Source of the DNA: Albifimbria verrucaria
Lineage: Eukaryota > Ascomycota > Sordariomycetes > Hypocreales > Stachybotryaceae
Direction: 5' to 3'
DNA: 64,000 bases
NCBI GenBank assembly: GCA_020081605.1
Contig: JAHREC010000007.1
Span: 930,001 to 994,000 of the forward strand
The notes under the pieces are model-generated. The model searched no databases. It had not been told where the DNA came from and saw only the letters and a program-made list of their open reading frames with translations. A program made the position numbers and the translations under genes. Positions 1-64,000 of the stretch are shown piece by piece; position 1 is the stretch's first letter, and each line of letters starts with the position of its first letter.

Positions 1-3000
1 CATTTCGAGCATTTTTATGACTTCTTCCACAAATGCGAACTTCTCTTCTTTGCTCACAGAGGCTGGTTGGCGTAGCATGGCGCTGAAGCGGAGGCTCTCG
101 CGAACAGTAGAGGTCTCAAGGTGTAAATCTATAGCAGCAATTGATTAGGTTCAATCAGAAAATGACGGAGTATACTTGAGAAGCACAAATACATACCTTG
201 CTGTTGCACGTATCCAGTCTTGCGCTGGAAACTGGGATCCCGCGGTTTACCATTCACAAACATATCGCCAGTGATAACGCCCATCGTTGTCCGTTGGGCA
301 AGTACATCCAGAAGTGTAGTTTTGCCAGCTCCAGATACGCCCATCAAAGCTGTAAGAGTTCCAGGACGAACCCAACCAGAAACATGATCAAGCAATCGCC
401 TTGGCTCATTCTTGATATGGATATCGTACACGACTTCTCGCCATGTGAAGATGTCTTTCTGCGGCTCGATAGCACCGACATCTCCAGCACCAGATGAGGC
501 TTCTGGCTTCTTCTCGTTGACCGTGTTGCCAACTCCATCGGAGCTTTGGGCATGGTCTCGAAGATGTGCAGGAACATGGCCTCGTTGAAATACAAGCGCC
601 TCCGCAGTGCTTGCAGTCGACGAGTTGAGCTCAGTAGTCACAAAGTACATGATCATAAATGCGAAAAGGAATGCGAGAAGGATGCCAAAGTTTCTCCAAA
701 CGTGTGAGTAATAGTAGTTGTAGTTGGCCGCAATAAACGCATCTCCACTGACTGTTCGCTCGCCCGCTACCGCACCCGCTACGGAGCAGATATACGAGTC
801 TCCCACAAGAGGCGAATACTGAGGGACGAGAGATGAACAAGTGAATCTCCTTCCATGAAACTCATTGGCGACTAGAATTTCGAATCCATAAAAGATAGGA
901 TTTATCCATCGGATCCAAGAAAACCATGGATGCATGTCTGGAACGGTGATCGTGAACCCGGTGTAAATGACCAAAGCAAGAACCAGGACACCCGATAACG
1001 ACATGGCTTGGGAAACAGTCTTGGTAATGGCTGCCATGGTACGGAACACCGCGCTCATCACAAACGTTGATACGAATGTGATAAGGAAGTAAATGAAGAA
1101 CTGAGACGGCTCTCGTCGTAAACCAGAGAGGAAATACAAGACGATGTTGAAACACACGGCGGACAGAAATTTGATGGGTATGTCCGCCACAATTCCAGCA
1201 GCCGCTTCTGTCGCTGGGTGACAGAAAGCATACGAAGCATGTTTTTCCACAATTGGGCGCTGGGCGTACAAACTGTTGATTTCGGAAATGGCTGTCAAAG
1301 CATTGACGAGAATGGCAATGAACAAGACAGATCCTTTGGCATAGAAGCCAGCTGTAGCGTCTGGGTTCCCAAAGAAGATAGAACCAACAATCAAGGCTAT
1401 GATAATTTGACTGCAGCAGGAAGTAAGAGTTGACGATTTATCGTTCCATAGCCTCTGATAAGCCCGCTTGGTGTTGAGTCTAATCTGCATCAAAATGCTG
1501 ATTGTGTAGGGCGAGTTGGGTCGAACATGATTTGCTTGGCGCATCATCTTCTGCTCTCGAAGCTCAGCAACTTTGTCGCCACTGCGTACCTCCGCTTCAT
1601 AGTTTTGAATGTCTTCTATAAGAGCTTCATATTCTCTCGATTTTCGCCAGTAACGTTCAAACTCCTCTGGAGTGCGAGGAACTTGCTTCTCCATGCCACG
1701 CTGAGGCTCTCGCTCCTGTGGATTTGTTACCGACGTAAGGAAATCGCCAGTAGTCTGACGTGCAGGGCAGTGCCAGCCTTGGCGTTCGAAGAATGCCTTG
1801 GCTTTGTTGGCGGGACCAAAGTAGATCTGCCGGCCTTCGTAAAGAACCGTAACCTTGTCGAACAGTTCGTAGATGGCCTGGCTCGCTTGGTAAATGGCAA
1901 TAGCGTTGGCTTGGTGACCGATATCAGACACCATACGAAGCGACTGAACGAATTTGTACGCAGTGGCAGAGTCAAGACCTCTGGTACTGTTATCCCAACA
2001 CAAGAAAGGACTTCCAGATAGAGTCATTTCAGCAATGCTGACTCGCTTCCTCTCTCCACCCGACACACCGCGGATAAAGTCATTACCGACTTTTGTATTT
2101 CTCGTGTGGCTCAACCCAAAGGCAGCCATGACAACGTTTGCCACGTACTGGCTAAACTGCTTCCGCGACATGCCTTTGAGACGTTGACTGGGCGTGCGAG
2201 CGGCTGCTGCATATTCGAGAGTTTGCCCTACAGTTAAGTGAGGGAAATGCTTATCGACCTGGGAAAAGCTGTTAGCAGAAATTATGGTAGAAAAGATCCC
2301 AACAGGAATGAACCACCTCTTGGTTGTATATGGCCTCGCCCTTGAACTCTTTCTTCATCTGCTTCTGCGGGATGCCATCGTAGTGGATCACAGAATTGCC
2401 GCCAACGCTCAAGCCATGTAATTCACCGCATAGCGTCTTAAGCAGTGTGCTACATCCGGAACCGGGGCGTCCAAGGACAATTAAGAGCTCTCCAGCCTTG
2501 ATTAATCCATCGAAACTGTGTAGAATTTGTTTTGGCTTCTTTTGCCAAAACTGAAGAGTTCTCCGATGCGAAGTGGAAAAAGGAGAAGGGAGCCTACAGT
2601 CTCTTGAACCTGTACTGCAGCGCCCTGTCCGAATATGTCAACATTGCGATACGTGACTCCAGTCCGTTTTGCGGTAACTCCTTCTTTTTGCAGGGTTTTT
2701 GCAAAACTGAGGATCCATTTTCTCAAATCAAAACGGTCTGATTTGGGGTCGAGCTCTGCGTCCTCTTCATCTAGGACATCAAGAGTACGGATTTGGCTAG
2801 GGCCACCGGCGACAGTAGAATGACGTCGTGATAAAGCAGTAGCTACGCGTACTAATTCGGTGCGATCGGCTTCTCCAATAACATCATGAGACGTTTGGCG
2901 GCCCAGCCCTGGACGCGAATTCTTCTCCACATAGTGCGGGACATCGGAAGCCTCGGTTGTGTCTTGGCTGATGTGTTCGTTGCTCAGAGCCCTACCTGTT

Positions 3001-4054
3001 GAAGAATCTTTCTGACTTGAGTCCGTTGATGAATCTTGCCGGGAAAAACCGGCGGCTGTCTTGAAACCTGTAGAATGGTCTTTGCGGTTTGACCCAATTG
3101 AACGATCTTGTCCGGCCAAGTTTTCGGGTTCGTCTTGTCTGTTTGAGCCTATAGATTCATCCTGGAGGTTGGCATTTGCCACTATATGTTGACCAGTTAA
3201 GCTTGCTAATGGACCTTGTCGATTTGAGGCTGTTGATGAATCTTGCAGAGCTGAACACTCTGGATAGTCTTTCTGACTTGAGGCTGCAGGTATGTCTTGC
3301 TGGTTTACAATTGGTATAAAATGTTGCCCAGTCGAACTTGCGGATGTGTTTTGTTGATTCGAGCTTGTTGATGAATCTTGCTGGTTTAAACCCGTGGACG
3401 AGTCCCGCTCATTGATACCTGCTACGATATGCTGCCGGGAGAAATTTGGGGATGAGTCTTGCCTGTTCGAGCCTGTTTCCTGTTGGTTTGAGGATACAGG
3501 CAGGCCGCGACGGGTGACATTTGTTATAAATTGTTGCCCAGTCAAGTCTCCTAGTGCATCTTGCTGAATTGGGCTCGTGGAAAGGTCTCGTTGGTTTGAG
3601 CTGGTGGATGAGTCGTGCTGGCTGGTATTTGTTATAATATGATGTCGGATTACATTCGTTGACGTGTCTTGGTGGTTCGAGCCTATTGGCACGGCTAACT
3701 CGTTGATATTTGTTATGAATTGATGTCTGAGCTGACCTGGTGACGAGCCTTGTTGGTTCGAGCTTGCCAGAAAATGTTGCTGGTCCAGGCCAGTCGACAG
3801 ACGTGGTTGAGGTGAGTCTGTTGATACATTCTGATGGCTCAAGCGCTCGTCGCTTCCCAATTCAGCAGCTGTGCTTGCATGGTGACCGAAGGTGTCGCCT
3901 TCTTGGCCCGTATTTCTTGTATTACCATGCTCAACTCGCTCTGTAGTTTCATATTCCCTGTTGAATTATTATACACACGAGTCACTGTTTCAGTGGTCGT
4001 GTAATGCAAAACATCCCCATCAAAAGAGTCTCGGCCAGGCCTTTCAGCTGACAT
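1..4054 (-). CDS. PDR-type (ABCG) drug-efflux ABC transporter, partial
   Basis: Full-size fungal PDR transporter, expected in the plasma membrane, exporting xenobiotics using ATP; the 3' end runs off the left edge. Seen: ATG at 4052-4054; a long repeat-rich N-terminus; the PDR N-domain; NBD1 with Walker [13 protein letters not shown] (about 2420-2470), ABC signature VSGGERKRV and Walker B-like [15 protein letters not shown]; a first membrane domain; then NBD2 Walker [15 protein letters not shown]. Introns fit at 2259-2316 and 129-196; after the second, the NBD2 reading continues to position 1. A short intron is needed around 3870-3990 to join the first exon ([11 protein letters not shown]...) to the repeat domain; its exact ends are unclear. 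The reading frame breaks at 2540-2543, where one extra A in a minus-strand A run would restore the conserved KQILHSFDG segment. Family assignment is secure; substrate unknown. Confidence 0.93.
2995..3830 (-). repeat. Degenerate Gln/Ser/Asp repeats coding the N-terminus of the ABC transporter
   Basis: About 270 codons built of two interleaved degenerate units: a roughly 9-residue unit like SNQQDSSTS and a roughly 15-17-residue unit like TGQHFITNVNQQD. Examples are [36 protein letters not shown], and [30 protein letters not shown] copies are diverged, so it is an old or selected array, not a recent expansion. PDR transporters normally have only about 100-150 residues before the N-domain. Confidence 0.8.
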
Positions 4055-5265
4055 TGTGGAAACCGCAAAGAAGTGTGCCCTCGATCAAAGCCTACATGAG
4101 ACGACTAAGAAGAGGGAGTCCAATTCAAATACTACGGGCTTTGGCAGCTGGAGCTTCCACACGGCGTAAACTTTAAGTCATCCAACTCTTTCAAGTGTGC
4201 CATAGGTCCAGTACGCGCGTAGCGGGACCATAATACCCCGACGCACCGACTACTAGAGCGCCGGGGTTGTCGGAAGGACTGGGTAATGCGTCACCGATTA
4301 TGCCGGATTGCATATACTTTGCGCTTCCGTGGTGCCTGGGCAGAACTAGGACTAGTGTAGCTAGCCATGGCGTAGCAACGAACGTGCGGAGTGTAGAAAC
4401 CATGGCCTCGGCGATTTTAAGGATTGGCTGGATGTGAGTTTCCATCCTAGCACAACTCAATTGTCGGTCCTAAGATTGGATCCCTTGCTCCGCGACCTAA
4501 TCAAAACTTCAGCCCATCTTCTCCATCATTCCTTAGTTTTTGATATACTTCAGGGTTGTTTCTGGCTACGTCACCGGAAATAACCATGCTGTTGAGTATT
4601 CACAAATGTGACCCAAAACGCGAAATTTGGACCCGAGACATCGGTCCATATCCTAATTTATTTCCACGATGGCATATTCCCGTACTAACTGTAATTTTCA
4701 CTGATCTACTCATACGACAGGTAATGTGTTTCGAATGTTCATCAAGCAACGGATGATGAAGCCGCCATTAATCCTCGACAGGCAATTGAACGGCGTCACG
4801 GGAACCACTGTAGCTCTCATTAGCTATTGCGAATGACAATGTGCAATTTTCAGTACGAGTTGTGCGTGGTTGTTCGAAAACATTGCCTAAACACGATCGC
4901 AAGGGCTTGATTTTGTTTCGGGGATAGTATCAGGCTCCAATTGAAAACCCCGGAGTAGTACAAGGCTTCAGCTCAAAAGTGAATGGCAGTCGGTAGGTAT
5001 GTTCTTTGGTGTTTCGGTAGTTATGGGACTAACTTACGTGATGCTCCTGCAGGTGGTTTCCATAACCTCAAAGTTTCTTCTAGTAAACAATGGAATGCCT
5101 TCTATTACCGGCTCCAATAGACGCATTACCGGCTTCGGGGACACGTCCTAAACTGAGTTCACGAGCATTGTCTGTAGACTGCACATTCCATTATTCGGCC
5201 CGAGTGTCAGATTTAGAAAAGATTAACCAATTGTCAATTCATATCCTGATTCAGTTCCTTCTGCT
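4055..5265. other. Intergenic: upstream of the ABC transporter, downstream of the pectate lyase
   Basis: No ORF here has family features or codon structure that persuades me. It should hold the ABC transporter promoter and the pectate lyase 3' end. Confidence 0.5.
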
Positions 5266-6528
5266 TTAGCAAACTTCGCTCACGTTGTTCGCGATGCACG
5301 AAACACCGTCTGGGCCCTCCCCAAGTTTCTTCGAGCTGCCTTCTCCTTTCACCACGCCCTGATAACGATCGCAAATCTCACCGTCAGATTGGCAGGAGTC
5401 GTTAATGATGCAAGTGTCTAGATACGGATAATCATCAGCAACTCGGCTCTCTCAGCCCAGTGGAAGAAGTCTCACCTCCATAATTCACATTGATGCCGCA
5501 AAGCGCTGCGCCATCAATAGCCGTTACATTGTTGATCCGGACATGTCTTGGTCCGCCATTGGCGGTGCAGTCACCACAACTGCGAATAACCTTGCCGTAG
5601 TCCAGAGCAAAGAAGTTGCTGATATGGACAGTTCCACGTCCATTGAACTGGAAAATCTTGTCGGCTGCTCCGTATGCACCGCCTCCTATAACATAAGAAT
5701 CGCCGCTGGTTTGCTTAAACGTAGCAGCATCTTCACAGACATCTGCCCACCATACATTTTCGATCGTGCTACGGATAGTTTGATTAGAAATGTTCTGGTT
5801 TTTTCTGACACTTCACACCCTGGGCAGTATGTAGCTCATTTTTTGACAGACTGGATAAGATGAAGACCTAACTCACCAAGGACCTCGGCAATGGATGCCT
5901 TCAGCCTGACTGGCTCCAATGATGGCGTTTTTGATCGAAGCTCCAGGCTCAAGAATGAACATGGCATCTACCTCCGTTGTCTCTTTCTGGCCTTGGCAAA
6001 CATCGGCTGGACATTGTTAGATCTATCATCACTTGGCGGAGATGGAGAATGGATATACTTACGTCCACGTTCCCACCTCAGCATACCACCGTCGTGGGAA
6101 CCGGTGATGACACTTGCGGTAGGAATGGTGGTTACTCCGGCTGAGGGGGCAAGGGCAAGGTTGGTTTAACGGTGACCTTTGTAGTGGAAGACTTTGTTGT
6201 CTTTGTCGTTGAAGTTTTTGTTGCCTTGGTGGTTGAAGCCTTAGTAGAGGTTGTCTTGGTAGAAGTCGTCTTCGCAGTAGATGACTTGTTCGTAGTAGTC
6301 GCGGCTGTAGCGGGCAGGCATTGACTATACCACTCATTAGAGACCACGCATTCGAAGCCCGAGCTGCATTCCGTTGACCCAGTATATCCTTGACTGCCAT
6401 TAGGTTAGCATGAGGATTAATTCTTCTAGTGAAAGATGAATATTACCCTCCGCATTGAGCGTACGCCGGCAACTGGGCCAGTGAGACTCCGGCAAAAAGG
6501 ATGCTAGGAATAAAGCGTGTTGTTTCAT
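5266..6528 (-). CDS. Secreted pectate lyase (PL3) with N-terminal CBM1
   Basis: Cleaves de-esterified pectin by beta-elimination outside the cell; the CBM1 should anchor it to cellulose. Seen in order: hydrophobic signal-like N-terminus ([15 protein letters not shown]); CBM1 split by an intron, starting [13 protein letters not shown] and ending SNEWYSQCL; a Ser/Thr/Lys linker ([16 protein letters not shown]); then the PL3 domain with [38 protein letters not shown] and the RSCGDC / CGINVNYG core. Four introns fit; the last exon ends in VSEVC at a TAA (5266-5268). Frame problems: the ATG at 6526-6528 is one base out of phase with the signal peptide (A run after ATG); a second break lies in the linker at C runs near 6145-6160; a third is possible at the exon start near 6000. 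All fit one missing base. The 40-kb pectin esterase has an almost identical CBM1 end. Confidence 0.88.
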
Positions 6529-8357
6529 GGTGATGAAGAGGTTGGGGGTAGATTATTGCTAGAGTTGAGAACTTGCAAAGAACATTCAGGATACTTCCAT
6601 GAGCATCTTCTCTACGTTTTATAGTTTTAGGTCTATCCAAGGTCTATCCAAGCTCTGCAATCAGAGCTTCGGAAACTACCTCTACGTTCGAGCGAGCATC
6701 ACCCTTGTAGGAGGTTGTGGCTATACCCGCTGTGTTAGGCGGAATGAAGCTCTCCGCACTAGATCAGCTACGGATAATTTGTTTCCTTGAATGGGCAGCG
6801 ATACCGCGAGCTACCGACTTTCAATTCCCTTACATGAACTATTGAGCTTGACACACATAAGCTTTCTTGGCCACGTACTGTTGGCAGCATCCATCAAGTA
6901 TAGCACGGTGCTGATAGCCAGGGCCGGAAGGAGTCTTTACCTTCCAATGAAGTATCAGTTCATTATTTGTGGAAAATAAGAAAATCCACGTATAAGCAAT
7001 CATTCAGCTCTCAGATGTTGACAGGGAGACAAAAGCAGACTAGCAAGGTAGCATCAGTGGCCAAGATCTTCTCCGCATTATGCACTCACATGGAAAACTT
7101 ATCCCTTAATTGGTTCATTTTGGTTACACTCGCTAAATATGGGAGATGTTGGAGTAGGCGATGGTATTCGCGTTTCTCGATGGTGGAACATTGTTTCCTG
7201 GTAATATCTTGTTGCTGCATAAACCTCACTCGAGCTAGCAAGAAGGGAAATGATACGCTCAATTGACTCTCTGCGGGTGCCAAACACTATGCAGTAGGCT
7301 CTCTATATGGCAGGTCAACTTGGAACTGCTCGAACTATTGTTCTGGCCAATAACTGTTATCTGCTCCAAGAACATATTCCAATCATCATATACTTCAATG
7401 GCCACGGAGCTTATCAATGATGGAACCTCGGTACTTGACAACGATTGTTTCATGTGCCTAAATTCATCCAGAGAAATGTTGTGGGATTATTCATAGCACG
7501 CTCTTGCTTCGCAATCACTCGTTGACTAGAAACCCACATGATCATTATTGTCATTAACACCTACTCTGTCTTCTACATCACCCGAATAGTGTGCGGGATT
7601 GCCCGATTTGTTATCAAAGGTTACTGTCGGTTATCCGATATCATATGTGTCTCAATTGTGTCCAGGCTCGAAGCAAGGCTCACATGAGAATCTGATCTAA
7701 GCAAACCTGGGAAAATGCTACTGGTTAAATAAACACTCGATAGAATCGCACGTATTTAATGTTTATAACACAAGCCATTTTCAATATTGAAGATCGTGAT
7801 TTGGTTTAATGACTCATCATTGGCATTCCTGTTGCTGCTCCATGGACTGTAATGCTGACCGAGATGCTGGAGTACAGACACTTGAATGGGACATCCACAC
7901 CATTAAGATACGTCGAGTTACTATGTATTTTGTGGAAGCTTCCAGGAACACTGTATATATATGTATATATATATGTGTGTGTATGCTTAATGATCTTCAG
8001 AAATGAAGAGTGCCACTATCATTTTGTGATGATCCCCAGTGGAGGGAGACGCAACCATGCTTCCAGATAAGGGATGTGAAGACATATGTCATGCAAAATC
8101 AAGGCCTCGGAGAGTGAGTTTTAAGCTCATATAACATTCAGCAAGATAACAAAATTCATCTGAGCGTGCGAGTGCAAATTAACTGATGATGAGTCACGAT
8201 GGATCGGTCGCTCTTGGGTGAAACACGAAAGTGTCTATTTTTGGTCACGCTTATCCTTCAACTCCCCATTTCATCTCCACCACTTCGTTGGTAAAATCGA
8301 CTGAACAAAAACACGACCTGTCTGTCGCTCAATAATACTATTAAATTAGAAGCCATT
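6529..8357. other. Intergenic, 1.8 kb
   Basis: AT-rich, no convincing gene on either strand. It contains a TA/TG microsatellite at 7953-7983 and should include the promoters of the divergent pectate lyase and F-box genes. Confidence 0.5.
7953..7983. repeat. (TA)n/(TG)n microsatellite
   Basis: Alternating TATATATATG units followed by TGTGTGTATG. A simple dinucleotide tract in non-coding DNA. Confidence 0.8.
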
Positions 8358-9972
8358 ATGATCCGAATCTCTGATCCGGCAACTAATTCTTCAAAGCGCC
8401 AAGATGCGTTTCCACCGCCCTCCGAAATAATTGCTGTTATTTGCAGGTACTTGCCGAACCGAGACATCAAGAACCTACGGTTGGCTTCCTCATGTCTAGC
8501 ACATGCTGCGATATTGCGCTTCGAACGCGTCTTTCTCTCCGCCAACCCTCGAAATATCGAGGTGTTTCGAGCAGTTGCCAGCCACGATGTCTTCAGAGGG
8601 CAAGTTGCGGAGATTGTGTATGATGATGCGCTATTACCTGAGGCAGCATCACACATTGACGTTAACCAAACGATATTCTGCCTTGATCCGATAAGTGACG
8701 CAGAAAGATGTGTAGGACCAGGGCCACCACACTTCTTCGGAGATGTTTGCTTTGAAAATATCGCAGCGTTGGCTAGCGCGAACAACATCAAAGACCCAAA
8801 ATATGCCGAACAATTCATTCCCCAACTTCCCCGGTAAAATCTTGGGACTTTTATTTCACCCTTCTCAAAGAGCAGCGAGAAGTGCTTGCGTCTGGAGAGT
8901 ATGGGAAAGCATTGAACTATGGGCTTCAGCAGTTTCCGCGTTTACACAGAATTACCATTACCGGTGCTACGCATGGACGTCTTTTCAACCCTGTCTATGA
9001 GACACCCATGATCCGTCAGTTTCCTCGACACCTGAACTATCCAATACCGCCAGGGTGGCTTTCTGCTGAGCCTCTATGGGGAGATCTTCGTCCTTGGACA
9101 GATTCTGGATATGGGTGGTTAGGTGTCCGTACCGTCTTATCTGCGTTGGCGCAAAACAAAGATTCACAGAAAGTCTCTGAACTGGTAATAAATTCGCATT
9201 TGCAGGAAACAGGACTCAATGTTCGAATGTTCGAGCAGGAGTGCAGTGCTTTCCTCAATTTCGAGACCCTGCTTGCGCGTCCCAACTTCAGACACTTGAA
9301 ATTGGACCTGCTTGTCTCTGGTCAAGAGAAAACAGGATGGCTCGCCCTTCGGAACGGACTTCTCCGTCGCGCTATAGGTGGTGCCGGAGGTAGCCACGGC
9401 TTAGAGTACTTATCTCTGCGGGTTGAGTCGACTGAGGCATACCCTTCTCTCATGGATGAAAGCCAACATGTTCCATTAAGCGTTATTCTCCCAGTCAATC
9501 GTCTAAAAATTTGAAGCACCTCGGACTACAAGGATTCTTTGTCAAGGAGAATGACTTATTATCATTACTCCTTCAATTACCAGAAACAATCGCCACAGTT
9601 GATCTAAGCTTTCTCATATTTATGGAAGGCAGCTATCATAGTCTGCTGCCAAGAATCCGGGATACCCTTGACTGGACAGACAGGACCTCGAAACCCAAAC
9701 TTAGTATCCGCGTTTCTGTCGGGGCCAAAGAAGGGCAGCATGTCCAGATTCACAAAGCCTTAAATGCATTTCTTTACAAAAACGGCCCAAATCCTTTTCA
9801 CGAGAGAAAGAGTTTAAATGATCGCAATACACAAGTAAAAGCTGGCATTGGACTTGTCAAGGATCCGTTGGGCTCATACATGCCTTTGGTACCTGGGGCA
9901 AGAATCAAAGCTGGAGGGGGATATTTTACAGTAAGAAAAAGAATCAAACGTAGCCTGAATTATGATAGATAA
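8358..9972 (+). CDS. F-box domain protein
   Basis: Probable substrate adaptor of an SCF ubiquitin ligase; target unknown. The F-box lies at about residues 20-60 (PPSEIIAVICRYLPNRDIKNLRLASSCLA), followed by a long C-terminal part with leucine-rich stretches (FRHLKLDLLV, HGLEYLSLRV, LKHLGLQGFF) typical of fungal F-box proteins. No intron is needed. The reading is in three frames: a first break at the C runs near 8820-8834 and a second at the A run 9505-9509, where one extra A joins RLKN to LKHLGLQGFF. With both allowed the protein is about 540 residues and ends in RSLNYDR. Confidence 0.8.
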
Positions 9973-10537
9973 GTCATTTTCTGTCAAATTTCCACCGCTT
10001 AGCAGGTATATCACAAACTGCAGCAATCCGTGACGAATGTAATTATTCATAAATCCTCATATCATTACAATAAGCTATGATGGATGGATTTATACTGAAA
10101 CAAGCCCATACCGTCTAAGGAATGAAAATGAGAGAGGATTCGTCAGACTTCGAAGTATTTCTAACAATTATGCAAAGGTTACAGAAGTAGTAATTCAAGC
10201 CAACGCATGCACGTAGTCTATTACTTGGAGCTCCGACTCTTAATTAGATACTGATGTGTGGGACTTTCTCTCTATTGGTCTACACTTCCCACCGGCCAAC
10301 AGCTTTATGCAAGTTGCAGTCATTCTCGAGCCAACTGCAGAGGCCGCGGGTATGCTTCCAAGTCCACGAGATTACTCCTACACATCGCTGAGCCCCACGC
10401 AATCAACCTCCTTCTCGTTCATTGTCCATTTTACTGCTGATCACTATATACTGAGTGCTTCTACAGTAGACTTCGCTGCAAATCCCGAAAAGAAAATTTA
10501 GCAATCCGTGCACCAGAGTTATCTTCAAGTTCTCGAC
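9973..10537. other. Intergenic, P450 upstream region
   Basis: No supported coding sequence. Contains the upstream region of the P450 gene. Confidence 0.5.
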
Positions 10538-12455
10538 ATGGTTTTGTTAATAGCACAGATTGGCGGGCTGATCACCACAAATTGGCTTGCACTGGCTTGT
10601 ACAATTGTCAGTGATCAGTTCCTTGCTTGTTATGCAATACTCATACATTTCTTATCATAGGTACTTGCAGTAGTTGTGGCTCGATGTGTCTACCTGCTGT
10701 ATTTCCATCCTGCATCCAAGTTTCCCGGCCCAAAGCTCGCAGCCGTATCACACGCGTATTATGCATATTACTGGTGAGGGAAGGCCTTATCAGCATTTTC
10801 CGATCTTTGTCTCATATCTCAAGGATGAAAGGGCGATATCCGTGGTATGTGGAGGCGATGCATAAGAAATATGGTACTTCAATCCAATCGAAGCAACCTG
10901 GGTTTCCACGTTGACAAAGACTAGGACCAGTGTTTCGAATTGCGCCAAATGAGGTGGTGTTCTGCACTCCAAAAGCTGGAAATGGTAAGTTCCTATCAAT
11001 ATGTTTGCTGACATTCTAATATCTCATACCCTATTTTCCAATCATCAGATATTTATATCCCCGCCGTGAAGCATCACGAAGCATGGTTGAAGACCGATTT
11101 GATGGATTTTGGAGCCGGGGATATGGGCTTTATATGGGAAAACGACCCCGTCAAACGTCGCGAAGTTGCTAAGAAAGTCCTTCCAGCTTTCAGCAGTAGA
11201 GCTATCCGATCGAAGGAGTCTGTCATACACAAGCACATCGATTATTTCATGGAAAAGATGAGATTACGTGGCAATATGCCGTGTGGCGTTGAGTTGAGCA
11301 AGGTATTTAGTAGCACTCTTTCTAGGTTTCCTGTACTTACGTTGTTCTGCCGCAGTGGATCTTCTGGCTTTCCCTCGATATGTCTGCGGACCTCGCATAC
11401 AGTCGCGAAATGCATCATCTCAGAGACGGTGAGGACATAACCGGTCTGCACAACTCGATGGAACTATTAATGATTATTTCTGTTTCGATAGCAAAGGACT
11501 CGGAATTCATACAGACGCTTGTAGGCACCAGTTTCTACGGCACCATCATGCAACTTTCCAAGAAGATTCCAATGCTTAAACTTCTAGCGATATTGTTTGT
11601 TCCATTAAATGTTATCCCTTTGGTTCCAAAGTTCTACAAAATCAATCGACAAGCAATTCAAGCTCGTATTGATAAACGGGACACGACAACGCATGCAGAT
11701 TTCGTCGACTATATGCTCCCACACGATGCTGCTCCTCCTTCCACTGAGAAGGAAAAATACATTTGGAGCAGGTTGCCCTGCAGCTGTTTATTGCGGGCTT
11801 TGACCCAATCAGGCTTCTGTTTTATGGCAGCCTTTTTTTCCTCTTAAAGAATCCAGAGACTTACACAGCACTGGCTGCTGAAATCAGAAATACATTCAAT
11901 TCCTATAATGATATTACAGCTGACAATGCGGCAAGACTACGATACTTACATGCGTGCCTCCAGGAAACCCTTCGTGTGTTTCCCATTGGCGCTACTGGTA
12001 TGCCACGAAAAAGCCCTGGCTCTGTTGTCGATGGCAAATACGTTCCTCTAGGGGTAAGAAATACTGATCAAATGTTAATCTTGCCATGCGTCGCTTTTTA
12101 ACAATATCTTAAGGTTGTCTGTCAAGTTAGTCTCTTCACAATTGCGAGAAGCCCAAACTACTTTCATGACCCAGGCAGCTTTCGCCCGGAACGCTGGCTC
12201 TCATCAAATCATCCGAAGCATGACCCAGTCTTCGCTGAAGACGCGTTGAAAGATTATTTCCCTTTTGGTCTCGGTCCTAGAGCTTGTGCAGGTAGAGAAA
12301 TTACATGGAACCAGGGAAGCCTCTTCCTCGCAAAACTGCTTTGGACGTTTGACTTGGAACTGATACGTGGTGAGGATCATACCTTTGACAAAGACTTCTC
12401 AGTGCACGTGATGTGGAAACAGCCAGAGTTATGGGTTCGGTTTGTACAGAGATAG
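10538..12455 (+). CDS. Cytochrome P450 monooxygenase
   Basis: ER-anchored haem-thiolate monooxygenase; substrate unknown. Seen: N-terminal membrane anchor ([20 protein letters not shown] and the next exon [17 protein letters not shown]), proline-rich hinge [11 protein letters not shown]-helix [10 protein letters not shown], ExxR as ETLR, FRPERW, and the haem loop [12 protein letters not shown] with the ligand cysteine. Six introns fit: 10607-10660, 10774-10823, 10874-10924, 10985-11048, 11303-11355, 12054-12113. One frame break at the A run 11753-11757, just before the I-helix, is repaired by one extra A. The I-helix has proline where most P450s have the oxygen-activating threonine. Domain order and length are normal for the family, about 500 residues. 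Confidence 0.92.
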
Positions 12456-14411
12456 AGTATAAGAGCTTATGAGTATTGGAAAATTATTCACCATAAAAAC
12501 CCCACCTAGCTTCCCACAGCCTATTAATATCCCAATCATATCAAGGACATCATCATTAGTAATATTTTGTAGTTCTTAATCACATTTATATGGCTAACTC
12601 CAGTATTTCCTTGAGAAACTCCCATATCTAAACCCCATACTTTTTCTCATCCTTGTGATTTAGTAAAGTGCAACGTCTCAAATTCATGCCATGACTAGCT
12701 TGACAACAGCATGGTTGGTGTTTACACAACAATAATGAACATATCGCAAAAACTTCAGAATTAACCGTTCTTGTGTATCTCAGCTCTAAGGCATGCGACA
12801 GTTGCGCAGGGTATTGTGGAAGGGATCGGGCTCGTGAAATCTGGCTGTGTTACCGAGAAAACCTGGTTATTTTGTTGTGATAGTAACCTGGAACGTAGAA
12901 AGGAAAGTCTTAATATGAATATCGCATTTTTTCATTGATCACCCATCAGATTGGATCTCTGCTTCAAAAATTGTAATAAAATAGATAACTAGCTTATGAT
13001 CGTCAATTTCAAGGACACCAACACGGAACCGGTTGCCACCATGTTGAATTTCGACACGGAGAGGAAGTCTTAGGCAAGTCTCGATAAAGTGTTTGGTCGC
13101 AATCTGTTACAATCATTGGGAAAAACAAAGGGCTTTGTACAACCAGAACTGTAGCATTGCTGCATGCCATGGACGAAACTACAAGGCAACGTCTGGGCTA
13201 CTTATTTTGTATTTTATATTTGAGCATAGTAACAATGTCGCGGAGAACTAGGAAGCCTGCATATCCCTGTGATTTCAGTTGTCAACCGTGCCTGAGAGTG
13301 CATCATTCGGTGGATTCTTGACAAGGATATTATCTACCGAATACGCTTATGGGACGCTAGTGCTACGGCATTCAGGTTTCAGTTAGTGACCTGAAAAGGG
13401 GCCTAGGGGCCATCACCGAAAGGGATGCGACTTGTGCCATACAAATTTAAAATTCAAGGCCTTTTTGCACATGTCAGTCTCTCTATCCGCCAGCGTCATA
13501 CTGTAATACAGGTGCATTTTGTAACTGACCCATCCACAAAGACATGCTCCTCACAGCATGAGCAGTTTCGAGTTGGACAGGTAAGGCTGGAGCTAGTGCG
13601 TATCCGGCGGAAAGGCCACCTGAAAGAGAACCAGGGGTCATGGCTGAATAGGGGTGAGGCTCGGAACCCACGTGTCTTGGAGGATGGTTGGATACGAGGT
13701 AACCTCAAACATTCTCGATTAATAACTAATGATTGAGAAGAAAATATACATCTGAAGCTTGATAACGATGAACAGCGAATTGTACATAGGCAGATTTCAT
13801 ATTCATTTCTGTGCTCTGAACCGATAGAGGTTCACAATAACTACTTGCTTTTGTAAAGATGATCCACCCATGTCTTGTCAAATTCATGGAAGGAATTCAG
13901 GAGAGGCGCTCAGTTCCAGGCTTTTGACAGCCCAAAAATGCAAGCCCTCCTGTCAGGTTTTCTCGCCCCTGCATCTACCCCACAAGATCTGTCGAAGGCT
14001 GTGCCCTTTCTGCAAGCATTCACGAGTGCCGTGATTTGACTGGCCGACTGTTTCCGACCCTCGATTGGGGCTGAACAATCCTGGACCTAGCACGGAGCCT
14101 CAAGCTGCTTGAGCTGAACACTCTGCTCCATAATTAGTACCAAAGTTAAGTGTCAGTTGAAAACCCGGCCCGTGCCAGCCCCTAATATTAAGCTGAACTG
14201 ATTGCAAACTAGAGACTATTAATTTTAGATATCCTCAACTAGCTTCTCACACCCATGTCGTCAGACGGACAATTAGGCTCCGACATTCAATGCCAAAGAC
14301 AGAGACTGGCAACTTGAATCTAGTCTATATAAATGGGGAACGCCACCATCGTCGCTCGAAGATCACTTGTTGCCAGGGCAAGCTTAAAAGAACCTCTTCG
14401 TATAATCCGAC
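12456..14411. other. Intergenic, 2 kb
   Basis: AT-rich with scattered stops. No gene recognised. The last 100 bp hold the promoter of the secreted cysteine-rich protein. Confidence 0.5.
14326..14333 (+). promoter_or_regulatory. TATA box of the secreted cysteine-rich gene
   Basis: TATATAAA, 79 bp before the ATG at 14412, in the usual place for a strong inducible fungal promoter. Confidence 0.5.
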
Positions 14412-14771
14412 ATGCGCATCACTTATCTCCTCCCACTTCTCTCTCTGGTGGCTGCGGCTGTCGTCGACCCACGCAACGATGCCAACACGTCTCCACGCCG
14501 CGGTCTTGGTACCATCGAGGTTTTAAGCGGCGAAATTCAATCCGACTCCGAAAGACGCAATCTCCAAGCTCGTGGATGTGAATACAATGGTTGCAAGTGT
14601 AGGAAAGGTGTGAAGCCAGGTATCTACTGTGGTAGTTGCACTGATGGCTCTTGGATCGTCACCAAAAAGCGGATAGAAATGCACGCCTTCCAGTGCGCCG
14701 AGGATGGAGACTGCTGCACTTACGGGCCGCGCTCCGACTGCAACGAATGGGGTGGCAAGTGCCCTGAGTAG
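14412..14771 (+). CDS. Small secreted cysteine-rich protein
   Basis: 119 residues, single exon, intact. Signal peptide at residues 1-19 or so (MRITYLLPLLSLVAAAVV), then a propeptide-like segment with a dibasic site (SERRN) and a compact mature part with ten cysteines. They are spaced C-x4-C-x-C-x10-C-x2-C, then C-x5-CC-x7-C-x7-C, ending KCPE. The even cysteine number suggests five disulphides. I do not recognise a named family. The size, secretion signal and clean TATA box fit an extracellular effector-like or antimicrobial-like protein, but no function can be read from sequence. There are no close neighbours on either side (about 2 kb of empty DNA each way). Confidence 0.82.
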   Translation: MRITYLLPLLSLVAAAVVDPRNDANTSPRRGLGTIEVLSGEIQSDSERRNLQARGCEYNGCKCRKGVKPGIYCGSCTDGSWIVTKKRIEMHAFQCAEDGDCCTYGPRSDCNEWGGKCPE

Positions 14772-16545
14772 GACGATGAACCTATCAAGAAATACAGCCT
14801 GATCAGGTGGAAATTGTCTTGAGGGGTTGGCCCTCTAGCGATGGGTGATACGACGCGCGATATTACCTCTACGAGCCCACCCCTGAGCATTGGTGCTGAC
14901 CACCACGCCAAGCTAGGCCTACCATCCTGGCAGAAGTCCTAGCGAGAATTAGGATGGAGGTCAATGCAGTTCTGTGCAGCTAAATTACATTAAGTCAAGG
15001 TGCCTGCTCCTCAGATAGAACCAATATTGGCAGGGGAAGATCCGACGATCGCTAAGACGAAACCGTCGAATGACCAGGATTCGAAATTCACAGAAGACAA
15101 GCGGTTCACACCAAAAAGAAATTAAAGGGCCGAACACATGCAATGTAAATTTTGCGAAAGGGGTTCTGCTTTTGCTCTGTTCGCCAAACCCCTTCCCTTT
15201 TGTGGAAGCGCAAGGCGGTTTTATTTCGTCGGTTATGAGCAGAATGTCTGGAAATCCCGTTTCACACATTAAACCTCTTGAGCAGCGAGCGCGATGCTCT
15301 GAATCCGGTCCTAATGTCAGGAGAATTAGTGCTTACCATAGGGTACTGCCAGAAATTCTGGTCTCAAAGGATTGGATGTCCCATGCCACCAGCAGGAAGA
15401 GCCGCACACCGCATCCTCTCCCCCTGCCCCTAAAACGGTAAGGCGGAGATGGCCTATTGTGACTACAAGCTTGGGAGTTCCTTCGAATGGACTGCCAGTG
15501 CTGTAGTGGAATAATCTGGCCAGAGAGTCCTTGTAGGAGTTCCAGAAGTGGGTTTGTTTATCGGATGTTCTTCCGCAGATAGTTAAATCTACCCAATCAA
15601 TGACTCATTTACTTCTAAAATGGATGAAAGGGGATTGGAATAGTCTCTCTTGTGTGACCCAGAGGATGGTGTTGTGATCGACTACGTCTCGAAATGCTTT
15701 GGATGTGAGAGTCACCCTTACATTCCTGTCATGAGTCTAGTCTAATCGAACCTAAGGCAAAGCATCTTGAAGTTTTATGGGTTATATGACCATGGAATTA
15801 TGGCATAAATCCCATTGCTTTCTCATTTAATTCTTACGATTGTATTGGAGCTAGATGTTACTCCGACCGTGCAATACTGACCCCTTGGGGTAGCCATTCA
15901 CAGCCAGTCCACGTACATAACTCATGTGTATATGCAATCCAGTCTCGCTGTTCTATAGACCATTCTTTTAACTGCAACATTTATCATTTACCCCAATAGA
16001 AGAACAAATTAACTTCTGTCTCATGTCATCAGCAGAAAGGATAAGGTCCGAAGCTCAATTGGCCATCCAAATGCCCTGTGGCTGACTCAGATGATATGGC
16101 GCCGATACACGAGTATGACCCTCACATCGATATCGAAATTCCGCATTCCAGTTATTTACACGCATCTTCGAGTACAGGAGGCTGCTAGCACTGTTATATG
16201 GTCCAGATGTTCGGATACTCGATTGAATTGATTATATGAGCTTTTTACTGCACCGGCTAGCATCATATCCATGCTTATGAACCTCTGGAGAATGACTATC
16301 GGTCCTACACAGAATGTGTCTCATGTTGTGACATAATACCATACTTTCAGAATCAATGATTGCCTGCCGCCACTTACGCACTGCTTGATAAAGATCTAAG
16401 GATGTATAAATTCAATGCCATGGCCTCAATTTAACAATCACTGTTTGTCGTGCATGAAAAAGCAACGCAACAGTTGGACAGCCCCCACCGCGTTTGTTCC
16501 ACATTCCATTCAATTTCTTTCAACTAACCTTTTCTAATTCATATA
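14772..16545. other. Intergenic, 1.8 kb
   Basis: No supported gene. An open frame at 15070-15441 has no recognisable domain or codon bias. The end of the region is the permease promoter. Confidence 0.45.
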
Positions 16546-18534
16546 ATGGCGTCATATGAGAAGAAGGGCCGCCTACAGCCACGTTTATCCCGATGGAACA
16601 TGGTCGCTATGTCGTTTAGCATTCTTAAGTATTGTGTTACTCAATCCCATGCCCAGTGATTTGCAGCTAACGAAATCCAAGTACTTGGGTTGCTCTAGCG
16701 GGGTCGGTAGGCCTCATACTACCATCTGGTGGCTCTGTATCACTACTATACGGCTTCATATTTTGTGTCTTTTGCACCTTTTCGATAGCAGCCAGTCTTG
16801 CGGAAATGGCAGCAATCTGGCCGACTGCAGGAGGACAATATCATTTCGTCTATGCGCTATCATCTGAAAAGCAGAAACGTGTCATGGTAGCCGACCAAGT
16901 GATCCACAGTTGGTGAAGGCATGCTGATGCTCGATTGCACAGAGTTTCTGGGTGGGATGGACCACCATTGCGGGTTGGCTAGTGGCTGTTACTACACAAG
17001 GATTTTTTGGTGGTAAGCTATTGGAAAATGCTTCTTGTTTTCTCCAACTGTGGACACTGATATATCTTACGAAGCTCAATTATTTTGTGCTGCTTTTGCA
17101 GTCGCCTCCGATGGCGAGTTCGTCATTAATAAGTGGGATACATACCTTATTTTCCTCGCAATCCTAACATTCTCAACTGCTGGGAATGTATGGGGTAACA
17201 GAATCCTCGGTAGATGGAATGACTTTGCCCGTGAGTCAGGATCATATCTTGGTTTGTTTGCTGTATTGACTAAACTATAGTCGCTTGGTCAATTCTTGGG
17301 GTTGCCATCATCAGCATAGTACTGCTTTCAATGCACAAGAAGACTAGTGCTGAATATGTCTTCTCAAACTTCACTAATGAAACTGGTTGGCCTGATGGTG
17401 TAGCCTGGATTCTTGGCTTACTTCAATCCGCTCTATCTCTAGTTGGATTCGATGTAATCCTCCATATGACAGAGGAGATGCCTAGCCCATCCCGAGATGC
17501 ACCTCGTGCTATGATATATGCTATTACTATCGGGGTTTAACGTAAGTTCTACCATTCTCAGGGTTTCCAGTTTTATAGTGTGTTAACAGTACTTCCAGGG
17601 GTCTCGCATTTATTCTTGTTGTCCTTTTTCTCTAACAGAACCCGAAATAGTTCTTTCCTCAAGTACTGGCATGCCCATTGTCGAGCTTATTCTTCAGGCC
17701 ACCAAAAGCTCAGCAGGTACTTGTATACTTACTCTTCTTCTTGGAATTTGTTTCGTGAATGGATGCACGGCTAGCGTAACCAGTGCCAGCCGACTTCTGT
17801 TTGCGATGGCTCGCGATAAGGGCATCGTATTCCCCAGTATTTTACCCACATTGAATTTGGTCTTAATGTTCCCCTGCGGGCCATCGTTTTGTGCTTCGTC
17901 TTCAACGTCCTCTTTGGACTTCTGTATCTAGGCCCTAGCGTGGCTTTCAACGCTTACATGTCCTCATGCACTATTCTTCTGAATATGTCATATACAATAC
18001 CAATTATGACGCTTCTGGTAAGAGGCAGAGGGTTGCTTAATCAACATCGAGAGTCTGATATGACTTTCAACCTCGGTACTTGGGGATACAGCATGAATTG
18101 TCTAGCAGTTGTCTTTGTTGTTGTGACATCCATTGTGAGCTTTCCTAACATGATATTCTGGCTCTTCAACTGACAAGCCTAGTTTTTTGCTTTCCAGTTG
18201 GTTTGCCCGTTACAGGCAACAATATGAGTAAGTGTGATCATGGGATAAATTCCGATGATGCATTTCGGTGTTAAGAAGTCTTTAGATTATGTTGTTGTGG
18301 TAATAGGTATCTTCGTCGCTCTCGTCGAGGCTTATTGGCGAGTCTATGGAAGCAGATTTGAGGGTCCAGTAAGTTCATATACACATAATAACATACGTCC
18401 CCCTGTTATGCATTGTTACTAATTTCTTTACTCTGCAGCGCTTTGAAACTATAATAGGACGGGAATCTTCGATACACGGTATTGCATTTGACGACACAAC
18501 CAGTAAGACATTACCCCATAGAATAAACTCATAG
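16546..18534 (+). CDS. Amino-acid/GABA/choline permease (APC superfamily)
   Basis: Polytopic plasma-membrane transporter importing amino acids, GABA or choline by proton symport; substrate not decidable. Start MASYEKKGRLQPRLSRWNM, then family landmarks: NTWVALAGSVGLILPSGGS, AEMAAIWPTAGGQYHFVYAL, FWVGWTTIAGWL, TAGNVWGNRIL, VGFDVILHMTEEMPSPSRDAPRA (the conserved acidic loop), STGMPIVELILQATKS, NGCTASVTSASRLLFAMARDKG, YWRVYGSRFEGP. Several introns are needed, the first about 16627-16680, with others near 16870, 17013, 17233 and 17540, and three near the 3' end. The last exon starts RFETIIGRESS and stops at TAG 18532-18534. Frame breaks fit one lost base in the T run 17625-17629, the C run 17832-17835 and the T run 18183-18188. 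Confidence 0.88.
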
Positions 18535-19620
18535 CAACAAAACAATGATCAATACGGTCCTTGAAGCTCTATGATATTGGGGAATTATTTAACCTTGAAC
18601 GAATTAAATCACGGCCCACCATAGACTGACATTGTATGGCACTGGCTTACCTGCTGAGGAAACTTGAGCTAGGTTGTATTGGATATCCAGGAACACCAGT
18701 GAATTTATAATAATAAAACTCCTACTAGGCGTCAATCTCAGAAGGGAATCCATTCCTTGGCCAGTGAAAATGATAGTCATTCCGTCAATTCTACTCGAGA
18801 TCAAGTCTGCTGGCCTAAAACTTATGAGCCGCGATAAAAATTGCAGATGAGGCATATACCATAGACAAGCTTCGCCGACACTTCTATCATATGTTGAAAA
18901 ATCCATCATAGTAACTCGTTCTGTATCCTGGCTTCATTATAATGTGAAATAAATTTCCACACTTTTCCATATATGAAGATCATTTCTGACTAGAGATGGG
19001 CCTCATTTTTAGAGCTATATATTAGGAATTCTAATAGTCATTGTGGAACATCCAAGGTCACCCCAGTTCCAAATTTGCTGTGTTCACTTAAGGGGCTGAA
19101 GCCAACCATTACAAGCATTGATAGAGCCCATGCAAAATTGATGCCTCCATTACATGTAACGACTAGGAAACCATGCTTATTAAAGTTATCCTTTATATCA
19201 TTAAGTAAATACCTGCCTATTTTAAAACCATCCGATGCTCTTTACGGCTAAAACTTCAAGTGACCGCCAGCTTCACTTGGCGTCCTAGCTTGTCAAAATC
19301 GACTCCTATTTCAGAAGCCTCCGTCTTAGCCTGCATATCATGGTCGCAGTGAAGTCTCCACATTGGCAATGTTTTTAAATGCCGAGATAATGCGGGGTTA
19401 TAATAGAATAACAACTCAAACTAGCTCACCGCTTAACCCGCAATGTTGTTGAGTGTAGTAATACTATATATAGCTTTGTTCGCGTCAAACCACACTATAT
19501 GGAGTAACCAAAGACTTTGCTTGAGACCAGACACTATAATTAGTAGGTTTACTCTCTTTCAAAGAAATATCAAGTTTGATTATTATCCCAGTCTCAAATA
19601 AATCTTATTCAATCCACATC
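18535..19620. other. Intergenic, 1.1 kb
   Basis: AT-rich, no supported gene; upstream region of the rhodanese gene. Confidence 0.5.
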
Positions 19621-20531
19621 ATGACACTTTCATGGAAAATTTTGGCTAGGGCAATCCCCTTGTTTCTTCAATTGTTACCGCTGCTCCATATTCTGTCGAC
19701 CGAACCATACCTGCTATCGTTTCTACGGCATGGCTTAGCGATAACATTGATGCTTCGAATGTTATTGTGGTGGATATACGAGATGCCGCCTCATACGCCT
19801 CTGGGCACATCCCAGGTTCACTGAGTATCCCATTTGCGTACAACTCGCTTTGGGGAAGGGTTGAATCTGGTGACACCCTTATCATGCCGCCTGGGGACGA
19901 ATTGATACCTGACCTTGCGACCCAAGGTATCACACTTGAATCAAGCGTGGTGATTGTTACGGCAACAACACAGGTGCCACTTAATCAAGTTCAGGGGACC
20001 CGCGTCGCAGCTACACTTCAATATGCTGGGCTTGCTACAAATCAAGTCGGTCTGCTGGATGGAGGCTATGCTGGGTGGGTAAACGCTGGTGGCATCATCT
20101 CCAAAAATCCCACGACTCCTTCTCCTGCGGTCTACGACGGTGTTGTGAATGAAGCAATCGTCGTAGATAGAGCGTATGTCCATGCAAACCTCAACAAAGC
20201 TAATGATGGAGTCGTACTTTTGGATGCGCGACCTACGTCGTCTTACAACAACGGTCACATTGAGTCAGCCTTGTCGCTTCCTATGATTAACATTTGGAAC
20301 TCCAATGCGATATTTAAGCCTGTACAGGAGCTAGTAGCACTCTTTGAGGCCGCAGTTGGCGACTTACCTGTCAGCAAAACTGAGGGTGAAATAATTGTGT
20401 ACTGTCAAATCGGATTGATGGCTACTGGCTGGTACTTTGTATTGACTAATGTGCTGGGCTTTGAGAACGTTCGACTATATGATGGTTCAATCGAAGACTG
20501 GATCAAAGAGTATCCTTTGGTTAAGGCGTAA
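19621..20531 (+). CDS. Tandem-domain rhodanese (thiosulfate/3-mercaptopyruvate sulfurtransferase)
   Basis: Transfers sulfane sulfur to cyanide or thiols. Two rhodanese domains: an N-terminal one with VIVVDIRDAASYASGHIPGS and GLLDGGYAGWVNAGG, and a C-terminal catalytic one with VVLLDARPTSSYNNGHIESA and the active loop YCQIGLMATGWYF, whose cysteine is the catalytic residue, then RLYDGSIEDWIKEYP. The likely start is the ATG at 19621 (MTLSWKILARAIP), a leader that could be a signal or targeting peptide. This is joined to the main frame by one extra C in the run at 19656-19659. About 300 residues, no introns. The active loop CQIGLMAT differs from the CRxGxx of classical enzymes, so specificity is uncertain. 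Confidence 0.88.
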
Positions 20532-21431
20532 GGCGGTTTACATACAACCTTGCGTGGAATTGAAGCACTCGGGAACTCTCCCAATACACAGCATTTGACT
20601 AATCATATTTTAAGTGCATGTATAACTTGTGCCGCAAGCGCAATAGAGCCTTAGGCCAATTCTCGGTGGACTTCGTCGACATGAAGGTTTCGCCACCATC
20701 TAAGACCTACCTGCCCATTTCCTTCCCCTCTTCAAACAATTTCTAGAAGTAAGGGAAAGGCATGAGCTGCTGCCTGCTATCAGCAGACCTCCACAATGCA
20801 TGCATAGATGCAGGTCTAATGTTGTTGGTAGTTTATATATTGCATAATACCTCCATTTGGCGAATGTGAATAGGGCCAAGTGGAGAAACCCAACCAACAT
20901 GGCTAATATCCTCACAGAAAGAGTTTCTAGCTGGAAATACCGTATCTATACAGGGGTGTAAGACGGTGGCCATAACATGACATGATCAATCTACTTCAGC
21001 AGGGTCATTAAATATAACACATGCATAAACGGGCAGCCGAACCGTTGAATCCTATTCCTTTGTTTTCCTCCAGACTCATGCAGTAATTCATGCATGCACT
21101 TCAGTATGAGTGCATCAGACTGTCAACCTTGCATGTTGGTGCATGATTTGTTGCGCTTTGAGCGGAATGTGAGATCGTGCTGACGTGGCAAACCGACCCC
21201 ATAATGTAGCACATGCCATACAAGCATAACAAGACGGAAGTGGAAGGGGGACTTGGTGCGGCGACATTTTGATGAACCAGTGACTTGAAACGTAATGCAA
21301 GGCAGGTTATATATAGGACTAAGAGAGACCCGAACCCTTTCTAACAACTTCAAAGGTACTAGTACGCATCTTACCGTCCAACGCTCATCCGTTCCTCTGG
21401 TTACACACTGCACCAATCACTGCATTGAAAG
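20532..21431. other. Intergenic, 0.9 kb
   Basis: No supported gene. TATATATAGG at about 21308-21317 is a plausible TATA element for the following dehydrogenase gene. Confidence 0.4.
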
Positions 21432-22548
21432 ATGGCTTCTAAACTACTTCTTGATGGTGGAGTAGCTCTAGTGACCGGTGTGAGTTAATGAGAGGTCCTT
21501 TTTGCTGCGTTGGCTGTCGCACTGACTCTTACAAGGCTGCAAGTGGCATTGGCCGTGAGACTGCCATTGCATTCGCAGAAGCTGGTGCAAAGGCGGTGGT
21601 TTTTGCTGATATCAACTACCTACATACTGAAGAGGCCGCTGAGCAGAGCCGAAAGTATGCTACACACAGAGAGTACCGGAGCCTCGCCATCAAAGTTGAT
21701 ATAACCAACACTGCAAGTGTGCAAAATATGGTTGCAGAAACAATCAAAGAATTTAGTCGGATCGATTATGCTGTTAATAGTGCAGGGGTATGTTACTTCT
21801 TCCACTTAAATTATCAGATCCGACACAAAAGGTGAGAGAAACAGGGTTGACTAATGTGATTTACATAAGATTGATCAAGAGAATTATGCATCCTTCACGC
21901 CAACGCTCGATCTTGAAGTTTTCTCGAAAGTGAGCGATACTAATATTACAGGAGCTGTGAGATTTATGCGTGCAACAATGGAGGCGATGGCTAAGCAAAC
22001 ACCGCTTACATTCCCTGGTACTAAGCGCCATGGCCCTCGTAGCCTTGGAAGGGATCAATTACTCTCCTAGGTTCTGTCTCCTCCCTTATTGGTGCTCCGG
22101 GGATGTGTTCCTATACAACAGCAAAGCATGCTGTTATTGGTATTATGAAAGCTGCTGGCAAGTAATGTCTATCACCTCTTATAATATGTTAATCATTAAC
22201 TTCTGTTTAGCTGTTGACGCATTAGCACTACGAAGCGAGATTCGTGTAAATGCTGTCTGCCCAGGCTGGGTTGATACACCTATGGTGCAAGACGCTATCA
22301 GTACAAATCCGACGCTTGCATATGCAATTCAAAACGCTACGCCGCTTAAAAGGGCAGCTAATGTTGATGAAGTTGCGGATTATATTGTGTTCCTTTCCAG
22401 CCCATCTGCTAGCTACATTAACGGGACGTCGCTGGCTATCGATGCAGGCTTTACTTTGCCAGCACCCCTACCCTTCCGCCACTTTAATGGCATATGCAAT
22501 CAACTGTCTATTCCGTGGCGAAGATGCTCGGATGAGCCATTGGAGTAG
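21432..22548 (+). CDS. Short-chain dehydrogenase/reductase (SDR)
   Basis: Classical NAD(P)-dependent oxidoreductase; substrate unknown. Start MASKLLLDGGVALVTG; the nucleotide loop TGAASGIGRE spans intron 1 (21480-21535). Then VVFADIN, VDITN, NSAG, the catalytic serine in GSVSSLIGAPG, the YTTAK active-site motif (Y-x3-K), and VNAVCPGWVDTPM with INGTSLAIDAGF near the C-terminus. Introns: 21480-21535, 21788-21869, and a GC-AG intron 22158-22210. The frame breaks at GGG 22051-22053, where one extra G joins HGPRSLGRG to SITLLGSVSS. The C-terminal tail after APLPF is a little longer than usual. Confidence 0.92.
22158..22210 (+). other. GC-AG intron in the SDR gene
   Basis: Exon ...GCTGCTG is followed by GCAAGT, the consensus 5' site of GC-AG introns, and ends TTTAG. 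Splicing here gives AAAVDALAL, which joins the YxxxK helix to the next conserved block. Confidence 0.8.
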
Positions 22549-24535
22549 AAGACTTGTGTGAAAAATGGGAAGGGCTTTCGCTCGCATATAGTGGCTACCT
22601 ATGAAGTCGATTCAATTGAGCTTCGTAGAAAGCAAGAATCATCTTCGGTTGTCAAAGAACACAAGTACCACGAAGAAGCCGTCACCAGTAGGGCTAGTTT
22701 ATGCCATGTGAATAGTAAAGAGTCCGCTTGCTACCTCCACGCTATCAAGCTAGGCCACGAGAATACGAACAATATTTGAGAAACTTGTCCGTCTGTTTTT
22801 CTTATGTGACCGCACATTAGAGTCCGTCTTAAGCGCAACGGGAAAAGTATTGACCCCTCCATGGCTTGCCAGACGGTATTATAGGCTGAACATAGTATTC
22901 ACTCCAGCACAGTGCAAGAGGTGTTTGATCGCTCGATATGCTTAGCCAAAATGATGACCAGTGTAAACTCCTGGTAGTGAGCAGTAGAGCAATTCTGTCA
23001 AATCGCATCAGTCTCCATGAAGATAGGGGAGGGGGTGGTAGATCCCCAATAATGATACAATCTTCAGGCTGGTCCAGATAACGAAAGCTGAGCAGTGGCT
23101 ATCACGGAAACACTCGAAAATAATGAAGCAAACGACTCAAGCCTGTAGTGTGATATTGCAGATGTGGTTCGCGCATCCTCTCTTTTTATGGCGCAATTTC
23201 TTAAGACAGATGTGGCTTTGTGAATGTATCATGGTCACAGAAAGCTTCAGAGTGGCGAACATGAACCACCAGTCATACGAGTCATTGATCCCCGTGAGAC
23301 GTAAAGATGCCGGGTTTCCGCACAAGGAAACGATGTCCGGTCTGGGGATGCAAGCTGTGGTGGGTTGACACGTAAGCCGGGCGCAAATTCACGCTCCGAT
23401 GTGTCTATATAGCAAGGATAAACCAACAACGTCTCTACAATGACTACGAAATGGTCAATTAGTGCACAAAACTGAGAAGACTAGCATGGATAGTATGCGG
23501 TTGGTTTAGAGTCGCATGTGCTGGCCCTTTGCAAAGCCCCAAATGCGAGAACCCAGTCTTGCAGGGAATTTGCAGCGCCCATCGTTGCGGTGCACGTTGT
23601 AAACTTTTAGTACTCTCTCGAAGTGTGCTTTTCCAACAGTCAATCATGGTCCGTTGCTTAGTGAGATCAGAATCTAGATACTGTGGCCTTCCATATTGAG
23701 CCTGTTCGCGTGCATCAAAGGTGCCTTTGCTGGACTCAACAGGAGCCCTCACCAGCACCAGGTCGTATTCAGGGCAATATTGTTTGTGATTCATTCATAC
23801 AAGGTCCCTTCATGATCATGTTCAGATGTATTCTTAAAGTGGTTCTCGTGCAGGCAGGAGTAGGCATCAACGTTGCCGCCACTTCTGTGGAAACAGCGGC
23901 CCGGACAAGCGGCTCAGCTCATATACAATAGCCATACAGTAGGCTGGGAGTCTAAGTCAGGTTGAGATATCTATCTCATAGAAGAACCAAGGTGATGCGA
24001 CCATAGTCCTGGTATTACTCAACCAAGTAGTGAAATACAGGCTACGCTTATCAAGGAGACGCATGCGAAAGCCCGGCCTCTCACCTTGCGAGACAATGTT
24101 TGTGAAACTCGCGGTAGGATCATTAACGACGAGACGCAGAAGAATTATGTTGGCTTATACTAATCATTATAGGAATTGGCACTGAAATAATTGACTCTAT
24201 TGAGGCTGATGCTATTGGTAGCGTTTTCAGAACACATTGATCCTTGGACAACCCCTTATACACGTGTGATAGATTACCTACGCTAGCGAGCGAGTATAGA
24301 GACTTACTATACCAAGGGGAGCACTCAAGGGCTGCATTAGGATAATATTCAACCAGCGTGTAGTTGCATATCCTGGACGACGACAGACTCGATTTAGTAT
24401 TCTTTATATTTGTCCTTAACATCTTGTGACACGAATTAAGCCATCATCCAGGCATTCCCAAGTATAGCACCTTAATACTTAGTCACTGAGTACTTCGGAC
24501 TTCCTTTATGCCATTTTCCATAAAGTCTAGAGGGT
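22549..24535. other. Intergenic, 2 kb
   Basis: No gene recognised on either strand; short open frames only. Confidence 0.5.
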
Positions 24536-25741
24536 TTAATCTCCCTCCGCTTGCTTGCGTTGTTGGTCTCTCAAGTAGGATTCCAAGAATGATGCGTCAT
24601 GATGGCGGAAGTATTTCTCCATTTGTCGAAATCTCTCGGTCCGTGGTTTACAAGATTCTATCCATTGAGAAACCGGCAGAGTGTCTACCCAGCTCGAGCT
24701 TGGTCCTTCCACAGGACCCCAATCTGGCTGCCAGCCATACCTTCTTGCCTTGAGCTCTATCCATTGACGGGAGTAGCCAGGTAGGTATCCACTATTCAAG
24801 TCCTGTGCCGCCTCAAATGGATCTGGCTCCGGGCCAAAGACGGCCATCTCTCGGTTTTCTAGCTCTTCAATAAACTTTATCGCTATCTCCATTGTTGTGG
24901 CGACGGCTCGGGGCTGTCCATCAACACCGACGATAGTCTTCTCGATATGTTCCTGATTGAGTCGAATACCACCGGGCCAGTTAGCTGGTTCTCAACCCCC
25001 GTTCTGATGATATATACGGGCAAGGGCCCCATATCGTCAGGTGTACTGCGTATATTACCGTTGACTGCGATAACCACTGCTCGAAATACCCGCCGCAAGG
25101 TAAAAATTGAAGGGATTCCTGAAGCACTAGGAAATCTTTCTCGTAACAAATGCCAGGACCGCTAGGCCATTTCGGTGGCCAGTCTGCGACTTGATTTGGG
25201 TCCTGTTCCAATGTGGCTTGGCGAGTTGCCTCGATTTCGTCACAGAGGATAGCATGCGCCTCCGCAATGTAATCAACAAGCTTCTCGGGGATTTGGTGAA
25301 ATAGACGAAATCTCCATCGGGTTTGGGTGTAACAAACTTAATTACACTGGCAATAAATTGGCCCCATTCGATATCGCTGCGATAGGGTTTGAAGCATTTC
25401 TCATAAAGCCAGATGTAGATAGCATATGGGAGGGCCCAATAACCTCCCCTAAATTCATTGGGAATGCCGGCTGTGTGGCATATATAGATCGGAACTGTTT
25501 TATTGCAGAACTCCTGGGCATTTTGCATTGATATGAAAGGTATGTGAACAGCTCGGGTTCGGGGATCGTATTTTGTAGTAAAATGTGTAATCCGCACGTT
25601 GTTCATTTCCAGGTTAGAGCAATGAGAATCCTCCATTTCTCTTCGGAGCACCTGCAAGATCTCATGTCGGGGTAGAGGAATCCTCTTGTCGACCTCTTTA
25701 TGTAAAAGAGGCCTCTCAGGCTCTTGATTTTGCGAATCCAT
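24536..25741 (-). CDS. Hypothetical protein, about 400 residues
   Basis: I do not recognise the family. Start MDSQNQEPERPLLHKEVDKR at 25741, end LRDQQRKQAEGD. Segments include YDPRTRAVHIPFISMQNAQEF, FRGGYWALPYAIYIWLYEKC, IPEKLVDYIAEAHAILCDEI, DWPPKWPSGPGICYEKDF, DMGPLPVYIIRTGV and GYLPGYSRQWIELKARRYGW. It is soluble in appearance, with acidic, tryptophan-rich stretches. The coherent protein is spread over four frames; the three breaks each fit one lost base: A3 (plus strand) at 25309-25311, A5 at 25102-25106, and CC at 24952-24953. No intron is needed. Confidence 0.65.
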
Positions 25742-26799
25742 TATGAAGTTGAATGTAACTTTCTATCAAATGAGCCCCAAACTAAATTCGTAAAAGGAAA
25801 AATAACCTGCTCTTATCGCTTTCTTTGGGCAAGGACGTGACTTTTATAATCAAGACTTTCTTTCATGCTGCTAGTGATCTTTGATATCTCAACAAAGCAG
25901 GTCTGGGTGAATGAAGGCAGCATTCAGGCGCCTAATCTCTTTTCTTTCACCTTACAATACTGTATAATTTAGACGCCACCATCTATTTGATTAACCCTCT
26001 CCCCGGGGCTGTCCCTGTATTTTTGCTCTCCTATAGCGCGTTGGTCAAATTATGGATTTAAACATTACTTTCGCTCTCAAGACCGGCCAAAGGGATCTAC
26101 CTTTGCGATATATCACGAAATAAACCTGCTTGGTTGACTCTCAGGATTGTAATTATACATACTCTTACACTGCACATAAGAACGTGTTTCAGTTTTCATT
26201 CACACGGAGCGAGTTAATGACCACGCGTAACCGGTCGAATTGAGCACCTAGCTCAACTCCTGTACTGTAGTGAGCTTAACTGAACAAAGTGACTGTTGGC
26301 ACAGGGCAGAATCTGGTTTACACGCAACAGGGTTCATTCAACCACTTCTCCTCGGTATCTCTGGTGGTCGTCCACTTGCATCTCCCTTAAGCTTTGATCG
26401 CAATGTTTGCTACCGGTACTACCATGGATGTCTATTGCTATTCCACCCCAAAACAGCCACCCTAAGGACTTCGTGCTAGAATAAAGCAATGTCGCTATAT
26501 TCGGGGCAGATTCAGAGTAGCTTGAGTTCAGCCCAATTCTGGTAGTGATTTGCTTGTATCGGCTTACCTGTTTTGCTAAGCCGTGAATTGAGTGATTGAT
26601 TGTTGTGACACTGTCTCTGTCCCTCTGTCTGGCTCCAATTTCAGGGATGTTTCAAGTGGACCTATTCGCTCCATGCCTCTTATAAGTCTGATTCGATTGC
26701 TCATACATATCTAACATGCCACGATGCTCTACATTTGCTTGGTGCCAAAAGAAACTCCCGTAACTATACATTCCAGCAATGAAGTATTATTATTTAAGT
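25742..26799. other. Intergenic, 1.1 kb
   Basis: No supported gene; upstream of the hypothetical gene on the minus strand and 3' flank of the hydrolase. Confidence 0.5.
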
Positions 26800-27676
26800 T
26801 CAAATAGTCTCCAAGCACCCTAGCGGCTCAAACCCTGACGGAATCGGCTCAAGTCTGATCCACGCAATGATGGCACGGGCGAAGAGCTCAGGAAGCTGCA
26901 AGTCCCAGCCATGAATGGCGTTCTTCACCACAAATCCTTGGCTACCACCCCTTCAGCTCCTCCGTGGGAATGGTTTTCGCCCTTTTGTATATCTCTGCTA
27001 GGCGTTTTGTTGCAGGCACATCGTCCATTTGTTCACCGGCACAAATGAGTATTCGCTTGCCTTGCTTCGCAGCTTCTTCCACGTCGTCCCATGAGTACCT
27101 CCCCAGTTCGGGATATACACTTCTTGCGACTCCATTGCTATTGTTTAGGGCAATCTGCTTCTTTAGTTCTTTGTATGGTAAAAGGCCGGCTTTCCATGCC
27201 GCGAAATCTTCCAGCCCCGTCTTTTGTGCTGCCCACAAACCCCAGCTGATGATGCCAGCTCGGGCCGCAAACCACTGCTGTGTTGGGTTGAAGGGCGTGC
27301 AGCCGGTTATGAATGCATACAGCACTGTGTCAGGGTATCTTCGAATGATTTCTTGCGTCACGAAACCTCCGAGCGACAACCCGACCACGTGTGCCTTGCC
27401 ATCATGTGCGTGTGCCCGCACTAAATTGGCAACTTTCTCTGCTGCGAGTTTGAGGTTAAAAGGCCCGATGTTTCGCGAGCCGCTATGCTGAGGAAGATCA
27501 GGAATAAGCAGGTGAAAATCTTTGAGATGCGAAGCGACATGTTCCCACTCGAGATGTGATGAAAAGGCGCCATGAAGGAGGACAATGGTCTCTGATGCGG
27601 AGGGGTTGTGGGAGATGAAAAAGCTCCCCTCCAGGCTTCCGGGAGTGTCCAAACTATCCTTTTGCGCGGTAGCCAT
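26800..27676 (-). CDS. Alpha/beta hydrolase
   Basis: Soluble serine hydrolase of the alpha/beta fold, substrate unknown. Start chosen at the ATG 27674-27676 (MATAQKDSLDTPGS), because the open frame farther upstream has no ATG at its beginning. Seen: oxyanion-hole HG motif VLLHGAF, nucleophile elbow GLSLGGF with the catalytic serine, acid region ILICAGEQMDDVP, and the histidine in NAIHGWDLQLPELF. The histidine lies past a frame break at the C4 run 26948-26951; one extra base there extends the protein by about 50 residues to the TGA at 26800-26802 (GCLETI). With that the triad is complete at about 290 residues. Confidence 0.85.
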
Positions 27677-28912
27677 TTTAGATTGGCTAAGGAATTTCGC
27701 GTGTGTACAGTACTCTTGTTTTGTATTGCTTGGTTGTGTAGTGCCCAGCTTGTCAAGCAAGAATGAGGCACGTCTTCCAATATCTGTGATGGAGAAGCGT
27801 GTTGTAAGCGCTAATAAATAGGAGTCCAATATCTAAGAACGCTCTTGGCCAATCGAAACCTGGTAGTGTTAGTCACATGTTGGCTGCATAACTGAAATTA
27901 ACCACCTCAAACTCGGTAGGTGGTTGTTACAGTTTCAACTTATGGAAAGACACGAATTGTCTTGCAATTTATACCGCCATTCTATGAGACGGTCTTGTCT
28001 ATGACCCATGGTTCTTGAGCCAAATCACAAAGAGCAAGGCTGGCAAGCATATATGCTGTCAAAATACACTAGACCGCAGCGTCTGTCTAGCGCATCCAGC
28101 TTCTTCTGCTATCTTCTTGTGCCTCAATTCGCTTATCTGCGTCTCGCTCACCGTAGCTGCTAAGTTCTCCTCGGAAATACCAGTTTCCTCTCTATAACCA
28201 CAGGAGGGTAGCTTTTGCCAGCTTCAATAGATATCGTTATGTAACCACCTGACACCAATGTATAGCATGCTCGTCACCATTGCCGAGGCATCTGTCCATA
28301 CCTGCATAAGCGCAAGCTAGCCCAAGAATTGACCAGAGGATAACAAATACCCACATGACAAAAGACAACAAAGAAAAACTTACATCCCGATGAATGCACT
28401 AGTACGGAATATAGATTAAGTCAGTAGTTCCAGTGCCAATGTTATATGAGCGCATGTGCAAGAAAGAAATGTTCTCGATAATAAGTACATTACAAATGCC
28501 TCGAACTATGTATTCGAGCATTCAATATACAGTATTTTACAGTACATGGCCCACGGGTTTCTCCAACAGCATAGTCCAATATGTGTGGCGAAACCATGAA
28601 CGTTTTGTTTAGACAAGCTTGCGTAGCCCCGGTTAACTGAGGTTAAAGCGGCATTCACTCGATTCCACCAAAGAGAGGGAAGCAGTGGATGACATTTTTG
28701 AAATGAATTTACTCTACTGTACTGTAGCTTTTGCTGTACTGTACAGTACAGTAGTTTAGAATGACCGCACTGAACATTTCGCGCCTATGGCTATTTCTGT
28801 TTGTTCAACATGAACAACACCTGTTCTTTGTTCTGAAGAACAACCACTTAACCCCTAGTCACCAAAGCGATGCTGAACTTATAAAAGTCGTCTTGCTTCT
28901 ATTCTAAGCACA
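27677..28912. other. Intergenic, 1.2 kb
   Basis: No supported gene. Contains the palindrome at 28714-28754, about 160 bp before the next start codon. Confidence 0.5.
28714..28754. repeat. Palindromic TACTGTAC/GTACAGTAC cluster
   Basis: CTACTGTACTGTA (28714-28726) is followed by the perfect 18-bp palindrome CTGTACTGTACAGTACAG (28734-28751). The outer arms can also pair. It lies upstream of the 28.9-kb gene and could be a hairpin or a protein-binding site. Confidence 0.6.
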
Positions 28913-29933
28913 ATGGCTTATTATTGCCTCATTCATGACGACGGATTCTCTTTCGTTGACGATTTGCCGACCGTGAACCTCTGCGAGCTACGGTATTATT
29001 CTCTCCCCTTTCATTGCTTCCCTTGCTTCTGTTGCCTCCAAATGGACTCTCAGGTGGCCTCCCAGAACTTCTGAACAAGCTTCAGTCGAAAGGGAAAGAG
29101 CTTTTCGACAATCTGAGCAAATCTCTCTCCCAATGCTCTGCACAGCAAACATCACTCCCAAAACTCCCAAAGCATTACATGATCAATATTGGCCACGAAA
29201 CCGCTCTCGATCCAAATGAACATTGGAATAACATTGACTTTTGTCTTAATCACGCAAATACGGGATATTACCATGTTGGAGTTCATGGCATTTGTGAGTC
29301 CAGCAATCCCATTTATGGCAATTACATTCATGGTAATGGCGACTTAATAATTTGCATGTTCAACTTTCGTTGCAATGATCTTGCTCCAGAGACTGAACAG
29401 ATGCATTGGTCTGATATGATGACAGCATGTTGTGCGGAGCTCATGGACAAGACAAAAGGACGGATGACCAACCTCAAAGCCATTTAGAGAATGCGCGTTG
29501 TCAATGAAGAAACCTGCAGTGTTGTCAATCATATCAAGAATCTTAACCTCTCCCTTCCTTCAAATGAACAAATAAGTTTGGAGTTTCATCCTCAGGAAGA
29601 TATTTTTTCTCTCTTCTTGGAACCCCAAATGGCAAAGGCATCGCCCGGATGCTGGCCGACAATCCCCAATTCTTTGGCTGTAAGACCATTTCAAAGGTCA
29701 AGGTCTACCAAGATCTTGAACAGATCATATCACTCTGCTGGATTTTGGAAAATGCTCCGTGTATTGAAACACAAGCCCCTATGCCCAATGGCCCTCTGTC
29801 GAAGAAGCAGCTGCGACACCAAAAAAGAAGTTGCGAAAAAGACCATGATAACAAGCTGTCACTTTCTCGCACAGATGCCTGGAAAGGCAATATTTCCCAC
29901 TTGACATTCATCCAGCGGCCACTTTCCTGTTGA
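28913..29933 (+). pseudogene. Broken hypothetical gene with an in-frame stop
   Basis: I do not recognise the family. Reading begins MAYYCLIHDDGFSFVDDLP, continues in LLNKLQSKGKELFDNLSKS, INIGHETALDPNEHWNNI, GYYHVGVHGICESSNPIYG, VVNEETCSVVNHIKNLNL, and ends near GTPNGKGIARMLADNPQFFG and DAWKGNISHLTFIQRPLSC. Two breaks look like the lost-base type seen in neighbours (near 29000 and near 29622). However, a TAG at about 29485-29487 sits inside otherwise continuous coding frame and is not a homopolymer case. Either the gene is inactive, two genes abut here, or a splice event removes the stop; I could not fit one. No introns are otherwise needed. Confidence 0.5.
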
Positions 29934-31863
29934 AATACTCTGCTGGTTCCAGAGTCGCAAGATCACGGTGATCTTGTAGTACCTTAGCCACCTGGTGTGT
30001 AATCATCCACTTCCCAGAAGCCCTAAGACAAATACTCGGCGTGGTTCACTCCATGGAAAGGTGCAGATCAATCTGAAACTCAGGCGAGCGATCAGCGCAT
30101 ATCCCACCTATGACCACAAAGATCAAGCGGCAGCAATTTCCGAATGATCTACAGTATGTGTGTGTACGCTTGTTGGATGCTAGTGAAAGGAAACTCTTTT
30201 GAGATCTTACCAAATTCAGTATGCATCTCGACGGTGTCAAACTCAGCTCTTTCGAGTCATTCCGCTGCCTTACTGAAGTCATCGCAGGTCGATAACTTCC
30301 TGCAATAACAAAACCCGAGCGCCAGCGCCTAGCACTTCGAAGGGCTCGACAAGCTCTCCCGTCAAAACTTTGGCGAGGCACCGACACCACCATTGCTAAG
30401 TCGCACTGGGAATCTAAAGCCGGATTAGTGGTTTGTGTCGTCTACGGCTTGCGGTCCATCACGGTGTGTGTCATCATATATGCTTGTCTGTTTGTGAAAA
30501 TGTTTACCGGCAGGATGCACATTGGTGGCGCATGTCATGACCATGGAGAAATCACGCTAGGTGCAGCGTCCATACCGGACCGTCCTCCTCACTCTGCCAA
30601 TAATTCTCCATCCTAGGGCCGTGCCTTAAGGGCAGAGGGGGGATGCTTTAGTAACCAAGATAAAATGCAGTCGCTCGACAACCGGTATAAGCCGCGGCCA
30701 AAAATGGAGAAAGGCTCAACATAAGGTATGTCTTGAAGATTAATTCATCACTCGTGGACAAAATATATGCCTGGTTAGCCCATGTCTTCATGGCCACTCT
30801 CGCCAGAGAATTGAGAGATTTTTCACAAATCTGAGCTGTAGAGCGGCTTCGTAAAATGAGATTCGGTCCATTTCATTATCTAGACGTATTGCTGTCATTG
30901 TCACATTGTTTTTGTAATTTGAACTTCGTTGACGGAGACTCAACTCATTCGTGATGTGATGGTGAAGCCTCTCCAAGTCCCCAAGTTCGTAGACCAAATG
31001 TCGCATATGGGAGAAACCGTTGAACAGCTTTTTGGTATAGATGCTTCAGGTGTTGGAGTGAGTATAGGAGATGGGTCTCAGAATAGTTTATGAGAAAGAA
31101 ACTTAAAGACCAACTAGATATTGAAGTCGTTGTTCTGCCTGCTATGCGTGACGGTGTTGGACGTGTAACGAGCCAAGTTTATTATCTGAAATTGTATGCT
31201 ATTTGAATCCATCATGTTTCCTCGATGGAATAAGATCCACGAGCCCACAGCCGGTCTGACGCCGGCTTGTGGTCCGGCCGCCCAATGATCCAGGGCGCCC
31301 TTGATTTCTAAGATCGTCGAGACGGCCCCGCCCCCAATTGGAGAGGCCCATTTTACATGACAATTAGATGCTGGCATTTTTTCGGCACCACAACTAGTGA
31401 ATTTCAACCACTGGGGCTCTGCTGCTAGAGGGCCTTCACGAGCTTCGACCCTCTTCTTCTTAGTTAATTAGATATTGCGTCATTGGATGTCTCCATCGTG
31501 GTTTGCCTATTCTGTGAAAACTCCTCGCATTTATGCGCTACCTTGATAAGCATTGTCCGGCACCTATGCCGATACCAGGGGTTGGAAAGCACCAGTGATT
31601 ACAAACCGAAACATCTGAGTAGAAAAGTAGGAAAAAAACCAAAGATGAGAACAAAACTACATGTTTCCATAAAAGGTAGATGCCTCGAGGAACAAAATTC
31701 AGAGAGCTAGCGTTTGGATAAGTCAAAAACACGACATCAGCGAAAGCCTATGGTCAAACTCGAGGACAACCTTCAGTCTAGTGTTACATGAGCATACGTC
31801 TGTTCTGCCGTATAGTCAACGTGTAGTTGGTTGTGTAGGCTCTTATAGAGCAGGTGGTCGAAG
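29934..31863. other. Intergenic, 1.9 kb
   Basis: No supported gene. A minus-strand stretch at 30788-31006 (ITNELSLRQRSSNYKNN) resembles the C-terminal part of some fungal membrane proteins and may be a remnant, but is too short to call. Confidence 0.4.
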
Positions 31864-34800
31864 ATGGTAAGACAGCAACTCTTGGTCTTCCAGCATGTCG
31901 CTAATTAAGGACTTGGCAGGGTGAAAAATACATTGTCGAGCCGGCGTGCGACGCAGATCCCATATACCGAACCCAAGGCCGCTCCCTAGGTCTTATTTAC
32001 GAGGATATTAATGTTATTGGTGCAGACGGGCAGGAGAACAATATTCCGACCTTACCTGCACTATTGGGGAATATTGCACAATGGCCGATCACCGTCCTCA
32101 ATAATGTAGCCCGTAAAACGAAGCCGAAAGTTCGACATATCCTTCACGGCGCAAGTGGAGTTCTCCTGCCTGGCGAGACCATGCTCGTGCTTGGCCGTCC
32201 AGGCGCGGGCACCTCGACGCTATTAAAAGTGCTCGCCAACAACCACGGATCCTTCGAGGAAGTTCAGGGAAAATGCAGTATGGCGGAATCTCCAGGAAGT
32301 CATGGCACAACGGTACGAATCCGAAACAATCTACGTGAGCGAAGACGACATGCACTTTCCGACCTTGCCTGTCAAGGATACTCTAGGCTTCGCTCTGCGT
32401 CTTCGAAAACCAAAGAGTGAGCGCCGCAGGACATCAGAGTTTATCGGAGGCATGACGAACGCTTTGCTAAGGTCGGTCGGTCTCTCGCATACAGCAAATA
32501 CCATTGTTGGAAACGCCTTTGTACGCGGCGTCTCTGGAGGTGAGCGTAAGCGCGTTACGCTCTTGGAGGCTCTCTCGGTGAACCCGGCTATGGCCTCATG
32601 GGACAACCCAGCACGGGGATTGGACAGCTCTTCGGCAACTGACTTTGTTCGTCTTCTTCGGTCAATCTCCAAGAAAAATGGGATGGTCAATGTGGTGACC
32701 ATGTATCAAGTCTCCGAAACTATTTACGAACAGTTTGACAAAGTCACGGTTCTCTACGAGGAGAGACAATATTCTGCGGTAAGGCTGCGGAGGCCAAGGA
32801 GTACTTTTATAATCTAGGATTTGAGAGTCGTGAGCGCCAAACGACGCCCGACTTCTTGACCTCCGTGACATTGCCTGCCGAGCGTCTAGTCCGCAAGGAG
32901 TTTGTTGGCAAGACACCTACGGACGCTCCCAGCTTGGCCAAAGCATTTCGAGAAAGTGAATACTTTCTTCGGTTGCAGCAGGAAATAGAGAGTTACAAGC
33001 GCGAGACGCACAACGATACTACCTTGGCGGAAGAATTTTGCAAGGAGGTCAAACAGATTCGCTCACGTTGGGTTTACCGCTCGGCCATTGCACCTCACGC
33101 GCTGTGGGAGCAGGTTTGGCCTGCCATGAGTCGTTACTATAGGCTCATTTGGAACGACAAACGCACCTTTTACACGCTCATTGCCTTCAACATCGCCAAT
33201 GCTGTGATCAACGGATCCTCATACTATATGGCTCCTAAGGATGTCACTGGTTCTTACGAGAAGAGCAGCGCCTTGTTCTTCTCCCTCATCTACTTCTACC
33301 TGAATGCGCTCACCGAGGCAGTTTCTACCGTCAAGTCGCGCGATATCCTACTCAAGCAGGTCAAGTATGGCTTCCTCCATCCCAGTACCGTAGTAGTTGC
33401 TCAGACTATTGCGGAAATTCCCATAGCCTTTCTTCATTGCCTGCTCTTTTCTTGCTGCTACTACTGGCAGATAGGCCTGCAGCAGACAGCATCAGCCTTC
33501 TGGATCTTTGTTCTTGTGGTTTTTACGCATTATTCGGCCGTGCAGAGTTTGTTCCGCATGCTCGGTGCCTGGTCGCCTAACATTTCCTAACGCTGATGAT
33601 GGCTGGAAGTGCTATTCCGGTCGGCTTGCTCTACTCAGGCTTCGGACCACCTCGGCCGTATCAGCATCGTTGGGGCTCCTGGCTACGCCGAACATCGCCC
33701 TCGCCGTGGGCGCTTGAGGCCTTGATGGGCAATGAGTTCTCTGACATCATTTTAACATGCTCTGACTCTGATATGGTTCCCTCTGGAGCTGGCTATGATG
33801 ATCCTCGCTATCAGACTTGCAGTATCCTCGGTGCAGAAAAGGGCCAACGGTCAGTGGCCGGATCAGTATATCTCCAAGATCAATTCGACTTCACTCGAAG
33901 TCATCTATGGCGTAACTTTGGCATACTCCTTGTTTTCTGGTTCTTGTACACAGTTCTTGGTTGCATTGGGCTTTCCCTCATGACAAGGGAGACAAAGGGG
34001 TCAACTGGCCGGGTCTTCAAGAAGTCAAAGCAAAGAGACGTGGAGAACAAGCCTCGATCCTCAGCCTCTTCGACACTGACCGAAGCTATGCCCGCGACAG
34101 CGCCGATGGCTGATGATGGTCAAGCAACTCATTCAAGCATCTTCACCTTCGAGGATGTTAGCTATCATGTGTCAGTTGACGGAAAAGAGAAACAACTGCT
34201 CTGCAACGTCAGCGGCTACGCTAAGCCAGGGCAGCTCACAGCCTTGATGGGTGCATCTGGTGCGGGCAAGACAACACTGCTAGATGTCTTGTCTCAACGA
34301 AAGAACACTGGCCAAGTAGACGGGGCTATCAATCTTAACGGGCAGCCTTTGAGTGGCTCTTTTGCGCGTTCTTGCGGCTTCGTCATGCAGCAAGATGTTC
34401 ACGAGCCCAAAGCCACTGTGCGAGAAGCGCTTGAGTTTTCGGCCAGGTTGCGCCAACCGCGGGATGTTCCGGATGAGGAGAAGGTTGCATACGTTGAGCA
34501 TATCATCCATCTCCTTGAGCTTGAAACAATCGCGGATGCGCTAATCGGAGAACCCGGAGACGGACAGCTTGGTGTGGAAGAACGGAAGCGTGTAACAATT
34601 GGCGTTGAGCTTGCAGCGCGGCCGAGCTCCCTTTGTTCTTGGACGAGCCGACTTCCGGGCTAGATAGTCAAGCAGCTTTCACTCTGGTATCGTTTCTGCA
34701 GCGCATCGCTGCCGAGGGAATTCCGTCGTTTGCACTATCCATCAGCCTTCCGGAGTGCTTTTCGACATGTTCGACCACGTACTCCTTTTAGCCCCTGGTG

Positions 34801-36057
34801 GCCGTACAGTTTATTTTGGTGAAACTGGTGATAATTCCGGTAAAGTAATTGACTACTTCAGCCGCCATGGAGCCCTCATAGGCCAGAACGATAACCCTGC
34901 CGAGTTCATCATCTCTACCGTTACATCACAAGATGCCAACGCAAAAGATTGGCCTGCAGCATGGAATGAGTCTGCTGAATGCAAGGCAGTGAAAACAGCC
35001 ATAACACAGCTCAATGCCCGAGGGCAGGCGTGCAAACCCAGAACCAGGAGCGGCCAGATGAGAAGCAAACCGCCGCTGCTCAATCAGACAGCCAGTTCGC
35101 ACTGCCCCTTTGGGCACAAATCGAGGCTGTGACGAAGCGACACTGGATTTCAGTTTGGAGAGATGGAATGTATAACTTCAGCAAGATCGCCAAATCTCTT
35201 TTCGTGGAGATGTTCATCGCCTTTAGCTTTTTCAAGTCGGAAACGACGTGCAGGGGCTGCAAAACCGCATGGTCTCAATTCTACTTCTCTCGTGGGTTGT
35301 CCCCGCCGTTTCCGCCGACATACAAGACATGTGGTTCCGCAAATGGGAGATCTTCACGGCGCGAGAGAAGAACGGCATCTATGATTGGAAAGCTTTGCTG
35401 GCTGCTCTCATTGTTGTAGAGCTACCGTGGCAGCTCGGCACCTATTCCCTCATCTTCCTCACCACATACTGGACTATTGGCTTTCCAAGCGAGGCAGCTA
35501 TCGCAGGCATTAACTATTTTATGTGGCTCTTGCTCGCCATTTTTGGCACTTCGTACTCGCAGCTGTTGGCCGCCATGTTTCCGAACGCTGTCATGAGCGG
35601 CTATGCTAACTCTCTCTTTTGGGTTATACTTATGGTGTTTTCTGGAGTCTTGACTCCGCATGCATACTTGAACTCGTTTTATCGACCATGGATCTTCTGG
35701 GCTGACCCAATGCGCTATTTCTTTGGGGCTACAGTAGCCACGGTTCAACATGGTGTTGAGGTGCAGTGTAAGCCGGAGCAGCTTACTTCCTTCGATCCTC
35801 CACCAGGCCAGGACTGCATCACTTACTCCAAATCTTTTCTGGAAATGAGCGCGGGGTATCTTCTCAACGGCAACGCCACTGAGAACTGCCAATATTGCCA
35901 GTATTCTGCAGGCGATGATTACACCAAAACCCTAGACTATGGGTACAACCAACGATGGTGGAACTGGGCTGTCTTCGTGGGATTCTGTCTGAGTAATATT
36001 ATGCTTCTCTTCGTCATCACTTGGTGGACGAAGGGTCGGCTTCAACGACGTCAATGA
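31864..36057 (+). CDS. PDR-type (ABCG) ABC transporter with short N-terminus
   Basis: Second full-size drug-efflux type transporter. Seen: NBD1 Walker A GRPGAGTSTLLK, signature VSGGERKRV, Walker B-like WDNPARGLDSS; first membrane domain; extracellular loop; NBD2 Walker [15 protein letters not shown], signature-like LGVEERKRVTIGVELAA, LFLDEPTSGLDSQ; second membrane domain with QDMWFRKWEIFTAREKN and SYSQLLAAMFPNAVMSGY. It ends in TKGRLQRRQ. The best start is ATG 31864-31866 followed at once by an intron 31867-31919, giving MGEKYIVEPACDADP, so it lacks the usual long N-terminal domain; another upstream exon is possible. At least eight frame breaks (about 32270, 32300, 32777, 33587, 34622, 34717, 35021, 35237) each fit one lost base. 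Substrate unknown. Confidence 0.9.
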
Positions 36058-36855
36058 GGTTCATTGAGGTCCTACGGTCTGTGTTGAGATAGTTGTCAAA
36101 GGCATAGGCTAAAGAAACACATAACGATTCAGTGGAATCAGTCAACATTGAACACATACAAACAAGGGCGTTAGGAATCATTCTAGACAGGCCGTTCGGG
36201 AGTATTTGTCGTTAGTCATATATCGAGAAAATGTCCTGGAAATAAGCAGAAGATGATTGGAGTAGGTAGAATGTTGTCTCCATTCAGAGCTTAATAAACA
36301 TTTCGTGTCTCGGCCTGAATGCGCACAGTCTCCTCAGGCCACAGATAGCCCATTAAATACAGTGCACAATCGATTTTTAACTGTCTCCAAAAAGCTCTTC
36401 CATTCGTCTTGCACTAAGCTAGTGCGATCTTTGATTCATGTGGAGACCTGTGATACAATTTCTCAAGTCTATCATTACCAACCACGATTGAGACTTTCTT
36501 CTTTTCTTCTTGAGCGCAAACAGCTCCGTGTATAATTTACAGGGCAAAACGCTGTCAGTTTGGTATGGGGACCATTCAATTTTCTCGTATGTGATTTTCG
36601 TGTCAAATCTCATTAAGTGAGGATCGAAAGTGTAACTACTCAGTGCCTCACTGGCTGGTTGCCTCATTCCTTACTCATGTAACGTCTTCCAGAGTTAGAC
36701 GCTAAGACTAGTAAATAATAGCATCGATGTCGTTTTTCTCGACACGCGCCTCACTTTTGGATCACTTGTACGTCGCTACTAGATGATTCCTTACTCCTAC
36801 ACAAGTACTCCTCCCTTTGACAAGTGGTAGAGTCAACTGTTTCGAGTAAAATACG
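36058..36855. other. Intergenic, 0.8 kb
   Basis: No supported gene; promoter of the C2H2 factor at its right end. Confidence 0.5.
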
Positions 36856-39390
36856 ATGCAGCCTATTCCGAACCAGAAGCGACATCGAACAGCCGTCATT
36901 CCGATATGCCGCGTATGCGACCGTACATTCGCTCGTAGCGAGCATCTTCGCCGTCATGCAAGGACCCGTAAGTAAAGAGATTGATCAATTCGAGGACAAC
37001 TATACTCAATCCTTTCCTGGCAAATCAAAAATGGGCCATGTTTCTGACTCATTGCCATCTTAAAGATACCCAAGAAAAGCCCTATGGCTGTCACTGTGGG
37101 CAGTCATTCACCCGTCGTGATCTTTTGACCCGCCACCAGCGTCTTTACCATAATGAGGGACATCAGATTCGAGGGCTTCCGCCGGAGCTGGTTCTGCCAG
37201 TACCGTCCACTCCTACACTCCCACATCCACCAGTGCTCCACAAGTGAATGGCCGGATAGACAACCCGGAACATCACCAAGAAGCAAATCTAACTAGCGCG
37301 AGGGAAGACAGCAGCCATTGCTTCGAAGCGATGCAAGATTTCACAGAATTCATGAACGTGGTAGGCTTGGATTTTGAGCTGGATATTGAAACGCCGCCGC
37401 CCTGTACACATCACGAGACCGCAGGAGCTGAGCACGGCCAATCCTTTCCCTCCGCCTTCTCCACAGCTTTGGCTTCAAAGTCCAGTCAAATTACCCCTAC
37501 ACACACAGAACGATCCTCGGAATTTGAAGTACATCCACGTACTATATCATCTCCTAAGGAAGTGGCAAGTCAACCTGGATTTCGTACTGAGCAAGGTAGG
37601 CTTATATTTGTGCCACAATTGACCTCTAGCAAATATATCGGAGGCCTGTGTCGTACATATGCTAAATACTTCTTGCAGATGATTTCCAGCAGTTAAGGCC
37701 ATTCGTCCAGCCATGGAGAGTAACAGAGCAGCAAAGATCGGAGTTCCAAAAGTCTTTGCAACCTCTGGCGTCTGTATTGGAAGGTTTCGTGGTTCCATCA
37801 CGACTTACAATGTCTCGATACATCGCCGGCTATTTCGAAGGTTTCTCTCACCATTATCCTTTCATTCACGTACCAACTTTCTCTGTCTGTAACTATAAAG
37901 ATGTTCCTGAGTTCATTCTGGCAATGATGGCAGTAGGTGCTCAGTTTCGCTATGAGGACGCCGGTGGCCTAGCGCTTTACCGCGCCGCTCGTACCATCAT
38001 CTTTTACAGACAAGAACAGAAAGATATCGCTCAACCCAGCCTCCATAGCACCACCACAGTCCTGCAATCCCAGGACTATTCGCCCTACGACAAGCCATCC
38101 CTAGAAGCGAACTCTCTAGGTGCAGTCTTATTTCTAGCCATGTTTGCAAGCTGGCAGCTTGACAAGAGGCTAGTGCAGGAATCCATCCAATACCAGTATC
38201 TACTGGTCCAGCTCATTAGGAAATGCGGCCTATCTGAGTCAGAAGTTGATGACGGCAGAGACTGGCAAATTTGGGCACGTAAAGAAATCACTCGTCGTAT
38301 AAAGCTAGCAACTTTCTGCTTTCTAAATCTCCAATCTCTGGCTTACAATACAGCCCCAGTATTATTGAGTAACGAACTGCACTTGAGATTACCCACTTCC
38401 TGCAAAGAATGGATTGCTACGGATCCCAAGCAGTGGATAGCGGCCCGTACGGCAGCGCCTCCTTCACATAATTTTCAGGATGCGATTGGCCGCCTGTTAC
38501 AGCTAGCAGGCAGCGCTCCTGTTTTGACTACTTCGCCTTTCGGCAACTATGTTCTCATCCACGGCCTATTACAACGAATTACAGTCTCTCGTCAGCTTGC
38601 CTTCGGACCTTCTATTGGGACTCAACCCTTGCAAGATGCTGCTTCACTTCAAGAGTCCTTGCTAAGGTGGAAAGATGCCTGGCAGAGGGCACCTGAATCT
38701 GTTTTGGATTTTCGGGACCCAAAAGATTCCTTGTCCTGGACATCGATATCCTTAGTAGGGCTTGCGCATCTCCGCCTATACTTCGACATGGGCTTTCACC
38801 GTCTGCTTCACTCTTGTGATGCGGAAGAGATTGCGAACGCAGCATATAAATGTCATTCTCCGGGAAGAGGCTCACATTTAACTCAGGCTCTAGTACATTC
38901 AGCCCATCTTCTCAACATACCCGTTCAGCTGGGTGTTTCGTATCTCTCCAGCTGTCAAGCTTATTCCTGGAGCATCCAACATTGCCTATGTTTTTTCGAA
39001 TGCACCATTTTCTTGAGCAAATGGATATGGGCTATAGCAGATGGCACACCTTCAGATTTTACCAGTGAGTTGCTCCGTCGTGCTCGATTATGTGTAGGAT
39101 TTAGTTAATTGAACTATACAGCAAATGAGCGTCGTCTCGTATCATCAATCTGGTCCATTGTATCCGAGGCACAGGTCTCCATCCAGGCTGCAAATGACAA
39201 GCTATCTCTGCCGCCGAGATCTGAACTACGTGATGGTCTCACAAGGGATGCACTCAAGTATTTGGCTGTAAGCATCGTTGAGATTCATGCCAAGATGTTC
39301 AAGCATTGTAACAGCGTTTGGCCAATCATGAGCATAGTCGGTAATAGCTTGAATAGGTATGGACAGTTTCTCAAGGCGGACATTGTTTAG
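36856..39390 (+). CDS. C2H2 zinc-finger transcription factor with fungal-specific TF domain
   Basis: Nuclear DNA-binding regulator. Two C2H2 fingers near the N-terminus: CRVCDRTFARSEHLRRHART, then a second containing YGCHCGQSFTRRDLLTRHQ. They are followed by a low-complexity linker and a long fungal TF regulatory domain (MSRYIAGYFEGFSHHYPFIHV, LGAVLFLAMFASWQLDKR, RKEITRRIKLATFCFLNL, WKDAWQRAPES). Introns: 36968-37065 inside the first finger's terminal His, 37596-37678, and about 39064-39119. The frame breaks at GGG 37173-37175, where one extra G joins HQIRG to ASAGAGSAS. It lies between an ABC transporter and the pectin esterase; whether it controls either is unknown. Confidence 0.88.
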
Positions 39391-40140
39391 TCTTGGTGTT
39401 TTTAAAGAGACAATTTGTAGAGTAAATACATGAGAGCCCTGGGAGTATCTGGCTGTAATAGAGATGAACGATTATCATCAAAAAGTAAGCATAGGATGTG
39501 CAAGCCCCAAGTCCCCGTCTCAGAACTTTTCCGCATATCAATCTTACTACCATTATACGCGGTAGGGTTCGTTTCATTCGCAGCTTTGAATTCCGAATGA
39601 AAGAACCCTGTTTCGGCCCTGAATACTATGCAAAAGCACATCGGCTACTATCGGGTTCTGAATTCTCGCTGCAACAACCGACGACCACCACGTTATAAAG
39701 CAAGCCACAAGACGGCATCTAACTTCTTCGGCTAACAACAAGACGACAAACAAATCAACATATTTTACTCGGTATTTGACCATCTATAACGGCAACCTTG
39801 TCGGGGCTTGGCAAACTAAGTTGGGTATGGAATTCGTACTAGGATGTCTTTTTGGTCTCCACCAATCATACTCACGAAGTCCTTTGACCTGAATTCTGGA
39901 GTTGCTTAAATGGGACCTTCGGAAGAAGAAGCTACCAATAACGAAAGGCGGCCTATTATGTATGGTGGAAATTTGCTCGGCACACCCTACATGTCGAGAT
40001 CGTCTTCACCTCCACTCCTGTCGGGTGAAAGGAGAACGGGCTGCAATGCAGTGGCCTCATCAATATATATAGAACGCTGTATACTAAGACTTGGATGCCT
40101 GCAATGAGAGATTTAGGACTACTTTCTAGAATTCCAAGCC
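39391..40140. other. Intergenic, 0.75 kb
   Basis: No supported gene. TATATATAG at about 40063-40071 is a possible TATA box for the pectin esterase. Confidence 0.4.
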
Positions 40141-41475
40141 ATGAAGGCCTCTATCTCTATTCTGTCTGCGCTCGTCTCCGGGGTGCTGGGCGCAAGCCGC
40201 ACCAGTCCCCATCAGGGTGTCTCCACGTTGCAAAGTCTGGCGGAACGCATAGTTCTGTTCAGGCGGCTGTGAATTCTCTTTCTACATCTGCATCTGGCAC
40301 CCAATGCATCTTTATTGACCAGGGCACATTTACCGAACAAGTGTACATTCCTAAGCGCACTGCTCAGCTCACCCTATACGGCTATACGACCGATACGACT
40401 TCATACTCGCAAAACAAGGCTATCATAACGTTTAACAAGGATGCTGCAAGTGCTGGCAACAATGATGCCAGCGGTACTCTCAGAGTTCATTCGGCCAATA
40501 CCAAGGTTTACAACATCAACGTTGTGAACAGTTGTATGTTTCCATCTAGCACCATTCAGACATTGAGGCTAGGTCAATTCGTCCATGAAGGCTTGACTAA
40601 CCTGTCTTATTCTAGTTGGAAAAGGCTCACAGGCGCTTGCATTGAGTGCTCAGGCTTCCTCCGCCTATTATGGTTGCCAGTTTTACGGATTTCAGGACAC
40701 AGTTTTGGCCAATGAGGGCCAGGAGTACTATAACCGTTGCCTGATTACTGGAGCCACTGATTTTATCTTTGGCCAGAGAGCCCAAGCATGGTTTGAGAAG
40801 TGCGACATTCGAGTCCGCAATGGTGGCACTTATATCACTGGTAAGTAGCCCTGTGCGGCTTTGAGAAGCCTTAAAACTAAAGTAGTTGTGTAGCAAATGG
40901 CCGCGACTCAAGTTCGAACCCATCTTACTACGTCATCAACGGTGGTACTGTGGCCACTGCATCAGGAGAATCGGTATCCAGCCGTAGCTACTTCCTCGGC
41001 CGCCCTTGGCGTGACTACGCCCGAGTCGTGTTCCAGGGCGTAAACTTATCCAATGTGATTCGCTCCGAAGGCTGGCGGCTGTGGTCAGATGGCCAATCCA
41101 CTGCCAACATCTATTATGGCGAATACGGAAACACTGGTGATGGCGCAAGCGGCTCACGACCTAGCTGGGTCAAGAAGCTCGGGTCGGCCGTGAGCATAAC
41201 CACTGTTCTGGGCAGCAACTATGCCAGCCAGCCGTGGTATGACGGATCTTTCCCTGGGTCTGGAACGACGAACCCACCTACTAACCCCCAACCAACCCAC
41301 CTTCGACCGACTGTGCTCCTCTTTACGCGTATGATGCCCTATCTCTAGCTGTCGAAGCCATTACTGACATTTTGTGCGGTATAGACAATGTGGCGGAAGT
41401 GGTTGGGCGGGAGCTACATGCTGCTCAAGTGGAAGCTGCAAAGTCTCGAATGAGTGGTACTCTCAATGTCTGTGA
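40141..41475 (+). CDS. Secreted pectin methylesterase (CE8) with C-terminal CBM1
   Basis: Removes methyl esters from pectin, making substrate for pectate lyases such as the PL3 enzyme at 5.3 kb. Signal peptide [21 protein letters not shown]8 motifs [22 protein letters not shown], the catalytic GATDFIFG, and [16 protein letters not shown]. Then a Pro/Thr linker and a CBM1 ([19 protein letters not shown], ending [10 protein letters not shown]) with stop TGA 41473-41475. Introns: about 40534-40616, about 40843-40893, and one of about 60 bp inside the CBM1 codon for Ala before QCGG. Two frame breaks fit one lost C each, at 40207-40210 and 41300-41301. The CBM1 end is near-identical to that of the PL3 enzyme. 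Confidence 0.9.
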
Positions 41476-42281
41476 GCTATTAGCTTTCTTCCAAAAGAAC
41501 ACGTCTTTTATCGATTGCAAAACATGTGATTGTGACTTTCACTCGTTAGCATTGCTTAATGCAATTGCCTTATTACCCAACAGCCCATGTCGTAACCATT
41601 TGATAAGAAGCTTGATGCATAAACTTGGTCTTTTGACATGTTTCCCGCAGTTCAATCAGTTGCTTCTGCCAGACGATAGCGACAAGTGTTATGAAACAAG
41701 GATGTTTCTTTTAGTTTGTTTGCCTTCCTGTCAACCCAGCCCATCTTGAGATAGACATGAAAACAGTCCGCATCCAGAATATATGAACAGGTTGGTTAAA
41801 ATAGCCATTCCGCTATTGTGGTGATCAACGTCACAAGCGGGACTCCCCACACGAATATGCCTAGCTAGTACGGACCATGCTTCTCCTCCAACGTACTCCA
41901 CTTCGGCGTTGGACTGCGGCAGTTGTCGCGATCTCAGCATGCCGTCGTCCAATCAGGACTCGATGCAGCAGAGTCGCGCCGGCTAAGAAGCACTCCCAGT
42001 CGGCTGAGTTGGGGAACAGGATCAGCCATTGTGAGGGTCTCTCGAAATTGAGGAGCTACGAGCTGCATTTTGAACAGGTTCAGTGGTGATTGACCTCCCA
42101 AAAAAGGTAGACCTCGGTTCTAGATGCGTGCCTGATCTGGTTGCTGACTGGTATAAAGAATGCATGGCATGCCACCCACAACAGCTTCCGAAGCCCAGAC
42201 TTTGCGGTTAGTGAGCAGATACATCATTGAGTAACCCACCTGTTTCTGTGATCTGCACCTGTCGGCCTACAACCTCGCAAA
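41476..42281. other. Intergenic, 0.8 kb
   Basis: No supported gene. Confidence 0.5.
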
Positions 42282-42881
42282 ATGTTGAAGAAATTGCTGA
42301 TTCCGTTTCTTTTTCTCGTCAGTGGTACAACGGCGGAAGCATCACCGAATGACGCACACGTAGAGGCTCGTGTTCCAAAACCTGCGGCGACCCCGCCAGT
42401 CCCCGGTTATGAGTTTCTTTACAGTCTGAACTGCACATTGGCACCATCATTCAGTGTCGGCGACGGTCCACGAGGCCCGAGGACCGTTATTCCAATTACC
42501 GGGGCACCTTTGAGGGGCCAAAGATTAAAGGCAAGTTATCCTCAATTGTTGTCGGAAAATGCCAATCTAACGATGAACCTTTTCCCAGGCACGGTGCTGA
42601 ACCTCGGAGCCGACTGGTTGTGGACCGACTCGAGAAACAGAGCACACCCGGATACGCGATATGGCTTGCGCACCGATGACGGCGCAAACATTTATATCCA
42701 GACGTTTGGATCTGCACAGGATGATGGGTTAATTCATCTGCACGGGGTGTTTGAGACCGGGTCTGACAAATATTGGTGGCTAAACGACATTGTGGCTGTG
42801 GGGATCCTGAAGGCTGGCGCGTCATCTGTCAAGATTGACATGTGGTATGTGAAGAGCCCGGTGTATAAGCCAGGGCAATGA
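42282..42881 (+). CDS. Secreted DUF3237 protein
   Basis: Small beta-barrel family of unknown function. Signal peptide MLKKLLIPFLFLVSGTTAEA, then GYEFLYSLNCTLAPSFSVGD, RTVIPITG, the family core GADWLWTDSRNRAHPDTRY and GANIYIQTFGSAQDDG, and the end DIVAVGILKAGASSVKIDMW. A GC-AG intron (42532-42588, 57 bp) best explains the middle; reading through it keeps frame but inserts 19 foreign residues. One extra G at 42502-42505 gives GTFEGPKIKG before the intron, the expected conserved stretch. With both changes the protein is about 180 residues. Confidence 0.85.
   Translation: MLKKLLIPFLFLVSGTTAEASPNDAHVEARVPKPAATPPVPGYEFLYSLNCTLAPSFSVGDGPRGPRTVIPITGAPLRGQRLKASYPQLLSENANLTMNLFPGTVLNLGADWLWTDSRNRAHPDTRYGLRTDDGANIYIQTFGSAQDDGLIHLHGVFETGSDKYWWLNDIVAVGILKAGASSVKIDMWYVKSPVYKPGQ
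42532..42588 (+). other. GC-AG intron in the DUF3237 gene
   Basis: 5' site AAAG|GCAAGT, 3' site TTTCCCAG. Removal joins KIKG to TVLNLGADWLW. The length is a multiple of three, so an automatic annotation would read through it. Confidence 0.7.
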
Positions 42882-44338
42882 TGTGCTGTTTTATAAGTAT
42901 ATTTGATCGAGTAAGTAGAGTGGTGGCATGGTTTGGTTGAAGCTGTTGGCTAAATACTGGGGAGTCTGTCATTGACAGGTGGCCAGCACAATCTGGTGAC
43001 GAAATTTGGTCTGATCACGACCAACTTTTCTCCAAATAATTAGTAGAGCAATTATCCTAAGCCTACCGAAAAAAAGAAGAAAAAAATATTATTAGGGATG
43101 AAATTAAGGAGTCACTCCATGTTTTTAGGTGATAACCTGGTGTGTAAGGCCTGGTGTTATGCTTTGATCTGGGTCCATACTCTAGAGCACATCGCGCGAA
43201 ACGGCGATGCAACATGAACTGAACTCCTCTTATCCCTAGTTTGTGGAGGCAGTTCCAGTACTACCTGAAAATAAATTCGCTCGACTCTTCGAAACGTAGG
43301 TGATCGGTTTTTCATTGTGCAGGATTAGTTTAACGCCTTGTTGTCAACCAATTTCGCATAAGGCGTACGATTCCCCGTATTAATGGAGCAGATGACATTT
43401 TTCTATCCGACATCGGTGGAGATCCTGGGACGTGCTATTTCAGCCACAGCTGGAAATATTGCTAGTTGTACGTAGTAATCCGTATTTACAAAGAGAAGAA
43501 TTCATAGATTGGAATTGATGTTGTGTCGTCATACATTTTTCCTGTGGCCCCTCTGACATGGATGTCAAAGTAAGACGGGTTATATTCAATGCCATGCCTT
43601 TGATCGTATTCCTCGGAAACCCTCACTAATTCTTCTCATCAGGGCCATGTTTCAGCGGTTAGTTTTCGCTGCCAAGCCCAATCGGGTCGGCCATACCGTG
43701 GTTCACGGCTGGGTTGTGGCTTGGGACAGGCCTCAAGCTGGAACAAGCATGGCTGAATAATTCTCGAGCCATCAGATGACTCAAAGGATTTCCAAGCCCC
43801 GCTTACAAATGGATCTATTATCCAAGCACGTCACGTGAATGGCGTGACGCTGGGTTTCTGGCAGCATCTCTTGGACCGTTTCGGGCTTGGGCCTTGCCGT
43901 AAGCAGTTTGATCAGTGCAATCCTGATGTAAGCCAGTCCCGAATGGGCCTCACCTGTATTTGCGCCCTGTGACTTGACATGACACGACTTGACGACCTGG
44001 CCTGCAGGGCGCATCTTCATGACGAACCGATGGCCTGTAGGGCGCACACTAGACAATGTCGTTTTCTGGCGTGACTGATGGTTTCGATGCCACCATGTTC
44101 ATGCTTCACAAACCCGTAATTATAAAGAGCTTGCTTCCCCATCATGGTTTAATTGTGTCTCCATCATCAACACAGCAATACATCACACTCCAATTCATCA
44201 GAACAAACTCACTTATAAACAACTACCAATCTCCACTACAACAACCACTCAATCCACTAAAACCAAACCAACCTGATCCTCCAATCAGACAACAACAACT
44301 ACTACTTAACTCAACTACCAACCAATCAAACAACTACA
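42882..44338. other. Intergenic, 1.45 kb, ending in an AC-rich leader
   Basis: No supported gene. The last about 180 bp (44160-44338) are pyrimidine/A-rich (CAACTACCAATCTCCACTAC) with almost no G, typical of the leader of a highly expressed fungal mRNA. Confidence 0.5.
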
Positions 44339-44623
44339 ATGGAGGCTACCAAGAACACCGCTCAGAAGATTTGGGCTACCATCGTCCGCCACGCTAAGGA
44401 GCACCACGAGTCTGTCAACGCAGCAGTTGGCGTCTACTACCCACACTCTGCTACTTCTTCGCCCGTGGTTTCTCCCGTCTCCACCACAGCCTCTTCTCCA
44501 CGCAGCTCGATCGACAAGATCTGGGATGGCGTGAAGAAACATGCCAAGGAGCACCACGAGAGCGTCAGCTCCGCGCACGCTGCCTACTACGGAGCCATTC
44601 ACGGAAGGCGTCCGTCGAACTAG
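44339..44623 (+). CDS. Small protein with a duplicated HAKEHHESV motif
   Basis: 94 residues, single exon, intact. Two copies of a roughly 25-residue motif flank a Ser/Thr/Pro linker: KIWATIVRHAKEHHESVNAA at the start and KIWDGVKKHAKEHHESVSSA near the end, each followed by an aromatic pair (VYY, AYY). No signal peptide or membrane segment. Codons are strongly biased to C-ending ones (AAC, ACC, AAG, CAC), unlike most neighbours, and an AC-rich leader precedes the ATG; both fit high expression. I do not recognise a named family. The His-rich motif could bind metal or form amphipathic helices, but that is guesswork. Confidence 0.75.
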   Translation: MEATKNTAQKIWATIVRHAKEHHESVNAAVGVYYPHSATSSPVVSPVSTTASSPRSSIDKIWDGVKKHAKEHHESVSSAHAAYYGAIHGRRPSN

Positions 44624-45045
44624 AAGCGTTCGACCATTCTATTGATGTTGCAACGTCCCTGTTCTGAGAGAATAGTATCAGAAACAGTTGAGAATTTGGA
44701 TTGTTTTACTGCGATAGACTTTGGCGAAATGCGAGGAAAGCGGTTGCGATATGAATGGCTTGGACTTTTTTCTTCCTGTGCTTTTTGTTTCTTTTTTTTT
44801 TCTTTTAGCAGAGAGCTATGATACCAAATAGTAATTGAGCTTGTTTTATTAGTTTGCCCTCTCTGATAATTAGTGAACGTGACTCGATAAATTTGCAGCC
44901 TGTAGCTATGCCTCATTAACATCCTCAGGCTTGCAGGAGCTCTAAATCGCAGTTTGTTCAGTCTAATAGCTTGCTAAATGCGTAACTGGTCCGGTGTTGT
45001 TGTCGTCTACAGGGCACGATCACCATTTCCAGGGCATGTTGCCGT
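44624..45045. other. Intergenic, 0.4 kb
   Basis: 3' flanks of two convergent genes; a pyrimidine tract (CTTTTTGTTTCTTTTTTTTT) at about 44780-44803. No gene. Confidence 0.5.
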
Positions 45046-45669
45046 TCACTTCCCTGTAACCTGCGTAGCACCTTCTACCTGTTCCTGCCAGGTTGCCCTC
45101 CTCTCTACCCAAACCTCAACTTGTGGTTTCATACGCTCGCTATTTACCAACTCCACGTCATTTAAAATCCCTGCACGAAGATGTATATTCTCTTCGGTCT
45201 CAACTTGTGCCAGTGGACCTGCGCGGTAAATGGTTGTTCCGCATTCTGAGCAGAAAAAGGTTGTCACCGTCGAACCACTGAAGGCGGGTGTCTCAATGCA
45301 TTTGATATGCGAAGAGCCAGCAGTGATGTGGAAAGATGTACGGGAATTTTGTAAATGGGCTGTGCCGAGGTTCGACGGCAGTCACTGTGACGAAATGAAT
45401 CAGTTTCAGGATGTGGTGAACTGCCAAAGGAGAACAAGACAAAAAGCACAGAGTAATTTTGCTCAAGTCTAGAGATTCGTGTCGAACAAAGTAGTAGAAT
45501 TTAATGAGTGAAAGCCGTAATATGAGGAGGGATAGTGAAATATGGACCATAAAATACATATCCAAAGGATGACATATACTTACGTGCAGTGGCATATGAC
45601 AATTTCTGTCGGTTCGCCCTCATAGGCAATTTGAACGACACCACAAAGACAAGAGCCAGTCGTGGCCAT
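45046..45669 (-). CDS. GFA/CENP-V domain protein
   Basis: Small zinc-binding protein of the glutathione-dependent formaldehyde-activating (GFA) family; actual substrate unknown. Start MATTGSCLCGVVQIAYEGEP at 45669, then ICHCTDCRR, FHITAGSSHIKC and FFCSECGTTIYRAG: the usual CxC, CxxC and CxxC zinc ligands are present. Intron about 45385-45583 (199 bp, long for this window) splits CHCT/DCRR. One frame break at A3 45332-45334 fits one lost base. The end after ERRATWQEQVEG is ordinary. About 140 residues. Confidence 0.85.
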
Positions 45670-46038
45670 AGTTGCGGGTCTGTAGTGTAAGACGTCAATG
45701 CTGAGTTGTTTCAACAATATTGAAGGCGGGACTGTTAACAGATCCTATCCGTTACTAAGCAGGAGTTGGTCCATGAACGGGTAAGACACGGCCGATCTCA
45801 GAGGGAATTAAACATCTGACGTTGAATGGTGACCTATTGCGGGTCGTGTCACTCAAGTAGCTTGCCAGATTCTAAACTTTCATACAACAGGAGGCGAACA
45901 GGTTAAAATATTTATCGACGAGGATATATGACAATGAATTACGCAAAGTGGTCGAAATCACCTGAACCCTCTTCAAGTCATCCTACAATGAAGTGTATTA
46001 TTTCCAAACTCAATAATAAAACTATTAATAAAGTATTC
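45670..46038. other. Intergenic, 0.37 kb
   Basis: No gene seen; GFA promoter region. Confidence 0.5.
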
Positions 46039-47147
46039 TCATTGCCCTCTAACTGCAGACAATTCATGATAGTTTGCCTTTGTTGGCATCTCAGGCGTGT
46101 TCGCAGTGGTTGATACTTCGATAATCCTACCGGCAACGTTGTATTCCATCTCATGCGGACCGCGTTGCCCTTGCAACTGTTCTTGCATAGCTTGCATCTT
46201 TGCTTGTGTTTTCCGGGAGCGCAACACAAAGTAGATGAGCGCGCCCACTAATACCGCCCCCAGTCCCACCCCAACGCCGATACCAGCTTGCGCGCCAGTG
46301 GACATGCCGCCTGGCCCAGATGAGCCTTGGGGTGGTTGCAGCGGATCAGCCATTGTCGAAGTTGAGCTGGATGTCACCATCGAGCTGGACGTCACATCTG
46401 AACTAGTTATCGTAGAGCTCTGATCTGTGATGTCCTCAAATGGCGGAGGAACTTTGCGGCTTGATTTTGAGGTTGTTGTAGGCGTTGGGGCTGTTTGCGC
46501 CGGGCTTGCCGTTTCCCACCAATCCAAAATAGTCCTATCCGTGGACTCCCAGAATATGGGAACCCCCTAGCTTGAACTGTAAGTGTGGATGTAGCTACCA
46601 CATCTGTTACCCTTTTCGCCGAGTTCGTGGCGATTAGCAGGTTTGTCATTGTGTCACCTGGCCTGACAGTCTTGACACAGTTCAAACTATAGTACCAAAG
46701 CCATGTTGAAATCCCAACGTCGGCTTCATAGCCTCTTTTCATTGCGAAGGAGTAATTAGCTGCGGTATCCAAAACTGCAATCAGAATCTTGCGAGAAAAA
46801 GACAAAGAGACTTACGATGGGCAGCAAAGCCATGCTGTTGTACCCTTTCCAATCGTATGGGTTGAAGAGGTTATAGACTCGCTGGGGAACGCTGTCTCAA
46901 GAGAGACGATCGGCGCCCATCCGCTGGGGCAGATCCCTGGCGAGTAATAGTAGGGCATATGCATATTAATGAGAGTTTGCGTGCCGGATGGATAACAGTC
47001 ATATTTATCCACGGTGAAAGCGGCATTGACATAGAAGAAGCTGAAGTCATCTGAGACATACGTAGTGGTAGATAGACATGATTCTGGGGGCGTAAATGTT
47101 GTAGTGAGCGGTCCGATATTCTCATCCTCTATATCACTCATTTTCAC
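46039..47147 (-). CDS. Ser/Thr-rich single-pass membrane protein
   Basis: Fungal family of unknown function: a Cys/Pro ectodomain (TTTFTPPESCLSTTTYVSDD, YYSPGICPSGWAPI, TTAWLCCPS), then NYSFAMKRGYEADVG, a Ser/Thr stalk (SSTITSSDVTSSSMVTSSS), and a glycine-rich transmembrane helix GIGVGVGLGAVLVGALIYFV with a basic cytoplasmic tail RSRKTQAKMQ. One intron about 46747-46811. One frame break at the C5 run 46563-46567 fits one lost base. No signal peptide is obvious at MKMSDIEDENIG, so the true start may lie elsewhere, or insertion uses the single helix. Possibly a cell-surface sensor-like protein (inference). Confidence 0.75.
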
Positions 47148-48080
47148 AGCAGTATCACGGCTTATACCGTTGTACTGTCGCGTAATTCTCAGATACTAAC
47201 AACAACGCGCTTTTCAGATGAGGTGAAACGTTGAAACCCGAAATACGAAAAGGCGGGGAGACATACATGATGCGGCTGAAGCGCAATCTTAGATTATTCC
47301 TGGTTAATGACCTTTCCCATAAGAGAACAATTGTCTACTTAGCAGTTTTTCAGTATGATTGGCCGGATTTCTACATGCTATTGAATGTGTATGCGCATTG
47401 CAAACACACGAAACATTGCGTGAACTGCCTGACCGGCACATAATCATCATTTGACAAGTGCCCTAAGACTTCTGGCGACTTGGTTTCCAACTTAAGTAAA
47501 GCTTTCGTGGCAATTCCAATTGGGCCTTTTCCTGCAGTAAACATTGAAGTGCTTCAGCACAATTATTCGAGCCTGTGGAGTATGATAGGGCTGTGGTTCA
47601 TACTATATCCTAGGGATCGACTCAATGAATAACTGCATGCAGCAGTTTTTTCGACAAATTGCTTGCAAAATAACACCCAAAAATAAAGCGCCACCTGTGC
47701 GCAGAATGAACATTCCAGGAATCTGCTGACTCTGAGCTCAACTTGATTGGTGGGGTTTCCATTCATCCTTGCGCTCACCCCAGAGGTATCCGCCCGGTGG
47801 TGACCACCTCAATCTGGCTTTGAAACATGGCATTGGAGGCTGAGACCCGCTTGTGTAACTCATTATCATCCAGTGTGCTAGCCACATATTCCAAGCGAGG
47901 ATTTAGAGCCCGGTGCTCAGGCCTGATTGCGTCTAATGGTTAACGCAGGGGAATCCTTTTCGCTTGACGCAGAGCCCCTGCCACTCCACCAGCACTCCCA
48001 CGCTATGCTTATGGCCAAAATTCCTACATAACCCAGCCCTTCTCAAACTTCTACTCTGAAATATCCGTGCCGGTGATGGA
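47148..48080. other. Intergenic, 0.9 kb
   Basis: No supported gene; promoters of two divergent genes. Confidence 0.5.
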
Positions 48081-50175
48081 ATGGGAGGCGAGATGGCGAT
48101 GTTGAGGATTCCTAAGCGACCATGGCGTCGAGCCGCCCTTAGCTTTTCATTTGCATCCTTTGTCACTTTTCTAATCAACCTGTCATTTACGATTTGGGCG
48201 AGCAGCCGCGATGGAGACCTCATTCAAAACGGAATCGGTCTGCTTTCCGAACAGAGCTGTGACAAAACGAAAACCATCAATACCTTCCTGCACATTCTCA
48301 TCAACATAATTAGTGCCATTCTCTTGGCTGGAAGCAACTACTGCATGCAGTGCCTCATGGCGCCCAACAGACCTCAGATCGATGCGGCTCATGAACGGCG
48401 AAAGTGGCTCGATATCGGCATTCCCAGCTTTCGCAATCTTTTCAGCATATCTACAAAGCACAAAGTGATATGGATACTGCTAGGCCTGTCCTCTTTGCCT
48501 CTGCACTTGCTGTAAGACGCTACTGTTGTGATTTCCGTCTTTTCTACATACTAAATCTGATGTCAAGTTACAACTCGGCTATACTAGCTTCGACATCAGT
48601 TAATCGGTACTGGATTGAGTTTCTCGAAGAGAGCGTTGCAATCGATAGAAATACAGACTCGATTACTGACCCTAAAGCTTTATCTGAAGTGGAACAAATT
48701 TTCAACATGATAGATGATGGGGCGCTGGTCAACATCACACTTGACGATTTTTTCAACCAATACGGGCGCCCATTTCAGTCGTCTCACGGCACACTTGTAT
48801 TTGTGATCCCTGACAATTTCACGTTTCCAACCACGTCCTGGCAAAAACCAACCCTCCAGCATTTAATACGGAGACGTGGGGCGGGAGAATGTCGAACGAC
48901 TGGATATGCTCATATGGTTCTCAAAATTGTAATGGCTATATAAACAACATGCGGCAAAATCCTCAACTATGGCGGAATCCAACAGGATTACACAGCAAAG
49001 ATATCAGGGAATTTACAGCCAGATTACAGAAGAGTCCTGCAAACTGCTTTATAGTTTGCCGCTATGCTGGATTGTCACGGTGTTGAATCTTGTTAAGGCA
49101 TTCTTGATGCTTTATGTCGCTTTCGGAGACTTCGAGGAGCCCCTTCTAACGATAGGAGACGCAGTGGTGTCTTTTCTTCGAAAGCCTGATCCCTGGACTG
49201 AATCGATGTGCTTGAAGCAAAGGGACAACTTCTCCAGTCACTCTGGTCTTTGGGACACCACGCCAGAACCATTCAAGCTCAAAGTAACTCGCAAGTTTCG
49301 CGCAGTACGCTGGGGCCGATGGCTCATAACGCTCCTTCTGTAAGCATCGGAAGAATGACTGCTTATATTCAACTAATGCTGACTTGACATAAGAATTGTG
49401 GCTACTCTATCTGCATGTATAGGACTCTTTTTCTTGGGTATGAAGTCTCTGAGAAGTCTCTTAGGAAGAGAGCCTACAATACAAGAGTTTGGCCTTGGAG
49501 TCCCTCATAGGGAAACATTCCTGCAAATAATTTTGGATCAGGAATGGTATCACTTCTATTTAGTGTACTTCTTGCCAACGTACCACAAGTTGTGCTTTCC
49601 CTTGCCTATGTCAGTTACAACGCCATCTTGACATGCATTTCTGCTGCCAGCGAATGGAACAGCTATGGTATTCATCGGAAAGGCCTTAGAGTTTCCACCG
49701 AGCCTCAGGAGCCCAGAGAGAAGATTATTTCTTGCAGCTTCCGTACAGGTTATCGATACCGTTGCTTGTGTTCTCGAGTGCTCTGCACTGGTTAATTTCC
49801 CAGAGCATATTCGTTGTGGCATTGGGCGACAGGAGGTTTAAGGAAGAAGATATGTTCTCTTTCGAATCGGAGGAGTACGTGAGTTACATTAGGTGCGGTT
49901 GGTCACCACTTGGGCTTCTCTGTTGTATCATCGTGGGCTTTTTTATGCTCTTGGCGCTACTTACGTTAGCGTTTGCACAACTACCTCCCAGTGGCATTCC
50001 TATGGCTTCAAGCCGAAGCGCTGTAATTTCTGCAGCTTGTCATGTTTATTACGAGAAGTTGGCTTGGGAAAAGCCAGTAAAATGGGGCGTGGTTGAGTCT
50101 GAAGGGGAAGTAGGACATTGTTCCTTTTCTAGCGAGGAAGTTGAAGCGCCCGAAGAAGGAAAGTTATATGCATAG
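48081..50175 (+). CDS. DUF6536 multi-pass membrane protein
   Basis: Ascomycete membrane protein family of unknown role. The N-terminal block contains the DUF6536 landmarks WRRAALSFSFASFVTFLINL, FLHILINIISAILLAGSNYCM, RRKWLDIGIPSFRNLF and LGLSSLPLHLLYNSAI (spanning an intron starting near 48512). The middle is an ectodomain, the C-terminal half carries further helices (WIVTVLNLVKAFLMLYVAF, LSACIGLFFLGMKSL, LLFSVLLANVPQVVLSLAYV, LLCCIIVGFFMLLALLTLAF), ending EEVEAPEEGKLYA. A second intron is near 49340-49395. At least four frame breaks (about 48855, 49000, 49535, 49730) are needed; all are compatible with lost single bases, but I did not fix each one. Length about 650 residues, usual for the family. 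Confidence 0.8.
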
Positions 50176-50592
50176 AGAATATTGTAATTTAGCATTAGAT
50201 CTATAGAAATAAAACATTCATGACTCGTAGCTAATCTGGCATCATATCTACACCACGGCCAACGAAGCCACTCTCTTGGTAACTCCATAGCAGGAATTGT
50301 AAAACTCAAAGAATGTTTGCCTTGAGAAATGGTGATGACACCCCACTTCTTGCTTCAATTTCGTCCCATGGAGAAAATTGCCATGCTCTAATTACGTAGT
50401 CAAGTATCCCTGATCCGATAACTACCCCTAAAAGTGACTTGAATCCGCATTTAATAATATTGTGATATCAAAGTTACGAAGAATCGTGTCATAACGAGCG
50501 ATACTGAGATTTAAGCACACTACGTCCACGCAAATTTTGAATATAATAGCACCGATGTAAATTCTGGCAATCAAGACAAGTGTACTAGCAAA
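50176..50592. other. Intergenic, 0.4 kb
   Basis: 3' flanks of two convergent genes. No gene seen. Confidence 0.5.
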
Positions 50593-51063
50593 TCACTTGG
50601 GCACATTAAGAACCTCTCCATCCTTTTTCAGGTATGTAGTAAGGTGCCCCACTGATAACAAAGCTTTGCTCGTGTCAATCCATGTTTCCTCGTCCTTAAT
50701 CGCCGCAGGCCAGTCAGGGTCAGTCATGACATTTGCGATGACCTCCATACTAGAAATGGTATACTCGAGAAAGCAATCAAAGTCAGCAAATTCCCATGTG
50801 GGCCGGTGCGTACTGAATTTTGCTTTGAGCGCTTCATTGAGTGTGGCAGGCGTCGTGAACTGGATTCTTGTCAACGGTGCCAATAGCTGAGGTAACATGC
50901 TGCTATGTCTTACAATGGAATATTCGATAACACCATGCTTCTTGAAAATGGGAAGGGCAAGCGGAAGATGAACTTCAGTGATCCACTTGATGAATTCCTC
51001 ATGGGTATGTTCTTTCTGTCGATAGTGAGTAACAGTGTACTTCAAAGGAGCTTGTCCTGCCAT
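50593..51063 (-). CDS. EthD-domain protein
   Basis: 156 residues, single exon, intact. The ferredoxin-like EthD fold shows in KYTVTHYRQKEHTHEEFIKW, VHLPLALPIFKKHGVIEYSI and the C-terminal VMTDPDWPAAIKDEETWIDT. Family members act as small oxygenase-like or dehydratase-like enzymes in fungal secondary metabolism, or have no known activity. No biosynthetic backbone gene lies next to it, so its pathway is unclear. Start MAGQAPLKYTV. Confidence 0.88.
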   Translation of the reverse strand: MAGQAPLKYTVTHYRQKEHTHEEFIKWITEVHLPLALPIFKKHGVIEYSIVRHSSMLPQLLAPLTRIQFTTPATLNEALKAKFSTHRPTWEFADFDCFLEYTISSMEVIANVMTDPDWPAAIKDEETWIDTSKALLSVGHLTTYLKKDGEVLNVPK

Positions 51064-51752
51064 GTTGAGTGTCTATGGGCTGGTTATCTTGCGCATATAT
51101 TGGGATAAAATATTAATCTTCTCAAAAGAGGGGATGGAGAGTCTATTTCTACGCATCCTATCGGACTCACTTACGTACTGATGAACTGTTGGCTTACCTC
51201 CGCACCAACCACCTTTATCAGCTCGTGTCTGCAGTTGGCCCTACACTTTATCAGAAATTTTTTGATAAAATGTCACTTCGTGCCGAATGGCTATTGGGGG
51301 CTGAGGTGCATGGGCTGTGCGATTCAATTTCTTGGAACCAACAGTCGACATCACTACCACACCTAGCATACCGGCAGAAGTTGCCAGGTATATGGATGTA
51401 GCATAAAAATGCCCTGTCTAGCTTCCGATTGATGTATCAAGTCCTAATTCACTCGTCGCCTCCGGGCCCTCCGGACCCAGTTACCCAAGTCTGTACGTTA
51501 CAACAACTAATTTTAAAGATGGACATGTTGTTTTGGGATATTCAACTAACCTTAGGACGAGGATGGCTGTTACTGCATAAGCCCCACAACGAAGCTTAGC
51601 CGTCTCTTAGTTTGGGTCCTAGTCTAGACTGCAAATTTGCTGCATCTACAGCGGGCGCAGTTCTATAACTTGAATCGGGGCTTAGGCTTTGATCTCAGAT
51701 CTCGCATTGCAGACCGAACCGTTCGAATTCCTCTCTTTGTTGCTCAGTTCTC
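51064..51752. other. Divergent promoter region, EthD gene / Zn2Cys6 factor
   Basis: No supported gene; the palindrome found in the urease cluster was not seen here. Confidence 0.45.
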
Positions 51753-54077
51753 ATGTCGACGCAAGGCGACAGATCCAGCGACGAGTCTAGTGCTACTAGG
51801 CCGTACCGTCTCCAAAGCGACGCCGGCCATGTGACCGGTGCCGTGAGCGAAAGTTGCGATGCCCGCAGGAGGGCGAGCCGCCGTGCCGTAGGTGCCAGCA
51901 AGCTCAGGCTCTGTGTACATTTCGCGACAGGCCACGGAGACGACCTCCAAAAGATCGTCGGCGGGCGTGGCCGACACTAGTACTATGCTTGCGGAGGCTG
52001 CAGAGCAGCAGGCTCGTAGTGAGTCAAGACCAGTAGAAACAGACGCGCAGTTGCATACTGTTGCGTGGAGCGATGAAAACCACTTGGCTACTGCAGAATC
52101 TGGAACAAACACGCCACAACTCGACGACATGGACCTCATAGCTCCAGCGACACAGTTTTCTCAAAGCCTGGACCATGTCATGGGCCACACTGCGGTCCTT
52201 CTGGGAGGTTCATCCGAAGCCGATCCTTGGTTACTTAGGCATTGCAGGTTTGATGACTACGGATTGCGACAGTTTCATGAGCTGCAATTCCGACACGTTG
52301 GAGGCGTTCCAACAGTTGGAAAGATTCCAGTGCATTTCCTCGTCACGCCTGATAATCTCATTGATGGCGCAGCAGCTGAGACGCAGGTTGCTGAAATTAA
52401 CCATCTTCGAGAACAACTGAACCGAGTCATCCCTCTGGCTTGGGGCGTAAGATTGGTCCGACTGTGGGTTTTGAGACAGGAACATAGAAATGCCATACAT
52501 ACTGACCTTGTGAACCAGATTTTACAGACACGTCTTTCCTCTCCTACCCATAATATCATCGACATATTTTGGGAATGAACCTGCTGAAAGCCTGCCTTCG
52601 TGTGATTCCTTAAGCAACGTCCCCTGCCATCTTCTCGGCGCTATTTATGGCTCGGCTCTGCCTTTTGCGCGAAACGATGATCATTTGGCCATCCTTGAAA
52701 TACACAACAAACTTCCTCAGGATACTGTATGGCGTATAGTTTACGATTCTCTTCAAGAGCAGTTTCACCGACCACGTCTTTCCGTTCTGCAGGCTGCCAT
52801 CCTCTATCTTCATAAGGAAGGCCAAGCCCGGCAAAGTCATGTAATGTCGCCGACAGCGTTCAAATGGTCTTTTATGGGCAGCATTGTGGGCATGGCGCAC
52901 AGTCTTGGGCTGCACCTGGAGACTCGTATGTGTGCGATACCCATGGAGGAGAAGCAAATCCGACGCAGGGTGTGGTGGGCTGTGTATATCGAGGATAAAT
53001 GGTTGTCTCTACTATTGGGCAGACCGCCTTACATCCGTTTTGATGAATGGGATGTTACTGACCTGGATGATACCGATTTTGGGCCTCCTAACGCTGTTCC
53101 ATTCTCCTCAGTCCCTCTTCACAAGGTTACAGCCCCATTTCGCGACATGGCACGTCTCGCCACCATTGCCGACTCGGTTCAGTCTTCATTTTAGTAAGTT
53201 CGGTCCGTCATTCTAATTGCAGTGCCGAACTCTGTTGCTAACAGTCATGCGGCTCCTTGAAATCTTGTCAGCGCCTAGCCGAGGACTTATCAGCCTCAAT
53301 CGAAACAGCAAAACCAATCTTTGAGCGGCTTGGTGCTTGGCGGTCCACAATATCTGTTCCGGAGCCGCTGCATCTGGGCGCACACCACGATGATCTTGGC
53401 GCCGATCCTGAATACCCAGCTACCGTCTACTTTTCCTACATCACTCTTGTCGCATATGTGTGGCGAGCCTTGCTGCGTCCAACCGTGTCGTCCACGCCAC
53501 CACCGTTGATTGTTGACACTGATCAACTGTTTCAAGACACTCTCGACATTAGCCAGCAAACATTTCGATATGAAGGATTGAGCTGGAATCTCCCGGATCT
53601 TTCCGAGATCGAACTACCTTCAATGTCCGGCAACAACGGTTCCATTGCAACAATTCGGGAGTTATACCAGGCCTCATTAAGTTGGGCAGTAAGCGTGGTT
53701 GATTTCACTCACCAATTATCTCCTGGTAACTTTGGCGAATTTTGGTATGGCTGTAAGTAACAACCTCGCTATATTTGCATTGATGTCTGTTATCATGGCC
53801 ATGTCTGACTGGTAATGCTTGCATAGGGTCAAATATCTGCTTCGCTGTTGTATCCAACTTTGCTATGGTTATTTTCATACAGTCACCCAGCCCAGAAGTC
53901 GCCACAAAATCCAAGATGATGCTTGACAAGTGGCGAGGCGTGGTACGGGAACAAAGCAAGATTTCGCCGTTACTGTTACTCGCCTTGTTACGGGTAAACG
54001 GCTTCTTTACAGCTGGGTTATCTGACATTTTCTCTTTGCCGATGCATGTCAAGCAAACCATCACGGCTGAGAACTAG
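51753..54077 (+). CDS. Zn2Cys6 transcription factor
   Basis: Nuclear regulator. The binuclear zinc cluster is CDRCRERKLRC, then CRRCQQAQALC, with a basic stretch on both sides (PKRRRP, RPRRRPP). The fungal TF domain follows: LHKEGQARQSHVMSPTAFKW, LGLHLETRMCAIPMEEKQIR, RRRVWWAVYIEDKWLSLLLG, RPPYIRFDEWDV. It ends LPMHVKQTITAEN. Introns about 53196-53244 and about 53754-53826. Frame breaks at about 51802 (G), 51951 (A4 run), 52547 (C3 run) and 53191 (T4 run) each fit one lost base. The next genes downstream are the Cys-rich protein and the nickel/urease genes, so it is a candidate cluster regulator (inference only). Confidence 0.88.
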
Positions 54078-54167
54078 TTATGTAATAGCCAAAGCTCCAC
54101 CCATGCTGGGCTTGGATAGCTTAGTGACTCAGTGCGCTCTAGGCACCGGCCAAATTGGCCGATTCGC

Positions 54168-54198
54168 TCGGCGAAATATTTTGGAATGATTTCGCCGA
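54168..54198. promoter_or_regulatory. Inverted repeat upstream of the Cys-rich gene
   Basis: TCGGCGAAAT (54168-54177) and its exact reverse complement ATTTCGCCGA (54189-54198) separated by 11 bp, 94 bp before the ATG of the Cys-rich gene. The arms share the core found in the urease cluster promoters. Confidence 0.6.
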
Positions 54199-54291
54199 CA
54201 TAGGGCGGTGCTCCGGCAGTGTTATAAGTCACAGCTAGAACTGCTGCAAGGCTATGCCAAGCATATTATTCTTCAAGCCATTATCATTGCA

Positions 54292-54615
54292 ATGGACAGA
54301 TATATCGATTTCACCAGACCCTCCACGGCGTCTTCACAGACTGGAGGGCTGTGTCGCTGTGATGCATGCATCCCACCACAGTTCCGAGAACCTTGTCGTT
54401 GCCAGCAATGCATGCTTCTTCGACAAGAACGCCAGCCGTGTCGGTGTGATCAATGCATCCTTCCATGTCCTAGTGCGCCTCCATATCGCACCTCGGAGAA
54501 CCGACCTCCACCATCGTACGACGAGGCAATGCAATCTAACAGACCTACAACGGGTGGGTACTCGAGTTCATCAAATCAAAGGACCAAGAGAATGACTTTA
54601 AACAAAACCGAATGA
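54292..54615 (+). CDS. Cys-rich CRCxxC-repeat protein with PPxY motif
   Basis: 107 residues from the ATG at 54292, single exon, intact. Three CRCxxC units at residues 21-26, 35-40 and 50-55 (CRCDACI, CRCQQCM, CRCDQCI), spaced about 15 residues, plus a tenth cysteine at 59. The arrangement suggests metal binding, like a small metallothionein or metallochaperone. After it comes PPPSYDEAM (residues 72-80), a PPxY motif that WW-domain ubiquitin ligases of the Rsp5 type recognise. No signal peptide or membrane helix. I know no named family with this layout. It lies between the Zn2Cys6 factor and the nickel transporter and has an inverted repeat like the cluster motif upstream, so a nickel-handling or transporter-turnover role is a reasonable guess. 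Confidence 0.7.
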   Translation: MDRYIDFTRPSTASSQTGGLCRCDACIPPQFREPCRCQQCMLLRQERQPCRCDQCILPCPSAPPYRTSENRPPPSYDEAMQSNRPTTGGYSSSSNQRTKRMTLNKTE

Positions 54616-55385
54616 ATCTATACAAATGGGTTCTCTCATTCAAACGCCAATCATAGTTTTCTTTTTGAAGTAAGTGATCATTCGCCTCAGCTATTTCTGA
54701 TCCAAACTCACACGTCACAGACACGATGTCTCACACAACCAAGATTTGGCTCCGTTATAACTTCCGTTAGAGTCAGTTCACTGAAATCATTGGGTATTAT
54801 TAGGCTAACCCGACTACACTGACATCTATACATCAGTCATCCTCAAGAGGACGAGGAGACGAAGCCGGTGAAAATGTACTGGGCAGTGGAGAGAGAATAC
54901 GATTTAACCAATGCGGATTAGTTGCCCTTGAATAGGCAGAACAAATTTGAGTCTCCTTCAATGACTGGGGAAAAACAGAAAGTCAAGGGAAAATAATGCT
55001 TTTGGCTCAAACATTTGGCCCATTATGCGTATTAATAAGAAGTCACAGTAAAAGAAAAAACAAAGAAAGTCTTTCCACGGGATAAGAAATGCATAGTAGA
55101 GTATTTCTGCTGGTTTATGCTTGTGTGAATTTTCTGTGGTTCAAAAATATAATGCGAGCCTTCCGAGCTCTTAATTCACATTAGAATTTGACCCAAACGA
55201 CAGACTCAATCGTACCATTAATATTTCATCTGGTATACACGAAGCTAGAAAAGGGTTTTACGACAGATATTTCATGTAGCAACGAGCTTGCCACAAGAGC
55301 TCTTGACGTCAACATTATTCAACAAGACACGGTACTTGCTTCAAAGTGGAGTGAGGAGTTTAGATAATCTCTATGTAATGTGACT
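54616..55385. other. Intergenic, 0.8 kb
   Basis: 3' flanks of two convergent genes. No gene seen. Confidence 0.5.
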
Positions 55386-56662
55386 TCAGTCAGTTTTCCG
55401 TGTCATATGTACAGAAGTATGCTCCACTGGAGTGGGTGGAGAGTTTTGCGCATGGGTAGCCGATATGGCTTGTTCCTCATTAACCTGTTCAGCAGATTCC
55501 TCGGTAACTGACTGCTGATACCTCCTTTCAATACATCTTATCCAAGGCTTGTACAATGCTACCGACCCAAGACCTATGACTAGAAACAGAGCACAGACCG
55601 AGCCACCTATTATGTCAAAGTTATCCCCTATGGCCGATACACCATCCCAGAAAGAACCATTGGGATTGGCAATATTTTGAGCTAAGGATAGAACTTGAAC
55701 GATGCCAATGAACGCAGAAATAATTACCGTTATAGCTGTCAGGGTTATGGAGTAGTAGAGAATCATAACAAGATCTCGCGAAAAAGCTTTCGAGGTATAA
55801 AGTGCCATCATCAAGGCGCCATCTGAAGTGTCGAGAAGGCACATACCGGCTGTTGTCAAAGAGTTAGTCCACGTAAGATTAACGTATGATAAAGACTGCT
55901 TACATGTGAAAAGAATCGGGAATATCAGGATGAGCCAGATATCAGTTCCCTTTAGGGCTTGAACACTAGTGATACCCAATATGGCGACCTCGGAGCTGGT
56001 ATCAAACCCCAAACCAAAAACGACGCCGAGGGATACATCTTCCAAGGCCGATCAATAACTCGAAAGAGTTTGTGACAAAGACGTGTGAGGAATCCACCGC
56101 CCTCGAGAGCCAGGTAATCTGAACCTGATGTGACTTCATCTTCGTTGTAAGCTTGAGATGCCGTGGACATGCGCTGCCTCTCCGCAATGGCCTGTCGCAA
56201 GCGTCGGGCCAATCTATAAAGCACCCATGCGTTCCCAATGCAAAGAATAATCAAGAATGGTGCACTGACACTAGTACCTATAATATTCCCTACTCTTTGG
56301 AAGTCATCGAACTTGCGTTGCAGGGCGCCGCTAGTTGCTGCGACCACAATGCATGTAATTATAACGATGGTGCTGTGTCCGAGAGAGAAGAAAGTCCCGA
56401 CTGTAGCTGGTCGCTGTCCTGAAGCAATAAGTCGTCTAGTTGTAAGGTCGATGGCTGATATGTGATCAGCGTCGAGAGCATGGCGCAGACCAAGTGTGTA
56501 GGACAGCGCGGCAGAAGAAATGAGGCGCGGATGAAAATGCAAGACAACAGCGACAGCACCCCAAACGATAGCATTGACCGAAATGAGAATAGAGATAATT
56601 CGAATGCAGTTGTTGGGAATCCCACTCAGCCATTTCGGCTTCCGATAGGGAGGCGACCCCAT
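55386..56662 (-). CDS. NiCoT-family nickel/cobalt transporter
   Basis: Imports Ni2+ (possibly Co2+) across the plasma membrane with high affinity; nickel is the urease cofactor. The family signature LRHALDADHISAIDLTTR in helix II is complete, as are FFSLGHSTIVI, LGVVFGLGFDTSSEVAILG and GMCLLDTSDGALMMALY. Eight hydrophobic segments, about 400 residues. Start MGSPPYRKPKWLSGIPNN at 56662. Intron 55850-55903. One frame break at GGG 56030-56032 (plus strand) fits one lost base and joins WKMYP to LGVVFGLGF. It is followed on the same strand upstream by UreD; the promoter between them holds a TTCGGCGAA palindrome. Confidence 0.95.
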
Positions 56663-57349
56663 GTGTCTCGAAGAGAGGTGAGTTGGAGCATTCGGGTTCT
56701 CCAGTTTAGTTGACTTGTGAAGTTGAGAATGAGTTGAATATGATATATAGAGATATACACCTGCTTGCGCTGAGTTCCGATTGCCAAGTCCAACATCGAT
56801 TTCTCTTTCACAAATTCGTCCGGCTTATATACAGCTTGGCTTACTTTGAAGGGGTTCGTAATCCACCTGAATGAACTGCACCTTTACCTAATTTGGTAGC
56901 TTTTGGCCGACGTCCTGGCGTCTGAAAAGCTTTCGGCGAAATATGTAGGACCCATGCAAATGGCGGAAAGCCCGTCGTCCCCTGTACTCGGTAGCATGTG
57001 GGAAATCGACAAAGGCCATCTTGCGCCAACAAAACTACAGACGGGGATAAATCGTTTTTAAAGAAGCCACAAGAAACTTCTGTGTACCATAAGTCGAACA
57101 AAGCTCTATCACCACCTCTTGGCGTGTATAACTAACTCACTTCTGATTCTTCGATTAGTCCCAGCTAGCATAAACGGACAGTTCCGGGGTCAAACAAGGT
57201 TGCCCTTGCCCTGCCCTGTATTTCGACAGGTTCTTACATGTAGCCGCAATATAGCTAAGAACGGCTAAAATATTAACAATGCTTGAATTGAACAGTGATA
57301 TGAGCCTTTTCATGCTTATCGATTTCCTTAGTTACCCCCATGCATCGCT
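56663..57349. other. Intergenic, NiCoT promoter / UreD 3' flank
   Basis: No gene. Contains the palindrome at 56932. Confidence 0.5.
56932..56940. promoter_or_regulatory. TTCGGCGAA palindrome, nickel transporter promoter
   Basis: Perfect TTCGGCGAA, 270 bp upstream of the NiCoT start codon; flanked by TT on the left and AT on the right. The same 9-mer is in the two divergent promoters of the urease cluster. Confidence 0.55.
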
Positions 57350-58310
57350 CTAACGATCCTCGAGACAAATAAGGAATTGTCGACCAAAATCTTTCAGTAT
57401 AGTCCCTTCTTTGATCATCATTTCACGGAGCCACCGTCTAGCTGTACCAACCTCGTTGGCCCCGAATTTGACGATAACAAAGCCGCGAATAGAGGCAGCA
57501 GTCCAGATCAGACCCTCATAGGAGTTCTTAACCTCTTTCTTGTTCCCAGCCCAACACTTTGCTCCGATACGAGGATGTTGAGAAAACTCTCTCAAGAAGA
57601 AGCCACCGAGCTGCATAAAGTGTTCACCTCCAATGATGAGAGTACCAAAAACCCCTTTCCCGTCCATGCTATCCCGTATCGAGAGGGGACTTTGAATCAT
57701 CGCTATTGCTAAGAATCATATTGTCTCTCAATACCAGCCTACTGCCTTGTGGCTTCGTGTTTTTATGAGTCTCTAGAGATGAGTTGGGTATTTTCCAGAT
57801 TTCGTTGCTTGAACGAAATAATGTCAGGCTCCAAGACTCTCCCATTGCACTTCTGCCCTCAGAGATCCAATCTAAGAAGCACAAGTTTGATCGACTACAC
57901 ATGTGAAACACTTGACGTTGTTCATATCTGCTGTTTCGAAAAGGCTGGATTGGATCTGGCAGCACCACTAATGACGCGCCACCTTCAATCGTTACAGTCA
58001 AATTTTGTCGGGCAGTAGTATCATGTGTCACCGACTTGTAAATCTTTGTGCTGCCCTGTGTCAGCAAGCCAAGCCGAGCATTGCTATGAACATGAGCACT
58101 GAGCTCGATGTGATCTTTTGGAACCAGACCGCCGCCGTGGCTGATGATGAATGCCAACACGGCGCGACGGTCATGAGCGATATCCGGGGCTATCAGCTTG
58201 ACGGGATATGATGCTGCGAGATTGCATACCCTTGAGCCTGACGTATCGGCCTGAACTGCGATCAAACCATAGCCTTTAGACGCCTGTTTATTGAGGATGT
58301 TTGTTGACAT
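57350..58310 (-). CDS. ureD: Urease accessory protein UreD
   Basis: Scaffold of the urease activation complex; binds apo-urease and recruits UreF and UreG to insert nickel. Seen: the N-terminal YPVKLIAPDI, SHGGGLVPKDHIELSAHVHS, the conserved LLTQGSTKIYK, LVVLPDPIQPFRNSRYEQRQ, LDWISEGRSAMGESWSLTLF, then in the second frame SIRDSMDGKGVFGTLIIGGEH and the C-terminal WTAASIRGFVIVKFGANEVGTARRWLR, end FLICLEDR. Intronless. The frame changes in the overlap near 57670-57700; loss of a CT pair in a CCCCTCTCG run, or one extra base, explains it. About 310 residues in total, the usual length. It shares a divergent promoter with urease. Confidence 0.93.
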
Positions 58311-58830
58311 AGGCGGATTCTCTGGGGGTCGAAATCTAAAACAAATCTTTGCTCATCTACGAAGGGAGAGAATGAGCATCGAATATAGATAGACGAAGTG
58401 GACAAGACTCTGTGCAGCAATAGGAAGCATCACCAGACACAAAGTCTGTTTCCATTCGGGATACGAGTTAGTAGTTCTCTCAGGAACCAGCTTAGAACAA
58501 GAGCGTTGTCTGGGCCATTTTGTTCTGTTCGCTGTGGAGCTTCGGCGAATGTTCCCAGACTTACACACCACGGAACTCTAGTGTCCACTTTCGCCGCGCG
58601 GCTTCTACCTTTTCACACCAACAGACAGTTAGCTTGCTTACTCTTCAGCGCCACTTGATAATAGCGGCTCGTATCAAAGTGACTTATATGTAACTAGCTG
58701 AAGCCTATTGTGCTTCTGGTTGAAAACCCCCAACACTGCGATTGTCTGGTTGAATAACCGCCATCCATCAAGTATAAAAACCACACACGCTGATCTGAGT
58801 ATACTGGGACTCTCAACACCACAACTAGCT
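58311..58830. other. Divergent promoter, UreD / urease
   Basis: 520 bp between the two start codons. Holds a perfect palindrome at 58541 and a partial one at 58590. Confidence 0.6.
58541..58549. promoter_or_regulatory. TTCGGCGAA palindrome, UreD/urease promoter
   Basis: Perfect TTCGGCGAA near the middle of the divergent promoter. A second, incomplete copy TTCGCCG lies at 58590-58596. Confidence 0.55.
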
Positions 58831-61800
58831 ATGCATCTAATCCCTCGAGAGGTACTTATTGATTTATTTCGCCCACTTGAGTTATGCTAACCTGAGAAAC
58901 TAGCTTGACAAGCTCCTCATTTCCCAAACTGGATTTCTCGCTCAACGGCGCCTTTCACGTGGATTGAAGTTGAACCATGCAGAGGCTACTGTAAGATAAT
59001 TATCTACCAAAAATCTTTGGAGCTTGGAAACGCTAAAATCAATGGTGTTAATGAAATAGGCATTGGTGTCAAATGTCCTGCAGGAGGTCAGTTCATTGAA
59101 CCCAGCCGCGAGCCCCTTCGAGATGCATTACCCACTATCCATGCTAACAGTGCATCGAGTAACAGCTCATGCGTGATGGCAATCATAGTGCATCAGATCT
59201 TATGGACCTTGGACAACGTATCCTTGGTCGTCGACACGTGGACTCTTCAGTTGCAACGACGCTGACAGGGCTCCAGGTAGAGGGAACATTTCGCACGGGC
59301 ACACATCTCGTGACTGTTGACCGGCCCATCAGCACTGACAATGGGGATTTGAAGATGGCCATGTATGGAAGTTGCTTGGATGCGCCTGATGAAGAACTCT
59401 TCCCAGCCATCGAACCTTCAGATTTCTCCCATCGCAATATGCCTGGTGTCGTCATCGCCGCGCAAGATGAACAAATTGTGCTCAGTCAAGGGCGGCAAAG
59501 AATTCGAGTTAAAGTGACTAACCGTGGAGATAGACCTGTACAAGTTGGATCGCATTATCACTTCATTGAAACTAACCCTTATCTCGACTTTGATCGCATT
59601 AAAGCCTATGGATACCACCTTGACATCCCTGCGGGAACCTCTGCTCGTTTCGAACCAGGGGATGTCAAGACAGTCACTCTAGTAGAGGTCGGAGGCCTCA
59701 AAACGATTCGAGGAGGGAGCAGCATTGCTCCCGGACGGATCGACCTGTCCCTTGCCAATACAATTGTCCGCCGGATGAAGGAATCTGGGTTTTACCATAC
59801 TCCAGAGGAGCCATCGGATAAGGAGCAAGATCCACCCGAACCTGCTACAATGGATAGGGCGTCTTATGCAGCCATGTATGGCCCTACTACTGGCGACATC
59901 GTTCGATTGTCCACCATGGACCTATGGGTGAAGGTTGAAACCGATCTTACTCACTATGGAGACGAATGTACTTTCGGTGGTGGCAAGACCCTACGTGATG
60001 GCATTGGCCAAGCGAGTGGCCGTCCCGGCTCGGAATGCTTGGACCTAGTCATCACCAATGCCTTGATTGTAGATTGGAGCGGCATTATGAAGGCAGATAT
60101 AGGTATCAAGAATGGCCGGATCGTCGGCATCGGAAAAGCAGGGAACCCTGATGTGATGACCGGGGTCAATCCAGCCCTTTTGGTAGGCTCCAACACGGAT
60201 GCCATTGCCGGCGAGGGCAAGATTATCACTGCTGGTGGAATTGACACACACTGTCATTTCATTTGCCCCCAACAAGCGGATGAGGCTTTAGCCTCTGGCA
60301 TAACAACGCAATTCTCTGGAGGCACCGGTCCTAGGTAAGTTCCTCCATATATTGGAGGACATTCCTGAATACACCCAATATTCGGCACTGAACGAAGGTT
60401 AAACATCAGTACTGACACATTTATCTGCAGCACTGCAACCGTCGCGGCCAACTGCACCCCGGAAAGAACAACATACGTCAAATGATGCAAGCATGTGATC
60501 ATTTGCCTCTCAATTATGGCATAATTGGAAAGGGCAGTGACACCGGTGAGCGCGGGTTACGCGACCAAATAGAGGCTGGAGTGGCTGGGCTCAAAGTTCA
60601 CGAAGATTGGGGCTGCACACCTTCATCCATCGACAACTGTCTCAGGTAAGGATATTTCGTGTCAAATAACCAACCATCAAATTGATACGTTTACGAATTG
60701 TACCGATTTAACTAACATCCTGACAATAGCGTGTGCGATGAGTACGATATCCAATGTGAACTTCACAGCGACTCCTCAACGAGGCTGGCTTCGTTGAACA
60801 GACCGCAGCCGCATTCAAAGGCCGCACCATACATGCATATCATATAGAAGGCGCTGGAGGTGGTCACGCTCCCGATCTGATCAGGCTCGTGGAGAATGCC
60901 AATGTTCTCCCAAGCAGCACAAATCCAACATGCCCATATACCGGGAACACCGTGGACGAGCATCTGGACATGGCCATGAGCTGCCACCATCTCTCAAAGG
61001 ATATCCCTGAAGATATATCGTTTGCGGAATCCCGCATTCGAGATGAGACTATTGCAGCTGAGGATGTGTTACATGACTGTGGCGCCATTAGCATGATGTC
61101 CTCTGATTCACAGGCCATGGGTCGTTGCGGCGAAGTCATAACTCGAACTTGGAGTATGGCTGATGCCAATAAGTCTAGAAGCGGTCATTTGAAAGAGGAC
61201 GAGGGTACAGGCGCCGACAACCATAGGGTTAAGCGATATATAAGCAAGTACACTATCAACCCGGCCATCGCTCAAGGAATCAGCCATGTTGTGGGCAGCG
61301 TTGAAGTTGGGAAACTAGCAGATCTAGTAATTTGGGAACCTGCGAGATTCGGTACAAAGCCCTTCATGGTTCTAAAAAGTGGCTTTGTAGCCATGGCCCA
61401 GATGGTACGTTTTTGTCTTCGGTTTAAATCACTTAATTCTGTCAATCCATCATTTACTAATTAGCCTCGGTAGGGTGATCCCAATGGATCGTAAGTAAAA
61501 AGAAGCTAAATAATAGCATGAAGGTTTTGCTAACATGACTGGAAGAATCTCGACTGTGCAGCCAATCATCTCAAGGCCGATGTTTTCTGTGAGTCCCTAC
61601 TCCTTCGATGACCTTTTCACTCAGACAACTGCTAATGAATGATTAGCCCCTATTACCTTCAGCGAGTGTTTTATTCGTGTCTAGGATAAGTATCAATAAC
61701 GGTAACATTGAATCATATGGCGTAGCCAAACAAGTTGAAGCCGTCCAGGACACCCGTAAAGTGAGCAAACACGACATGAAGTTTAATGGCGCAACTCCTG

Positions 61801-61966
61801 CAATGAAAGTAGATCCGGAAACGTTCGTGAGTTTATCCTATTCAACCCTTTAAGATCTTGGCTGCCACTAATACATTTTACTTAGATAGTGGAGGCCGAT
61901 GGTGTGGAGTGCAAGGCAGACGCACTTTCTTGCAGTTCGATTGCTCAAAAACATTTCTTATTCTGA
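58831..61966 (+). CDS. Urease (fused gamma-beta-alpha, nickel metalloenzyme)
   Basis: Hydrolyses urea to ammonia and carbamate in the cytosol. Single-chain eukaryotic type: gamma part [20 protein letters not shown], beta part [21 protein letters not shown] and [11 protein letters not shown], alpha part [18 protein letters not shown]. Nickel ligands and catalytic residues are present: HCHF, the carbamylated lysine in [21 protein letters not shown], the flap MSCHHLS, and [13 protein letters not shown]. Nine exons; introns 58852-58903, 58991-59165, 60335-60430, 60646-60729, 61405-61473, 61491-61545, 61589-61646, 61827-61885; stop TGA 61964-61966. Two frame breaks fit one lost C each, at 60457-60460 (before GKNNIRQM) and 60774-60775 (before NEAGFVEQT). 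Exon 2 to 3 skips about nine residues usually found between NHAEAT and LMRDG. Confidence 0.95.
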
Positions 61967-62188
61967 TATGCAGAACTCGGGAAGGAATCTTTCTTCGTTA
62001 GGTAGCCAAATAATGCAAACAGTCGAGATCAATGCAAACAATAAAAACGCAGATTTAGTCAGTCATCATTATGTTTGTGAATTGTCTAACAAAATCTTCT
62101 GGTTTCATTTATACTCGTACAGCCTCCCAGTACACCCGTTATAATATGATCTGCCACCTAATCCGTATTTCTTGCTGTCCTGCCAATA
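61967..62188. other. Convergent 3' flanks, urease / UreF
   Basis: 220 bp between the two stop codons, no gene. Confidence 0.5.
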
Positions 62189-63223
62189 CTAACTGTTGAA
62201 GATCCTGGAGTACAGCAGTTCATGCCGACCTATCCAGAGATCCATGGCTGGTGTGTTTTGGGCAGCCTCCTCCACTGGTGTGTTCCACTCTCTTTCAATA
62301 ATGGCGGTAATTTCTCTTTGGACCTGCGCGCTCGCCAACACCTTTTGTGCTTGATATGGCCCAATAGTATTCGCCCGTACTGCCGCCGATGTCACGGCTT
62401 TGACATGGCTAAGTAAAAATGTGTAAGCGGCCTGATGCAAGCTTAGCCCGGCCAGACGGGCAATGACCCCAAATAATGGCGCCAAGTGACCCGAAACAGG
62501 GATATATTGACTATTATTATCTACATCATCAGACCACATGCCTGCTGTCCGATCAGTACGGCTGTCCAGATCCTTCACAAGTTTACTGTATTGAGTCAAA
62601 GCAGCTCCTGCCTCACAATGGAAAGAGGGTGCAAATGATCGATCCCAGATGGATAACAGCGCACGACCTTGTGTGAGAGAAGCACGCCGACCCACAGAGC
62701 ATAGGATGGCAGCATCCAAAACATCGTCCAAGATGGTGATGGTGGCGGGGTCGCGGTGGCAAGATAGGACGAATGGCAACGTCGTAGCTGCGAAAGATGA
62801 GAGTGACAAAGGGAGAAATTTGGCAGAAAAACTTGCTGGCGAGCCACGTGGTAAATGTGCCAAGTAAGATTCTAGACCCGAGCTGAAGGCAAATGATCCC
62901 AGGGGCAATGCCGAATCAGACAGTAAAAGAAGAAAATGCAAGGATGTGTCTGGGCGATCTAAAGACTAGGTTGTTAGCAATGGTTTATGTTTTGATGTCG
63001 AAGAAATTGGTGACCTAGGCGTTCTCGAGTGAAGGCATATGTTGTCTGGTTTGCATAGGATATACATACTAGGAGGCTTCGGGATCCCTTCTATGAAATT
63101 GGATTTTGGTGTCCTCTCGTTATTTTCGAGATCTTCTAACCCCATGTTGGGTTCTTTAGTCATGATTTGCGAAGGCTGATGGCTGTCATTCAAGGGTATC
63201 CGTCTAAGACGTGATCCGACCAT
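62189..63223 (-). CDS. ureF: Urease accessory protein UreF
   Basis: Binds UreD-urease and works with the GTPase UreG in nickel loading. Seen: LHFLLLLSDSALPLGSFAFS and SGLESYLAHL, the UreF signature, later CEAGAALTQYSKLVKDLDSR, SGHLAPLFGVIARLAGLSLH, QAAYTFLLSHVKAVTSAAVR and the conserved end SRIFNS. Intron 62959-63069 (111 bp) joins KPPN to RPDTSLHF. The first ATG is at 63223 (MVGSRLRRIPL); a second Met (MTKEPNMGLE) about 20 residues on is also possible. About 305 residues. No frame break, unlike its neighbours. Divergent promoter with UreG. Confidence 0.94.
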
Positions 63224-63742
63224 GTACTACTAGATCTTTGGCGATATGTTTAGCAGGATAAAATTTGAGGTATAATGCTTGCAGGCGGAAGGTCATAAAT
63301 TTTGCGCGCCGTCATCACTTCGTACGTAGCGGATGGAGACATGATCGTTTGGGAGGCCGTGGTCAGTCGATAATTTCGGCGAAAGTCTAGCCTGACTTCA
63401 TTATGTAGCGCCTGTTAGCGTGATATTGAACAAATCAGCAATGTAGCGCATTGACTAGGCCCGTATGATCAAGTAGCCTAGAAAACTGGAAATGGCCGAA
63501 TGCTTCGTCTTTTGTGTTCATCTGCCCTGTCGGCCATTTCATGGCGAGGCTTGGTGGATTGAAAGACTTTCGCCGGCACTTGCCACGCGCTCCAAATTTC
63601 CGATGATATTTGGTATCAGCATATGGCTATAAGAGCCCGTTGGCGGATACGAGACAAGACCGTGTTTAATTCAGTTTATAATAATTCATCCATCCGAAAG
63701 TCTGTTATAGTTACTTAAACCTCTATTGCAACGCCCAGTAAA
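63224..63742. other. Divergent promoter, UreF / UreG
   Basis: 519 bp between start codons. Holds a perfect palindrome at 63375 and a partial one at 63569. Confidence 0.6.
63375..63383. promoter_or_regulatory. TTCGGCGAA palindrome, UreF/UreG promoter
   Basis: Perfect TTCGGCGAA within TTTCGGCGAAA. A partial copy TTCGCCGG is at 63569-63576. Confidence 0.55.
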
Positions 63743-64000
63743 ATGCCCCAAAGCCATTCACATAACTGGATGCCACACTCCCATGATATAGGAGAAGACA
63801 TCAATGCTCAGCATGGCCACTCACATGAGATTCTTAGTGGGCCAGGCAGTTTCCTGGGCCGGGAAATGCCCATCACAGAAGGCCGGGATTGGTCTCAACG
63901 CGCATTTACCGTGGGCATCGGCGGGTAAGTTTGACTCACTCGGGCGAGTTCGCGATATGTGGACTCAGTTAAGTACGTGGCTGACCAACCGCCTCATCTA
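63743..64000 (+). CDS. ureG: Urease accessory GTPase UreG, 5' part
   Basis: SIMIBI-class GTPase that delivers nickel to urease. Exon 1 is complete in the window: a His-rich metal-binding leader (MPQSHSHNWMPHSHDIGEDI, QHGHSHEI) and WSQRAFTVGIGG, which is the start of the UreG P-loop block. An intron begins at about 63926 (GTAAGT) and runs to the right edge, so the P-loop lysine lies outside the window. Fungal and plant UreG commonly carry such a His-rich leader. Confidence 0.93.

Follow-up and report, generated by a model that had tools for sequence, protein, structure and literature searches.

A probable second nickel-urease gene module, clustered beside scattered housekeeping copies in the fungus Albifimbria verrucaria

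Introduction

To become active, urease depends on three helper proteins and on the import of nickel. Bacterial ure operons often include a NiCoT nickel transporter gene; to our knowledge, fungal ure genes are usually regarded as unlinked. What does it mean to find a NiCoT gene, UreD, a urease, UreF and UreG in a row in a hypocrealean fungus, within a stretch of 64,000 nucleotides (the window)? From sequence evidence throughout, we read the cluster as a co-regulated second nickel-urease module, and we consider it quite probable that the fungus carries a second, self-contained set of this kind, clustered beside its scattered housekeeping copies.

Results

Gene content of the locus

The five genes follow one another from 55386 to a point some 600 bases beyond the window, in the orientations -,-,+,-,+. 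The features of the locus, with CGGCGAAA denoting an 8-mer promoter element and TTTCGCCG its partner in an inverted pair, are:

51753..54077, plus strand: probable Zn2Cys6 transcription factor gene; frame broken, start codon uncertain
51830, plus strand, within the Zn2Cys6 gene: zinc cluster CDRCRERKLRC...CRRCQQAQALC; Fungal_trans domain at 52514-53191
54169..54197: inverted pair CGGCGAAA-N13-TTTCGCCG, 95-123 bases upstream of the small Cys-rich ORF
54292..54615, plus strand: small Cys-rich ORF, 107 aa
55386..56662, minus strand: NiCoT nickel transporter gene (NicO); a single frame break, and one GT-AG intron recognised by inspection
56934..56941, minus strand: CGGCGAAA element upstream of NiCoT
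57350..58310, minus strand: UreD gene; one frame break
58543..58596: divergent UreD/urease promoter; 8-mer element at 58589, opposed 7-mer at 58543
58831..61966, plus strand: fused gamma-beta-alpha urease gene; GT-AG introns, two frame breaks
62189..63223, minus strand: UreF gene; long exon 62189-62965, preceded by a short first exon recognised by inspection
63377..63575: divergent UreF/UreG promoter; two opposed elements, 63377 (minus) and 63568 (plus)
63743..64000, plus strand: UreG first exon, His-rich at its beginning; a further 600 bases or so of the gene lie beyond the window on contig C4, with one frame break there

Pfam places a NicO domain at 55955-56824 (minus), UreD at 57672-58352 (minus), Urease_gamma, Urease_beta, Urease_alpha and Amidohydro_1 together in one gene at 59163-61461 (plus) and UreF at 62192-62965 (minus). 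The cobW/UreG domain starts at the window end and runs on into the next bases of C4; the gene, complete only beyond the window, is named ureG by NCBIfam (252.1 bits against a cut-off of 204.2). These assignments bear out the view, taken in the initial annotation, that no unrelated gene separates the five: no other gene family is recognised between NiCoT and UreG, where the small ORFs are covered in part. A tRNA scan found no tRNA. The five genes thus show the contiguity within one pathway that marks a fungal metabolic gene cluster, and a row of five genes of the same pathway is no chance arrangement.

In the urease, the introns are real GT-AG introns, and joining the exons across the breaks (written as X) gives a chain of 840 aa that holds gamma, beta and alpha. 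The fused, intron-bearing character proposed at the outset stands for the urease; the intron of NiCoT is seen by inspection only. A relative, P0121, can be aligned from end to end with 3la4, a urease chain of 840 residues that we take to be jack bean urease. In an alignment with housekeeping ureases, among which that of A. nidulans is 65.0% identical, the cluster urease keeps the nickel-ligand and carbamylated-lysine motifs.

The initial annotation had let the locus begin at 54292. That position is the ATG not of NiCoT but of the small, separate Cys-rich ORF (54292-54615), which has 10 Cys within its first 60 residues, including three CRC(D/Q)xC repeats, and carries a PPxY-type proline motif. 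A search of the genome with this ORF returned itself as the sole match. Its composition suggests that the product is possibly a metal-binding peptide.

Scattered copies, lineages and partial linkage

The initial suggestion of a second set next to scattered copies is supported by a genome search, scoring best candidates only, which found one further copy of each family elsewhere: NiCoT on contig C36, UreD and UreF on C41 (about 0.9 Mb apart), urease on C15 and UreG on C13. CobW-type matches on C41 and C6 were rejected as the scattered UreG. The cluster UreG and the C13 copy are 88-90% identical over the conserved core and about 55% over the last piece. These scattered copies fit the usual view of unlinked fungal ure genes.

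We built quick trees without bootstrap for urease (55 of 120 matches), UreF (51 of 120 matches, 53 with the two copies of this genome), UreD (all 36 UreD rows) and NiCoT (34 of 84 NiCoT rows). The cluster urease falls in a second clade of 23 rows (SH-aLRT 100), and the host urease on C15 in a housekeeping group of 13 rows from Hypocreales and Glomerellales (SH-aLRT 98). Grouping the cluster urease with the Hypocreales housekeeping urease is rejected with p-AU 1.4e-57; tree and AU test together rule out that it arose lately by duplication of the host urease. UreD and UreF of the cluster are likewise separate from the host's scattered copies in their trees, as deep paralogues. By these trees, the cluster did not arise by recent copying of the host's scattered genes, and for urease, UreD and UreF it holds paralogues of old descent. 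The NiCoT tree puts the cluster copy inside Hypocreales, near the host's own, and by the same reading the cluster NiCoT is a younger recruit. The five genes are therefore without a single shared history, and the module was not formed in one step. The initial inference of a fungal cluster and a second set is thus supported, with the refinement that its urease, UreD and UreF are no recent derivatives of host genes.

Linkage in part is not unique to this cluster. The locus tags of second-type urease and UreD follow directly on one another in Akanthomyces muscarius (LMH87_006064/006065) and in Cordyceps javanica (V2A60_007682/007681); among the 120 matches listed of 1903, these two fungi have UreF of the housekeeping type only, and second-type UreF appears only in the window and on one further contig. 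Relatives of UreD and UreF probably share one 72,266-base contig of another fungus. Urease and UreD are probably an old core pair retained in scattered ascomycete lineages, which UreF would have joined early and NiCoT later, within Hypocreales.

The second urease lineage is patchy: among the best 120 matches listed from one protein collection, it occurs in Akanthomyces, Cordyceps, Neophaeotheca, Aspergillus and Penicillium. A presence confined to Cordycipitaceae, two fungi that we take to be Dothideomycetes, some Aspergillus and Penicillium and a few further contigs (among the 120 matches listed) is what would be seen if the lineage had spread horizontally among fungi, carrying the cluster along. 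The distances speak against this, since a recent transfer should shrink them, and those of the second lineage are greater than or about equal to the housekeeping ones: 0.66 against 0.67 for Hypocreales-Dothideomycetes, 0.85 against 0.77 for Hypocreales-Eurotiales and 0.88 against 0.66 for Dothideomycetes-Eurotiales, while the cluster urease lies 0.39 from that of Akanthomyces, against a Hypocreales mean of 0.36. We hold horizontal spread to be improbable, if the best placed of the rival accounts. Import from bacteria is rejected, in agreement with the initial annotation: all rows named by organism in the urease, UreF and UreD/NiCoT listings are fungal, and the genes bear introns.

Frame breaks

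Four of the five cluster genes have a disrupted reading frame (two breaks in urease, one each in NiCoT, UreD and UreG, with none seen in the long UreF exon), which makes five breaks over about 6.4 kb of coding DNA at assumed lengths. This rate, somewhat higher than in a set of chaperonin control genes, is what a decaying cluster could produce, in which once-working genes are now pseudogenes and the scattered set is active. The controls, however, are themselves broken 8 times in 14.3 kb, and the scattered ure copies, by reading, at least six times in three of the five genes (not counting the C36 NiCoT, whose overlapping matches in two frames fit an ordinary intron equally). Because scattered copies and housekeeping chaperonin genes are broken similarly, we treat the breaks in the cluster as assembly error, which is what they look like. 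Also against decay, the UreD gene is intact over 320 aa in a near relative (P0241, 94-96% identical by piece), and the cluster urease reaches a normal C-terminus and keeps 238 of 239 invariant columns (one departure), better than the C15 copy with its 5 mismatches and 3 gaps. Decay is, in our judgement, unlikely.

A shared promoter element

All four promoter regions of the locus contain CGGCGAAA, in six copies where about 0.05 are expected. The expectation is 0.04-0.06 when taken from counts elsewhere in the window and at other loci (7 copies in 240 kb; 4 in 180 kb), and 0.12 when taken from the count in window positions 1-50000 alone. The element was spotted by eye before the statistical test, in which 0 of 400 shuffles had an 8-mer present in all four promoters with as many copies and 2 of 400 had any 8-mer present in all four. 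The 43 kb around the five scattered copies contain no copy of CGGCGAAA. The inverted pair CGGCGAAA-N13-TTTCGCCG is the sole exact pair, at spacers of 5-35, in the 48.4 Mb genome. As a raw count without control, each promoter region also has two or three GATA(A/G) sites.

If the five genes were neighbours by chance or through open chromatin, not co-regulated, the common 8-mer would be an effect of base composition. A low-G+C stretch does surround the locus, and CGGCGAAA occurs four more times in the window beyond the cluster promoters (once in the coding part of the regulator gene, three times in 1-50000). Set against either expectation, six copies are far too many, and the inverted pair is unique genome-wide; we regard this explanation as quite unlikely.

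The co-regulated module that we favour has a candidate regulator in the Zn2Cys6 gene that adjoins the cluster. Zn2Cys6 proteins have a general preference for CGG; from this and the position of the gene we infer a link to the element, by which the neighbouring protein would bind the CGGCGAAA copies and switch the cluster genes on together. A fuller version is offered tentatively, as something that could be so but that we would not expect: a complete, separately regulated system whose urease lineage predates the divergence of the ascomycete classes, with a regulator of its own acting on CGGCGAAA, and with the Cys-rich peptide, driven by that element too, standing in for the missing UreE by buffering or chaperoning nickel.

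The contig

Contig C4 (1.44 Mb) has telomere repeats at its start and DNA of 5% G+C at its other end, and for this reason resembles an arm of a larger chromosome, which speaks against a small accessory chromosome as carrier. Cargo of a Starship is rejected: C4 has no match to DUF3435, which we take as the mark of Starship captain genes, and the 8 DUF3435 matches of the genome are on C14 and C18-C21. With a G+C of 0.467, the window falls short of the values (0.504-0.549) in all but one of seven 10-kb samples taken along C4 from 400 kb; the exception, the sample at 400 kb itself, has 0.472. This comparison leaves aside the telomere side (0.461-0.484), two stretches that directly follow the window (0.470, 0.459) and the low-G+C contig end (0.048). 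An assembly artefact that joined unlinked genes or foreign fungal DNA in one contig would suit this low G+C and the many small errors of the assembly, yet it is very improbable, since the cluster copies are a separate lineage and no relocated members of the scattered set, other fungi also show part of the linkage, one element is common to four promoters, and the first 10 kb of C4 are 99.77% identical to those of C15, so that C4 comes from the same genome.

Discussion

Urease activity in A. fumigatus requires UreB together with UreD, UreF and UreG, and these four suffice for it (PMC10100864); in Cryptococcus, Ure1, Ure4, Ure6 and Ure7 work with Nic1, with no UreE, its part being taken by the UreG protein Ure7 (PMC3697809). 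The cluster resembles these housekeeping systems in its protein families and fused urease and differs from the fungal housekeeping urease in that its urease belongs to another lineage. The words "chromosome" and "cluster" are absent from PMC10100864, as are "linked", "operon" and "cluster" from PMC3697809; passages of PMC3073912 and PMC11890741 gave no clustering information.

The cluster resembles bacterial ure operons in bringing urease, its accessory genes and a nickel importer together; unlike them, it has mixed orientations, introns and a fused urease, with no UreE found, and divergent promoters with a common element in place of a single transcript. Among eukaryotes, the red alga Galdieria phlegrea is the subject of a study (Qiu et al. 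2013, as cited in PMC7826186) whose title speaks of gain by horizontal transfer. Green algae have a neighbourhood of urease-assembly genes (PMC7826186), which is similar in clustering these genes in a eukaryote and different in being algal; the passages on it hold no fungal urease case. They do mention the yeast DAL cluster (PMC7826186), a fungal metabolic gene cluster, which likewise has pathway genes together in a fungus; the present cluster differs in that it concerns metal uptake and cofactor insertion and that a second full set exists elsewhere. Full-text literature searches on clustered or duplicated urease genes of bacteria and fungi listed no paper that we recognised as describing a fungal urease-nickel cluster.

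With a second full set side by side and sharing a promoter signal, this fungus offers a direct case in which to test why eukaryotes cluster genes. Candidate reasons are the toxicity of free nickel, apo-urease left without its chaperones, and joint inheritance. Two ureases in one genome have a counterpart in Cladophialophora immunda, which has two urease genes (PMC5844311); the passages on them say nothing on linkage to accessory genes or on the lineage of the copies. The cluster urease belongs to a second Pezizomycotina lineage that is annotated simply as urease and may differ from the housekeeping one in regulation or conditions of use.

The urease cluster

The window corresponds to bases 930001-994000 of contig C4 (1,444,976 bases), in a genome of 48.4 Mb and 41 contigs. 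The initial annotation had placed NiCoT, UreD, urease, UreF and UreG in one locus, and family searches recover all five in a row, in the order NiCoT(-), UreD(-), urease(+), UreF(-), UreG(+), from window 55386 to about 600 bases past the window end. The urease is of the fused type it described, with gamma, beta and alpha in a single gene, GT-AG introns and a normal C-terminus. By alignment it retains the nickel-ligand motifs, and against 120 aligned relatives it mismatches at 1 of 239 otherwise invariant columns. The UreG sequence has a His-rich start and a CPH motif. Other features of the window are:

129-3965: PDR-type ABC transporter gene
31905-36057: second PDR-type ABC transporter gene
51753..54077 (+): probable Zn2Cys6 regulator gene
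54169-54197: inverted CGGCGAAA pair
54292..54615 (+): small ORF between the regulator gene and NiCoT, preceded by the inverted pair; 107 residues, ten Cys in the first 60

Bacterial ure operons are known. Neighbourhoods of urease-assembly genes are described in algae (PMC7826186) and two ureases in some fungi (PMC5844311). A full-text literature search, with most subscription papers outside its reach, returned no recognised fungal cluster of these genes. Of the surroundings, the end of C4 (C4:1434977-1444976) is centromere-like DNA with 5% G+C. All genome matches to DUF3435 (Starship captain type) are on contigs other than the cluster's, namely C14, C18, C19, C20 and C21.

A second set of genes

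That the cluster is a second urease set beside scattered copies, as had been suggested, is borne out by the genome, where family searches find one further copy per family on other contigs.

Scattered copies and their identity to the cluster copies
NiCoT: C36; 63-84%, piece by piece
UreD: C41; 47% in the best piece, 38% in the last
Urease: C15; 64.5% over 823 columns
UreF: C41, about 0.9 Mb from UreD; 63%
UreG: C13; 88-90% in core pieces, about 55% in the last

C4 and C15 share 99.77% identity over their first 10 kb, therefore both are contigs of one genome. These ends (C4:1-10000 and C15:1-10000) are telomeres with about 10 kb of near-identical subtelomeric DNA.

Evolutionary history

The urease tree has 57 rows, 55 of the 120 matches plus the two own copies. 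The window urease falls in a 23-row clade (support 100) with Akanthomyces muscarius, Cordyceps javanica, C. fumosorosea, Neophaeotheca, Vermiconidia and several Aspergillus and Penicillium; the C15 urease falls in the housekeeping group. We take the host to belong to Hypocreales. Grouping the window urease with Hypocreales housekeeping ureases was rejected (p-AU 1.4e-57). Distances between groups in the second clade are similar to or above the housekeeping ones (second clade versus housekeeping: Hypocreales-Dothideomycetes 0.66 and 0.67, Hypocreales-Eurotiales 0.85 and 0.77, Dothideomycetes-Eurotiales 0.88 and 0.66), which fits an old duplication with many losses, a recent transfer not being needed. 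Aspergillus ambiguus (P0136, P0226) has both urease lineages, like the window's host.

The UreD tree (38 rows) agrees with the urease tree, with the C41 row on a long branch. In the UreF tree the cluster copy and P0001 form a pair (support 100) that is separate from 51 other rows, and the C41 copy pairs with Stachybotrys (support 97). The cluster NiCoT pairs with P0274 (support 99) within Hypocreales, on a long branch. A single history for the five, raised in the initial annotation, does not hold: the cluster urease, UreD and UreF stand apart from the own copies, but NiCoT groups with the C36 copy (support 88). With placements so different, the set was assembled from parts of unequal age.

Compared with its relatives in Hypocreales, the scattered housekeeping urease (C15:4264620-4267655) has diverged further, at 75.5-79.7% identity versus 79.4-89.9% among the eleven others compared. 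Its end branch in the tree is 0.32, followed by Aphanocladium, which has a second-type UreD, at 0.26. By its sequence, the C15 urease looks as if it were less constrained.

Linkage in other fungi

Among the matches listed, two species have tagged second-type urease and UreD, in both cases under consecutive locus tags: A. muscarius (LMH87_006064, 006065; longest contig 7,450,776 for both) and C. javanica (V2A60_007682, 007681; 4,111,731 for both). UreF P0001 and UreD P0242 each lie on a 72,266-base contig; judging by equal size alone, the two most probably share it. Each protein search covers the best 120 matches, so absence of other genes in these fungi means little.

Frame breaks

The cluster has two frame breaks in urease and one each in NiCoT, UreD and UreG, and it could be dead. 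The control was chaperonin family PF00118, whose 24 matches in this genome cover 14,334 bases; adjacent matches in different frames less than 40 bases apart, a gap too short for an intron, were counted as breaks. The cluster rate, 5 breaks in roughly 6.4 kb (assumed lengths), is somewhat above that of the chaperonins (8 in 14.3 kb). Against a dead cluster, the chaperonin genes are themselves broken, as are scattered ure genes by reading of the matches (C15 urease 1, C41 UreD 3, C13 UreG 2), and a UreD relative from a JGI contig, 94-96% identical to the cluster copy, is intact across 320 residues. Because of this, assembly error is the likeliest reading of the cluster breaks taken together. C41 UreF has no visible break and C36 NiCoT is readable with an ordinary intron; the second ABC transporter gene (31905-36057) has apparent breaks too.

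Proposed working and shared promoter element

In the module we propose, NiCoT would take up nickel, UreG would carry it, and UreD, UreF and UreG would insert it into the second urease, which would convert urea to ammonia. A. fumigatus UreB, UreD, UreF and UreG are each needed and jointly sufficient (PMC10100864), and activity in Cryptococcus depends on Nic1 except when nickel is supplied (PMC3697809).

The 8-mer CGGCGAAA (TTTCGCCG) was spotted by eye, and all 8-mers were counted afterwards. It has 10 copies in the window versus 1.49 expected (0 of 100 shuffles reach 10): one within the regulator gene, three in the first 50 kb, and six across the locus's four promoter regions (small ORF, NiCoT, UreD/urease, UreF/UreG), where 0.057 are expected at the rate from 240 kb. 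It tops the two 8-mers found in all four regions, and the other overlaps it. Any 8-mer reaches all four regions in 2 of 400 shuffles, and one with six copies in none. There are four copies in 180 kb of other loci and none in 43 kb around the five scattered ure-gene copies. The inverted pair is the sole exact pair (spacer 5-35) genome-wide.

The gene just upstream of this pair encodes a Zn2Cys6 cluster and a Fungal_trans domain. Proteins of this type usually read CGG triplets. The regulator may act via the CGGCGAAA elements to induce the genes jointly. The small ORF has no other match in the own genome and no Pfam family; as a guess, its Cys-rich peptide might bind nickel. An ORF of 182 aa, with no Pfam family, begins at window 48395, and two of the CGGCGAAA elements in the first 50 kb, at window 46614 and 48396, are upstream of the regulator gene by a few kb.
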